Shown piece after piece: positions 1 through 47,619 of a DNA stretch of 47,619 bases (within the stretch, counting starts at the first letter, position 1; each line of letters begins with the position of its first letter). The notes beneath the pieces were generated by a model. The model ran no database searches. It was not told where the DNA came from and worked only from the letters and a program-made list of their open reading frames with translations. Origin of the DNA: Opitutus sp. GAS368 (GTDB lineage Bacteria > Verrucomicrobiota > Verrucomicrobiia > Opitutales > UBA953); the NCBI GenBank assembly GCA_945866215.1, contig CAMBGQ010000009.1, positions 1 through 47,619 on the forward strand, given 5' to 3'. Both the position numbers and the translations under genes were made by a program.

Positions 1-175
1 GTTGCTCGCCTTTCCGCAGTTCACCCGACCCGCTGTTTACGATGGTCTCGAGGTGCCCCCCGTCCTCCTAGGAGGAAATCACGCCGAAATCGAAAAATGG
101 CGTCGGGAAAGGCAAATAGAGAAGACAAAGCAACGCAGACCGGACCTGAAGAAAGACCAAGAACACCAGCCATGA
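1..175 (+). CDS. trmD: tRNA (guanine-N1)-methyltransferase TrmD, C-terminal end (5' truncated by window)
   Basis: Reading from base 2 gives a 57-residue C-terminal tail ending at TGA 173-175. It contains [19 protein letters not shown] followed by [13 protein letters not shown], the pattern that closes TrmD (the knotted methyltransferase that makes m1G37 in tRNA). Only the C-terminal helical domain is present; the SAM-binding knot lies outside the window. The stop overlaps the start of rplS as ATGA, so the two genes are probably translationally coupled. This matches the trmD-rplS order found in many bacteria. Identification comes from the motif alone. Confidence 0.88.
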
Positions 176-582
176 GCAACCATCCCCTCATCCAATTCGC
201 CACCCAGCCCCAGCTGAAAACCGCCCGCGGCGACCATGAATTCAAGGTCGGCGACGGCGTCAAAGTCTCCACCAAGGTTCGCGAAGGCGACAAGGAGCGC
301 ACCCAGCTCTTCGCTGGTATCGTGATTCAGCGTAAAGGTGGCGGTATCCACGAAACCTTCACCGTCCGCCGTATTTCCTTCGGCGAAGGCGTTGAACGTA
401 CCTTCCCGGTCCACTCTCCTAACATCGAGAAGATCGAAGTCGAACGCACCTCGCAGGTCATGCGCGCCCGCCTCTTCTATCTCCGCGATCGCCAGGGTAA
501 GTCGGCGACCAAAGTCAAAGAGAAGCGCTTCGACCCGACCGAGCACGCCGCCGCTGTGGCTGCCGCGGCCGCCGCCAAGTAA
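172..582 (+). CDS. rplS: 50S ribosomal protein L19 (bL19)
   Basis: 136 residues. Structural protein of the large subunit at the 30S-50S interface. The core [20 protein letters not shown], then [11 protein letters not shown] and [12 protein letters not shown], is the bL19 signature. An in-frame ATG lies further upstream at 97, but ATG 172 is preferred: it forms an ATGA overlap with the trmD stop, and the upstream stretch is the trmD tail read in another frame. The protein is longer than the usual roughly 115-120 residues because of a short N-terminal extension and an Ala-rich tail ending in AAAAAAK. A strong terminator follows about 20 bases downstream. Confidence 0.95.
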
Positions 583-603
583 GCCCTTCCCAGGCTTCCC
601 CGA

Positions 604-629
604 AACCCCGCCCGTCGGCGGGGTTTTTT
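604..629 (+). terminator. Intrinsic terminator after rplS
   Basis: Perfect 9-bp stem (AACCCCGCC with GGCGGGGTT), 4-base loop CGTC, followed by six T at 624-629. It lies 22 bases past the rplS stop and closes the trmD-rplS unit. Confidence 0.93.
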
Positions 630-743
630 GTGCCTGCCACGCCGGCGCATCCCCACCCCCATCCCCAACCCTCTGATCTCCCCCTATTCGCCCAATGCAA
701 ATTAAGTCATTATCGACCAATGGCTTGATTTGCGTGTTGCGGG

Positions 744-773
744 ACCCCGAAAGCGACGGGGGTATGTTTTTTT
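744..773 (+). promoter_or_regulatory. Hairpin plus T-run upstream of rpsP (leader or terminator candidate)
   Basis: In the 253-base gap between the rplS terminator and rpsP, CCCCG 745-749 can pair with CGGGG 757-761 around a 7-base loop. Seven T follow at 767-773 after TATG. The T-run is displaced from the stem, so it is a poor terminator. It could be part of an rpsP leader. TTGCGG at 737-742 sits 17 bases before GGGTAT 760-765, a weak promoter-like pair. The assignment is tentative. Confidence 0.25.
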
Positions 774-882
774 AATGAAAACAGTCGGGGGAAGGCTTGA
801 CTCTCCCCCTCCCTCCTGCGTTTTTCCACCTCCGTCTTTGGGCCGACCCCGGAGACGACAACCTACCACCTTCTCCCAATCT

Positions 883-1149
883 ATGCTCCGCATCCGCCTC
901 CAACGCTTCGGTACGAAAAACGAGCCGACCTATCGCCTCGTCGTCGCCGAACAAGCCATCCGCCGCGACGGCCGTTTCGTCGAAGTCCTCGGCAATTACA
1001 ATCCCCGCGCCCGTGGCAAGACCCCGGGTCTGGTGATCAACGTCGAGCGAGTCGACCATTGGGTCAAACTCGGCGCCCAGCCGTCCGACACCGCGAAGTC
1101 GCTCGTGAAGCGTGCGCGCGAAGAGTCGGCCACTGCGGCCAAGGCCTAA
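883..1149 (+). CDS. rpsP: 30S ribosomal protein S16 (bS16)
   Basis: 88 residues starting MLRIRLQRFGTKNEPTYR, with VVAEQAIRRDGRFVEVLGNY and the later DHWVKLGAQPSDT, the full bS16 pattern. bS16 is needed for 30S assembly. ATG 883 is chosen because the homologous region begins there; the frame is open upstream but that stretch does not resemble S16. In many bacteria rpsP, rimM, trmD and rplS form one operon. Here rpsP follows trmD-rplS, has its own transcription unit after a terminator, and no rimM is nearby. Confidence 0.95.
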   Translation: MLRIRLQRFGTKNEPTYRLVVAEQAIRRDGRFVEVLGNYNPRARGKTPGLVINVERVDHWVKLGAQPSDTAKSLVKRAREESATAAKA

Positions 1150-1188
1150 GTTAATTTACACGGCGGAAACGCCCACCCTGACGATGCT

Positions 1189-1216
1189 TCACCCCGCCCC
1201 CCGGCGGGGTGATTCA
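1189..1216. terminator. Hairpin between convergent rpsP and the FmdB-like gene
   Basis: Perfect 10-bp stem TCACCCCGCC / GGCGGGGTGA with loop CCCC. The T-run is weak (TTCATTT). It sits between genes that converge, so it may stop transcription from both sides. Confidence 0.75.
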
Positions 1217-1236
1217 TTTGGGGAGGTCGCCGCCGC

Positions 1237-1500
1237 TCAGTTGAGCTTGTTCCAACCACCCTTGCCGTCCTTCTCCAGACGCTGGAAGCCCGCTTGGGCG
1301 AGACGCTTGTCGCTCAAGCCCTGCTTCATGGCCCCTTCGCCATATTTCGTCGTGAGCGTCGGCGACTCCAGCACGCGGCGGCACGGCTCCTGGGTCACGG
1401 GATGCTGCGTGAAGTCGGGGACCTCCGCGGGCAGGTCGACCTCGAACTCGTCGCCATCGGCGCCGTCGGGCTTGATTACGATGTAGCGGCGCAGCGGCAT
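1237..1500 (-). CDS. FmdB-like small protein lacking zinc-binding cysteines
   Basis: 87 residues, MPLRRYIVIKPDGADGDEFE and then HPVTQEPCRRVLESPTL. The layout (short N-terminal strand, a P-C-R-R-V-L-E-S-P segment, basic C terminus) resembles FmdB/CxxC regulatory proteins, which carry a zinc ribbon of two CxxC pairs. Here only one Cys remains and no CxxC pair is visible, so a zinc ribbon is not possible in the usual form. It starts three bases after the stop of the OppC-like gene and is the last gene of that operon. The family link is a weak visual match. Confidence 0.55.
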   Translation of the reverse strand: MPLRRYIVIKPDGADGDEFEVDLPAEVPDFTQHPVTQEPCRRVLESPTLTTKYGEGAMKQGLSDKRLAQAGFQRLEKDGKGGWNKLN

Positions 1501-1503
1501 GGA

Positions 1504-2382
1504 TTATCGGCGGGAGGATCGCGGGTCGAAGGCGTCGCGCAGGCCGTCGCCGAGGAAGTTGAGCGAGAGCAACGTGAGTGCGAAGACGACCGACGGGGAG
1601 ATCAGTAGCCACGGACACTCCTCCATGATGTCGGCCCCTTCCTTGATCATCAGCCCCCAGGAAGTCATCGGCGCTTTCACGCCGAGCCCGAGGAAGCTCA
1701 CAAAGGCCTCCAGCAGCATGACGCCGGGGACGGTCAGGGTGGCGCATACGGCGATGGTGCCAGCCAGGTTCGGCAGGTAGTGCCGGCAGAAGATGCCCCA
1801 CCGCGACTGGCCGAGCGACTCGGCGGCCTGCACGAACTGCGAGGCCTTCAGTTCCCGCGTCTGGTTACGGATGATGCGCGCCATGGTCAGCCAAGAGACG
1901 CCGCCTACGGCCAAGAAAATCATCGGCATGTTCTGCCCGAAGACGACGGTGGCCAGAATGACGATGAGCGTCAGCGGCAGGGTGCTCACGATATCGACGA
2001 AGCGCATCAGGGCGTCCTCGGTTCGGCCGCCGATCTCCGCCGCCAGCACACCGTAGCAGATGCCCACGACCAAGGCGACGGCGGTGGCGATGAGCCCGAC
2101 GAAGAGCGAGATCATCCCGCCTTGCAGCAGCCGGGAGAGGACGTCGCGGCCGAGTAAATCCGTGCCGAGCCAATGGGCGGACGACGGCGCCATGGCGCTC
2201 TGCGCGAGGTCCTGCTCCATGTAAGAATAAGGCGCGATCCACGGCGACAGGAAGCAGGCGGTGGCGACGGCCACGAGGAAGCCGCCGGACCAGACCGCCG
2301 CGCGATCCCGCCGGAAGCGCTGCCAGCCGCTTTCGCCCGCCAAGGACTCGACGGCCAGGGACTCGGCGGCGGCGTCCATCAT
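1504..2382 (-). CDS. ABC transporter permease, OppC/DppC type
   Basis: 292 residues. Integral membrane half of a peptide or similar importer. After a short cytoplasmic N terminus there is one membrane segment, then a periplasmic stretch with SAHWLGTDLLGRDVLSRLL, the hallmark of OppC-type permeases, followed by about five membrane segments. The EAA-like loop lies around QAAESLGQSRWGIFCRHYLPN. Start ATG 2382 overlaps the OppB stop as ATGA. Open frame continues upstream but overlaps OppB and does not look like protein. No ATPase or substrate-binding gene is present in the window, so the substrate cannot be named. Confidence 0.9.
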   Translation of the reverse strand: MMDAAAESLAVESLAGESGWQRFRRDRAAVWSGGFLVAVATACFLSPWIAPYSYMEQDLAQSAMAPSSAHWLGTDLLGRDVLSRLLQGGMISLFVGLIATAVALVVGICYGVLAAEIGGRTEDALMRFVDIVSTLPLTLIVILATVVFGQNMPMIFLAVGGVSWLTMARIIRNQTRELKASQFVQAAESLGQSRWGIFCRHYLPNLAGTIAVCATLTVPGVMLLEAFVSFLGLGVKAPMTSWGLMIKEGADIMEECPWLLISPSVVFALTLLSLNFLGDGLRDAFDPRSSRR

Positions 2383-3296
2383 GGGTTGCGGGCCACCTTG
2401 GGGTTTAGCGCAGCGTTGGCCAGGTCGGCCGCGAGGTTGAGGAAGAGCAACGCCGCCGCGTAGACGATCGTCGTGCCGAGGATCAGCGTGACGTCGCGAT
2501 TGATGATGGCGGTGACGAAGAGACGCCCCATGCCCGGGACATCGAAGAGGGACTCGACCACGAAAGACCCCGAGACGAGGCCCGCTGCGGCGGGCCCGAG
2601 GTAGGTGACGACGGGCAGTAGTGCGTTGCGCAGCGCGTGCACGAACCAGACGCGGAGCGCCGGCACGCCCTTGGCGCGCGCGGTGCGGACGTAATCCAGC
2701 GAGCGTACTTCCATGAGCGAACCGCGGGTCAGTCGCGCGAGCGGCGCGGCGGTGATCAATCCGAGCGTGGCCGCCGGCAGGATGAAGTGTTCCAGCGAAC
2801 CCCAGCCACATGGCGGCAACCAGCCCAGGCCGAGCGCGAACACGAGCGCCAGGATCGGCCCGAGGACGAACGACGGCACGCAGATCCCCACGAGCGTGAA
2901 CCCCATTGGCACGCGATCGAGCCAGCTGTTGGGCCGCGAAGCCGCGAGTACGCCGACGGGCACGCCGATGAGCACCGCGACCAGCAGCGCGACGAGGCCC
3001 AGCGAGCCGGAGACGCCGATGCGCGAGCCGATGACCTCGCGGACCGACCAGCCAGGATATTTGATCGAGGGCCCCAGGTCGCCTTGGGTCAGATTCGCGA
3101 CGTAATTGCCGAGCTGAATCTGGAGCGGCTGGTCGAGGCCGTAATACTTCTCGAGCCGCGCCTTCACCTCGGCCGGCAAGGGACGATCCTTGTCAAACGG
3201 TCCGCCGGGGACCGCGTGGGCGAGGAAGAAGGTCGCCGCGACGACGATGAGCAGCACCGGGACCATCTCCAGCAAGCGACGCAGGACGTAAGCCAT
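2379..3296 (-). CDS. ABC transporter permease, OppB/DppB type
   Basis: 305 residues, six predicted membrane segments. It starts MAYVLRRLLEMVPVLLIVV as OppB proteins do. It has the conserved periplasmic DQPLQIQLGNYVANLTQGDLG, the cytoplasmic RTARAKGVP loop (EAA motif) and the C-terminal SLFDVPGMGRLFVTA. It pairs with the OppC-type gene to form the membrane channel. Start ATG 3296 overlaps the stop of the lipoprotein gene by ATGA. The operon order of a small lipoprotein followed by OppB and OppC is clear from the overlaps; partner ATPases and a binding protein must be encoded elsewhere. Confidence 0.92.
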   Translation of the reverse strand: MAYVLRRLLEMVPVLLIVVAATFFLAHAVPGGPFDKDRPLPAEVKARLEKYYGLDQPLQIQLGNYVANLTQGDLGPSIKYPGWSVREVIGSRIGVSGSLGLVALLVAVLIGVPVGVLAASRPNSWLDRVPMGFTLVGICVPSFVLGPILALVFALGLGWLPPCGWGSLEHFILPAATLGLITAAPLARLTRGSLMEVRSLDYVRTARAKGVPALRVWFVHALRNALLPVVTYLGPAAAGLVSGSFVVESLFDVPGMGRLFVTAIINRDVTLILGTTIVYAAALLFLNLAADLANAALNPKVARNP

Positions 3297-3586
3297 CAGG
3301 GTTTCTTCTCGGTGGTTTGGAGGCGCCTCCCGAGTTCTTCGGTCGACGGGGGCGGCGGCAAGCCAGACTTGGCCCGGTCCGTCCAACCCATCTTGCGCGC
3401 CAACGCTTCGTAAGCCTGCGGGCTGAGGGTCTCGCTGGCCTTCAGGCGGGCCTGACGTTCTTCGGTGTCGTCCAGTAGCCGCTCCTGTATAGCGGCGGCG
3501 TCACGCTTCGGGCTCGGCAAGGAACAACCGGCGCCCAACACCGCGAGGATGAGCAAGAGCAAGAAGGCGCGACGGGGCGGCGACAT
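3296..3586 (-). CDS. Small putative lipoprotein
   Basis: 96 residues: MSPPRRAFLLLLILAVLGAGC, a basic start and hydrophobic stretch ending in Cys, resembling a lipoprotein signal (position -3 is Gly rather than the usual Leu, so the lipobox is weak). The mature part is short, charged and Pro-rich (SGLPPPPSTEELGRR). An alternative ATG at 3613 adds nine residues but overlaps the DCC gene more. The stop overlaps the OppB-type start. No known domain recognised; perhaps an accessory of the permease pair. Confidence 0.6.
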   Translation of the reverse strand: MSPPRRAFLLLLILAVLGAGCSLPSPKRDAAAIQERLLDDTEERQARLKASETLSPQAYEALARKMGWTDRAKSGLPPPPSTEELGRRLQTTEKKP

Positions 3587-3596
3587 ACCGATGGTT

Positions 3597-3983
3597 CTAC
3601 TCCGCGAGGTCATGAGGGCTCAAGCGCTTACAGGTTTCCGGTCCGGTGAAAAGATGGCGGCGACGCGCCACCTGATTATAACAGTGATCACGGAGCACCG
3701 CGGGGCAGAGACCCGCGACCCAGGCCAGGAGGCGCCAGCCCCCACCCAGCCCCCGCAGCAAAGCAAGGACGGCCGCCGACCGCACCAAGCGGCGCGATCC
3801 GTCCCAGACCACAATCGTGTCCGGGTCGCCGCCCGGCGGCTCGCCGGCGATGCGCGCAGGCTCGCCTCGGTTCGTCGCGAAGATCATGCCGCCGGCCTGA
3901 TTCCGACGGGCCAGCCAAGCGGCCGTCCGATTGCACAGGGCGCAGGAGCCGTCGATCAACACGACGAGAGGCGCATTCTGCAT
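3597..3983 (-). CDS. DCC-family (DUF393) thiol-disulfide oxidoreductase-like protein
   Basis: 128 residues. The N terminus LVVLIDGSCALCNR fits the DGxCxLCN motif that names the family, with a thioredoxin-like start. The later AAVLALLRGLGGGWRLLAWV and the C-terminal RDHCYNQVARRR also match family members, where Y-x-x-x-A-x-x-R is common. The CxxC could support thiol redox chemistry, but substrates are unknown for the family. It lies just upstream of the small lipoprotein gene on the same strand. Confidence 0.85.
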   Translation of the reverse strand: MQNAPLVVLIDGSCALCNRTAAWLARRNQAGGMIFATNRGEPARIAGEPPGGDPDTIVVWDGSRRLVRSAAVLALLRGLGGGWRLLAWVAGLCPAVLRDHCYNQVARRRHLFTGPETCKRLSPHDLAE

Positions 3984-4120
3984 AGACCGACCTTAAGCCT
4001 GGCTCGGCCGGTGTGAAGGGGCAAAACCGAGTTCCCAAGGGGCGGAGAAAGCCGCCTGAAGGCCAGCGAAAGCGCTTGTCATGGGGCAAGGGCACTGCCA
4101 AGTTGCCCATCCTGTTGGCC

Positions 4121-4207
4121 GGAAGGGTATCCAAGTGGCTAAAGGTCGCGGACTGTAAATCCGTTCAGCTTCGCTGTTCGTGGGTTCGAATCCCACCCCT
4201 TCCACCA
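4121..4207 (+). tRNA. tRNA-Tyr (GTA anticodon)
   Basis: The acceptor stem GGAAGGG 4121-4127 pairs with CCCTTCC 4197-4203, followed by A and an encoded CCA at 4205-4207. The anticodon loop contains CTGTAAA with anticodon GTA. A long variable arm (CAGCTTCGCTG) and a T-arm GTGGGTTCGAATCCCAC are present. The long variable arm fits a bacterial class II tRNA-Tyr. Confidence 0.97.
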
Positions 4208-4218
4208 GCAGGACTCCT

Positions 4219-4241
4219 GAGGCCCCTCAAAAAGGGGCCTC
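4219..4241 (+). terminator. Hairpin after tRNA-Tyr
   Basis: Perfect 9-bp stem GAGGCCCCT / AGGGGCCTC with loop CAAAA, 11 bases after the tRNA 3' end. The following bases (TCCCTGCCC) are not T-rich. It may act as a terminator or processing boundary before rpsT. Confidence 0.6.
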
Positions 4242-4308
4242 TCCCTGCCCGAAAACCTCAAATCCGCGTTGACTCCGAGGGCCGCCCACGGCTTCCCTAC
4301 TGACTCAC

Positions 4309-4554
4309 ATGGCCAACATCAAAGCTAACAAGAAGAGCATCCGCCAGACCCTCCGTCGCGCTGAGCATAACAAGGTCGTCCGCACCCGACTCAAGGGTCT
4401 CGTCAAGAACCTGACCGGCGAAAACGTTGTGGCCAACGCCTCCCTCGTCGCTTCCGCCGCCGACAAGGCCGCGAAGACCGGCGTGATCCACCGCAATAAG
4501 GCGAACCGCATCAAGGCGCGCCTCGCGAAGAAGCTCGCGGCGGCCAAGAAGTGA
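4309..4554 (+). CDS. rpsT: 30S ribosomal protein S20 (bS20)
   Basis: 81 residues starting MANIKANKKSIRQTLRRAE, highly basic, with HRNKANRIKARLAKKL near the end, the standard bS20 profile. bS20 binds 16S rRNA early in small-subunit assembly. It is monocistronic: hairpin upstream, strong terminator downstream. Confidence 0.96.
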   Translation: MANIKANKKSIRQTLRRAEHNKVVRTRLKGLVKNLTGENVVANASLVASAADKAAKTGVIHRNKANRIKARLAKKLAAAKK

Positions 4555-4574
4555 TGCGGGTCGGCTCCCTCACC

Positions 4575-4605
4575 AACCCCGTCGCTTAGGCGCCGGGGTT
4601 TTTTT
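4575..4605 (+). terminator. Intrinsic terminator after rpsT
   Basis: AACCCCG pairs with CGGGGTT around a loop that can pair further (GCGC). Seven T follow at 4599-4605. It ends only 10 bases before the ATG of the next gene, so that gene must be expressed by read-through or from a promoter inside this region. Confidence 0.9.
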
Positions 4606-4615
4606 GTCCCCGGCT

Positions 4616-5419
4616 ATGTCCGACCTGCCCCCCGCCTCCATCGGCTTCGCCGCCGGTCTGCTTGGCGAGGAGGCCTATCGTCTCGCCGTCCTGGCCACCG
4701 GCCCCGGCTGGGTCGCGCTGGATAAGCCCAGTGGCGTCGCGCTGGAAGAACACCCTTGGCAGAAAGGCGCCCCCACCCTGCTCGGCCAACTGCGGGCGCA
4801 ACTCGAGGCCGGCAAGCCAGAGATGCTTCGCCTCGGGCTCGCCGAACCTGCCGTGGTCTTCGGGCCCGAACCCGAATCCGCCGGCATCGCGATCATCGCC
4901 GACCGCGCCACCGCGTTGCCTAGCTGGCGCGAGGCCCTCGGCTCCGGCGCCTTCCGCTTCGACTACGAATTCATCGCGCGGACGGAAGACGCGCCGGAGG
5001 ACGCCGGCCTCTGCGACCTGCCCGTGGGCATGGACGACTCGCAGGAACGGGCCTTCGTTTCGCGGCGCAACGGCAAACACGCCCAGACCCGTTTCGAACC
5101 CGGCCGGGCCTGCGGTCGTTGGCGCATCTGGACCGCCCACACGCCCTTCCCGCGTCGCGATCAAGTCCGCATCCACGCCGCCGAATGCGGTATCCGCATC
5201 GCCGGCGAGCTGAAGTACGGGCGTTCGGGTCGCGTGACACTCACCGACACGACCCCGAAGGGGCGCCTCAATAAGGGCGAAGACAAGCCGCTGCACCGCG
5301 GCCTCTTGCTGCGCGTCGCGGGTGTCGCCGGTAAGGTCGCCGGACAGGAGTTCACCATCGTCGCGGCCCGGCCCGACGATTTCGCGACGGTGGTCAAGCG
5401 TCTCTCGAAAGGGATCTGA
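4616..5419 (+). CDS. RluA-like pseudouridine synthase homologue with altered catalytic motif
   Basis: 267 residues. VALDKPSGVALEEHP near residue 33 matches the KPxG strand of RluA-type enzymes, and RDQVRIHAAECGIRIAGELKYG matches their C-terminal QIRvH...G.PI.GD..YG block. The catalytic RLDxxTSG motif is replaced by GPEPESAG at residues 83-90, so the essential Asp is Glu85 and the preceding Arg is Gly83. Substitution of this Asp is known to abolish pseudouridine formation in the family, so the protein may be inactive, RNA-binding only, or doing something else. ATG 4616 is chosen over TTG 4604, which lies in the terminator T-run. Confidence 0.7.
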   Translation: MSDLPPASIGFAAGLLGEEAYRLAVLATGPGWVALDKPSGVALEEHPWQKGAPTLLGQLRAQLEAGKPEMLRLGLAEPAVVFGPEPESAGIAIIADRATALPSWREALGSGAFRFDYEFIARTEDAPEDAGLCDLPVGMDDSQERAFVSRRNGKHAQTRFEPGRACGRWRIWTAHTPFPRRDQVRIHAAECGIRIAGELKYGRSGRVTLTDTTPKGRLNKGEDKPLHRGLLLRVAGVAGKVAGQEFTIVAARPDDFATVVKRLSKGI

Positions 5420-6034
5420 TTAGGCCTCCGACGGGAACCGCAGCGTAAAACGATCCGTCGTGCGCGCGTAGCCGTCCGGGCTATTCAGCCGGCCGATCGG
5501 CGCATAGTGCGCGTAATCGACCTTCCACGTCGCGGGGTCGGCGACGCCCTGACGCACGTGGGCGAGCAGGATCTCGACGACGACCAACCGGTTGGCCCCA
5601 TACTTTCGGACATCGAGTACGCGGCACTCCAACGCGACGGGACATTCGACCAGCCGCGGAGGCCGCACGCGCTCGGACGCGGCGAGCGTGAAGCCCGCTC
5701 GCGGCACTTCGCTCACGCCCGGCGGTAAGGGGCGGGCGCACTCGACCATCTTCGCCGCCACGGCCTCGTCGCAGAGATGAAGCACGCACTCGCCGTGGGC
5801 GAGCAGGTTTGCGGCGGTGTCCTTCGGTGTGCCGTCGTCGCGGTCAGCGGGGGCGAAGACGGCGATGGCTGGCTCCGCGCCCATGAGGTTGAAGAACGAG
5901 AACGGGGCCGCGTTGACCACGCCCGCAGCGTCGAGGGTCGTCGCCAACGCGATGGGGCGCGGGACGACGAGCCCAGCGAGCAACCGATACGCCAAGGTGC
6001 CCGGATGGGCGGCGACGTCGAAGCGCACGCTCAT
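5420..6034 (-). CDS. Flavin reductase-like FMN-binding split-barrel protein
   Basis: 204 residues. RLLAGLVVPRPIALATTLDAAG, then NAAPFSFFNLMGAEPAIAVF, is the FMN-binding pattern of the flavin reductase-like split barrel (the S-F-F-N segment contacts flavin in relatives). HARGINAL features such as VDYAHYAPIGRLNSPDGYART close the domain as in family members. Probable role: an NAD(P)H-dependent FMN reductase or a flavoprotein of unknown substrate. It overlaps the lspA stop as ATGA, so it is the last gene of the ileS-lspA operon. It is convergent with the RluA-like gene and abuts it with no gap. Confidence 0.82.
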   Translation of the reverse strand: MSVRFDVAAHPGTLAYRLLAGLVVPRPIALATTLDAAGVVNAAPFSFFNLMGAEPAIAVFAPADRDDGTPKDTAANLLAHGECVLHLCDEAVAAKMVECARPLPPGVSEVPRAGFTLAASERVRPPRLVECPVALECRVLDVRKYGANRLVVVEILLAHVRQGVADPATWKVDYAHYAPIGRLNSPDGYARTTDRFTLRFPSEA

Positions 6035-6585
6035 GCCCTGGGCGGCGGATCTTCGCCGCCGTGCGAGACGATCGCTTCCCGGCGCAGGCGATCATGCCGG
6101 TAGGACATGAAGATATAAAGCCCCACGCCGACACAGATGCAGGAATCCGCCACGTTGAAGGCCGGGAAACGGTAATACGGAAGATGCACGTCGATGAAGT
6201 CGATGACGTGTCCGCCGAAGAGCCGGTCGCGGACGTTGCCCAGGGTACCGCCGACGAAAAGGCCGAAGGCGAGCTGGCCGCCCTGGAGTTCGCGCAAGAG
6301 CGGCAGGCGCCAACGCCAGACAAGCGCAAGCACGGCCAGCGCGAGCAAAATGAGGAACGGCCGCACGTCGTATTCGGCCCCCAGACCCCAGGCGGCGCCT
6401 TTGTTGCCGACGTGCACGAGCCACAACCAGTCGAACAGCATGATTGGCGGGCGCGCGGGGTCGTCGCCAAAGTAGGTGCCGAAAGGGATGAACCGCACCA
6501 CGAGTAGCTTCGACGCAATATCGGTGGCGAGCGCGGCCACGCCAACCGTCCAGAAAGAGAGATAGGGACGGAGCCGGGCGAACAT
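6031..6585 (-). CDS. lspA: Lipoprotein signal peptidase (signal peptidase II)
   Basis: 184 residues, four membrane segments. Aspartyl protease that removes the signal peptide of diacylglyceryl prolipoproteins. Visible motifs: NKGAAWGLG after the first periplasmic part, GGTLGNVRDRLFGGHVIDFI carrying the first catalytic Asp (N-x-x-D-R), and FPAFNVADSCI with the second catalytic Asp. ATG 6585 is chosen since it begins MFARLRPYLSFW, the natural first membrane segment; longer frames run into the upstream gene. It starts 10 bases after the DksA-like stop in the ileS cluster. Its substrates in this window would include the putative lipoproteins at 3296 and 41022. Confidence 0.93.
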   Translation of the reverse strand: MFARLRPYLSFWTVGVAALATDIASKLLVVRFIPFGTYFGDDPARPPIMLFDWLWLVHVGNKGAAWGLGAEYDVRPFLILLALAVLALVWRWRLPLLRELQGGQLAFGLFVGGTLGNVRDRLFGGHVIDFIDVHLPYYRFPAFNVADSCICVGVGLYIFMSYRHDRLRREAIVSHGGEDPPPRA

Positions 6586-6595
6586 GGGCGCTCGC

Positions 6596-7675
6596 TTAGG
6601 TGTCGCTCGGGTCGTCTTCGCCGCCACCACCGCCGGTGCCGAAGCCGACTTCGTCGCCGATCTCGCCGAGCGGATTGCCGCCCCGACGACGGTGGGCGCG
6701 ACGGTTGCGTTCGAGCTCCTTCTGGCCTTCGAGCGAATAGCGGGTGAACGGCACGGCAATCAGCCGGGCGGCGGGAATCGGCTTATTGGTGATCTCGCAG
6801 GTGCCGTAGGAGCTCTTCTTCATGCGCTCGATGGCATCGGCGATCTCCTTGAGCGCCTCCTGCTCGTTCGAGATCAGCGAGAGAGCGAAGTCGCGGTCGG
6901 CGGTATCGGTGCCCGCGTCCGCGAGGTGCTGGGAGTAACCGGAAAGGTCGCCGGCGTCATCCTTGCCCGATTTCTTGAGCGCCGCCTCGGAGTGGAAGGC
7001 GAGGCCTTTCTGCAAGGCGTCGCGCATGTCGACCAGGAGACGGTAGTATTTGCGGAATCTTTCGGGTACCTGCTTAGCCTCGTCGACGAAGCCTTCGCCC
7101 TTACGGAAAGGATTCGAGCCACCGAGGAGGTCGGAGATCGAGGCGGTGGCGATGTTCTGGGATCGGTTACCCTGCGTCCGGGCGGCCGCGGCGGCCTTCT
7201 CGCGCGCCTTGCGCTCCTCGTCCGGTACCCAGACGTTGAGCTTGGTCTTGGATTTGCTGCGCTTGGAGAGGTAGGCGTTGAGCTCGGCAAGGGTGTAATA
7301 CTGGAGCTTCGGGCGCAGCGGCACCACCAGCGCGTTGTCTTGATGGTGCACGTTGCGGTGTTTGTTCAGCAGGCCTTTCTGGACGGCGTGGTCGACCTTC
7401 GGTACCTTGGCGCCCTTGCCGCCCTTGGTCGGAGCCGCGACGGTAGCCTTGGAGCCCTTGACCGGGACAATCACGGCGGCGCCCTTTTTGGTGGGCTTGA
7501 CCTGGGGCGCGGTCTTGGCGAGAGCGGCAGCCTTACCCTTGGGGACTGAAGCCTTCGCCGCCGGTTTCGGGGCGGCCTTAGGTGCTGGCTTCGTGGCCGG
7601 GCGGGCTTTGGCCTTCGCCTTCGCCTTGGGAGCGGAGTGCTTGGCTGAATTCTTGGAGGCTTTATGCTTGGACAT
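6596..7675 (-). CDS. DksA/TraR-like protein with histone H1-like basic N-terminal tail
   Basis: 359 residues in two parts. Residues 1-95 are Lys/Ala/Pro repeats (KAKAKAKARPATKPAPKAAP), like histone H1-type tails. Residues about 200-325 resemble DksA/TraR: a helical hairpin ending in ALSLISNEQEALKEIADAIE, then SSYGTCEITNKPIPAARLIAVP. In DksA four Cys bind zinc (CxxC...CxxC). Here the equivalent positions are Cys293, Thr296, Ser314 and Gly317, so zinc is unlikely to be bound. The tail suggests nucleic acid binding. Gene order ileS, this gene, lspA, with gaps of 12 and 10 bases, indicates one operon. Role in transcription control is inferred only. Confidence 0.8.
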   Translation of the reverse strand: MSKHKASKNSAKHSAPKAKAKAKARPATKPAPKAAPKPAAKASVPKGKAAALAKTAPQVKPTKKGAAVIVPVKGSKATVAAPTKGGKGAKVPKVDHAVQKGLLNKHRNVHHQDNALVVPLRPKLQYYTLAELNAYLSKRSKSKTKLNVWVPDEERKAREKAAAAARTQGNRSQNIATASISDLLGGSNPFRKGEGFVDEAKQVPERFRKYYRLLVDMRDALQKGLAFHSEAALKKSGKDDAGDLSGYSQHLADAGTDTADRDFALSLISNEQEALKEIADAIERMKKSSYGTCEITNKPIPAARLIAVPFTRYSLEGQKELERNRRAHRRRGGNPLGEIGDEVGFGTGGGGGEDDPSDT

Positions 7676-7687
7676 CGGAAGGGGGGA

Positions 7688-10507
7688 TTAGAGTTGCGGG
7701 TATTTGGAGAGCAAGGCTTCGCGGCAACGTGGGGATACCATACCAAATCTGCCCGCTTCCACAAGGGCGGGGACCCACCGCCAGGAACGAGGGCAGCGCA
7801 CGCCCGGGGCCTTATCGACCTGGAAGGCCAAGCTGGCGCCAGCCTGCGGCCGGAGCTGGACCGCGGAGACGATCCATAGCTCGGTCAGAAGGGCCTGATG
7901 GGCGGATAGCAGGGCGAAATCGGCTTCCGCGGCGTCGCCGGTGACGGTGACCGAGGCTTCGAGGGACTGGCCGATCGCTTTCTCCTGGCGCAGGCGCTCG
8001 AGCGGGACGTTCACTTGGGCGGCCAAGGCCTGGATGCGGGCGACGGCGGCATGGGCGGCGAGGCCGGCGGCGTCCTCCCAGCGGGCGTCGATCTCTGGCC
8101 AATCCTGCAGGTGCACGCTCGGGATGTCGGCATACTCGGACTTGGCGCCAAGGTGCGACCAGGCTTCATCGGCCGTGAAGGGCACAAAGGGGGCGATGAG
8201 CCTGAGGTAGGCGCGCAACACGATGTCGAGCGCGGTCTGCGTCGAGCGGCGCAGCGGATCATCCGGCGCCGTGGTGTAGAGGCGGTCCTTGACCACGTTG
8301 TGGTAGGTGGCCGAAAGCGTGCCGGTCGTGAAACCGGCGAGGGCGGACGCGGCGCGGTGGAACTCATTGCGCTCACAGGCGTCGGTGACCTCGCGGATGA
8401 GCTTGGCGGTCTCAACGAGGACCCAGCGGTCGATGGCGGTCATCTTCTCCACCGGCACGGCGTCGCGGGCGGCGGCGAAGTCGAAGAGATTGCCGAGTTG
8501 GTAGCGCAGTGAATTACGCATACTGCGATACTGGTTGGAAATCGTCTCGAAGATCGCGTCGGAGAGCGGGATGTCGCTCTGGTAGTTTTCCGAGGCGACC
8601 CAGAGGCGCACGATGTCAGCGCCGTATTTCTTGACGGTGTCGTCGGCGGTCTGCGGCTTGCCGTCGGACTTCGAGATCTTCTGCCGCTTCTCGTTCACGA
8701 CGAAACCGTGGGTGAGGACAGCGCGATAGGGCGCCGAACCCTTGACGGCGATGGCGGTCCAGAGCGAGGACTGGAACCAGCCACGGTGCTGGTCAGAGCC
8801 TTCGAGATAGAGGTCAGCCGGCCAATGGAGGTCCTTGTGCTTGGCGCACACGGCGAGATGGCTCGAACCCGAATCGATCCACACATCGAGCGTGTCGGTG
8901 CCCTTGCGCAGATCCTTCGGCCAAGCGGCGGGAACGGGCGCACCGGCGAGAATCTCCTCGACGGAAGCGGCCCACCACCAATCGCCGCCGCGGGTCGCGA
9001 CCTGCTGGGCGATGTGACGCACGACGGCGCCATCGAGATAGGATTCACCCTTGGACGGCGAATAAAAAGCTGGGATCGGTACACCCCAGGCACGCTGACG
9101 CGAGATACACCAATCCGGACGGCCTTCGAGCGCGGCGCGGATACGGTTTTCACCCGAGGCGGGGATCCATTTCACTTCGGCGACGGCGGCGAGCGCCTTC
9201 TGGCGCAAATCGCCACGATCAAGGCCGACGAACCACTGGTCGAGCGCGCGGAAGACGACGGGCGTCTTGGAGCGCCAACAATGCGGATAGGAATGTTCGA
9301 AGCTCTGCGCCTTAAGCAACGCGCCCTTGGCCTTGAGCAGTTCGAGCACGGCGATGTTCGCGGGGTTCTTGCCGTCGGTCTCGAGGACGGTGATGCCCAC
9401 GAGCGAGGCCGGGACCTTGCCGTCGTCGGCATAGGTGCCGTCGTCGCGCACCGGACAATACGGCTCCAGGCCATACTTGTTGCCAGTCTGGTAGTCTTCG
9501 AGGCCGTGGCCGGGCGCGGTGTGCACGCAGCCCGTGCCGGCGTCCGTCGTGACGTAGTCGGCGAGCACGATGGGCGCAGCGCGGTCGATGAAAGGGTGCT
9601 GCGGCTGCAGGCCTTCGAGCGCACGGCCCTTGACCTTGAAACCATCGGTGGCGCCTTCGAGGGCGCACGCGGCGACGAACGCTTCGCGTAGTGCGGTGGC
9701 CACCAGGAACGAACGCTCGCCGTGACGGACCTCGACGTATTCGAGATCAGGGTGCACGGCGATCGCGAGGTTCGCCGGTAGCGTCCACGGCGTGGTCGTC
9801 CAGATGACGACGGCGAGCGGGTGCGCGGGTGCGAGTCCCTTCGCGGCGGGAGCGGCCACGGGAAAGGCGACCCAGACGGAGTGCGAGCGCTTGTCCCGGT
9901 ATTCGATCTCGGCTTCGGCCAGCGCGGTCTGGCAAGGGATGGACCAGTAGACCGGCTTCTTGGAGCGGTAGACCAGGCCCTGCTCGACGAAGCTGGCAAA
10001 GCCGCCAAGAATCTCGGCCTCGTAGGCCGGATCCATCGTGCGATATTCCGACGCCCAATCGGCGAGGATGCCGAGGCGCTTGAACTGGCCGCGTTGCTTC
10101 TCGATGAACCCAGCGGAGAATTCCGCACAGGCCTTGCGGACGCCGAGCGCGTCGAGCGACTGCTTCTTCGCCTGGAGTTCCTTCATCACCTTGTGCTCGA
10201 TTGGCAGGCCGTGGCAGTCCCAACCCGGGACGTAAGGTGTCCGGAACCCGCGCATAGATTTATAGCGGAGGATGGCGTCCTTGAGTAGCTTGTTGAGCGC
10301 GGTGCCGATGTGCACATCGCCGTTGGTGAACGGCGGTCCGTCATGGAGCACGAAGGCGGGCTTGCCGGCGGCGCGCGCCTGAATCTGGGCATAGAGACCG
10401 TTGCGCTCCCAATGGGCGAGGCGGACGGGCTCACGTTCGGCCAGACCGGCCCGCATGGGGAAATCGGTCACCGGGAGGTTGAGGGTATCCTTGAGCTCTT
10501 CGGCCAT
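7688..10507 (-). CDS. ileS: Isoleucyl-tRNA synthetase
   Basis: 939 residues. Class I synthetase that charges tRNA-Ile and edits valine. DGPPFTNGDVHIGTALNK holds the HIGH-type motif (HIGT, residues 66-69). NEKRQKISKSDGKP near residue 610 is the KMSKS loop. WTTTPWTLPANLAI is the editing-domain signature. The C-terminal zinc site is half lost: the CxxC...CxxC pattern reads C905-PR-S908 and S925-PR-C928. ATG 10507 gives MAEELKDTLNLPVTDFPMR, the expected start; further upstream frame is not synthetase-like. First gene of the ileS, DksA-like, lspA, flavoprotein operon. Confidence 0.97.
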   Translation of the reverse strand: MAEELKDTLNLPVTDFPMRAGLAEREPVRLAHWERNGLYAQIQARAAGKPAFVLHDGPPFTNGDVHIGTALNKLLKDAILRYKSMRGFRTPYVPGWDCHGLPIEHKVMKELQAKKQSLDALGVRKACAEFSAGFIEKQRGQFKRLGILADWASEYRTMDPAYEAEILGGFASFVEQGLVYRSKKPVYWSIPCQTALAEAEIEYRDKRSHSVWVAFPVAAPAAKGLAPAHPLAVVIWTTTPWTLPANLAIAVHPDLEYVEVRHGERSFLVATALREAFVAACALEGATDGFKVKGRALEGLQPQHPFIDRAAPIVLADYVTTDAGTGCVHTAPGHGLEDYQTGNKYGLEPYCPVRDDGTYADDGKVPASLVGITVLETDGKNPANIAVLELLKAKGALLKAQSFEHSYPHCWRSKTPVVFRALDQWFVGLDRGDLRQKALAAVAEVKWIPASGENRIRAALEGRPDWCISRQRAWGVPIPAFYSPSKGESYLDGAVVRHIAQQVATRGGDWWWAASVEEILAGAPVPAAWPKDLRKGTDTLDVWIDSGSSHLAVCAKHKDLHWPADLYLEGSDQHRGWFQSSLWTAIAVKGSAPYRAVLTHGFVVNEKRQKISKSDGKPQTADDTVKKYGADIVRLWVASENYQSDIPLSDAIFETISNQYRSMRNSLRYQLGNLFDFAAARDAVPVEKMTAIDRWVLVETAKLIREVTDACERNEFHRAASALAGFTTGTLSATYHNVVKDRLYTTAPDDPLRRSTQTALDIVLRAYLRLIAPFVPFTADEAWSHLGAKSEYADIPSVHLQDWPEIDARWEDAAGLAAHAAVARIQALAAQVNVPLERLRQEKAIGQSLEASVTVTGDAAEADFALLSAHQALLTELWIVSAVQLRPQAGASLAFQVDKAPGVRCPRSWRWVPALVEAGRFGMVSPRCREALLSKYPQL

Positions 10508-10666
10508 GTGGTACTTGTAGAAAGGGGCGATGAAGGGCTTGAGCACCCCTCGGGGCGGGCAGGGTGAACGGCCAGACCTGCGAGGCAAGGGCGGAGATAG
10601 GGTCCCGACACCCTCGGGTCGAGCCGGGATTGACAGGGCGGAGGGGAAACGCACCAATGCAAGCCC

Positions 10667-10930
10667 ATGGAAAACATGAAGCCCAAGCTCATCACCAAGC
10701 AGGCGGTCGTCATCGACCTCGTCCTGACGGTGGTCTTCTTCGTCTGGATCACCTCAATCCTCAAGAAACATGTTCCCTGGTCCGAAGCCGGTGAAACCGC
10801 CGTCCTGCTCGGCGCAGCCTACTGCGGAGCTTGCCTGTCCGGCGTATTTTGGATGGCCCTCAGCCTCTTCCGCGTGACGTTGGTCGACCAGATGCTACCG
10901 AAGTCGCCGGACTCCAAGCAGTCCCGCTAG
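10667..10930 (+). CDS. Small membrane protein, unknown function
   Basis: 87 residues (84 from the second ATG at 10676, MKPKLITKQAVVIDL). Two hydrophobic segments, VVIDLVLTVVFFVWITSIL and VLLGAAYCGACLSGVFWMALSLF, separated by a charged loop, with a polar tail. No family recognised. It is divergent from ileS and convergent with the exported protein gene, whose stop is 11 bases away. TTGACA at 10630-10635 lies upstream but has no convincing -10 element. Confidence 0.6.
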   Translation: MENMKPKLITKQAVVIDLVLTVVFFVWITSILKKHVPWSEAGETAVLLGAAYCGACLSGVFWMALSLFRVTLVDQMLPKSPDSKQSR

Positions 10931-10941
10931 GCCCCGCCCGG

Positions 10942-12036
10942 CTACTTGGCCACGGGCGTAGGCGACGTCAGTGCCGCATCGATTTCGCGGCGCAGCTCCT
11001 CGGCCGCCTGACGTTCCTGCAGATACTGCGCCCAAAGCGCGGCGAGTTCCTCCGGCTTGGCGGTCGGGAATTTCTCCAGCCAGGTTCCGAAGGTGCGCCA
11101 GGCGTTATGGTAGACCGGATTCTGTCGGAGAATCTCGCGGCGCAATCCGGCCAGCCGACCCTGCACGCTGGCCTTCACCGCCGGCAAGTTGCGGTGCGGG
11201 GGGAGATCCCGTCCAGAGATGAGTTCGTCGCCGCGGCCGACGTCGAAGACGAAACGGGCGATGTCATCAAGCGATTCCGCTGATTCGGCCAAGCCGAGGC
11301 TGACGGGCGCCCGCGCCAGCAATAATTCAGCGCGCTGGACCAACCACCACTCGTCGGGCGAGGGGACCGCCTTCGCGAGCAGGGCGAGCACGGCATTCCC
11401 TTGGGCGGAGGCGATCAACGTCTTGGATTGCTCCGCGGGGGCGCCCAACGTCGAGCGCAGGGCGCGCCAAAACAAGAAGGCCTCCCGCGCCGGGGCCTTG
11501 CCCGCCAGAATGTCCGCTAAGGTCGCCGGGACGGCCCGCCGCCCTTCGCGATACCAGTGATCGTTCATCGAGGGACGCAGCTGCGCGACGACTTCGCAGG
11601 CCAAGGCCTGCCGCGTCCAGGGCTCGCTGGCATCAGTCGCCTTGCCGGCCAGCAAGGCGACGCGCGCCAACCAAGCTTGGGCGGCGGCTTCCCCCGCGAG
11701 CGCGGGGGCTTCCTTGCCATCGCCGAGGCGCAAGACGACCAGCACCGTCCCGGCCACGACCCGTGTCTCGACCGGCGCGTATCCCGGGACGTCGGCCAGT
11801 TCCAGCCGGGCCAGCGGCGGCGGTGGTGCCGGCAGGTTAAGTGTGAATTCGAGATAGCGCTGCAAGGCCACGCAATGGGTCGCGACGAAACTGACTTCCG
11901 TGACCTTCTCCCCAGCGACCACCGCGATCGGCGTGTCGCTGGAATAGACGTGCGCTGGCGTGGGCGGCGTGGGCGCAGGCGTGGGCTCGGCCGCAGCGGC
12001 GGCCAACCACGCGCAAGCGACCAGGGCCTTCACCAT
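10942..12036 (-). CDS. Exported protein of unknown function
   Basis: 364 residues. MVKALVACAWLAAAAAEPTPAP is a short signal peptide followed by a Pro/Thr-rich linker. The rest is mostly helical and rich in Ala, Leu and Glu, with no motif recognised; the ending EELAALWAQYLQERQAAEELRREIDAAL is a likely coiled coil. ATG 12036 follows the stop of the preceding membrane coiled-coil gene by one base, so the two are co-transcribed and possibly work together at the cell envelope. Confidence 0.65.
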   Translation of the reverse strand: MVKALVACAWLAAAAAEPTPAPTPPTPAHVYSSDTPIAVVAGEKVTEVSFVATHCVALQRYLEFTLNLPAPPPPLARLELADVPGYAPVETRVVAGTVLVVLRLGDGKEAPALAGEAAAQAWLARVALLAGKATDASEPWTRQALACEVVAQLRPSMNDHWYREGRRAVPATLADILAGKAPAREAFLFWRALRSTLGAPAEQSKTLIASAQGNAVLALLAKAVPSPDEWWLVQRAELLLARAPVSLGLAESAESLDDIARFVFDVGRGDELISGRDLPPHRNLPAVKASVQGRLAGLRREILRQNPVYHNAWRTFGTWLEKFPTAKPEELAALWAQYLQERQAAEELRREIDAALTSPTPVAK

Positions 12037-12037
12037 G

Positions 12038-13117
12038 TCAGGCGCCGCCAAAGTGGCCTTCGTCGACTTCCAGCGGGGCGCCGCCCGAGATGTGCAAAGG
12101 TTCGCCCATCGGCGATTGGTCGTTCTTCCAGACTTCGACCGTAGCCGGGGCTTCGGGATCCGGCGAGACCCACTGCCAACGGCCGATGCCGAGGAAGCTC
12201 ATGGGCACGCCCTTGTCCGGACTGAGTCCCGGGCCGGCGCCGCGGACGAAAGGCTTGTTGCCGATACCGATCATGAGGTTGACGATGAGGGCGGTGCCGG
12301 TGGCCCCATCGCTGGTGGCGGCCACGGGCGCCGGGGCCGGCGCGACCTCCACCTCGGCTTCATCCTCGTCGGCGAGCTCGTCTGCCTCCTCAGCTTCGGC
12401 GGCTTCGGCAGACGCCGCGGGTGCGGCAGCTCTCGCCGGGGGGGCACCCGTCGCGCGGATCTCTTCGCGGAGGGCCTCAAGCGAGGCCGTAAGCTTGTCG
12501 ATTGATTTGTCGGCGGACTTGGCGGCTTTCTTAAGTTCGTCGCGGACGCTCTTCAGTTCGGCTTCAAGCTTATCCTTGGCCGCGACGGCGTCATCCGCAT
12601 CGGCGATGACGGCGCGGACGGTCGTGGCCAGCGCGGCGTGCTGTTCGGTGAGTTCGTCGAGGGCGTCCTTGGACTGGGCCGCGGCGGCCGTGGCCTGCAC
12701 TTTCTCGCTCAATGCGGCGAGGGCGGACTTGAGGGCGTTGATCTCGGCGGAAGCGCGCTGTGCCACGGCAGTCACGGCGGCTTCGGCGGTCTTCTGCGAC
12801 GCTTGCTCCACCTCGGCGATGCGGCGGTTGAGGGCTTCGTGGCCGGCGCGAGCATTGTCGCGCTGGAGGTCGATCTCCTCGGCGAGCTTGGCGCGCAGGC
12901 GGGCCTGCTCGGCCAGGCGCTCGGCCTTGCCGCCGCCGTCCTGCAGCACGGGGATCACCACGATGAGCGAGGCGAGCAGGATGGCGCACATGACGAGGAA
13001 GGTTTCCAGGCCGTCGCGCTTATCGGGCATCGCAATCAGGATCGCGAAGACCGCGATGAGGTCGGCGGCGACCAGGAACCATTTTTCTTTGAGCAGTTTC
13101 TCGAGTTCGCGATTCAT
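12038..13117 (-). CDS. Membrane-anchored coiled-coil protein with conserved C-terminal domain
   Basis: 359 residues. Two membrane segments at residues about 13-31 and 40-60 (LVAADLIAVFAILIAMP, FLVMCAILLASLIVVIPVL). A long Ala/Glu/Lys coiled coil spans about 65-225, then an acidic Ala/Pro linker (EEADELADEDEAEVEVAP). The last 85 residues look like a compact beta domain (LIVNLMIGIGNKPFVRG, MSFLGIGRWQWV, VEVWKNDQSP). The final domain has conserved-looking Gly and Trp positions suggestive of a carbohydrate-binding-like fold, but no family name can be given. It is upstream of and almost touching the exported protein gene at 10942-12036. Confidence 0.65.
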   Translation of the reverse strand: MNRELEKLLKEKWFLVAADLIAVFAILIAMPDKRDGLETFLVMCAILLASLIVVIPVLQDGGGKAERLAEQARLRAKLAEEIDLQRDNARAGHEALNRRIAEVEQASQKTAEAAVTAVAQRASAEINALKSALAALSEKVQATAAAAQSKDALDELTEQHAALATTVRAVIADADDAVAAKDKLEAELKSVRDELKKAAKSADKSIDKLTASLEALREEIRATGAPPARAAAPAASAEAAEAEEADELADEDEAEVEVAPAPAPVAATSDGATGTALIVNLMIGIGNKPFVRGAGPGLSPDKGVPMSFLGIGRWQWVSPDPEAPATVEVWKNDQSPMGEPLHISGGAPLEVDEGHFGGA

Positions 13118-13141
13118 AGGGGGGCGGGGTAAGGAGGCGGA

Positions 13142-14161
13142 TCAGCGCGGACGCTCCACGAAGCCGACCTTGCGGTGGACCTTGGCGAGCGTGCGGTAGG
13201 CGGCGGCCTGGGCCTGTTCGGCACCGGCCTTAAGAATTCGATCCAACTCGGCGCGGTCCTGGATGAGCTCATCGTAGCGCACGCGGACGGGATCGAGCGT
13301 CGCGACCACGGCTTCGGCGACGGCCTGCTTGAAATCGCCGTAGCCCTTGCCGGTGAATTCGGCTTCGAGCACCTCGACGGGTCGCCCCGTGCAGGCGGAC
13401 ATGATGGCGAGCAGATTGGTCACGCCGGGCTTGTCCAGACCGGAGCGCACCTCGGCGGCGGAGTCGGTGACGGCGGACATAATCTTGCGGCGCACGTCTT
13501 CGGGGCGGTCGGTGATGAAGACCGTCGCGGAGTGGTTGGGGTCGGACTTCGACATCTTCGCCGTCGGATCCTGCAGGGACATGATGCGCGAGCCGACTTT
13601 GGAAAGGAAGGCCGCGGGCACCTTGAAGGTGTCGGAGTAGCGATGGTTGAACTTCGCGGCGAGGTCGCGCGCGAGCTCGAGGTGCTGCTTCTGGTCATCG
13701 CCGACGGGGACGAGGGTGGCGTTATAGAGGAGGATATCCGCCGCCATGAGCACAGGGTAGAAAAGCAGGCCGGCATCGACGGACTCCTGTTTGCGTGACT
13801 TATCCTTAAACTGGGTCATCCGCTCCAGCAGCCCGAGCGGGCAGAGGCACCCGAGGATCCAGGCCAGTTCGGTGTGGCCGATGACGTGGGATTGGACGAA
13901 CAGGCGGCTGCGGGCCGGGTCGAGGCCGCACGCGACATACTGGGCCAGGCAGGAATAGGTGTTCTCCCGGAGCTGGGCCGGGACATAAGGGACCGTGATG
14001 GCGTGCTGGTCCACGATGCCGAAGTAGCACTCGTGGTCGTCCTGCATCCGCCCCCAGTTGAGGACGGCGCCCAGATAATTACCCAGATGGAGGCGGCCCG
14101 TCGGCTGGGCACACGTCAGGACGACGGGCTTGGCGGGCTTTTTTTCGCTGGTTTCGCTCAT
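13142..14161 (-). CDS. trpS: Tryptophanyl-tRNA synthetase
   Basis: 339 residues. Charges tRNA-Trp. CAQPTGRLHLGNYLGAVLNW contains the HIGH-type motif (LHLGNY), and DPTAKMSKSDPN is the KMSKS loop with the usual TrpRS context. LYNATLVPVGDDQKQHLELARD is the tryptophan-binding region. ATG 14161 (MSETSEKKPAKPV) is preferred over 14182. It has its own 115-base divergent intergenic region with mscS. The two envelope genes downstream follow on the same strand after 24 bases. Confidence 0.97.
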   Translation of the reverse strand: MSETSEKKPAKPVVLTCAQPTGRLHLGNYLGAVLNWGRMQDDHECYFGIVDQHAITVPYVPAQLRENTYSCLAQYVACGLDPARSRLFVQSHVIGHTELAWILGCLCPLGLLERMTQFKDKSRKQESVDAGLLFYPVLMAADILLYNATLVPVGDDQKQHLELARDLAAKFNHRYSDTFKVPAAFLSKVGSRIMSLQDPTAKMSKSDPNHSATVFITDRPEDVRRKIMSAVTDSAAEVRSGLDKPGVTNLLAIMSACTGRPVEVLEAEFTGKGYGDFKQAVAEAVVATLDPVRVRYDELIQDRAELDRILKAGAEQAQAAAYRTLAKVHRKVGFVERPR

Positions 14162-14277
14162 TCCGGTCTCCCAGCGTGGCAAGGGGGTCGCCCCGCTTCA
14201 AGCGGATTGGAGGTTCGGTGGCGCTTGAAATGCCCGAGCCGTCCGCCTAAACAGACCCTCATCCCTATCCGCCCGAT

Positions 14278-15411
14278 ATGTCGTTCGCCCAAATCATCCC
14301 CACCGGTACTCCAACTCCGGGGTCCGCGCCGACCGACTATTTCATCATCGGCGAGACCAAATACATCAGCCCCTCGGCCCCGGCAAGCTGGGGCGACGTG
14401 GCCATCCAAGCCCTCGCCTACGTCGCCGTCGCCTACCTCGCCGGCTGGGTCGCCGACCGAATCCTGCGTTGGGTCGCGGCCCAGTTTGCGAACAGCCCGA
14501 TCGCCCAGGCCACCATCTCCGCCGTCGGTAAGGCACTGCCCCTCATCCTGCCCGCCTACACCCTGCTCTACCTGATCAAGGTCAACAAGTTTCACCTGGC
14601 CTCCATCGACTGGCTCAACTTCGCCGTCACCAGCGGGCTCTTCCTTTGCTCGATCGCCCACAGTGTCGCGATCTTCTTCCTGGTCGCGATCCCCATCGCC
14701 TGGGCGCAGAAGGTCGCCAGCCAGTCCGACAACAAGCTGGATGACATCCTCGTGCCGATGTTCTCCACGGTCGTGCGCATCTCGGTGATTCTCATCGGGG
14801 CCTTCAAGGCCATCTCGATCATCGACCCGCAGTCCTCCAACGCGATCCTCGGCCTGCTGGCCGGCTCAGTTGTCGGCCTGGCTTTCGCCTCGCAGGACAC
14901 GATCAAGAACGTGTTCGGCTCCGTCATGCTCATCATCGACCAACCCTTCACGCTCGGCGACGTCATCAATATCGGCAGCCATGAGGGCAAGGTCGAATCG
15001 CTCGGCCTGCGCTCGACGACGATTGTGATGCTCGACGGCCAGAAGCTCGCCATCCCCAACGGCGACCTCGCCACCCGTCCGATCGTCAACATCACCCGCC
15101 GCGACTTCATCCGGGCGCAGGACATCATCCACCTCGAGGCCAACACGCCGGCCGGTAAGGTCAGCGAAGCGGTCGCCATTATCCGCGACCTGCTCAACGA
15201 CCACGAGGGCTTCCAGCCTAGCCACCCGCCGATGGTGCACGTGACCGAGTTCACCGACTGGGCCGTGAACGTCCGGCTCATGTATTGGTACCACCCCGCG
15301 TCTAACGCCAAGCAGCTGGAATTCAACCAGCAGCTCCTCCTCCACGTCACCGAGCGCCTCCAGCAGGCGGGCATCCGCCTCGCCGTCCAAGGCACGCCGC
15401 AAGGCAACTGA
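14278..15411 (+). CDS. MscS-family small-conductance mechanosensitive channel
   Basis: 377 residues. Four to five membrane segments. The pore-lining helix and start of the beta domain read GLLAGSVVGLAFASQDTIKNVFGS, followed by MLIIDQPFTLGDVINIG, the standard MscS signature. The C-terminal part (LEANTPAGKVSEAVAIIRDLL) is the cytoplasmic cage domain. It releases solutes on hypo-osmotic shock in known relatives. The next gene, an ABC ATPase, begins 10 bases later, so the channel leads the Gld-like ABC operon. Confidence 0.92.
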   Translation: MSFAQIIPTGTPTPGSAPTDYFIIGETKYISPSAPASWGDVAIQALAYVAVAYLAGWVADRILRWVAAQFANSPIAQATISAVGKALPLILPAYTLLYLIKVNKFHLASIDWLNFAVTSGLFLCSIAHSVAIFFLVAIPIAWAQKVASQSDNKLDDILVPMFSTVVRISVILIGAFKAISIIDPQSSNAILGLLAGSVVGLAFASQDTIKNVFGSVMLIIDQPFTLGDVINIGSHEGKVESLGLRSTTIVMLDGQKLAIPNGDLATRPIVNITRRDFIRAQDIIHLEANTPAGKVSEAVAIIRDLLNDHEGFQPSHPPMVHVTEFTDWAVNVRLMYWYHPASNAKQLEFNQQLLLHVTERLQQAGIRLAVQGTPQGN

Positions 15412-15421
15412 ACTTCCCTCC

Positions 15422-16126
15422 ATGCCCCTCATCGAAGCCCGGAACCTATCGAAATCCTACGGCGCCATCCGCGCCGCCCACGCCGTCTCCTTCACCGTCG
15501 AGCGCGGCGAGGTCGTCGGCTTCCTCGGGCCTAATGGCGCCGGCAAATCCACCACCATGAAGATGCTCACCGGCCACCTGCGTGCCGACGCGGGCGCCGC
15601 GGTCATCGCGGGCTTCGATGTCACCGAACAGGCCGTCCAGGCCAAGCGGCGCCTGGGCTACTCACCCGAAGGCGCGCCCGCCTATGGCGAGATGACCGTC
15701 CGCGAGTTCCTCCGTTTCGCCGCCGATCTCCGCGGCCTGAACGATCCGGCCGAAAGCGTCCGCCAGACCCTCTCCCTCTGCCGCCTCGACGAGGTGGCCG
15801 CGCAGACGATCGACACGCTTTCCAAAGGCTACCGCATGCGCGTCGGCTTCGCCCAGGCGGTCCTGCACGACCCCGAGGTACTCATCCTCGACGAACCGAC
15901 CGATGGCCTCGACCCGAACCAGAAGCATGAGGTGCGCCGCATCCTGAAGGAGATGGCCGCCCGCAAGGCCGTCATCGTCTCGACCCACATCCTCGAGGAA
16001 GTCGCCGAACTCTGCACCCGCGTCATCGTAATCGCGAAGGGCGAAATCCGCTGCGACGAGTCCCGCGACAAGTTCCTCGCCCGCGGCCCCGACCTCAACG
16101 CCGTCTTCCGCCAACTCACCGCCTGA
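15422..16126 (+). CDS. ABC transporter ATP-binding protein, GldA-like
   Basis: 234 residues. Walker A GPNGAGKST, Q-loop region YSPEGAPAYGEMTV, signature LSKGYRMRVGFAQA, Walker B VLILDEPTDGLDP and H-loop STHILEE are all intact, so the ATPase should be active. The LSKGYRMRVGFAQALLHDP-type signature is typical of the ABC-2 group that includes GldA and drug exporters. The permease gene follows after 11 bases, then a GldG-like subunit and a DUF4340 protein. In gliding bacteria GldA/F/G are linked with motility; here other gliding genes are not seen, so an envelope export role is more likely. Confidence 0.93.
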   Translation: MPLIEARNLSKSYGAIRAAHAVSFTVERGEVVGFLGPNGAGKSTTMKMLTGHLRADAGAAVIAGFDVTEQAVQAKRRLGYSPEGAPAYGEMTVREFLRFAADLRGLNDPAESVRQTLSLCRLDEVAAQTIDTLSKGYRMRVGFAQAVLHDPEVLILDEPTDGLDPNQKHEVRRILKEMAARKAVIVSTHILEEVAELCTRVIVIAKGEIRCDESRDKFLARGPDLNAVFRQLTA

Positions 16127-16137
16127 ACCCTTCCCCC

Positions 16138-16893
16138 ATGTCCTCTTCCGAAAAAACTCCCGCCGCCGGCCGGCCGTTCACCGCGATGCTCCGCCGCGAG
16201 TTCGCTGGCTATTTCCGCACGCCGCTGGCCTACGTCTTCCTCGCGGTGTTCAATGCGTTCGCCGTGTCCCTCGCGTTCTTCGTCGGCGGACTCTACGAAT
16301 CCGGCATCGCGAGCCTGGACCGCTTCTTCCTCTACCACCCGTGGCTCTGGGCATTCCTCGCCCCCGCCGCTGGCGCCCGCCTCTGGGCCGAAGAACGCCG
16401 CCAAGGTACCATCGAACTCCTCCTGACCTGGCCGATCACGGTCTGGCAGGCCGCACTCGGCAAATTCCTCGCCGCTTGGCTTTTCCTAGCCTGCGCGTTG
16501 CTGATGACCGTGCCCGTCGCCCTCACGGTCGGCTGGCTCGGTGACCCCGACTGGGGCGTGATCGCCGCCGGCTACGCGGGCTCGCTGCTCTGCGCCGGCG
16601 CCTGCCTCGGCATCGCGGCCATCGCTTCCGCGCTCACGCGTAGCCAGGTCATCGCCTTCGTCACCGGCTTCCTCGCCTGCTTCATCCTCGTGCTCATCGG
16701 CTACGGCGTCTTCGACGAGCTCCTCGCCGGCGCGGTCGGCTCCGCCGGTGTCGATGAGCTGCGCCGCCTCGGCCTCTGGCGTAACCTCGAACCGTTCACG
16801 CTCGGGCTGGTCGACCTCCGCCCCGTCGCCTACTTCCTGTCCGTGGCCTTTGCTGGCCTCGGGCTGAGCACCCTCATCGTCGAACGCCGCTAA
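16138..16893 (+). CDS. ABC-2 type permease, GldF-like
   Basis: 251 residues, six predicted membrane segments. FTAMLRREFAGYFRTPLAYVF opens with the amphipathic helix typical of ABC-2 exporter permeases; AFLAPAAGARLWAEERRQGTIELLLTWPI is the conserved cytoplasmic segment found in GldF/NosY relatives. It pairs with the ATPase upstream. The GldG-like gene starts 15 bases after its stop. Confidence 0.9.
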   Translation: MSSSEKTPAAGRPFTAMLRREFAGYFRTPLAYVFLAVFNAFAVSLAFFVGGLYESGIASLDRFFLYHPWLWAFLAPAAGARLWAEERRQGTIELLLTWPITVWQAALGKFLAAWLFLACALLMTVPVALTVGWLGDPDWGVIAAGYAGSLLCAGACLGIAAIASALTRSQVIAFVTGFLACFILVLIGYGVFDELLAGAVGSAGVDELRRLGLWRNLEPFTLGLVDLRPVAYFLSVAFAGLGLSTLIVERR

Positions 16894-16908
16894 ACCGCCA
16901 CCCACGCC

Positions 16909-18813
16909 ATGAACCGCTCCCAAGCCCTGCTCGCCGCCTTCGCCGTCCTCGCAGCCGCGTTCTTCGTCAACCTAATCACCGGCGCCTTCCCCGCGCGCGC
17001 CGACCTCACCGCCGACCGTACCTTCACGCTCTCGGCCGGCTCGAAGCAGATTGTCACCCGGCTCGACGAGCCGGTCACGCTCGAGTTCTTCGTCAGCCGC
17101 TCCGACGTGAAGCTACGCCCTTACCTCGAAAGCTACTCGCGCCGCATCGAGACGCTCCTGCGCGAATACGTCGCGGCCTCCGGCGGCAAGGTGAAGCTGG
17201 TCGTGACCGATCCGCGCCCCGACACGAAGGAAGAACAGCGCGCCCAGCGCCACGGTATCGCCGCGATGCGCGCCGCCCAAGGCAGCGCCTACCTCGGCCT
17301 CACGGCCCAGCAGGCCGACACGGTCAAGGCCTTGCCGATGCTCGACCCTTCCCGCGAACGCTTCCTCGAGTTCGACCTCTCCAAGCTAATCGCCTCGGCG
17401 ACGCGCCTCGACCGCCCGAAACTCGCCTTCATTAGTTCGCTCCCGATCAGTAACCAGATCCCGCAGGGCGGAGAACAGCAGGCCGGCCCGGCCGATTTGC
17501 TGCTGGCCGAGCTGGGCCAGACTTATGAAGTGATCACGCTCAACACCACCGCCTCCGAGCTACCGCCAGACGTCGCCGTCGTCGCGCTCGTGCACGCCCA
17601 TCACATCGACGAGCAGCTGGCTTACGCGGTCGACCAGTTCCTCCTCAAAGGGGGGCCGGTCTTCGCCGCGGTCGACCCACTTTCGCGTATCCAAAAGTTC
17701 TCGCAGGGCAACATGCCCTTCATGATGGCGCCAATGGCCCTCTCGGCCGCGAGCGACCCCGCCCTCCTCCGCGCCTGGGGTATCCACGTCGAGATGGACG
17801 CCATCACGGCCGACGCCGCTTCCTCGGTGACGATCCGCGGCACGCGCGGCGAGCCCGTGCAATACCAGGCCGCCTTCGCCGCCGGGGAGGCGGCTTTCTC
17901 CCGCGAATCCCCGCTGACGTCCGACCTCCGCGAGGTCGCCTTCATGGAAGCCGGCGCGATCTCGCTCATCTCCGGCGCCGAAGCGCGCCTGAAACTCGAG
18001 GCGCTCGTCACGATGAGCGGTCCCGGTATGGGCGTCATCGCCGCCACGGCCGCCAACGCCGGTCCCTTCGAGAAGGTCTCGCTGGCCTACAAGCCCGACG
18101 GCAAGACCCGCGTGCTCGTCGCGACCGTCTCCGGCGAATTCGTCTCCGCCTTCCCGCAAGGGGCTCCCGCCCCAGCCAAGCCGGAGCCCACCCCGCCCGG
18201 CCAGCCGCCCAAGCCGGCGGCCAAGCCCCTAGCCGGCCCTCACCTGGCCAAGAGCGTGAAGCCCGCCCGGATCTTCGTGGTCGCGGACTCTGATTTCATG
18301 ATGGATCCGTTCACGGTCCGCCAACGTCAGGTCGGCGGCCAGGTCGCGATGGAACCCATCAACGATAACTTCGGCTTCGTCGTCAGCGCGCTCGAGACCC
18401 TCGGCGGCAGCGACGAGTTGGTGACGCTGCGCTCTAAGGGCACCTCGCTCCGTCCCTTCAAGAAGGTCCAGGAGCTCGAACGCGTCGCCCAGCTCCGCTA
18501 CCAAGCGAAGCTCGACGAGATCGAGCGCCGGCTCGAGGAGGCCAATGCGAAGATCACCGAGCTCTCCAAACAGACCGGCGGCGTCGCCGCTAAGGGCATC
18601 GTCATCACGCCCGAGATGCAGCGCGAGATTGAGAAGTTCCAAGTCGAGGCCGACAAGCTCTCGGAAGAACGCCGCGTCATCCGCCGCGGTCTCAGCGAAG
18701 ACGTCAACTCCCTCGGCCGCCGCCTGCAGGTGCTGAATCTGCTCGCCGGCCCAGCATTGGCCCTGCTCTTCGGGCTCTTTTACGCCCTCGCCCGCCGCCG
18801 CCAGACTTCCTGA
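16909..18813 (+). CDS. GldG-like ABC transporter auxiliary subunit
   Basis: 634 residues. N-terminal membrane segment at 5-25. Then LTADRTFTLSAGSKQIVTRLDEPVTLEFFVS, the opening of the GldG-type periplasmic domain (ABC_transp_aux), and YSRRIETLLREYVAASGGKVKLVV. A Pro-rich linker lies near residue 430 (PAKPEPTPPGQPPKPAAKP). A coiled coil spans about 520-600, and the protein ends with a second membrane segment (LAGPALALLFGLFYALARRR), placing most of it in the periplasm. Known relatives act with an ABC-2 ATPase and permease. It lies between the permease and the DUF4340 gene with gaps of 15 and 6 bases. Confidence 0.88.
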   Translation: MNRSQALLAAFAVLAAAFFVNLITGAFPARADLTADRTFTLSAGSKQIVTRLDEPVTLEFFVSRSDVKLRPYLESYSRRIETLLREYVAASGGKVKLVVTDPRPDTKEEQRAQRHGIAAMRAAQGSAYLGLTAQQADTVKALPMLDPSRERFLEFDLSKLIASATRLDRPKLAFISSLPISNQIPQGGEQQAGPADLLLAELGQTYEVITLNTTASELPPDVAVVALVHAHHIDEQLAYAVDQFLLKGGPVFAAVDPLSRIQKFSQGNMPFMMAPMALSAASDPALLRAWGIHVEMDAITADAASSVTIRGTRGEPVQYQAAFAAGEAAFSRESPLTSDLREVAFMEAGAISLISGAEARLKLEALVTMSGPGMGVIAATAANAGPFEKVSLAYKPDGKTRVLVATVSGEFVSAFPQGAPAPAKPEPTPPGQPPKPAAKPLAGPHLAKSVKPARIFVVADSDFMMDPFTVRQRQVGGQVAMEPINDNFGFVVSALETLGGSDELVTLRSKGTSLRPFKKVQELERVAQLRYQAKLDEIERRLEEANAKITELSKQTGGVAAKGIVITPEMQREIEKFQVEADKLSEERRVIRRGLSEDVNSLGRRLQVLNLLAGPALALLFGLFYALARRRQTS

Positions 18814-18819
18814 TTCGTC

Positions 18820-19851
18820 ATGCGCAACCGTACCCTGCTCATCGCCACCCTCGTCCTCGGGCTCATCGCCTTCGTGGCCGTCCGCCTCACCCGCGAAGCG
18901 CCTCAGGCCGAGGCCGCCGCCAAGCCGCTCTTCGCCGCCACCCTCCTCGAAGGTGCGAAGTCGCTCACCATCAAGGCCAACAACAAAAGCGTGACGGTCG
19001 AAAAGTCCGCCGACGGCTGGACAGTGAAGGAGAAGCTCTCCCTGCCGGCCGACGTCGAGAACCGCCTGCTGCCGCTCATCCGCGGACTGCAGAAGGCCAA
19101 AGATCTGGGCGACCTCACCGCCAACCCGAAGCGCCTCGAGAAGCTCGGCCTCGACGACTCCTCCGTCACGCTCAACGGTGACGGCGGACCGCCGGTGATA
19201 ATCCAGTTCGGCAAGCCGACCGAAGACGGCGTGGGCGCCAGCGCCCGCCGTGCCGGCCAGACGCCCGCGATCCGCACCGACTTCACGGCCTACCTCGAGG
19301 GCGATCCGCTCGCTTGGGTCGACTTCACCTTGTTCACCGCCCAACCGTCCGAGATCAAGGCGATCGAGTTCGAGTGGGCGGACGGCAAGGCGGCGTTCTC
19401 CCGCAAGGAACTCGGCTCTCTCTTCGCCGGGAAGGAAGGTCCGGCGGTCGAGGATATCGTCGCCGCCGTGGCCACCATCCGCGCTGCCGATGCGGTCGCC
19501 GCCGACGATTCGGCCGCCACCAAGGCCGCTCGCTCCGCGCAGGTGAAGCTGACGCTCTACAGCGGCGCCTCGGTATCGTTGCTCTTCTCTAAGCTGGCGG
19601 GCGCCACACCCAACGACCCGGGCCAGACCTTCGTGCGCGTCGAACATTCCGACCCCAAGCACAAAGCCAACGCCACCAGCAAGAAGGCTGCGTTCGTCGC
19701 CGCGCCCTGGCTCGCCGAGCAGGTCCCGGGGTCGCTGGCTGCTTTCCAGAAAAGCCTGCAGCAGCCCGCCGCCGAACCGACGACACCGACTATCCAGATA
19801 CCCGGCCCGTCCCCGACGATTATCACTTCGCCGGAGATTAAGCTGAAATAA
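18820..19851 (+). CDS. DUF4340 domain protein of the Gld-like operon
   Basis: 343 residues. MRNRTLLIATLVLGLIAFVAVRL is an uncleaved N-terminal anchor. The rest is periplasmic and matches DUF4340: KSLTIKANNKSVTVEKSADGWTVKE and LPLIRGLQKAKDLGDLTANPKRLEKLGLDD, the W-x-V and L-x-x-L-G-L patterns of the family. DUF4340 proteins are regularly found next to GldG-like subunits, as here. A Thr/Pro-rich C terminus precedes a strong terminator. Function in the complex is unknown. Confidence 0.85.
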   Translation: MRNRTLLIATLVLGLIAFVAVRLTREAPQAEAAAKPLFAATLLEGAKSLTIKANNKSVTVEKSADGWTVKEKLSLPADVENRLLPLIRGLQKAKDLGDLTANPKRLEKLGLDDSSVTLNGDGGPPVIIQFGKPTEDGVGASARRAGQTPAIRTDFTAYLEGDPLAWVDFTLFTAQPSEIKAIEFEWADGKAAFSRKELGSLFAGKEGPAVEDIVAAVATIRAADAVAADDSAATKAARSAQVKLTLYSGASVSLLFSKLAGATPNDPGQTFVRVEHSDPKHKANATSKKAAFVAAPWLAEQVPGSLAAFQKSLQQPAAEPTTPTIQIPGPSPTIITSPEIKLK

Positions 19852-19864
19852 GGGCCCTTTCGCA

Positions 19865-19897
19865 AAAGCCCTTGCCTCCCGAGGCGAGGGCTTTTTT
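19865..19897 (+). terminator. Intrinsic terminator after the Gld-like operon
   Basis: The arm AAGCCCTTGCCT pairs with AGGCGAGGGCTT around CCCG with one G-T pair. Six T follow at 19892-19897. It closes the mscS to DUF4340 operon and is 13 bases before the nuoA ATG, which therefore needs its own promoter or read-through. Confidence 0.9.
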
Positions 19898-19910
19898 GTG
19901 TCTATCACCG

Positions 19911-20303
19911 ATGGCCGCCGCCGAATCCCAGTCCCTCAGCACCTACCTGCCCGCCCTCGTGCAGATCGTCCTGGGTCTCTCGATCCCCGCAATCATCCTC
20001 ATTGTCAGCCACGCCTTCGGCCAGCGCGCCAAGGGCAACTACATCAAGGATAAGGCCTACGAATGCGGCCTGCCGATGGAAGGAAAGCCCCACCCTCGCT
20101 TCGCCGTGAAGTTCTACGTGACGGCGATGCTCTTCATCCTCTTCGACATCGAAGTCGTCTTCTTGGTGCCGTGGGCCCTGGTCTACCGCGAGTTCCTCGC
20201 CGCTGGCATCGCGATCACGGCTGCCACCGCGGTCTTCCTCGGCGTCCTCGTGCTTGGCCTCGCCTACGAGTTCAAGCGCGGGGCGCTGGAGTGGGAGAAG
20301 TAA
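19911..20303 (+). CDS. nuoA: NADH-quinone oxidoreductase subunit A
   Basis: 130 residues, three membrane segments. KAYECGLPMEGKPHPRFAVKFY and the following AMLFILFDIEVVFLVPWA are the diagnostic NuoA blocks (the Cys-bearing loop between helices 1 and 2, and FDIE in helix 2). It is part of the proton-pumping membrane arm of complex I. The usual partner nuoB is not adjacent, so nuoA is separated from the rest of complex I in this genome. Start ATG 19911 is the only one after the terminator. Confidence 0.93.
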   Translation: MAAAESQSLSTYLPALVQIVLGLSIPAIILIVSHAFGQRAKGNYIKDKAYECGLPMEGKPHPRFAVKFYVTAMLFILFDIEVVFLVPWALVYREFLAAGIAITAATAVFLGVLVLGLAYEFKRGALEWEK

Positions 20304-20369
20304 GCGCTAAGGCGCGGCTGACGATGGGGCTGGCGAAAGAACCCTTCCGGGGGTAGTCGTATTCACCTC

Positions 20370-20921
20370 ATGAATACCCTCACCCTCATCCGGCTCGTCG
20401 ACGGGCTGCTGATAAGCGTCGGCCTCGCCTCCGTCGTCATGGGTATCCCTACCCTCATCGGCATGTGGAAGGTCTTCGCCAAGGCTGGCCAGCCTGGTTG
20501 GGCCGTGCTGATTCCAGTCTACAATTTCATCATCTTGCTGCGTATTGCTGGTCTCCGCTGGTATTGGGTCTTCACTTTGCTCATCGTCCCCATCCTAATC
20601 CTCGTAATCCTCGGCCTGATTGCTTGCCTGGCCTTGGTGGGCTTGGTCCTCGTCCTCGGCTTCGGCGCTCAATATGTCCCGGCTTACGCCATTCAGGAAG
20701 CTGCCGCCTACGGCGACCGCTTGCTCGAACTCGCATTAATCGCTGGCTTCGTCATGATCCTCTTCGCGGCCTGGATGGTCTGGGTTCACCATCGCATCTC
20801 GACCCGCTTTGGTCAGGGCGTCGGCTTCACCCTCGGACTCACGCTCCTCGCCCCGATCTTCTGGCTGATCCTCGGCTTCGGTTCTGCTAAGTATCTCGGC
20901 GAAAAGCCGGCCCAGGACTAA
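20370..20921 (+). CDS. DUF5684 membrane protein
   Basis: 183 residues with about five membrane segments. GMWKVFAKAGQPGWAVLIPVYN matches the DUF5684 opening, and RFGQGVGFTLGLTLLAPIFWLILGFGSAKYLG matches its closing block. Function unknown; relatives are often found beside signal peptidases, which is not the case here. It uses codons more freely than its neighbours (more T at third positions). Confidence 0.8.
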   Translation: MNTLTLIRLVDGLLISVGLASVVMGIPTLIGMWKVFAKAGQPGWAVLIPVYNFIILLRIAGLRWYWVFTLLIVPILILVILGLIACLALVGLVLVLGFGAQYVPAYAIQEAAAYGDRLLELALIAGFVMILFAAWMVWVHHRISTRFGQGVGFTLGLTLLAPIFWLILGFGSAKYLGEKPAQD

Positions 20922-20937
20922 GCCGTTTCCCGTCAAT

Positions 20938-20967
20938 AAAAAGGGCGCCCACTCGGGCGCCTTTTTT
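20938..20967. terminator. Bidirectional terminator between DUF5684 and esterase genes
   Basis: Stem AAAAAGGGCGCCC / GGGCGCCTTTTTT with loop ACTC: A-run on the left, T-run on the right, so it can stop transcription on both strands. The TAA stop of the minus-strand esterase gene (20968-20966) lies inside its T-run. Confidence 0.93.
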
Positions 20968-21895
20968 ATTTGGGCTGCTTGCCCTTGAGGTGCTGATCGA
21001 AGAAGCCCGTGACCAGCGGACGCAGGTCGCGCTGCTTAGGCTGGAGGTCGAAGGTGTGCGGGGCGTCAGGGATGACCTCGAGCACGCAGGGGGCGCCCTG
21101 GGCCTTGGCGATCTTGAGATAGGTTTCGCTCTGGCTCAACGGGACGGTGACGTCCGCCGTGCCGTGCACGAGGAGCATGGGCGAATCCTTGGCGTCGAGG
21201 TAGGTGATGGGCGAGCCTTTCTTATAAAGCTCGGGCGCCTCTTCACGCGTCTTCGCGAACATCTTCATGTCGTGGTAATTCATGAGGTCGACGGCGCCGT
21301 AGAAATCGATGGCACAGGTGACGCGTGCCGAGATGTCCTGATAAGGCTCGCCGGCGACGGCATCGAAGCCGTCCGCCGGACCAGTCGTGGCCAGCATCAT
21401 GGCGAGGTTGCCGCCGGCCGAACAACCGATGACGCCGATTTTCTCGGGGTCGACGCCGAGATTGGCCGCCTCCTTGCGCAGATAACGGACGGCGGCCTTG
21501 GCGTCATGGACACTCTGGGGCCAGGTGACTTGGCCCTGCATCCGACGTAGCTTGTAATTGATGCTCAGGCAGACGTAACCCTTGAGCGTGAGGCTTTCGC
21601 TGATGTTCAACTCGCGACCACGTGCCTTGTCGCCGTCGTTAAAGCCACCACCATGGATCACGATGATGCCCGGGAGCGGCTTGGTCTTGTCGTGGCCGAG
21701 CGGACGGTAGAGGTCCGCCTTCTCCTTGCGCGACCCGCCGAGAAACGCCACGTCCCTCACCACTTCGACGGTCGTGGGGTAGACGGGGACTTTCTTCGCA
21801 GCGGTGGACTTACTTGGGGGAGTCGGCGCCGGGGAAGTAGGGACGACGGGCGTGGCGGCGCAGAGGAAGGCAGCGAGGGAAAGCATGAGGGGCAT
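20966..21895 (-). CDS. Secreted alpha/beta hydrolase (esterase/lipase-like)
   Basis: 309 residues. MPLMLSLAAFLCAATPVVP is a signal peptide, followed by a Thr/Pro/Ser-rich linker. The oxyanion motif HGGG (81-84), nucleophile GCSAGG (Ser159), LLVHGTADVTVP with the acid, and DAPHTFDLQ with the His make a complete catalytic triad of the hormone-sensitive-lipase/BD-FAE type. It likely removes ester groups from polysaccharides or small esters outside the cytoplasm. An earlier ATG at 21907 adds four residues before the signal peptide. Its stop lies in the shared terminator. Confidence 0.87.
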   Translation of the reverse strand: MPLMLSLAAFLCAATPVVPTSPAPTPPSKSTAAKKVPVYPTTVEVVRDVAFLGGSRKEKADLYRPLGHDKTKPLPGIIVIHGGGFNDGDKARGRELNISESLTLKGYVCLSINYKLRRMQGQVTWPQSVHDAKAAVRYLRKEAANLGVDPEKIGVIGCSAGGNLAMMLATTGPADGFDAVAGEPYQDISARVTCAIDFYGAVDLMNYHDMKMFAKTREEAPELYKKGSPITYLDAKDSPMLLVHGTADVTVPLSQSETYLKIAKAQGAPCVLEVIPDAPHTFDLQPKQRDLRPLVTGFFDQHLKGKQPK

Positions 21896-21934
21896 GCTTT
21901 CATCCAAATTCCCCGGCCGGCTTACGTCAACCCA

Positions 21935-23578
21935 TCACGGACCGCAGATGCCGCAACCCCCGGGCAACTCGCGGAAGAAGTCGTGGCCCTTGTCATCGAC
22001 GAGGATGAACGCGGGGAAGTCGACGACTTCGATCTTCCAGACGGCTTCCATGCCGAGTTCGGGATAATCGATGACCTCGACCTTACGGATATTTTCCTGG
22101 GCGAGGATGGCGGCGGGGCCACCGATGGAGCCGAGATAGAAGCCGCCGTGCGCTTGGCAGGCTTTAGTGACAGCCTCGCCGCGGTTGCCCTTGGCGATCA
22201 TGACGAGCGAGCCGCCATGCTTCTGAAAGAGTTCGACGTAGCTGTCCATGCGGCCGGCAGTGGTCGGTCCAAACGAACCGGAAGCCATGCCGACAGGTGT
22301 CTTGGCGGGGCCAGCATAGTAGACGGGATGGTCTTTGAAATACTGCGGCAGACCTTCGCCCTTCTCAAGCCGTTCGCGGAGCTTGGCGTGCGCGATGTCA
22401 CGGGCGACGACCAGCGTGCCCGTAAGCGCAAGACGCGTGGTGACGGGGTGCTTCGACAACTCGGCGCGGATGTCCGCCATGGGGCGATTGAGATCAATCT
22501 TCACGACCTGGGTGGCATCGGCATGCTTGCGCGCCTCGGCGGGAATGAAGCGGCCGGGATTCTCCTCGAGCTGCTCAATCCAGATGCCGTCCTTGTCGAT
22601 CTTGGCCTTGGCGTTGCGGTCGGCGGAACAGGAGACGGCGAGGCCGATCGGACACGAAGCGCCGTGGCGCGGCAGGCGGACGACGCGGACGTCGAGCGCA
22701 AACCACTTACCGCCGAACTGCGCGCCGATGCCGAGCTGATGCGCAACCTGGAGGAGCTCAGCTTCGAGCGCGATATCGCGGAAGGCGCGGCCGTGTTCGT
22801 TGCCGGAGGTCGGGAGCGCGTCGTAGTAATGCGTCGAGGTCAGCTTAACGGCCTTCATGGTCGCCTCGGCGGAGGTGCCGCCGATGACGAACGCGAGGTG
22901 ATACGGCGGGCACGCGGCGGTGCCGAGGGACTGCATCTTCTCGGTGAGGAACGCGACGAGCGACTTCGGATTCAGGACGGCCTTGGTCTCCTGATACAGG
23001 TAGCACTTATTCGCGGAGCCTCCGCCCTTGGCGACGAAGAGGAACTCAAACTTCGAGCCGCTCACGGCGGCGATATCAATCTGGGCCGGCAGATTGGTGC
23101 CGGTATTCTTCTCGGTATAGAGATCGAGCGGAGCGAGCTGCGAGTAGCGCAGGTTATTCTGCGCGTAGGCCTGATAGACGCCGAGCGAGAGTGCTTCGGC
23201 GTCGTCGCCGCCGGTCCAGACCTGCTGGCCCTTCTTGGCGGTGATGGCCGCGGTACCGGTGTCCTGGCAAAACGGCAGTACGCCCTTCGCGGCGACCTCG
23301 GCATTACGCAGCATCGCGAGCGCGACGGCGCGGTCGTTATCACTGGCTTCCTTGTCCGCGAGGATCGCCGCTACCTGCGCGAGGTGCTCGGTGCGGAGAT
23401 AAAAATTAATATCATGCAGCGCCTGGTTAGCGAGGAGCGTGAGCGCTTCCGGGGCGACCTTGAGGACGGGCTGGCCGGCGAACTCGACGACGGAGACATG
23501 CTCCTTGGTCAGCAGGCGATACTTCGTGGTATCGGGGCCGAGCGGGAAAGGTTCCTGATAATGGAAGGGAGCAGCCAT
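21935..23578 (-). CDS. Class I fumarate hydratase, [4Fe-4S]
   Basis: 547 residues, the same length class as the fused FumA/FumB type. Catalyses fumarate to malate in the TCA cycle. Cys104 ([10 protein letters not shown]), Cys222 (TAACPPYHL) and Cys316 ([11 protein letters not shown]) occupy the three cluster-ligand positions. [30 protein letters not shown] and RHGASCPIG are family blocks, and the C-terminal half ([22 protein letters not shown]) is the beta domain. ATG 23578 is preferred; ATG 23590 is a possible alternative. ygfZ lies 46 bases upstream on the same strand. Confidence 0.94.
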
Positions 23579-23624
23579 CGCCGTTACCATACGGCAGGCC
23601 CTCCCGCCCGCAAACGGAAACAAG

Positions 23625-24413
23625 TCAGCGCCCGGGCATCGCCGCCGGCGACCCAATCCGTATGCCGTCGAGGTCCACTCCCTCGGCGAGGTCGACCGAC
23701 ACCAAGGCCAGGCCGACGTCGCCCGCGGCGGACCGCACCGTGCCGCCGACCTTGCCCTCCGGAGACCGGAACTGCTGTCCTGCGCTCACCGGTCCCGCGA
23801 CGCGCCGGAGGATGCGGCGCAAGGACCCCATAGACTGGATTCGCGCCATGACCTCCTGTCCGAGATAACAGCCCTTGGTGTAGCTGACCCAAGCGTCGAG
23901 GCCGCACTCCTGCGGGAATTCATTGGCCCCGCAATCGGTGGGGACGGCCGGCACGCCGGCGGCGATACGCAGCGCATCCAGTGCGGCGATCGTCGCCACT
24001 TCACCAAGGGCGGCGGTGCCTGGCGGCGTGAGCACATCCCAAGCGGCGACACCATAACGCTTCGTCGCGAAGACCTTGGCGCTGGTGAGCGGCGGGGAGG
24101 CCCCCCACACGATCCAGCGGCCCCAAGCGGCGGTCTCGTCCGTCGCGACAACGTCGTCGGCGATGACGTTCGCCGTGACGATCGCGATGAGGTCGGGGGC
24201 GGCGAGATGCGGACAGAGCAGCAGGAAAGATCCGTCGGCTTCCTTCGCGATGACGGTGTGCGCGCGCACCCGGCCCTTGCGATTCAGCCAAAGCGCATCG
24301 GCCAGCGTGACGCCACGCAAGTCCGCCGTGCATTGGCCTTGCAGAAAAGCCGCCGCATCCTCGCCCGTCACCCGGATGACCGCAGTCTCCGCCGGTGCGC
24401 AGCAGAGAGCCAT
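23625..24413 (-). CDS. ygfZ: YgfZ/GcvT-like folate-binding protein
   Basis: 262 residues. The family motif KGCYLGQEV (K-G-C-[FY]-x-G-Q-E) is present, along with [12 protein letters not shown] and [14 protein letters not shown]. YgfZ uses tetrahydrofolate and helps keep Fe-S enzymes working, especially under oxidative stress. Its start overlaps the pgpA stop as ATGA. The gene downstream is an Fe-S fumarase and so a plausible client, though YgfZ genes are found in many contexts. Confidence 0.9.
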
Positions 24414-24886
24414 CAGAGGAACGCCCAGAGGCGGGCGACGGCCTGCAATGCCAGGTTCGCGTAGAGGGCGGCCATCACGTCGTCGAGCACGATGCCGAAG
24501 CCTCCCGGGAGTTTCTCGAGTGCCTTGATGCCGAACGGCTTCGTGATGTCGAAAAGTCGGAATAGCAGGAAGCCGAGCAGGATGAGGAGCAACGAGGAGG
24601 CGCCTTGGTGGACGTAAGGATTGAACAGAAACACCAACGGCATCGCCGCAAATTCATCGAGGACGATCTCCGACGGATCCTTCTTGCCGAGGATGGCCGC
24701 GGCGACACCGCACAGCAAAATCGCCGTCAGGACGACGAGCGCGTCGAACGCGAGCTCGTGCTGCCAGCCTTTGGCGTGGGCGAGCCGCACGACGAGCGCC
24801 CACCACAGCAAGCCGGCCGCGGAACCCCAGGTACCGGGCGCCTTGAGGCGGCCGAGCGGTCCGAGCGTCGCGACCGAGACGATCAT
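24413..24886 (-). CDS. pgpA: Phosphatidylglycerophosphatase A
   Basis: 157 residues, membrane protein. APGTWGSAAGLLWWAL, KKDPSEIVLDEFAAMPLVF and FRLFDITKPFGIKALEKLPGGFGIVLDDV are the conserved PgpA blocks, including the acidic residues that bind metal. It removes the phosphate from phosphatidylglycerophosphate to make phosphatidylglycerol. ATG 24886 overlaps the pgsA stop; the two catalyse consecutive steps and are translationally coupled. Confidence 0.93.
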   Translation of the reverse strand: MIVSVATLGPLGRLKAPGTWGSAAGLLWWALVVRLAHAKGWQHELAFDALVVLTAILLCGVAAAILGKKDPSEIVLDEFAAMPLVFLFNPYVHQGASSLLLILLGFLLFRLFDITKPFGIKALEKLPGGFGIVLDDVMAALYANLALQAVARLWAFL

Positions 24887-25527
24887 GAGGCCAGGCCCGG
24901 CAGGTGCCGGCGATGCCGGATCAAGTAGCTGGCGCCGGAGATCACGGTGATGAGCACCGAAAGCCAGAAGAGCGTCATGATGATGACCTCCCAGTGCTGA
25001 TGCCACTCCGCCGAAAGTTTCCAGTGCGACTCATAAGCCCGTAGGCCGATGAGGTGGCCGATCGCGATGATTTGCAGGAAAGTCTTGAGCTTGCCGAGGC
25101 CCTCAGCCTCGAGCACCTGACCGGAAGCGGCAGCCACGAGGCGCAGGCCGGTGATCAGGAATTCACGGATGAGGATGAGCATCACGCCAAACGAGGTGTA
25201 GAGCACCGTCGCGTCGTCGGGCGTGAGCGGCTGCCCGGCGTCGTCCCAACGCGTGACCGGCAGGCACTTGATAGCGGCGAGGCCGACCAGCAAGCCGAGG
25301 ATGAAGATCTTATCGACCAAGGCATCCATCAGCCGGCCGAAATCCGTCACGGCGTCGAGCTTGCGGGCGATCCACCCGTCAAAGATATCGGTCAGGGCGG
25401 CCAGGATGAAAAGAGCCAAGGCGGCGCTGGCCCAGACCCCGGCCCAATAAGTCCAGAGCGTGATGAGGAAGATGGCCGGCAGGCGGGCCGCGGTCAGGAG
25501 GTTGGGAAGATGCCGAAGAAAACGCAT
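24883..25527 (-). CDS. pgsA: CDP-diacylglycerol-glycerol-3-phosphate 3-phosphatidyltransferase
   Basis: 214 residues, multi-spanning. The CDP-alcohol phosphatidyltransferase motif D-x2-D-G-x2-A-R-x8-G-x3-D-x3-D is complete (D47, D50, G51, A54-R55, G64, D68, D72). Makes phosphatidylglycerophosphate, the substrate of PgpA encoded next. Its N terminus MRFLRHLPNLLTAARLPAIF is typical, which fixes the start at 25527. A 40-residue insert between helices (CLPVTRWDDAGQPLTPDDATV) is longer than in E. coli. Divergent from coaD with a 54-base gap. Confidence 0.93.
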   Translation of the reverse strand: MRFLRHLPNLLTAARLPAIFLITLWTYWAGVWASAALALFILAALTDIFDGWIARKLDAVTDFGRLMDALVDKIFILGLLVGLAAIKCLPVTRWDDAGQPLTPDDATVLYTSFGVMLILIREFLITGLRLVAAASGQVLEAEGLGKLKTFLQIIAIGHLIGLRAYESHWKLSAEWHQHWEVIIMTLFWLSVLITVISGASYLIRHRRHLPGLAS

Positions 25528-25581
25528 GCGGGCTTGCGGAATGGTTGTTCTCGTCCGAGACTCCGCCGCAACAGGAAAACG

Positions 25582-26082
25582 ATGTCCCGCTCCGCCCGCA
25601 TCGCCGTCTATCCCGGCACCTTCGACCCCATCACGTTGGGACACCTGGACGTCCTTCGCCGCGCCTCGCGCCTCTTCGATCGGGTCATCGTCGCGGTCGC
25701 GCCCAGCGACAGCAAGAGCCCATGGTTCTCGGTCGAGGAACGCCTCGGTATGGCCCGGCAGGCCTGCAAGGGCATCCGTAACGTCAAGGTCCTCGAACTC
25801 AAAGGGCTGACCGTCGAATTCGCCCACCAGCACAAGGCGGCCGCCATCATCCGGGGCCTCCGTAAATTCAGCGATTTCGAGTTCGAATTCGACCTGGCCC
25901 ACGCCAACCGCCTGATGGCCCCGGAGATCGAGACGGTCATCCTTATGCCCAGCCAGGACCAGTTCGTGACCTCCTCCAGTTTCGTGAAGGACATCGCCCG
26001 GCATAAGCTCTCCCAAGCCGCGGCCTTCGTCCCCCGCTGCGTCCTGCCTCACTTGCGCAAAAGGCTGGCCGAAAAGGCCTGA
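25582..26082 (+). CDS. coaD: Phosphopantetheine adenylyltransferase
   Basis: 166 residues. RIAVYPGTFDPITLGHLDVLRR holds the T/HxGH nucleotidyltransferase motif, and IIRGLRKFSDFEFEFDLAHANR with TSSSFVKDIA are CoaD blocks. Catalyses the fourth step of coenzyme A synthesis. An AGGA-like ribosome site (CAGGAAAACG) precedes ATG 25582. Open frame extends far upstream but overlaps pgsA on the other strand. Confidence 0.95.
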   Translation: MSRSARIAVYPGTFDPITLGHLDVLRRASRLFDRVIVAVAPSDSKSPWFSVEERLGMARQACKGIRNVKVLELKGLTVEFAHQHKAAAIIRGLRKFSDFEFEFDLAHANRLMAPEIETVILMPSQDQFVTSSSFVKDIARHKLSQAAAFVPRCVLPHLRKRLAEKA

Positions 26083-26185
26083 AAGGGCCTCCTCCGCTGT
26101 TGACCGTCGGGGGTAGTTCTATTTGCTCGGCCTTTCCCTGCGCGTCGCCAGCCGCCCCAGGGCCTCTCCCCCTCTCATCCCTTAT

Positions 26186-27481
26186 ATGGACATCAAGATC
26201 CAAGAAACTAACCCGACCCGCCGCTCCGTCACCGTGACGGTCCCCGCCGCGACCGTCGCCGCCGCCGAGAAGGAAGTCGTCAAAGGCTTCTCCCGCGAGG
26301 CCGCCCTCCCCGGCTTCCGCCCCGGCAAGGCCCCCGAGGCCGTCGTGCGCTTGAAGTATGGCAAGCAGATCGCTGACGAGGTCAGCCAACGTCTCCTCTC
26401 CCAGGGCTACGAACGCATCCAACAGGAAAAGTCCTTCACCATCTACACCGTCGCCGACGTCCAGAAGGAAGCCGGCTCGGGCGCCGACGCGGTCTTCCGC
26501 TACGAGGTCGATGTCGTCCCTGATTTCAAGACGCCCGACTGGAAGTCCGTCCAGATCCCCATCGAGACCATCGCCGTCACCGACGCCGACCTCGACCAGC
26601 AACTAAAGAAGATCCTCGAGCAGCGCGCCCGCTACGAGAAGACCGAGGACGCCGCCGCCAAGGGCGATTACGTCCGCATCGGCTACGTCGGCACCGTCGC
26701 TGGCCAACTGGTCAGCGAGCTCGACGCCGAAGCGAAGTCGTTCGGCAGCGCCGAATCCACCTGGGAGGAAGCCGGGGCCGAAGGCGCCGCCGTCGCCGTG
26801 CCCGCGATCGCCCAGGCCGTGATTGGTCTCAAGGCCGGCGCCACCGCCACTACTGAATACGTCTTCCCCGCCACCCATGAGCGCGAGGCCCTCCGCGGTA
26901 AGACGGTCGTCTACGCCATCACCGCCAGCGAAGTCCGCCGCAAGGAACTCCCGCAGGTCGACGAAGCTTTTTGCAAGGCCGTCGGCGTAAAGGATGCGGC
27001 CGATCTCCGCGAGCAGCTCCGCAAGGGTATCGAGGGCTCGAAGCAGCAGGCCGCCGAGACCGCCCGCCGGGAAAAAGCCGTTGAAGCCCTCCTCGCCGGC
27101 CTCGATTTCCCCCTCCCAGAATCCGCCGTCCTCTCCGTCGCCCAAGGTCTCTTCTACCAATACGCCGAGATGCGCCTGCGCAGCGGCAGCAAGCCCGAGG
27201 ATCTCGAGACCCAGCGCGACGACATCCTCGCCGAGGCCAAGAAGGCCGCCGCCCTCCGCGTCCGCGCCCAGTTCGTCCTCTCCCGCATCGCCGAAGAGCT
27301 GAAGCTCGAGGTGTCCCGCGAAGAGCTCGGCTCCGCGATCATGCAGGCCGCCCAAGCCAGCCAGACCCAGCCCGAAAAGCTGATCAAGGACCGCCAGCGC
27401 CTCGCCGAACTCCGCCGCGACGCCCTGCTCAACAAGGCCCTCGACGCCGTCCTGGCCGGCGGAGTCGCCGCCGGGAGTTGA
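26186..27481 (+). CDS. tig: Trigger factor (ribosome-associated chaperone)
   Basis: 431 residues. The N-terminal ribosome-binding domain carries GFRPGKAP. The middle PPIase domain starts around [16 protein letters not shown], and the helical C-terminal domain follows ([25 protein letters not shown]). It binds nascent chains at the exit tunnel. ATG 26186 ([19 protein letters not shown]) is the natural start. The tig-clpP-clpX order is the common one linking folding to proteolysis. Confidence 0.93.
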
Positions 27482-27521
27482 GCTTTCGCCGTTTATCGGC
27501 ACACTCCCCTCTCGTACTCCC

Positions 27522-28118
27522 ATGTCCTACATCATTCCTAACGTCGTCGAACGCGACGCCCGTGGCGAACGAGCCTGGGACATCTACAGCCGCCTGCTGA
27601 AGGATCGCATCATCTTCATCGGCTCGCCGATCTACGACGAGGTCGCCAACGCGGTCATCGCCCAGCTGCTCTTCCTCCAGATGGAAGACCCGAAGAAGGA
27701 CATCTCGATCTACATTAACTCCCCCGGCGGCTCGATCACCGCGGGCATGGCAATCTACGACACGATGAACTTCCTCACGTGCGAGATCAACACGTACTGC
27801 ATCGGACAATCGTATAGCATGGCCACGGTACTCCTCGCCGCCGGCACGAAGGGCAAGCGCCACGCGCTCCCGAACTGCCGCGTGATGATCCACCAGCCCA
27901 GCGGCGGCGCGGGCGGCCAGACTTCCGATATCTCGATCGCCGCGAAGGAAATCCTCCGCTGGCGCGACACGATTAACCACGTCCTCTCCAAGCACACCAG
28001 CAAAACGCCCGCGGACCTGATGCGCGACTCCGACCGCGACTTCTACATGACGGCCGAACAGGCGATGGCCTACGGCCTCGTCGATCACGTCGTGGCGCCC
28101 AAGGTGGCCCGCGCCTAA
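27522..28118 (+). CDS. clpP: ATP-dependent Clp protease proteolytic subunit
   Basis: 198 residues. Catalytic Ser99 ([14 protein letters not shown]), His124 ([19 protein letters not shown]) and Asp173 (DRDFYM) form the triad. The sequence around the Ser is SYSMA rather than the more common [24 protein letters not shown] is the oxyanion loop. The 14-mer degrades proteins delivered by ClpX, encoded four bases downstream. Confidence 0.96.
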
Positions 28119-28122
28119 GCGC

Positions 28123-29439
28123 ATGGCCGGGGATCGCGCCGAGAGCTGCTCTTTCTGCGGCAAACCCGCCGCCCAGGCCGGCAAGCTCATCGCCGGTCCC
28201 GCCGGCGTCGGCATCTGCAACGCCTGCGTCACCACCTGCGGCCGTCTCCTCGAGTGCGACAAGACCCGCGACGGCAAGCCCGCCGCCGCCGGCCCCGCCA
28301 TGCAGGAGGCTCCCGCCAAGGCCCCGCTCGCCCCGATCAAGCTTGTCGCCCCCGCACAGCTGCGCCTCGAGCTCGACGCGCACGTCATCGCCCAGGCCCA
28401 CGCCAAGAAGGTCCTCTCGGTCGCGGTCTTCAACCACTACAAGCGCCTCAACGACCGCCAACAACCCGCCGCCGCCGCCCCGACTGGCGACTTGGCGGAC
28501 GTCGAGCTCGACAAGAGCAACGTGCTGCTCATCGGCCCGACGGGCACCGGTAAGACCCTCCTCGCCCGCTCCCTCGCGCGCATGCTCGACGTGCCCTTCG
28601 CCATCGCCGACGCCACGACACTGACCGAGGCCGGCTACGTCGGCGACGACGTCGAGACCGTCATCCTCCGCCTCCTGCAGGCCGCCGACATGGACGTCGA
28701 ACGCGCCCAGCGCGGTATCGTCTTCATCGACGAGATTGATAAGATTGGCCGTAAGTCCGACTCGGCCTCAATCACCCGCGATGTCTCCGGCGAAGGCGTG
28801 CAGCAGGCGCTCCTCAAACTACTCGAGGGCACGATCTGCAATGTCCCGCCCGCCGGCGGCCGCAAGCACCCGGAGCAGCAGTGCATCCGCGTCGATACGG
28901 CCGATATCCTCTTCATCTGCGGTGGCGCCTTCGCTGGCCTCGACCGCATCATCGCCCGCCGCGGCGGCGCGAAGTCGCTCGGCTTCGTCCCCCCGCGCAA
29001 CGACGCCCCTTCCCTCTCGGCCGAGCAGATCGTCGCCGGCCTCCAGCCCGAGGACTTGTTCTCCTTCGGCATGATCCCGGAGTTCGTCGGCCGCCTGCCG
29101 GTCATCTCGGTCCTCGAGCCTCTCGACCGCGAGGCACTCATCCGTATCCTGACCGAACCGCGCAACGCTGCGACGAAGCAGTATCGCAAGCTTTTCGCCC
29201 TCTCGGGCATGACGCTCGAATTCAGCCGCGCTTCGCTCGAGGCCGCCGCCGACAAGGCCCTCGCCCTCGGCACCGGCGCCCGCGGCCTGCGCTCCGTGCT
29301 CGAGGGCGTGTTGCTCGATACGATGTATACGCTGCCCGAGGCCGCCCCAGGCTCGAAGTTCACGGTGACGGCCGAGGCCATCCGCGGCGAACAGCCCGTC
29401 ACGGTCTCGGTCGCCTCGCCGAAGAAGAAAGCTTCCTAA
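28123..29439 (+). CDS. clpX: ATP-dependent Clp protease ATP-binding subunit ClpX
   Basis: 438 residues. N-terminal zinc finger with Cys9, Cys12, Cys32 and Cys35 intact. Walker A GPTGTGKT near residue 140, Walker [10 protein letters not shown], sensor region [16 protein letters not shown]. The pore-loop region [17 protein letters not shown] is typical. An Ala/Lys/Pro-rich linker separates the zinc finger from the AAA+ core. It unfolds substrates for ClpP. hisA follows after five bases. Confidence 0.96.
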
Positions 29440-29444
29440 TCGCC

Positions 29445-30176
29445 ATGCTCGCCTACCCGGCCATCGATATCCGCGGCGGGCGCTGCGTCCGCCTCAGCCA
29501 AGGGCGCGACGACGCCCGCACCGATTATTACAAGGACCCAGTCGAGCCCGCCATCGGCTTCGCCCAAGCCGGTGCGGCGTGGATTCACGTCGTCGACCTC
29601 GACGGTGCCTTCGGCGGCGCCCCGCTGAATCTGCCGACACTCCAGCGCATCGCCGCGCTCGGGCCGAAAATCCAGTTCGGGGGCGGCATGCGCGATCGCG
29701 CGACCGCCGAAGCCGCCTACGAGGCCGGCGCCAGCCGCGTCGTCGTCGGCACGCGCGCCGCCACCGATCCCACTTTCCTCCGCGAGATGGCGAAGGCCCA
29801 CGGCCCGCGTCTCGCCGTCGGTATCGACGCCAAGGACGGCTTCGTCGCCGTCAAAGGCTGGACGGCGGTGACGGCCCTCAAGGCGACGGAGTTCGCCCAG
29901 GAAGCCGGCGAGCTCGGCGTCTCGACGGTGATCTACACCGACATCGCGACCGATGGCATGCTCACGGGTCCGAACTGGGCCTCCCTCGAAGCGGTGCTCA
30001 AGGCCTGCCCCTGTGGCGTGATCGCTTCCGGCGGCGTGTCCGGCACGGCCGACGTCGCCCGCCTCGCCGAGATGGCCAAGGTCTACCCGAACCTCGTCGG
30101 CGCCATCGTCGGCAAGGCGCTCTATGAAGGGCGTTGCGATATGGCAGGCCTGCTCAAGGCGACCGGCGAACGCTGA
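29445..30176 (+). CDS. hisA: ProFAR isomerase (histidine biosynthesis)
   Basis: 243 residues, TIM barrel. PAIDIRGGRCVRLSQG holds the first catalytic Asp, and YTDIATDGMLTGPN the second. KIQFGGGMRD and VIASGGVSG are phosphate-binding loops. Catalyses the isomerisation of ProFAR to PRFAR in the histidine pathway. HisF-like features are absent. Start ATG 29445 begins at the first beta strand; longer frames overlap clpX. hisD lies 827 bases downstream with an exported protein gene between. Confidence 0.93.
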   Translation: MLAYPAIDIRGGRCVRLSQGRDDARTDYYKDPVEPAIGFAQAGAAWIHVVDLDGAFGGAPLNLPTLQRIAALGPKIQFGGGMRDRATAEAAYEAGASRVVVGTRAATDPTFLREMAKAHGPRLAVGIDAKDGFVAVKGWTAVTALKATEFAQEAGELGVSTVIYTDIATDGMLTGPNWASLEAVLKACPCGVIASGGVSGTADVARLAEMAKVYPNLVGAIVGKALYEGRCDMAGLLKATGER

Positions 30177-30246
30177 GGTCGGCGGCGGCGCCACCGGCCT
30201 TCCGATGCTTGCCAAGCAGGCACCCTCGCCCAACATCGGGCGTCCA

Positions 30247-30999
30247 ATGGCTTTCCGCCGACCCTTCTCCGCCTTCTGCGCGTTGCTGCTGCTCGCGGGA
30301 TCGTCCTTGGCCGCGGATAAGCCGCTGACGGCCGAAGCGGTCGTGGCTCAGGCTCGGGCGGCGCTCACCGCCGACGGCGCGACGCTGGATAAGGTGAAGT
30401 CGGTCCAGATGGAATTCATGGCCTACGACGAGGCCGGTAAGGAAATCAACGTGTCGACGCTAACGCTCGCCGCAGGCGGCTATCGCCTGCAGGTGACCCG
30501 TGACCGCGTCCGGACCGGCGAGAGCGCAGTATGCTGCGGCCGGCTCGAAGGCTGGACCACCCGCCGTTCCGACCCGCTCGCCAACCGCGAGATCCGCTCA
30601 GTGCCTTACGAGGAATTCAGGAAGCTCCGGGACATGGCCCGCGACGACCTGGCCTTCTTCGCCCTCCCCGCCGCCGAGCTCGGCAAGGCCACCTACCAAG
30701 GCCCTTCCGAAATCGACGGCCGGAAGACCCAAGCAGTCGAATACGCCTACGCCAGCGGCTTCCGCATCACGCGGCACTTCGACGCCGCGACGTTCGGGCT
30801 CGTGGCCTCCGACCAGTTGACGCCGCAGGGCCAATTGCAACGTCAGAAGGTCGAGGCGTTCACGACGGCGGGCGGCATCGCTTTCCCCGCGAAGGAGACG
30901 GTCTTCGTCGATGGTAAGAAATCAGGCGTGGTGACCTATGACCAGATTCAGGTCAACCCCTCCTTGACCCCGGGGCTTTTCGACTTCCCTTCCTTCTGA
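30247..30999 (+). CDS. Exported protein, LolA-like fold candidate
   Basis: 250 residues. MAFRRPFSAFCALLLLAGSSLAAD is a signal peptide. The mature part, with KSVQMEFMAYDEAGKEINVSTLTLA and EYAYASGFRITRHFDAATFGLVAS and the closing GVVTYDQIQVNPSLTPGLFDFP, resembles the half-barrel of LolA/LolB-like outer-membrane lipoprotein carriers, but this is a pattern guess. It sits between hisA and hisD and its stop is four bases before hisD, so it is probably co-transcribed, although its role in histidine synthesis is doubtful. Confidence 0.6.
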   Translation: MAFRRPFSAFCALLLLAGSSLAADKPLTAEAVVAQARAALTADGATLDKVKSVQMEFMAYDEAGKEINVSTLTLAAGGYRLQVTRDRVRTGESAVCCGRLEGWTTRRSDPLANREIRSVPYEEFRKLRDMARDDLAFFALPAAELGKATYQGPSEIDGRKTQAVEYAYASGFRITRHFDAATFGLVASDQLTPQGQLQRQKVEAFTTAGGIAFPAKETVFVDGKKSGVVTYDQIQVNPSLTPGLFDFPSF

Positions 31000-31003
31000 G
31001 CCC

Positions 31004-32296
31004 ATGACCTTCCTCCGTCTCCGCGCCAAGGACTTCCGTGCCCAACTCGGCGCCTTCGTCGGCACAGGCGAAGCCGACCCCGACGTCCGCACCGCCGTGG
31101 CCGGTATCATCGCCGACGTCAAACGCCGCGGCGACACCGCGGTGCTGGCCTGCACGGCGAAATTCGACCGCGTGAAGCTCACTGCCGCGCAGATGCGCGT
31201 GCCGCTCAAGGACCTGAAAAAAGCCGCGGACTCCTTCGACCCAACAAAGAAGAAAGCCTTCGACGAAGCGGCGAAGTGCGTCACGGCCTTCCACGCCCGC
31301 ACGCTGCCGCGCGGCTGGACGGCGCGGAACCCGCACGGTGCCACGGTCGGCGAACGCCACCACGCGATCCGCCGCTGCGGCCTCTACATCCCCGGTGGCC
31401 AGGTGCCTCTGGTCTCGACGGTGCTGATGACGGCGCTACCCGCCAAGGTCGCCGGCGTCCCCGAACTCTGCGCCTGCACGCCGCCCGGCCCCGACGGTAA
31501 GATCAACCCCGACATCCTCGCCGCACTCTACCTCTGCGGCGTCCGCGAGGTCTACGCGGTCGGCGGCGCCCAGGCCGTCGCGGCGATGGCCCTCGGTACC
31601 GCCATGATTGCGCCGGTCGACAAGATCTTCGGCCCCGGCAACGCCTACGTGACCGAGGCCAAGCGCCAGGTCTTCGGGCTCGTGGGCGTCGACCTCCTCC
31701 CCGGCCCGAGCGAGGTGATGATCATCGCTGACCGCACCGCCCAGCCCGAATGGGTCGCCGCCGACCTCTGCGCCCAGGCCGAACACGGCAGCGGCAAGGA
31801 GAAGCTTTATCTGGTCACGGACCAGGAGCCTTTCGCCAAGCAGTGCCTCGCCGCCGCGCGCGCGCAGTCTGCCACGCTCACGCACGGCGCGAAGATCCGC
31901 CGGGCACTCGCCGCCAAGGTCTGCGTCATCGTGGTCCCGCGGATCGAAGATGCCGCCGAAGCGGCCAACCTCGTCGCGCCCGAACACCTCGAACTCATGG
32001 TCGCCCCGGCCAAGCTCCCAGCGCTGTCCGCCCGCATCACCACAGCTGGCGCCATCCTTCTCGGCCACCACACGCCCACGGTGCTCGGCGACTTCACCGC
32101 CGGCCCGAGCCATACCCTCCCCACCGGCGGCACGGGCCGCTTCTTCAGCGGCTTGCGCGTCGCCGATTTCCTCCGCCGCACGAGCTTGGTGCAATACGCC
32201 CCGGCTTCGCTCAAGAAGGCGGCCGGCGTGGTCGACGCGTTTGCGCGCATGGAGAGCCTTGATGCGCACGGGCGCTCGCTGAAGCTCCGGCTCTGA
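31004..32296 (+). CDS. hisD: Histidinol dehydrogenase
   Basis: 430 residues. Zinc and NAD-dependent enzyme that oxidises histidinol to histidine. Visible blocks: RRCGLYIPGG, KIFGPGNAYVTEAKRQV, VDLLPGPSEVMIIAD, LCAQAEHG (zinc-ligand Gln and His) and APEHLELMV (catalytic Glu/His), plus LGDFTAGPSHTLPTGG with the other zinc ligands. Length is as expected. A HisN-like phosphatase lies 900 bases downstream on the other strand. Confidence 0.95.
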   Translation: MTFLRLRAKDFRAQLGAFVGTGEADPDVRTAVAGIIADVKRRGDTAVLACTAKFDRVKLTAAQMRVPLKDLKKAADSFDPTKKKAFDEAAKCVTAFHARTLPRGWTARNPHGATVGERHHAIRRCGLYIPGGQVPLVSTVLMTALPAKVAGVPELCACTPPGPDGKINPDILAALYLCGVREVYAVGGAQAVAAMALGTAMIAPVDKIFGPGNAYVTEAKRQVFGLVGVDLLPGPSEVMIIADRTAQPEWVAADLCAQAEHGSGKEKLYLVTDQEPFAKQCLAAARAQSATLTHGAKIRRALAAKVCVIVVPRIEDAAEAANLVAPEHLELMVAPAKLPALSARITTAGAILLGHHTPTVLGDFTAGPSHTLPTGGTGRFFSGLRVADFLRRTSLVQYAPASLKKAAGVVDAFARMESLDAHGRSLKLRL

Positions 32297-32303
32297 GCCG
32301 CGC

Positions 32304-33185
32304 TTAGCCGACGACGAGCAGGCTCACCTGCGGACGAGACCAGAAGCGCACGCCATAAAGGCTGCCGACTCCGCGCGTGATGTAGATCAGGCGACCCGCC
32401 CGACTCTGCAGGCCCTCGATGTGCGACTTGTCCTTCACCGGTGCGAGCCATTCAGATACCCCCGGCACCCCGACCTGGCCGCCATGGGTATGCCCACTGA
32501 GCATGAGGTCCCAGTGGTAAGCCATCGTCGCGGCGCGCGCATCCGGATTGTGGTTCAAAAGCAGGTGCGCAAGCGGCTCCCGCCCGATGCCGCGCAGCGG
32601 CGTCAGGCAGCGGGCCGGGTGGTTCTGCTTCGTCCATAAGTCGCCCAGCCCGGATACCCGCACCCGGCCGCCGCGCACCGCGACCTCGCACGTCTCGTTC
32701 ACCAATACGCCGACCTGGGCCGCGCGCAATAAGCCCACGACCGCCGCGGTGCGGGCGACTTCGCCGACCGGCCCGGCCGCCACGATGGCGTCATGATTAC
32801 CCAGACAGGCAAAGGTGGGCGCGGCGTTGGCCAGCCTGCGCAGGACGGCGGCATAGGCCGCGGCCTCGCGCAATCGGCCGGTGACAAAATCGCCAGTCAG
32901 GGCGATGAGATCGGGGCGCTGCGCCAAGCCGAGTTCGACCGCCTCTTCGATAAAATCCAGCGAGACGTGCGGTCCGAGATGCAGATCCGACAGGTGCAGG
33001 ATGCGCAACCCGCGGGGAGCGGGGAAGCGCACCGGGTCGAGCCGGACTTCCGCTACTTCCAGCCAGCCGGGTTCCGCATAGCGGGCATAAGCGGCCGCCG
33101 TGAGCCCGGCGGCGCCGGTCGCCAAGGTCGCCAGGAACGCCCGACGGGTCGTCCGGGACCGGGGTGAGGATGGCGATTCCGACAT
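32304..33185 (-). CDS. Tat-exported metallophosphoesterase
   Basis: 293 residues. SRTTRRAFLATLATGAAGL (RR at 14-15) is a twin-arginine signal. The metal-binding motifs follow in order: LHLSDLHLGPH, ALTGDFVTG, CLGNHDAIV, LLLNHNPD and LSGHTHGGQVG. It resembles the YaeI/UDP-2,3-diacylglucosamine-type and membrane phosphoesterase group. Substrate unknown. The start at 33185 gives a well-placed Tat signal; upstream frame overlaps the HisN-like gene. Convergent with hisD, seven bases apart. Confidence 0.88.
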   Translation of the reverse strand: MSESPSSPRSRTTRRAFLATLATGAAGLTAAAYARYAEPGWLEVAEVRLDPVRFPAPRGLRILHLSDLHLGPHVSLDFIEEAVELGLAQRPDLIALTGDFVTGRLREAAAYAAVLRRLANAAPTFACLGNHDAIVAAGPVGEVARTAAVVGLLRAAQVGVLVNETCEVAVRGGRVRVSGLGDLWTKQNHPARCLTPLRGIGREPLAHLLLNHNPDARAATMAYHWDLMLSGHTHGGQVGVPGVSEWLAPVKDKSHIEGLQSRAGRLIYITRGVGSLYGVRFWSRPQVSLLVVG

Positions 33186-33192
33186 GGCGCGA

Positions 33193-33966
33193 TCAGCCGC
33201 GCAAGGCCCGCATGACCTGGGCGTGCAGTTTCGGCGCCGCGGCGATGAGGTTGCCGGCCTTGACGGGATCGCCGCCATCCCAGGCGGTCACGACGGCACC
33301 GGCACCGCGCAGCACCGGCAGCACGGGCACGAGGTCCCACGGATTCATGATCGGATCGGCCATCACGTGAGCACGGCCCGCCGCGACGAGAAGATGGCCG
33401 TAGCCGTCGCCCCACGTGCGCACATGGGCGACGCCGTCGGCGAAATGATTCCAGCGGACGTCGGGATGCCGGCGGCGGATGTTATCCAGGTCGGTCGAGA
33501 CGACGACGGCGTCCTTCAGGTCCGCCTCGGCCGCGTGCACGCGCCGGCCGTTGAGCTCGCAGGTAAGGTTGTCCCCGACGATGCGCTCCCGCAGGATTGG
33601 CTGATCGATGACGCCGAGTACGGGTTCCCCTTTATGCCGCAGGCCGATGAGGGTGACATACAGCGGGACGCGGGAGAGGAACGATTTGGTGCCGTCGATC
33701 GGATCGAGCACCCAGCAATATTCGGCGTCAACGTTCTCCGGGCCAAACTCCTCGCCGAGGATGCCGTGATCCGGATAAGCCGCCTTGATCGCCGCGCGCA
33801 TGCGCCGCTCCGCTTCCTTGTCGGCGACGGTCACGGGGGTGCCGTCCGGCTTGAGCTCGACCTCGTTGTCGACGCGCGCGTGCGCCGGGAGCAGGACTTC
33901 TCGGGCGAGGTCCGCGAGTTTCCCGGCGAAGGCCTTGAACTCTTTCTGGCGCGCTTCCGGAAGCAT
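33193..33966 (-). CDS. Inositol monophosphatase-family phosphatase, likely histidinol-phosphatase (HisN type)
   Basis: 257 residues. Metal-binding blocks GEEFG (71-75), WVLDPIDGTKSF (85-96) and NPWDLVPVLPVLRGAGAVVT match the family. HisN, IMPase and CysQ share these. Location near hisA and hisD makes the HisN reaction (histidinol-phosphate to histidinol, just before HisD) the best guess. ATG 33966 is preferred over 34002. The phosphoesterase gene follows after seven bases. Confidence 0.82.
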   Translation of the reverse strand: MLPEARQKEFKAFAGKLADLAREVLLPAHARVDNEVELKPDGTPVTVADKEAERRMRAAIKAAYPDHGILGEEFGPENVDAEYCWVLDPIDGTKSFLSRVPLYVTLIGLRHKGEPVLGVIDQPILRERIVGDNLTCELNGRRVHAAEADLKDAVVVSTDLDNIRRRHPDVRWNHFADGVAHVRTWGDGYGHLLVAAGRAHVMADPIMNPWDLVPVLPVLRGAGAVVTAWDGGDPVKAGNLIAAAPKLHAQVMRALRG

Positions 33967-34056
33967 GCCCCCACAGGTAAGCCCGGACGGCCCCCGCTCC
34001 AAGCGAAAAGCCCTGCGCAGGCTTGAATCACGGCCAATTCCGCCGACACTACGCTC

Positions 34057-35433
34057 ATGAGGCTCACCCCTTGGCTCCTCGGCCTACTGGCCTGCGCAAC
34101 GACGGGCTTCGCCGCCCAGCCTTGCCGTATCGAGATCGTGGAGAAGGGCGATGGCTGGCCGGTGCCAGGCGTCGAACTCCGTACGATCCACGGCGCCCGC
34201 TTCGTCTCCGACAATGCCGGACTCATCGCGTTCGATCTCCCCGAACTTATGGGTCGCGAAACTTGGTTCAGCGTCCACGGCCACGGCTACGGCGTGAAGG
34301 CCGACGGCTTCGGCTACTCCGGCGTCCGCCTCACGCCCACCCCGGGTCAGACGCTCAAGGTCACGGTCGAACGCACGATCCTCGCCCGCCGCCTCGGCCG
34401 CCTCACGGGCGCCGGCCTCTTCGCCGAATCCCAGAAACTCGGTGCGCAGCTCGACTGGAAGGAAAGCGGCGTGCTCGGCGCCGACAGTGTGGTGACGGCG
34501 GCACTCGGCGGGAAACTCCTCTGGTTCTGGGGTGACACCAACCTGGCCCACTACCCGCTCGGGATCTTCAATGTCTCCGCGGCGTCGACCGACAAGTTCC
34601 TGCCGCCGGCGAAACCACCCCTGCGCCCGCCCTACGCCTACATCAGTGAACGTAAGACCGCCCAGAGCGAACTGCGCCCGCGCGGCGTGGCGAAGGTGCC
34701 CGGCGATGGCCCGACCTGGATCTGGGGCGCGGTGACCTTGCCCGATGCCAAAGGCGTGCCGCACCTCGTCGCCTCCGCCGTGAAGACGAAGGGCGAGATG
34801 CACGCGTATCGCTGGGACCTCGTCGAGTGGAATCCGCACGAAGAACTCTTCCACCCTATCGATACCGTGTGGACCGAAGACGCGGCCCACCCGAAAGCCC
34901 CACCGATGCCAGAAGGACACGCGGTGCCCTGGATGGACTCCGTCGGGCGTAAATGGATTTTGTTCTGCAATCCATTCCCGACCCTACGCACACCCGCGAC
35001 CTACGAAGGCTGGAAGAATCCGGAGAACTGGAAGCCCCTGCGCGCCGCGACCGCCGCCGCCACGCCGAGCGGCGAGGCCATCGCGGTCCACCGCGGCCAT
35101 ATCGCCTGGCACCCGTGGAGTCGCAAGTGGCTCGCAATCTTCACGCAGAAGGCGGGCCAGCCTTCCTTCCTTGGCGAGATTTGGCTGGCCGAAGCGACGG
35201 AACCCTTCGGCCCTTGGGGCAATGCCCGCAAGGTTCTTTCGCACGACGATTATACGTTCTACAATCCGGTCCTGCACCCAGAGTTTTTCCACGCCGATTC
35301 GCCGGTGATCCATTTCGAAGGCACCTACACGACGATGTTCTCTGGTAATAAGCAGCCGACGCCACGCTGGGAATATAACCAGGTGCTCTACCAGCTCGAC
35401 CTGTCGAAACCGCCCTTCGTCGCGGGAAAATAA
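34057..35433 (+). CDS. Exported protein, propeller-like hydrolase-type domain after a beta-sandwich
   Basis: 458 residues. MRLTPWLLGLLACATTGFAAQ is a signal peptide. Residues about 25-105 look like a carboxypeptidase-regulatory/transthyretin-like beta sandwich (GVELRTIHGARFVSDNAGLIAFD). The remaining 330 residues contain repeated W-x-W/GDTN-type strands (LLWFWGDTNLAHYP, TWIWGAVTLPDAKG, HAVPWMDSVGRKWILF, HIAWHPWSRKWLAIF) suggesting a five-bladed propeller like DUF4185 or glycoside hydrolases of that fold. No enzyme activity can be assigned. Confidence 0.6.
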   Translation: MRLTPWLLGLLACATTGFAAQPCRIEIVEKGDGWPVPGVELRTIHGARFVSDNAGLIAFDLPELMGRETWFSVHGHGYGVKADGFGYSGVRLTPTPGQTLKVTVERTILARRLGRLTGAGLFAESQKLGAQLDWKESGVLGADSVVTAALGGKLLWFWGDTNLAHYPLGIFNVSAASTDKFLPPAKPPLRPPYAYISERKTAQSELRPRGVAKVPGDGPTWIWGAVTLPDAKGVPHLVASAVKTKGEMHAYRWDLVEWNPHEELFHPIDTVWTEDAAHPKAPPMPEGHAVPWMDSVGRKWILFCNPFPTLRTPATYEGWKNPENWKPLRAATAAATPSGEAIAVHRGHIAWHPWSRKWLAIFTQKAGQPSFLGEIWLAEATEPFGPWGNARKVLSHDDYTFYNPVLHPEFFHADSPVIHFEGTYTTMFSGNKQPTPRWEYNQVLYQLDLSKPPFVAGK

Positions 35434-35479
35434 AAGCCGGTCCGCTTGACCCGCCCACCTGGGCGAGAATGTTAGCGGC

Positions 35480-36211
35480 GTGAACGACGCCACCGAACAA
35501 CTCTTGCGCGCCCGCGTCCGCCCGACGCGTCGCCCAGTCATGCGCCAGCGTTGGGATGACTTGTTCTTCCTGCATTGGGAATATGCACCGGAGGCGATCC
35601 AGTCCCGCCTCCCCGCCGGCCTCACGGTCGATACCTTCGAAGGCAAGGCGCACCTCGGCGTCGTGGGCTTCCGCATGAACGCGGTGCGCCCCCTTGGCCT
35701 ACCCGCCCTCCCCTGGCTTTCGTATTTCAATGAGCTGAACGTCCGCACCTATGTGCGCGACGCCGCCGGCGAACCAGGCGTCTGGTTCTTCTCGCTCGAT
35801 TGCGATCGCGCCCCGGCCGTCATCATCGCCCGCGCGTTCTTCGGACTGCCCTACGAACATGCGGCGATGTCCGGCGGGCCCGGACTCGCGCAGTCCTGCC
35901 GGCGTCGCGGGCAGCCCGAGACGGCGCGCTTCGCCTGGTCCGCCGCCGGGGCTCCGCAGGCCGCCACGCCTGGCTCGCTCGCATTCCACCTCGCCGAACG
36001 CTACAGCTTCTTCTCAGTCCGCGGCGGCCAGCTCGTCCGCGGCCAGGTGCATCACGCGCCTTATGAACTCCGCCCGGCGACGGCCACGGCCTGGAGCGAC
36101 CTGCCACTCCACTGGGACGGCTTCGACGTCGGCGGCCACGCACCCGCATTCGCCCACTGTTGCCAAGGTGTAGCCATCGAGGCTTTCTCCCTGGTGCCCG
36201 CCCATGCGTAA
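35480..36211 (+). CDS. DUF2071 (YqjF-like) protein
   Basis: 243 residues starting at GTG 35480. RPVMRQRWDDLFFLHWEYAPEAIQSRLPAGLTVDTFEGKA is the DUF2071 opening, and GVWFFSLDCDRAPAVIIARAFFGLPY and RYSFFSVRGGQLVRGQVHHAPY are later blocks. Function unknown; the fold is related to acetoacetate decarboxylase-like barrels. It overlaps the HAD gene by eight bases, so they are probably coupled. Confidence 0.85.
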   Translation: MNDATEQLLRARVRPTRRPVMRQRWDDLFFLHWEYAPEAIQSRLPAGLTVDTFEGKAHLGVVGFRMNAVRPLGLPALPWLSYFNELNVRTYVRDAAGEPGVWFFSLDCDRAPAVIIARAFFGLPYEHAAMSGGPGLAQSCRRRGQPETARFAWSAAGAPQAATPGSLAFHLAERYSFFSVRGGQLVRGQVHHAPYELRPATATAWSDLPLHWDGFDVGGHAPAFAHCCQGVAIEAFSLVPAHA

Positions 36212-36854
36212 GAAGCTCACCGACTATCGTCACGCCGTCTGGGATTGGAACGGCACGCTGCTCGACGACACGTGGCTGTGCTGCGCCTCGTTAAACCGGC
36301 TACTCAAGGAAGACGGCCACCCGCTCGTCGATCCAGTCCGCTACCGCGAAATCTTCCAGTTCCCCGTCATCAAGGTCTACCAGGCCATCGGCTTCACGCC
36401 CGACGAGGATTCCTTCCGCGCGATGTCCGTCCGCTTCATGGCCGCCTACGAAGAACGTAAGGCGGAGTGCCGCCTGCACCCGCACGCGGAGACGCTCCTC
36501 GACGGGCTCACGGCGGCCGGGCTCACGCACTCGGTGCTCTCGGCCTATGAGCGCAGCCTGCTCGCGACGACGCTCACGCAATACGGGCTCAATCACCACT
36601 TCATCAAGGCCTGCGGCGGACACGACATCCACGCTGGCAGCAAGGAGGAGCGCGCGCGCCTCCATCTTTCCGATCTGGCCCATCGCCCAGAGGACGTGAT
36701 CTACCTCGGCGATACCGCCCACGACGCCGAAGCCGCTGCCGCCATGGGCGTCGACTGCGTGCTGACCGCCCACGGCCACCAGGACCGCGTGCGCCTCCAA
36801 GGCTTGGGCGTCCGGGTCGTCGACGGGTTCGCCGAACTGGTGGCCGAACTCTAG
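36204..36854 (+). CDS. HAD-superfamily hydrolase (phosphoglycolate phosphatase-like)
   Basis: 216 residues. Motif I is WDWNGTLLDD (nucleophile Asp, with N in place of the common D two residues on). Motif II lies at HSVLSAYERS, and motif IV at VIYLGDTAHDAEAAAAMGV. It has an alpha-helical cap typical of subfamily IA. The DxN-G-T variant is seen in some active members. Substrate not assignable. Confidence 0.85.
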   Translation: MRKKLTDYRHAVWDWNGTLLDDTWLCCASLNRLLKEDGHPLVDPVRYREIFQFPVIKVYQAIGFTPDEDSFRAMSVRFMAAYEERKAECRLHPHAETLLDGLTAAGLTHSVLSAYERSLLATTLTQYGLNHHFIKACGGHDIHAGSKEERARLHLSDLAHRPEDVIYLGDTAHDAEAAAAMGVDCVLTAHGHQDRVRLQGLGVRVVDGFAELVAEL

Positions 36855-36951
36855 GCCCCGGGACCCGCCGCGGGGCAAACTATTCACAGACCTGCGTTAA
36901 GGTTGCCCCAGGGCGGCTTGTTGGGTTCTGATGCCTTACCCCGTCCACCCC

Positions 36952-37077
36952 ATGACCCTTTTTGCGGATCAACCCCCTCTCTCGCCGGATTTCACCGACA
37001 CCCCTTGGCTCTTCCTCACGCTCGCCATCCTCGTCGCTTTTTCCATCTACCTCATCCTCCGCTCCAAACGTAAATAA
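36952..37077 (+). CDS. Small single-span membrane protein upstream of acs
   Basis: 41 codons. The ORF ATG 36952 to TAA 37075 encodes a Pro/Asp-rich start (TLFADQPPLSPDFTDTP), one clear membrane segment (WLFLTLAILVAFSIYLILR) and a basic SKRK tail. It lies one base before the acs ATG (TAA-C-ATG), so translation is probably coupled. An in-frame ATG at 36931 would add seven residues. Length and coupling argue for a real gene, but no family is recognised and conservation cannot be checked. Confidence 0.55.
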   Translation: MTLFADQPPLSPDFTDTPWLFLTLAILVAFSIYLILRSKRK

Positions 37078-37078
37078 C

Positions 37079-39121
<2,043 letters not shown>

Positions 39122-39143
39122 GGTTAATAATCAGCCCGTCCGA

Positions 39144-39168
39144 AACCCCGACACTGTCGGGGTTTTTT
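39144..39168 (+). terminator. Intrinsic terminator after acs
   Basis: Stem AACCCCGAC / GTCGGGGTT with loop ACT, six T at 39163-39168. It starts 23 bases after the acs stop. Confidence 0.93.
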
Positions 39169-39173
39169 GTTTG

Positions 39174-39391
39174 GAGCCATGACTCAAAGGGAAACCGGAT
39201 GTTTAGCTGGGGTGCCTTGAGGTAGGGGCGCGACTGCGTCGCGTCCGTGGGCGGACGGATGTCATTAGGTCCGGCAGCTTACCCGGCTCATCGATTCTGT
39301 CTCGGCGAACGGACGCCACGCAGTGGCGCCCCTACCCGATGCATATCCCCAGCCTCCTCCCGGTCTCCGGCCTCCCCTTGAGTTATGGCTC
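39174..39391 (+). repeat. Long REPIN-like inverted repeat, copy A
   Basis: 218-base unit with inverted ends (GAGCCATGACTCAA at 39174, matched by the reverse complement of TTGAGTTATGGCTC ending at 39391). Inside are two head-to-head REP units: 39222-39247 (+), GTAGGG with arms GCGCGAC and GTCGCGT around TGC, and 39310-39335 (-) with arms GCGCCAC and GTGGCGT around TGC. The 115-base core 39221-39336 recurs inverted at 46791-46905 with most positions matching, including matched changes within stems. A related copy is at 40810-40933. Between the REPs no ORF is seen. Confidence 0.85.
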
Positions 39392-39393
39392 TA

Positions 39394-39449
39394 GGTAGGG
39401 CTGACCACCCTTGGTCAGCCGCGGTTGAGCGAGGGCGCTCAACCCTACC
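39394..39449 (+). repeat. Compact head-to-head REP doublet, copy A
   Basis: GTAGGG, 7-base stem CTGACCA/TGGTCAG with loop CCCT, central CCGCGG palindrome, stem TTGAGCG/CGCTCAA with loop AGGG, then CCCTAC. Both halves read GTAGGG-stem-CCCT-stem-CCGCGG when each is read on its own strand. The left and right loops are exact complements of each other. The same architecture with different stems is at 46965-47022. Confidence 0.85.
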
Positions 39450-39458
39450 TCACGACAA

Positions 39459-39485
39459 GCGGATGCGATGTCATCGCATCCCTAC
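39459..39485 (-). repeat. Single REP unit
   Basis: On the minus strand: GTAGGG, arms ATGCGAT and ATCGCAT around GAC, then CCGC. Perfect 7-bp stem. It lies just upstream of the tandem-heptamer module. Confidence 0.7.
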
Positions 39486-39486
39486 C

Positions 39487-39560
39487 CCGCCACCCGCCAC
39501 CCGGGCCCGCCACCCGCCACCTGAAGCTTGTCTCTCCCTATACTCGATACTCCATACTCT
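39487..39560 (+). repeat. Tandem-heptamer plus direct-repeat module, copy A
   Basis: CCGCCAC twice, a CCGGGC break, CCGCCAC twice, then CTGAAGCTTGTCTCTCCC and TATACTCGATACTCCATAC. The same order of parts is at 40945-41017. It lies 45 bases before the TlpA-like ATG. The gap 39122-39604 (483 bases) holds the acs terminator and these repeats, and no gene. Confidence 0.8.
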
Positions 39561-39604
39561 ATTTGGCGGTTTGCCTCCCTCCGCCCTCCCCCTATATCAC
39601 ACCC

Positions 39605-40735
39605 ATGCGCACCCTGCTCCTGCTGCTGCTCACAACCACCCTTTCCGCCGCCGGCCTGAAAGTCGGCGATCCCGCCCCTGCCACCCGGCCCGAGTCGATG
39701 CTCCAAGGCGAAGCGGTGAAAGAATTCAAGAAGGGCGAAATCTACGTCTTCGAATGCTGGGCAAGCTGGTGCGGACCGTGCGTCGCCGCGATTCCCCATC
39801 TCGACGACCTGCACAAGCGGATGGGCAAGAAGGGTATCGTGATCACCGGCGTCAATGTCTGGGAAGCCGAACGCGATGCGGCCTCCGCCCAACGCGCGAA
39901 AGATTTCCTCAAGGCCCAAGGTGACAAGATGTCGTACCGCGTCGCCGTCGGCGGCAAGGCCTTCGTCAAGGACTGGCTCGAAGCCGCCGAAGTAAACGGA
40001 ATCCCGCACGCGTTCGTCGTCGCCGAGGGAAAAATTGCTTGGATGGGCCATCCGATTGAACTGACCGCCGAGATGCTCGGCGACATCCTCACGGGTACGC
40101 CCCTCGCCGCCGCCGCGCCAATCGTCGAGAAAATCCCGTCGCGCCGACCGGGTAAGCCGGCCGTTCCGGCCAGCACCGCCCCCGGCGATGCGGAAATGGC
40201 CGCTGCCCAGGCGAAGCTCGACGCGCTGACCGAAGCGATGCGCGACCGCGACTGGGACGCCGTCGAGAAAGCCCTCCCGGCCGCCGCCGGCGTGATGCCC
40301 AAGAAAGAAGGTCAGGAGCTCCGCGAATCCGTCGAAGCCCAGATCGGCCTCGCCCGCGGCGACCCGACGAAATTCTACGCGCAGCTGGCCCGGCTCGCCG
40401 ACGAGGAGTTCGACGACGCGGAGGTGATGAACGAAATCGCCTGGCGCCTCCTCACGATGAAGGCCTTTGCGCAGAACCCCAACCTCGCCCTGGCCGAAAA
40501 GTGCGCCGTGCAGGCGGTCAAGCTCACCAAGGAAACCCACGCCGATAAACTCGACACGCTCGCCCGCCTCCGCTGGCTCCAAGGAAAAAAGGAAGAAGCC
40601 CTCCGCTGGCAGATTAAGTCCGTCGAAAAAGCCGAAGCCGGGCGGATGAAGGAAGAAGTGCAGAAGACGCTCGACGCGATGCTCAAGGGCGTGCTACCCC
40701 CCGCCGACGACGAGGAAGAAGACCCCGCCCGCTAA
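39605..40735 (+). CDS. Exported thioredoxin-like (TlpA-type) protein with helical repeat C terminus
   Basis: 376 residues. MRTLLLLLLTTTLSAAGLKV is a signal peptide. Residues about 20-175 are a TlpA/ResA-like thioredoxin domain with WCGPC at 55-59 and the cis-Pro region VNGIPHAFVV, so it is likely a periplasmic disulfide reductase. Residues 200-376 are helical and Ala/Lys-rich with repeat-like EIAWRLLTMKAFAQNPNLALAEKC segments that resemble TPR-type tails. ATG 39605 is chosen; the longer open frame runs into the repeat block. Repeats lie on both sides of the gene. Confidence 0.85.
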   Translation: MRTLLLLLLTTTLSAAGLKVGDPAPATRPESMLQGEAVKEFKKGEIYVFECWASWCGPCVAAIPHLDDLHKRMGKKGIVITGVNVWEAERDAASAQRAKDFLKAQGDKMSYRVAVGGKAFVKDWLEAAEVNGIPHAFVVAEGKIAWMGHPIELTAEMLGDILTGTPLAAAAPIVEKIPSRRPGKPAVPASTAPGDAEMAAAQAKLDALTEAMRDRDWDAVEKALPAAAGVMPKKEGQELRESVEAQIGLARGDPTKFYAQLARLADEEFDDAEVMNEIAWRLLTMKAFAQNPNLALAEKCAVQAVKLTKETHADKLDTLARLRWLQGKKEEALRWQIKSVEKAEAGRMKEEVQKTLDAMLKGVLPPADDEEEDPAR

Positions 40736-40769
40736 GCGCGGGAACTCATGTCACTCGAATCAATGGCAC

Positions 40770-40933
40770 CAGGCTTCCGGTCTCCCTTTGATTTTGAGCC
40801 TCTGTCTTGGGTAGGGACGTGATTGCCATCACGTCCGTTCGCGGACGGACCTAAGAAATCATCGAATCCAACTAAGACCCGGCAGCTCCCTCCTTCGGAT
40901 TCGAACGGCGGCGATAGCAATCACCGCCCTACC
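40770..40933 (+). repeat. REPIN-like repeat, copy B, with spacer module
   Basis: 40770-40809 holds a spacer module (TTCCGGTCTCCCTTTGATTT) also found near the other copies. REP units are at 40811-40837 (+), arms ACGTGAT and ATCACGT around TGCC, and 40906-40932 (-), arms CGGCGAT and ATCACCG with one mismatch. Between them CGTCCG and CGGACGGA recur as in copy A, and GGCAGCT is shared. The gap 40736-41021 (286 bases) has no gene. Confidence 0.75.
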
Positions 40934-40944
40934 CAATACCAATC

Positions 40945-41017
40945 CCGCCACCTGCCACCCAGGGCTGCCACCTGCCACCCGAAGCTTGTCTCTCCCTATA
41001 CTCGATACTCGATACTC
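40945..41017 (+). repeat. Tandem-heptamer plus direct-repeat module, copy B
   Basis: CCGCCAC, CTGCCAC, CCAGGG, CTGCCAC twice, then CCGAAGCTTGTCTCTCCC and TATACTCGATACTCGATAC. It ends four bases before the ATG of the Tat lipoprotein gene. Same part order as 39487-39560. Confidence 0.8.
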
Positions 41018-41021
41018 TCCC

Positions 41022-42284
41022 ATGCTCCCCCGCCGCGACTTCCTGAAACTCTCCGCCCTCGCCTCGCTCGGCGCGTTCACCGGTTGCGCCACCGCCCCGC
41101 AGTCCGCCCGCATCCGGCCGATCACGCACGGCCCGAAGTTCCACTGGCGCGGCTACTACGATAAATTCCTGTTCTCGGCCGACGACCGCTTCGTGCTCTC
41201 CAATGAGGTCGACTTCGAAGGCCGCTCGCCGACGAAAGCCGACTCAATTCGCGTCGGGATGGTCGACACTCAGGACAATGACCGGTGGATCGACCTGGGT
41301 GGCTCCAATGCCTGGAACTGGCAACAAGGCTGCATGCTCCAATGGCTCCCAGGCTCCGACCGCGACGTGGCCTGGAATGACCGCGCCGACGGTCAGTTCG
41401 TCACGCGCATCCTCGACGTGAAATCCGGCCGCACGCGCACGCTGCCGCAGCCGTTCTATACGTTCAGTCCCGACGGCAAGACGGTCTTCGCGCCCGACTT
41501 CGCACGACTCGACGTCTGCCGCCCGGGCTACGGCTACGCCACCGGCGCCGAGCGTGACATCTGGAAGCTTTCGCCAACCCCCGACGACATCGGCATCTGG
41601 CGGATGGATGTCGCTACGGGCCAACAACGCCTGCTCTTCTCGCTCGCCGAGGCGGCCAAGATTCCCTTCACCGGCCCGGCGAACGTCGCCTTTAAGCCAG
41701 GCGCAATCCATTGGTTCAATCACCTGCTCTGCAACACGGACGGCACGCGCTTGTTCTTCTTGCACCGCTGGCGTAATCCCGGCGACAAGGCCGCCTTCCG
41801 CACGCGCGCGCTCACGATCGATGTCAACGGCGGCAAGGTCCACGTCATGGACCCCAACGGCGGCACCTCGCACTTCGTCTGGCGCGACCCGCAGCATATC
41901 TTCGCCTGGGCTTGGCACCCTTCGCACGGCGAACGCTTCTACGTCTACAAAGACCTGAGCGACGAGGTCACGGTGGTGGGTAAGGACGCGATGCCGAACA
42001 ACGGCCATAACACCTACCTGCCGAATACGAATAACGAGTGGGTGCTCAACGATACCTACCCGCAGGGCCCCGAGAAGCTGCAACGGCCTTACCTTTATCA
42101 CATCCCAACCAACCGCCGCATCGAGGTCGGGGCCTTCCCGACCGTCGCCGCCATCAACGGTAAGGAGTGGCGCTGCGATACGCACCCTTCCGCCAGCCGC
42201 AGCGGACGCCAGTTCTGCTTCGACTCCGCCCACGCCGGCGGGCGCCAAGTCTACTTGGCCGACATCGCCGGGCTGCTGGGTTGA
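41022..42284 (+). CDS. Tat-exported lipoprotein, beta-propeller (oligogalacturonate lyase-like)
   Basis: 420 residues. MLPRRDFLKLSALASLGAFTGC carries a twin-arginine signal with lipoprotein Cys22. The rest has repeated strand patterns typical of a beta propeller: LWRMD-type IGIWRMDVATGQQRLLFSL, NHLLCNTDGTRLFFLHRWR, IFAWAWHPSHGERFYVY and the closing EWRCDTHPSASRSGRQFCFDS. The last block (CDTHPxxSxxGxxxCFDS) resembles PL22 oligogalacturonate lyase-type propellers; catalytic identity not proven. The ATG lies directly after a direct-repeat module; the 'MSLPILDTRY' run-on upstream is repeat DNA. Confidence 0.75.
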   Translation: MLPRRDFLKLSALASLGAFTGCATAPQSARIRPITHGPKFHWRGYYDKFLFSADDRFVLSNEVDFEGRSPTKADSIRVGMVDTQDNDRWIDLGGSNAWNWQQGCMLQWLPGSDRDVAWNDRADGQFVTRILDVKSGRTRTLPQPFYTFSPDGKTVFAPDFARLDVCRPGYGYATGAERDIWKLSPTPDDIGIWRMDVATGQQRLLFSLAEAAKIPFTGPANVAFKPGAIHWFNHLLCNTDGTRLFFLHRWRNPGDKAAFRTRALTIDVNGGKVHVMDPNGGTSHFVWRDPQHIFAWAWHPSHGERFYVYKDLSDEVTVVGKDAMPNNGHNTYLPNTNNEWVLNDTYPQGPEKLQRPYLYHIPTNRRIEVGAFPTVAAINGKEWRCDTHPSASRSGRQFCFDSAHAGGRQVYLADIAGLLG

Positions 42285-42350
42285 GCCGTCACGGTTCTGT
42301 CACTCAATCGCGCTTCCCATCCGGCGGAGGGGCCTGCATAGTCGCTTCCG

Positions 42351-43775
42351 ATGGCCACCCGTAGCGCACTCGAGCAATCCCGCTCCGCTCTCCACCTCCG
42401 CCTCTTGGCCGCACAGCGCCGCCTGGTCGCGAAGCAGCAGAGCGCCGTCATCGTCATCGGCGGCAGCGACCGCCTCGCCGCCTCCTCGCTCGCCAACCAG
42501 CTGACGGAGTGGTTCGACTCGCGCACCGTCCGCATCTGCGCGCCGACGGTCCAAGCGTCTCCGAAGCACCCTTTCCTGTGGCCCTACTGGCAGGACATGC
42601 CGGCCAAGGGCCGCCTCACGATCGTGGTTGGCGATTGGCTCACCCGCACGGCGATCCAAGCGGGCCATGACGAACTCTCCGGCGACGCCCTCCGCATGCG
42701 CCTGAAATCCCTCCGCACGTTCGAGGAACTGCTCGCCGCCGATGGGACGTCGGTGGTGAAAATCTGGATCGACTCGTCCGAGAAACTCCTGCGCAAACGC
42801 CTCCGCGAGGCCGAAGACACCGACGCCGAGGGCTGGGTCGTCGACGCCGACGACTTGCTCCTCGCCAAGAAGCGGGGCCACACCCTCGCCCGCGAACTCC
42901 GCTCCCAAGGTAGCGGTAAAAACCTGCCGTGGAAGGTTATCAGCGGCGGCGGCGAGACAAAACACCGCGACTTGCTGGCGGGCCTGGCCATCACCGCACA
43001 GCTCAACCAAGCCGCACGCCGCCGCCCCGCGACCAAGGCTAAGAAGCCCAGCGGACGACCGCGCGGGCTCCTCGAAAGCGCCTCGCCACACCCGACCCTC
43101 GATAAGAAAGGCTACAGCCAGCAGATGGTGAAGCTGCAAACCCGCCTCGGTCGCCTCTCTCGCCTCGCCGCCGCAAAAGGGCTCTCGACGATGGTCGTGC
43201 TCGAAGGCCCCGACGCCGCCGGCAAGGGTGGCGCGATTCGCCGTCTCTGCGGGCTGCTCGACGCCGCCCACTACCAAGTCTTCCCGACGCCAGCCCCCAC
43301 GCCGGAAGAAAAGGCCCGCCACTACCTCTGGCGCTTCTGGAACAAGGTGCCCGCCCCCGGCCATCTTGCGGTCTTCGATCGCTCCTGGTTCGGCCGCGTG
43401 ATGGTTGAACGCGTCGAGGGTTTTGCCAAGGACGCCGAATGGGCCCGCGCCTACGCGGAGATCAATGACTTCGAGGCCCGCCTCGCCGAAACGGGTATGG
43501 TGGTGCTCAAACTCTGGATCAACCTCTCGAAGGAAGAACAGCTGCGCCGCTTCCACGCTCGCGAACAGTCCCCGCACAAGCGGCATAAGATGACGAAGGA
43601 AGATTACCGCAACCGCAAGAAGTGGGATGCTAACCTGCGCGCAGCCGAAGACATGATTGCGCGCACCGACACGCCCCACGCCCCTTGGGTGGTGGTCTCG
43701 GGCGACGACAAGCGCTACGCGCGCGTGGCGACCCTCAAGGCCGTTTGCCGCGCGTTGGCCGACCGCCTCGACTAA
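42351..43775 (+). CDS. Polyphosphate kinase 2-family enzyme with two domains (PAP type)
   Basis: 474 residues. The C-terminal PPK2 domain has Walker A EGPDAAGKGGAIRRL, the lid region KVPAPGHLAVFDRSWFGRVMVERVEGF and the W-x-V-V-S-G-D-D-K-R closing. The N-terminal half has a degenerate related domain (VIVIGGSDRLAASSLANQL), as in two-domain polyphosphate:AMP phosphotransferases. It likely transfers phosphate from polyphosphate to a nucleotide (AMP best guess). Its 3' end overlaps mutY on the other strand by 41 bases. Confidence 0.82.
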   Translation: MATRSALEQSRSALHLRLLAAQRRLVAKQQSAVIVIGGSDRLAASSLANQLTEWFDSRTVRICAPTVQASPKHPFLWPYWQDMPAKGRLTIVVGDWLTRTAIQAGHDELSGDALRMRLKSLRTFEELLAADGTSVVKIWIDSSEKLLRKRLREAEDTDAEGWVVDADDLLLAKKRGHTLARELRSQGSGKNLPWKVISGGGETKHRDLLAGLAITAQLNQAARRRPATKAKKPSGRPRGLLESASPHPTLDKKGYSQQMVKLQTRLGRLSRLAAAKGLSTMVVLEGPDAAGKGGAIRRLCGLLDAAHYQVFPTPAPTPEEKARHYLWRFWNKVPAPGHLAVFDRSWFGRVMVERVEGFAKDAEWARAYAEINDFEARLAETGMVVLKLWINLSKEEQLRRFHAREQSPHKRHKMTKEDYRNRKKWDANLRAAEDMIARTDTPHAPWVVVSGDDKRYARVATLKAVCRALADRLD

Positions 43776-44802
43776 GCCACTCGCCGAGCCAGCGACGATG
43801 CGGCCCGCTCAACGCAGCCCCGTCGAGCGCTTCCGCGGCCACCCATTCAAGCTCGCCGTCCTTCGCCCAGCGACGGATCTCCGCGACCTTGGGCTCGAGG
43901 GCGTGCAGCTTCTCTTCGTAGGTCACGGTGCCGATGGTCCGCCTCCGCACCAGCGCAGGCTCGCCCGCCGACTCGACCCCGAGCGAGGACAGCACAGGAA
44001 TCTCCGCCATCCCCGCGAGGCGCTTGGCGGTATGCGGATTACGGCGCAGCAGGATTTTACCCTCACGAATAATAAGCGCCCGTTCGACGACGGCTTCCTT
44101 GCGCTCCTTGGAGACGAAGCGCGGTAAGGTCTGGGCATCGCCGGCCTGCTTCGCATCACACCATTCGGCCAGCGGACACTTCGCGCAGTCCGGCACACCC
44201 TTGCGGCAGACGGTGGCACCGAGCTCCATCATGGCCTGATTGAAATCCCCCGGGCGCTTGGGGTCGACGAGCTCATCGGCGCGCGAGGTGAACAGCTTAG
44301 CGGCGGACGACGCGTCACGCAATTTGGAGCGTACGCCATCGAGGCGCGCGAGCACGCGCACGACGTTACCGTCGACGACCGCGACAGGCTCGGCGAAGGC
44401 GATGCTGGCAATCGCGGCGGCGGTGTACGGGCCGACGCCCTTGAACTCGCGCCATTCGGCGGCGGTCCGTGGCGGCGACTTCAGCGCGGCGACCTGCTGG
44501 GCGAGGCTGAGGAGATTACGCGCGCGGGAATAATACCCGAGGCCGGCCCAGAGCGCGAGGACCTCGGCCTCTTCGGCTTTGGCGAGGTCTTTAAAGTCGG
44601 GCCACTTGGCGGTCCACTTTTCAAAATACGGAATCGCGGTGGCGATCTGGGTCTGCTGGCACATGAGTTCCGAGACGACGGTGCGGTAAGCCGAGACCTC
44701 CTCCCGCCACGGCATCGGCCGGCGGTGGCGCCCGAACCAGGCCAAAAGCGCCCGGCGCATCGCAGAGATGCTGGCATTACGGGCGGGTTTCGCGGCGGGC
44801 AT
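43735..44802 (-). CDS. mutY: A/G-specific adenine glycosylase
   Basis: 355 residues. RPMPWREEVSAYRTVVSELMCQQTQIAT has the catalytic Glu, GVGPYTAAAIASIAFAEPVAVVDGNVVRV the helix-hairpin-helix and catalytic Asp, and CRKGVPDCAKCPLAEWC the [4Fe-4S] site with C-x6-C-x2-C-x5-C. The C-terminal NUDIX-like 8-oxoG recognition domain follows (LRRNPHTAKRLAGMAEIPVL). It removes A opposite 8-oxoG. ATG 44802 (MPAAKPARN) is chosen; an internal ATG at 44760 gives a shorter form. Divergent from rnhC by 46 bases. Confidence 0.94.
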   Translation of the reverse strand: MPAAKPARNASISAMRRALLAWFGRHRRPMPWREEVSAYRTVVSELMCQQTQIATAIPYFEKWTAKWPDFKDLAKAEEAEVLALWAGLGYYSRARNLLSLAQQVAALKSPPRTAAEWREFKGVGPYTAAAIASIAFAEPVAVVDGNVVRVLARLDGVRSKLRDASSAAKLFTSRADELVDPKRPGDFNQAMMELGATVCRKGVPDCAKCPLAEWCDAKQAGDAQTLPRFVSKERKEAVVERALIIREGKILLRRNPHTAKRLAGMAEIPVLSSLGVESAGEPALVRRRTIGTVTYEEKLHALEPKVAEIRRWAKDGELEWVAAEALDGAALSGPHRRWLGEWLSRGGRPTRGKRP

Positions 44803-44848
44803 GGATGGGGCTGGATTCGGTGGCCAACTCGGGTAGACCTTGGGACTC

Positions 44849-45859
44849 ATGGCACGAAAGGCAAAGCAGGACTCCGATGACGAGCCGAAGAAGGTGGCGA
44901 TGCATACGCTGAAGCTCGACGCTGCCCAGGCCGCAAAGCTCCGTGCGATTCTCGTCGCCAAGGGCTGGGTATCCTTCGCGGTCGACCACGCGGCCTTTGC
45001 CTTCAAGGGCGAGAACCTGAACATCGTCCACTATAAGTCCGGCAAGTGCGTCATCTCGGGCAAGGGCACCGAGGACTTCGTAAAATTCACCCTCGAGCCC
45101 GACGTCACGGGCCAAGCGGTCCTGGGCTACGAGGAGGAGAACAACCCGGAGTGGTTCGAAGAACACGCCGGTCTCGATGAATCCGGCAAGGGTGATCTCT
45201 TCGGTCCGGTGGTCTCCGCCTGCGTCATCGCGACGGGCGAGATGACCCGTGAGTGGATTGAACTGGGCATCAAGGATTCTAAAAGGCTCACCGATACGAA
45301 GATCGCGGAACTCGACCGCGTCATCCGCGCCACGCCCGGCGTGGCGGTGAAGACGACGTTCATGCGCATGGCGAAGTATAACGAGCTGCATTCGCGCTTC
45401 GGCAAGAACCTCAATCGCCTGCTGGGCTGGATGCACGCAACCGCCTGCGAGGAAGCCCTCAAGGACTTCGAACTGCAGCACCAGCGCCGCCCGAAATGGG
45501 GCCTACTCGATCAATTCACCGAAGAACCCCTCGTGCAGAAGGAACTCGCCCGTAAAGGCGTCGAGTTCGATCTGCGTATGCGCACCAAGGCCGAATCTGA
45601 CCCCGTCGTCGCGGCGGCCTCGATCGTCGCCCGCGCGGCGTTCGTCCGTGAACTCGACCGGCTGTCCCTCGACGGTGGCGTCCAACTGCCCAAGGGATCC
45701 GGCTCCGAGGCCAAGAATGCGGGGATCGAACTCGTCGGCCGCCTCGGCCCGGCGATCCTTGTCAATTTCGCCAAGCTGCACTTCAAGACCGCCTACGAGG
45801 TCCGTGGGCTCGAACCACCGGCGACCAAACCGTTTGTCCGCCGCAAGAAGGCGGAATAA
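44849..45859 (+). CDS. rnhC: Ribonuclease HIII
   Basis: 336 residues. N-terminal TBP-like substrate-binding domain (about 1-90). The catalytic domain begins AGLDESGKGDLFGPVV (Asp, Glu) and continues to GLLDQFTEEPLV and KAESDPVVAAASIVAR, which carry the remaining acidic residues. It removes RNA from RNA-DNA hybrids. ATG 44849 is preferred over TTG 44840. rnhB starts three bases after its stop. Confidence 0.93.
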   Translation: MARKAKQDSDDEPKKVAMHTLKLDAAQAAKLRAILVAKGWVSFAVDHAAFAFKGENLNIVHYKSGKCVISGKGTEDFVKFTLEPDVTGQAVLGYEEENNPEWFEEHAGLDESGKGDLFGPVVSACVIATGEMTREWIELGIKDSKRLTDTKIAELDRVIRATPGVAVKTTFMRMAKYNELHSRFGKNLNRLLGWMHATACEEALKDFELQHQRRPKWGLLDQFTEEPLVQKELARKGVEFDLRMRTKAESDPVVAAASIVARAAFVRELDRLSLDGGVQLPKGSGSEAKNAGIELVGRLGPAILVNFAKLHFKTAYEVRGLEPPATKPFVRRKKAE

Positions 45860-45862
45860 GCC

Positions 45863-46612
45863 GTGGCCTCGCTGGCATCATTCGACCGCAAGAAAGGTGC
45901 CGATCGTCCGGGCATCGCGGGAGTGGATGAAGCTGGCCGCGGTTCGCTGTGCGGGCCCGTGATCGCGGCGGCGGTGCTACTCGACGCTGGCTTCTACGGC
46001 GAGCCCGCCTGGTTGCGGAAGCTTTCCGGCGCCAATGATTCCAAGAAGCTCACGCCGGAGAAGCGCGCCGAACTCCGCGAGGTCGTCGCGAAGATGGAAG
46101 CCGAGGGAAAATTGAAGATCGCCTGGGCCGCCGGCTCGGTGATGGAAATCTCGGCGCACAATATTCTCGGCGCCACCCGCCTCGCAATGGCGCGCAGTAT
46201 CGCCAAGCTGGCCGTGGGACATATCGCTCCCCTCTTCGCCGCCGCGGGCACCGAGGGCGAACTCTTCGGCCGCACGGATGCGCGCACCTTCCTCGTGCTC
46301 GTCGATGGGTTACCCCTGCGTCCGTTCGCCTGGGCGCACGAATCCGTGAAAGGCGGCGATGGTAAGAGCCTCGCTATCGCGCTGGCCTCGATCGTCGCCA
46401 AGGTGGAGCGCGACCGCATGCTCGTCGAAATGCACGCGCGCTATCCCCAATACGGTTTCGCCACGCATAAAGGTTATGGTACGCCGGAGCACGTCGAAGC
46501 CCTGCGCACGCACGGCCCTTGCGCCGAGCACCGCGATCTCTTCGTCCGCACCATCCTCGCCGGCGATCCTCCTCCCCCCGAAGCCACGGACGGAGAGTTC
46601 AGTTTTGAGTGA
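45863..46612 (+). CDS. rnhB: Ribonuclease HII
   Basis: 249 residues starting at GTG 45863. AGVDEAGRGSLCGPVIAAAVLL is the RNase HII signature with the metal-binding Asp and Glu, and ALASIVAKVERDRML and YGFATHKGYGTPEHVEAL are later family blocks. An insert around residues 110-165 (HIAPLFAAAGTEGELFGRTDAR) makes it longer than the E. coli enzyme. It follows rnhC by three bases; the pair are co-transcribed and probably overlap in function (RNA primer and ribonucleotide removal). Its stop is eight bases before a REP unit. Confidence 0.94.
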   Translation: MASLASFDRKKGADRPGIAGVDEAGRGSLCGPVIAAAVLLDAGFYGEPAWLRKLSGANDSKKLTPEKRAELREVVAKMEAEGKLKIAWAAGSVMEISAHNILGATRLAMARSIAKLAVGHIAPLFAAAGTEGELFGRTDARTFLVLVDGLPLRPFAWAHESVKGGDGKSLAIALASIVAKVERDRMLVEMHARYPQYGFATHKGYGTPEHVEALRTHGPCAEHRDLFVRTILAGDPPPPEATDGEFSFE

Positions 46613-46620
46613 GATCCTGG

Positions 46621-46655
46621 GTAGGGACGTGACGACGTCGCGTCCAGCCGCGGGA
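46621..46655 (+). repeat. Single REP unit just after rnhB
   Basis: GTAGGG, arms ACGTGAC and GTCGCGT around GAC (one G-T pair), then CC and AGCCGCGGG. It starts eight bases after the rnhB stop, where a terminator might be expected. The following stretch to 46790 holds no gene and shows short local word repeats (GTTGAC at 46748, 46756 and 46772; GGCCGATG twice). Confidence 0.7.
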
Positions 46656-46790
46656 AACCGAAGCCGATGGCCGAGGGCTGAACAGCCGACTCCTGAATGG
46701 CCGATGCCCCGGTGGCCGTCACCCGTCACCCGAAAGATGCGGCATGAGTTGACCCGTTGACCAGCTGGCCAGTTGACAAGGAATGCAATG

Positions 46791-46905
46791 GGTAGGGGCG
46801 CGACGGCGTCGCGTCCGTTCGCAGAGCGATCATCGTGAGCCGGGCAAGCTATCGGGCCTGAATACGTCTGTCCGCCCACGGACGCCACGCAGTGGCGCCC
46901 CTACC
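46791..46905 (-). repeat. Long REPIN-like inverted repeat, copy C (inverted relative to copy A)
   Basis: REP units at 46792-46817 (+; arms GCGCGAC, GTCGCGT, loop GGC) and 46879-46904 (-; arms GCGCCAC, GTGGCGT, loop TGC on the minus strand). Read on the minus strand, the 115 bases align along their whole length with 39221-39336, sharing GTCCGTGGGCGGAC near one end and GCGAACGGACG near the other. Stem changes (CCAC/GTGG versus CGAC/GTCG) stay paired. Confidence 0.85.
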
Positions 46906-46964
46906 GATGAACCGCAGCATCCCTCCCGGTTTCCGGTCTCCCTTTGCGTTCATACATCTGCCTT

Positions 46965-47022
46965 GGGTAGGGCCGAGCATCCCTGCTCGGCCGCGGCCAA
47001 CCAAGGATGGTTGGCCCTACCC
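46965..47022 (+). repeat. Compact head-to-head REP doublet, copy C
   Basis: GGGTAGGG, stem CCGAGCA/TGCTCGG with loop TCCC, central CCGCGG, stem CCAACCA/TGGTTGG with loop AGGA, then CCCTACCC. Same layout as 39394-39449 but with different stems, and perfectly paired. Between it and the long REPIN lies a spacer (46906-46964) like that in block A, so both loci share the order long REPIN, spacer, compact doublet. Confidence 0.85.
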
Positions 47023-47106
47023 GATGCATGACCCGACACCAGCACCCGAACCTGAACACCTGAACCAGATACCCGATGGCCGAGACCTGGGACCTGAGAA
47101 TGAATC

Positions 47107-47182
47107 TCCCCAGCTTTCATCCGGTCTCCGGTTTCCCTTTGAGTTCAAAGCCCCCCGCCACCTGCCACCCGCCACCCGAAAC
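47107..47182 (+). repeat. Spacer module plus tandem heptamers
   Basis: TCCCCAGCTTTC, CCGGTCTCCGG and TTTCCCTTTGAGTTC repeat the spacer found at 39346-39385 and, inverted, at 39174-39199. CCGCCAC, CTGCCAC, CCGCCAC and CCGAAAC at 47155-47182 repeat the heptamers of 39487 and 40945. The block 46613-47340 (728 bases) contains no gene. Confidence 0.7.
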
Positions 47183-47190
47183 GGATTCAC

Positions 47191-47256
47191 CTAGGGCAGC
47201 ACGCGGTGCTGCCCCTACCTCGATACAGTGGACGCGTTCGCCGACGCGTCCCTACC
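47191..47256 (-). repeat. Two further REP units
   Basis: 47191-47218 (-): GTAGGG, arms GCAGCAC and GTGCTGC around CGC, then CCTAG. 47229-47255 (-): GTAGGG with an ACGCGT/ACGCGT stem around CGGCGA. Both face the same way and lie upstream of the terminator of the PEP-CTERM gene. Confidence 0.7.
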
Positions 47257-47262
47257 TCAAAC

Positions 47263-47288
47263 AAAAAAGGGCGCCGATTGACGCCCCT
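47263..47288 (-). terminator. Terminator of the PEP-CTERM protein gene
   Basis: On the minus strand: GGGGCG stem with CGCCC around TCAATCGG, followed by six T (47268-47263). It lies 53 bases past the stop of the minus-strand gene. Confidence 0.8.
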
Positions 47289-47340
47289 TCCTTCTGCTTC
47301 GCAGCAGATCCCCATACCAGCAGTTCCCCCGCGCAAGCGC

Positions 47341-47619
47341 TCAGGCTTTGGCCTGAGCCTTGCGCCTACGCCGAATGGCGGCGGCGGCGAGCGCCAGCGC
47401 CCCCAGGCCAAAGCCGTAGGTAGAAGGCTCGGGCACCGCGGTGAGGGTGATCGCTCCGGTCGTCGAATTCCAGTCAATCGACCAGAGGCCGGCATTCGAG
47501 AGAGAGCCGTCGCTGTAGCGGAAATCCGTGACATCGAAGCTGAAGACGTCGCTGATATTCTCGCCGCCGTTGAGCAGTAAGCCACCGACCGTCGCAAAAT
47601 TGAACGGGCGGATAGACGA
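47341..47619 (-). CDS. PEP-CTERM sorting-domain protein, C-terminal part (5' truncated by window)
   Basis: The last 92 residues of a longer protein, with stop TGA at 47343-47341. The C terminus is a PEP-CTERM signal: VPEPSTYGFGLG, then a hydrophobic Ala/Leu stretch (ALALAAAAI) and a basic RRRRK tail. The upstream part (NISDVFSFDVTDFRYSDGSLSNAGLWSID) is Ser/Gly/Asn-rich and looks like an extracellular beta-rich protein. The motif is processed by an exosortase in known systems. It implies an exosortase gene elsewhere in the genome. Confidence 0.9.
   Translation of the reverse strand, partial: SSIRPFNFATVGGLLLNGGENISDVFSFDVTDFRYSDGSLSNAGLWSIDWNSTTGAITLTAVPEPSTYGFGLGALALAAAAIRRRRKAQAKA

Follow-up and report, generated by a model that had tools for sequence, protein, structure and literature searches.

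GTAG-tagged hairpins of Opitutus sp. GAS368 are REPs and REPINs whose classes follow RAYT lineages of the genus

The window is a stretch of 47,619 nucleotides from Opitutus sp. GAS368 (contig CAMBGQ010000009.1, positions 1 to 47,619). Of its 21 GTAGGG/CCCTAC hexamers, 14 are followed by a mismatch-free hairpin of 8–10 bp (G.T allowed); the hairpin score threshold was reached at 195 of 5000 random positions. All 14 units lie in three blocks (39222-39485, 40811-40932 and 46621-47255), in intergenic DNA downstream of a gene. The usual unit is GTAG followed by a 9-bp stem, with two outer G-C pairs and seven variable inner ones, and a loop of 3-4 nt. The foot of the stem reads GG...CC, and loops over the 14 units range from 3 to 6 nt, the longest being that of the unit at 47255. 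The base preceding GTAG (position -1) was G in 66 of 66 units examined in the source genome. The initial annotation, made from the sequence alone, had placed about a dozen units in the same three blocks, in agreement with our count. Its description of GTAGGG followed by a 7-base stem also holds. The CCG or CCGCGG that it placed after the stem is present in most units; CCGCGG is a mark of the 54-nt pairs, and other bases follow the units at 46621, 47218 and 47255.

Ten of the 14 units form five head-to-head pairs and four are single (Table 1), so the earlier view that most are head-to-head was right. The same is true of its observation that the pair at 39221-39336 recurs inverted at 46791-46905 (83%). 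Its reading of 40810-40933 as a third, diverged copy was rejected, because the stems there belong to another sub-family, class J. The first class F pair sits within the loop of a larger palindrome with arms at about 39182-39212 and 39346-39384, and its DNA fold has a z score of -6.7. An Rfam search of 38900-47400 with a limit of E 1 returned five matches, none of them near its gathering score.

Table 1. Hairpin elements of the window, and RAYT loci in which the same stems, or units of the class, adjoin the gene. Paired units are head-to-head.
Element	Position	Strand	Length (nt)	Units	RAYT loci
REPIN, class F	39222..39335		114	GTAG+GGGCGCGAC-tgc and GTAG+GGGCGCCAC-tgc	L073, L075 (same stems)
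REPIN, class B	39395..39448		54	GTAG+GGCTGACCA-ccct and GTAG+GGTTGAGCG-ccct, joined by GCGG	L061, L062, L065 (exact stems)
Single REP, class I	39461..39485	-		GTAG+GGATGCGAT-gac	L079, L238 (exact stem)
REPIN, class J	40811..40932		122	GTAG+GGACGTGAT-tgcc (exact class J) and GTAG+GGCGGTGAT-tgct (variant)	L244, L247 (class J stems)
Single REP, no class label	46621..46645	+		GTAG+GGACGTGAC-gac; common to the orthologous gap of G012	
REPIN, class F	46792..46904		113	inverted relative to 39222-39335	
REPIN, class K	46967..47020		54	GTAG+GGCCGAGCA-tccc and GTAG+GGCCAACCA-tcct, joined by GCGG	L249 (exact stems)
Single REP, class C'	47193..47218	-		GTAG+GGGCAGCAC-cgc	L076, L234-L237 (exact stem)
Single degraded REP, class G-like	47230..47255	-		GGACGCGTC-ggc, one extra base in 3' arm	L078 (class G units)

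Units were not confined to the window. A covariance model found at least 140 of them in the 1.9-Mb source draft (G000; E 0.1, scored candidates capped at 135) and had matches in every one of the 55 genomes available for the genus, source genome included. The genus is described as small-genome, probably freshwater Opitutae. Among the repeat words tried, two had 0 copies and two others had 2 and 5. In 96,660 bases of the source genome we examined 66 units, 56 of which form 28 head-to-head pairs (17 of 113-118 nt, 6 of 54 nt and 5 others). Copies within a class can be identical, with up to 11 of one unit sequence among 57. Among units preselected by hairpin, stem covariation was 0.784 versus 0.175 when shuffled, with changes on both sides in 7 of 9 pairs. 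A less biased set, still filtered for 3 or more standard pairs out of 5, had 1348 of 1420 free stem pairs Watson-Crick; on the GTAG strand these 1420 pairs included 63 G.T versus 2 A.C.

RAYT (TnpA_REP) genes or fragments were found in 28 of the 55 genomes, with at least four lineages in some (G016, G002). All ten proteins of the genus-specific profile A1 match NCBIfam REP_Tyr_transpos at E ≤ 0.001 (best 1.8e-24; the first member scores 79.8 bits against a cut-off of 80), and nine match Pfam Y1_Tnp. The structure of E. coli TnpA_REP (4er8) was matched at E 2e-15, and the HUH and Y motifs are invariant in 10 of 10.

The units flanking these genes are class-specific. In congeners, 44 RAYTs have a classed unit on each side, and in 43 of them the two sides agree in class; the sole discordant case, a broken RAYT (L253), was labelled from its downstream side. 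Class labels came from hand-written stem patterns, made after viewing the units and not the proteins. On the RAYT tree, where 15 classes were placed, 16 labels required 16 changes (minimum 15), and none of 200 shufflings was as low (mean 41.2). Class N is not a single clade. Three RAYTs with no unit within 420 nt (L240, L245, L246) were entered as 'none'; the tree omits L086 and L087, which match weakly and have no unit, as well as L255, of 83 aa. Window units match the classes of six RAYT clades exactly (F, B, I, J, K, C') and a seventh nearly (G). A single REP family was therefore rejected, each RAYT clade going with its own stem/loop class; of the single REPIN family first proposed, the REPINs remain and the one family becomes several, each tied to a different RAYT lineage. 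Outside the genus, hairpins stood on both sides at 34 of 58 RAYT loci, all 34 with a shared stem, versus 0 of 174 dummy genes. These 58 loci are 74 minus 16 possible genus members, some of them recognised by shared 20-mers, with L104 and L091 (no shared 20-mer) dropped on doubt.

One alternative is that the units are the ends of ordinary IS200/IS605-type elements moved by larger Y1 proteins. These belong to the same enzyme superfamily, and the genus does encode Y1-type proteins some 300 aa long, a few of whose genes have a GTAGGG hexamer no more than 1.5 kb away. However, tagged hairpins with the same stem on both sides, within 420 nt, were found at 0 of 11 other Y1-type loci (175-333 aa; more than 420 nt of flank on both sides at seven, four being short on one side), versus the 43 of 44 classed RAYTs. 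We regard this alternative as having next to no chance of being correct.

Class abundance tracks the cognate RAYT. Across the 55 genomes, median counts with versus without it were 35 versus 2 for class B (p 3e-4), 31 versus 6 for class C' (p 5e-4), 59 versus 3 for class J including J' (p 0.003, with the J' genome G063 taken as RAYT-bearing) and 29 versus 5.5 for class F (p 0.013), although these tests overstate independence because the genomes are related. Reversed-pattern controls gave 0 in all genomes. For units of any kind the medians were 97.5 in 28 RAYT-bearing genomes and 34 in the other 27 (p 5e-6); set against other RAYT-bearing genomes only, the class F count gave p 0.051. Exceptions occur in both directions. 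Counts were high without a detected cognate RAYT for class J in G008 (104), G012 (78) and G000 (51) and for class F in G001 (74), and low despite one for class B in G004 (5) and class C' in G016 (10).

Two window elements have empty sites in orthologous gaps: the class F REPIN at 39222 in G033 and the class B REPIN in G027 and G010. Nine window elements were screened in this way, and the other seven gave no clear empty site. For the C' and G elements, the joins found lie in sequence that is unrelated or belongs to a different repeat; the join for 46621 proved to be a filled site in G012, and the class I matches were either a filled site or a different stretch. Precise loss, instead of an insertion that never occurred, could also account for absence at a site. 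These comparisons bear on the idea that the hairpins are non-mobile host elements under selection, such as transcription terminators, mRNA-end stabilisers or nucleoid sites. Strongly preserved stem pairing and the position of all 14 units downstream of genes are what such elements would show, but presence at the same gap differs between species, head-to-head pairs favour a small number of spacings, class abundance goes with the cognate RAYT, and matching units sit beside RAYT genes and not beside the other Y1-type genes tested. We regard non-mobile host elements as highly improbable as the explanation.

No RAYT was found in the source genome (85.5% complete draft) at E 10 with either Pfam Y1_Tnp (PF01797) or profile A1, nor in its near relatives G012, G067 and G003, a point against copying by RAYTs, since at least 140 (G000) and 129 (G012) units were counted in two of them; the four drafts are 61-85.5% complete. 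Units were not over-represented at contig starts of the source genome (1 among 60 starts, from 97 contigs, versus 1.3 units expected), so loss of a RAYT at repeat-broken contig ends is unsupported and was rejected. With no RAYT in a draft of this completeness, either the population is orphaned or the unassembled part holds the gene; the source genome may have lost its RAYTs, as opposed to the assembly lacking them. The initial annotation had the units moved by a RAYT outside the window. RAYTs of relatives are indeed flanked by the same units, and copies occur genome-wide, so the refuting conditions set by that annotation did not hold and its reading is supported; for a RAYT outside the window the support comes from relatives only, and the enzyme itself was not found in the source genome. 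An active REPIN-RAYT system has its RAYT in the same genome, and none was seen in this 85.5% complete draft. A same-genome RAYT is not a defining feature of REPs: REPtrons are reportedly missing by deletion from many E. coli strains (PMC3733652).

We put the probability at about 0.92 that the units are REPs and the pairs REPINs, copied by class-specific RAYT lineages that come and go. REPs and REPINs would be non-autonomous elements copied by RAYT single-strand transposases. RAYT is probably the copying enzyme, and stem and loop are probably what it reads. Each lineage would recognise GTAG together with a stem and loop particular to that lineage, on a single DNA strand, would cut and join that strand, and would in time spread copies of its class through the genome. 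Lineages would be gained and lost between species while their REPs remain, so that one 8-kb stretch would hold REPs of six lineages and a degraded one of class G.

The population could also be a relic, spread by ancestral RAYTs but today without an enzyme in this species and those closest to it, with only decay or gene conversion at work. Such a relic would be one condition of a RAYT-copied population and does not contradict the main explanation; we see the odds as even. The four genomes without a detected RAYT, the degraded unit at 47255, and a shared left junction at which G000 and G015/G016 have REPINs of different class all point that way. On the other side, those four drafts are incomplete, the near relatives G068 and G027 carry RAYTs, and many source-genome units are identical within class.

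Returning to copying by class-specific RAYTs, we lean towards a more specific form, in which the seven variable pairs and the loop are an address that a single RAYT lineage reads. The genus would hold about 15 address/enzyme pairs, with gains and losses in individual species, and the DNA between its genes would be a fossil record of vanished RAYTs, six or seven of them recorded in the window.

The hairpins belong to the known REP/REPIN-RAYT kind, of which this genus offers a natural series of class-RAYT pairs. REPs of the GTAG superfamily have a GTAG or GTGG tag beside a short stem-loop, as all 14 units do. A literature search, with most subscription journals outside its scope, showed none on the REP/RAYT classes of the genus among the papers listed. 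In Pseudomonas fluorescens, inverted REP pairs (REPINs) are reportedly the mobile unit. The pairs here are likewise inverted; unlike that system, some genomes have four or more RAYT lineages and the window's genome has none that we found. GTAG repeats were previously reported in Opitutus terrae, of the same phylum, with GTAG-17, -19 and -20 named (Di Nocera et al. 2013, PMC3733652). Those repeats share with ours the GTAG tag, a stem of mostly 6-9 bp, a short loop and head-to-head dimers. O. terrae and other bacteria likewise have several families per genome with repeat-specific REPtrons, and one repeat type has partners 1-2 bp apart, a close pairing also seen here. Our genus is a different one, and the families were compared by text description instead of consensus sequence; here we place 15 classes on a RAYT tree and test four class counts against RAYT presence. 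The group 3 TnpA_REP/REP systems of Stenotrophomonas and Marinomonas also have short, generally perfect palindromes behind GTAG, and the enzyme has co-evolved with its cognate REP and recognises it strand-specifically (PMC8266576). Those pairs were assayed in vitro; ours, likened to them, are known from sequence.

Enzyme-hairpin co-evolution has been shown for a few pairs, and how the enzymes distinguish perfect palindromes is worked out only in part in that study (PMC8266576). The roughly 15 enzyme lineages of this one genus, the majority of which have a stem and loop of their own within a common GTAG-GG...CC frame, offer matched natural variants for studying palindrome discrimination. If the address proposal is true, such a series would let the address code be read by comparison. 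REPs can also abound where no enzyme is found.

The window, one entire contig of a draft genome of 1.90 Mb (97 contigs, 85.5% complete), carries 14 hairpin units. GTAG is preceded by G in all 14 and is usually followed by a 9-bp stem (two constant G-C pairs at the base, then seven that vary) closed by a short loop; the window's seven remaining GTAGGG hexamers have no hairpin of this form. Ten of the units form five head-to-head pairs (REPINs) of 54 or 113–122 nt. Based on Pfam matches and ORFs, the units lie in three gaps: between an acetyl-CoA synthetase gene (ending at 39121) and a redoxin/thioredoxin-type gene, between the latter and the following gene, and downstream of a ribonuclease HII gene. 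Folded as single-stranded DNA, the 54-nt pairs give two adjacent hairpins and the class-F pairs a single long hairpin each (z −6.7 and −3.7), while the class-J pair folds more poorly (z −2.7).

Repeat features of the window, with units assigned to stem/loop classes
Feature	Window position
Class F REPIN	39222/39335
Class F REPIN	46792/46904
Class B REPIN	39395/39448
Class I unit	39485
Class J REPIN	40811/40932
Class K REPIN	46967/47020
Class C' unit	47218
Degraded class G unit	47255
Single unit without class	46621
Interspersed-palindrome arms	39182–39212 with 39346–39384; 40769–40795; 46925–46945; 47100–47145
Short word arrays	39487–39560; 40945–41018; 46680–46780; 47030–47090; 47150–47180

For each of classes F, B, I, J, K and C', the window has at least one unit whose stem and loop exactly match those of units adjoining a RAYT (TnpA_REP, the proposed copying enzyme) in a congener. 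This exact identity argues that the window units are not the single family described in the initial annotation but the mixed legacy of six or seven RAYT lineages.

The expectation that such units would occur beyond the window was confirmed genome-wide. A blastn search of the genome with the 116-nt core (E up to 10) gave 63 matches, spread over many contigs and at the weak end due to chance, and a covariance model trained on 27 distinct units found at least 140. All 55 genomes of the genus set, among them the window's own, have units, from 1 to at least 144 each, the high counts being floors because 135 candidates were scored per genome. In 96,660 bases fetched from the genome we found 66 distinct units, and 28 head-to-head pairs account for 56 of these. 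Since the bases were picked by match to the core, their unit density is not the genome's own.

The initial annotation also proposed a RAYT encoded outside the window. This is supported by the genus, with no RAYT found in the genome itself: our genus RAYT profile gave 54 matches at E < 1e-25 in 28 of 55 genomes, some of them fragments, but neither it nor PF01797 had a match at E 10 in the 85.5% complete draft. Seven more genomes had only weak profile matches, in six cases to proteins of 306–331 aa. The ten profile proteins all matched NCBIfam NF047646 at E 0.001 or better, resembled the E. coli TnpA_REP structure and had invariant HUH and tyrosine motifs, which identify them as RAYTs. The nearest RAYT relatives in named genomes are in uncultured Opitutae and other Verrucomicrobiota, so the organism is probably itself a member of the Opitutae.

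We fetched 54 RAYT loci and noted units within 420 nt of each gene. Class was identical on the two sides in 43 of the 44 RAYTs that have classed units on both, and the sole discordant one is a broken gene; same-stem hairpins flanked both sides in 0 of 11 control loci encoding other Y1-type proteins. Mapped onto a maximum-likelihood tree of 53 RAYTs, the labels (15 classes plus "none") change 16 times, where the minimum is 15, versus 41.2 when shuffled. Class N does not form a single clade, and one unflanked RAYT falls inside class H. RAYTs at loci L240, L246 (together a separate clade) and L245, in congeners G007, G036 and G062, lack any recognised GTAG hairpin in the 420 nt on each side and may instead rely on a different type of repeat.

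Because flanks are inherited together with the gene, linkage alone could produce this clade-class agreement. Genome-wide class copies are a stronger test, applied here to four classes counted by pattern (one mismatch allowed; reversed-pattern controls zero) in the 55 genomes. Median counts, which take in the few units adjoining the RAYT itself, were 35 with the cognate RAYT (the lineage flanked by that class) versus 2 without for B, 31 versus 6 for C', 59 versus 3 for J including J', and 29 versus 5.5 for F. Within the 28 RAYT-bearing genomes, mean rank was 0.83 for matched classes versus 0.49 for unmatched ones in the same genomes, and 0 of 20,000 permutations attained the value for matched classes (18 genome-class pairs). 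When only RAYT-bearing genomes were compared, F alone was marginal (p 0.051), and all p values of these tests are optimistic because the genomes are related. Some class-rich genomes have no detected cognate RAYT (J in G008, G012 and the window's genome; F in G001). The reverse case is G004, with a class-B RAYT but only 5 B units.

Among 284 units from fetched genus loci, selected on the tag, the two inner pairs, the loop and the final CC, the 1420 free stem pairs comprised 1348 Watson-Crick, 63 G.T (41 from class F), 2 A.C and 7 other. The stem filter, which required three or more standard pairs out of five and counted G.T as standard, is slightly biased toward G.T. Equal weight of both strands would make G.T and A.C equally expected, so the excess is consistent with GTAG-strand recognition, which has been reported for TnpA_REP (PMC8266576).

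Outside the genus, RAYT similarity yielded 80 loci, of which 6 had too short a flank and 16 were removed as genus members or doubtful. Tagged hairpins lay on both sides in 34 of the remaining 58 and always shared their stem, 31 different stems being represented; the other 24 had no such pair at the settings used, and dummy genes placed in these loci gave shared-stem tagged hairpins on both sides in 0 of 174. GTAG repeats, dimers, repeat-specific REPtrons and abundance in Opitutus terrae were described in 2013 (PMC3733652), and co-evolution of enzyme and hairpin in 2021 (PMC8266576). The genus system belongs to this published kind; to it we add a dense set of about 15 pairs in one genus and the class-specific abundance test.

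Two sites bear on mobility. In the gap 3' of the acetyl-CoA synthetase gene, REPIN F occupies the loop of a larger palindrome in the window's genome and G015. G033 has no REPIN there, and its two flanks align straight across the site. REPIN B is missing in G027 and G010, with flanks aligned on both sides and a few junction bases different. No target duplication was obvious by eye at either site. Precise loss of REPIN F or B would also leave such empty sites, but insertion is the simpler reading.

Several smaller observations concern these gaps and neighbouring genes. Another interspersed palindrome, with arms CTCAAAGGGAAACCGG... / ...CCGGTCTCCCTTTGAG, recurs across the blocks and also in congeners. 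Its loop is occupied by a REPIN in the window's genome and in G015 and by some other repeat in G003, and is empty in G033. Short word arrays (CCACCCGCCACC, ATACTCGATACTC, CACCTGAACC, CGTCACCCGTCACC; in congeners also GGCGGTTAGCGG, TTGCACCTTTGCAC) fill much of the gaps, at 10–32 copies per word (reversed-word controls 0) in 508,300 fetched bases from loci picked because they held REPs, RAYTs or genes of the window itself, any overlap between loci being counted repeatedly. RNase_HII is matched by two adjoining genes (44840–46612; E 1e-28 and 6e-32). After the acetyl-CoA synthetase gene there are apparently two thioredoxin-type genes in G068 (L173) and G011 (L180), and one in the window (39606–40735). 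At one left junction, GGCTCTAG followed by GTAGGG, there is the class-B REPIN in the window and a class-K REPIN in G015 and G016 (L178, L179). The right flanks do not align; replacement or a shared insertion hotspot may account for this.
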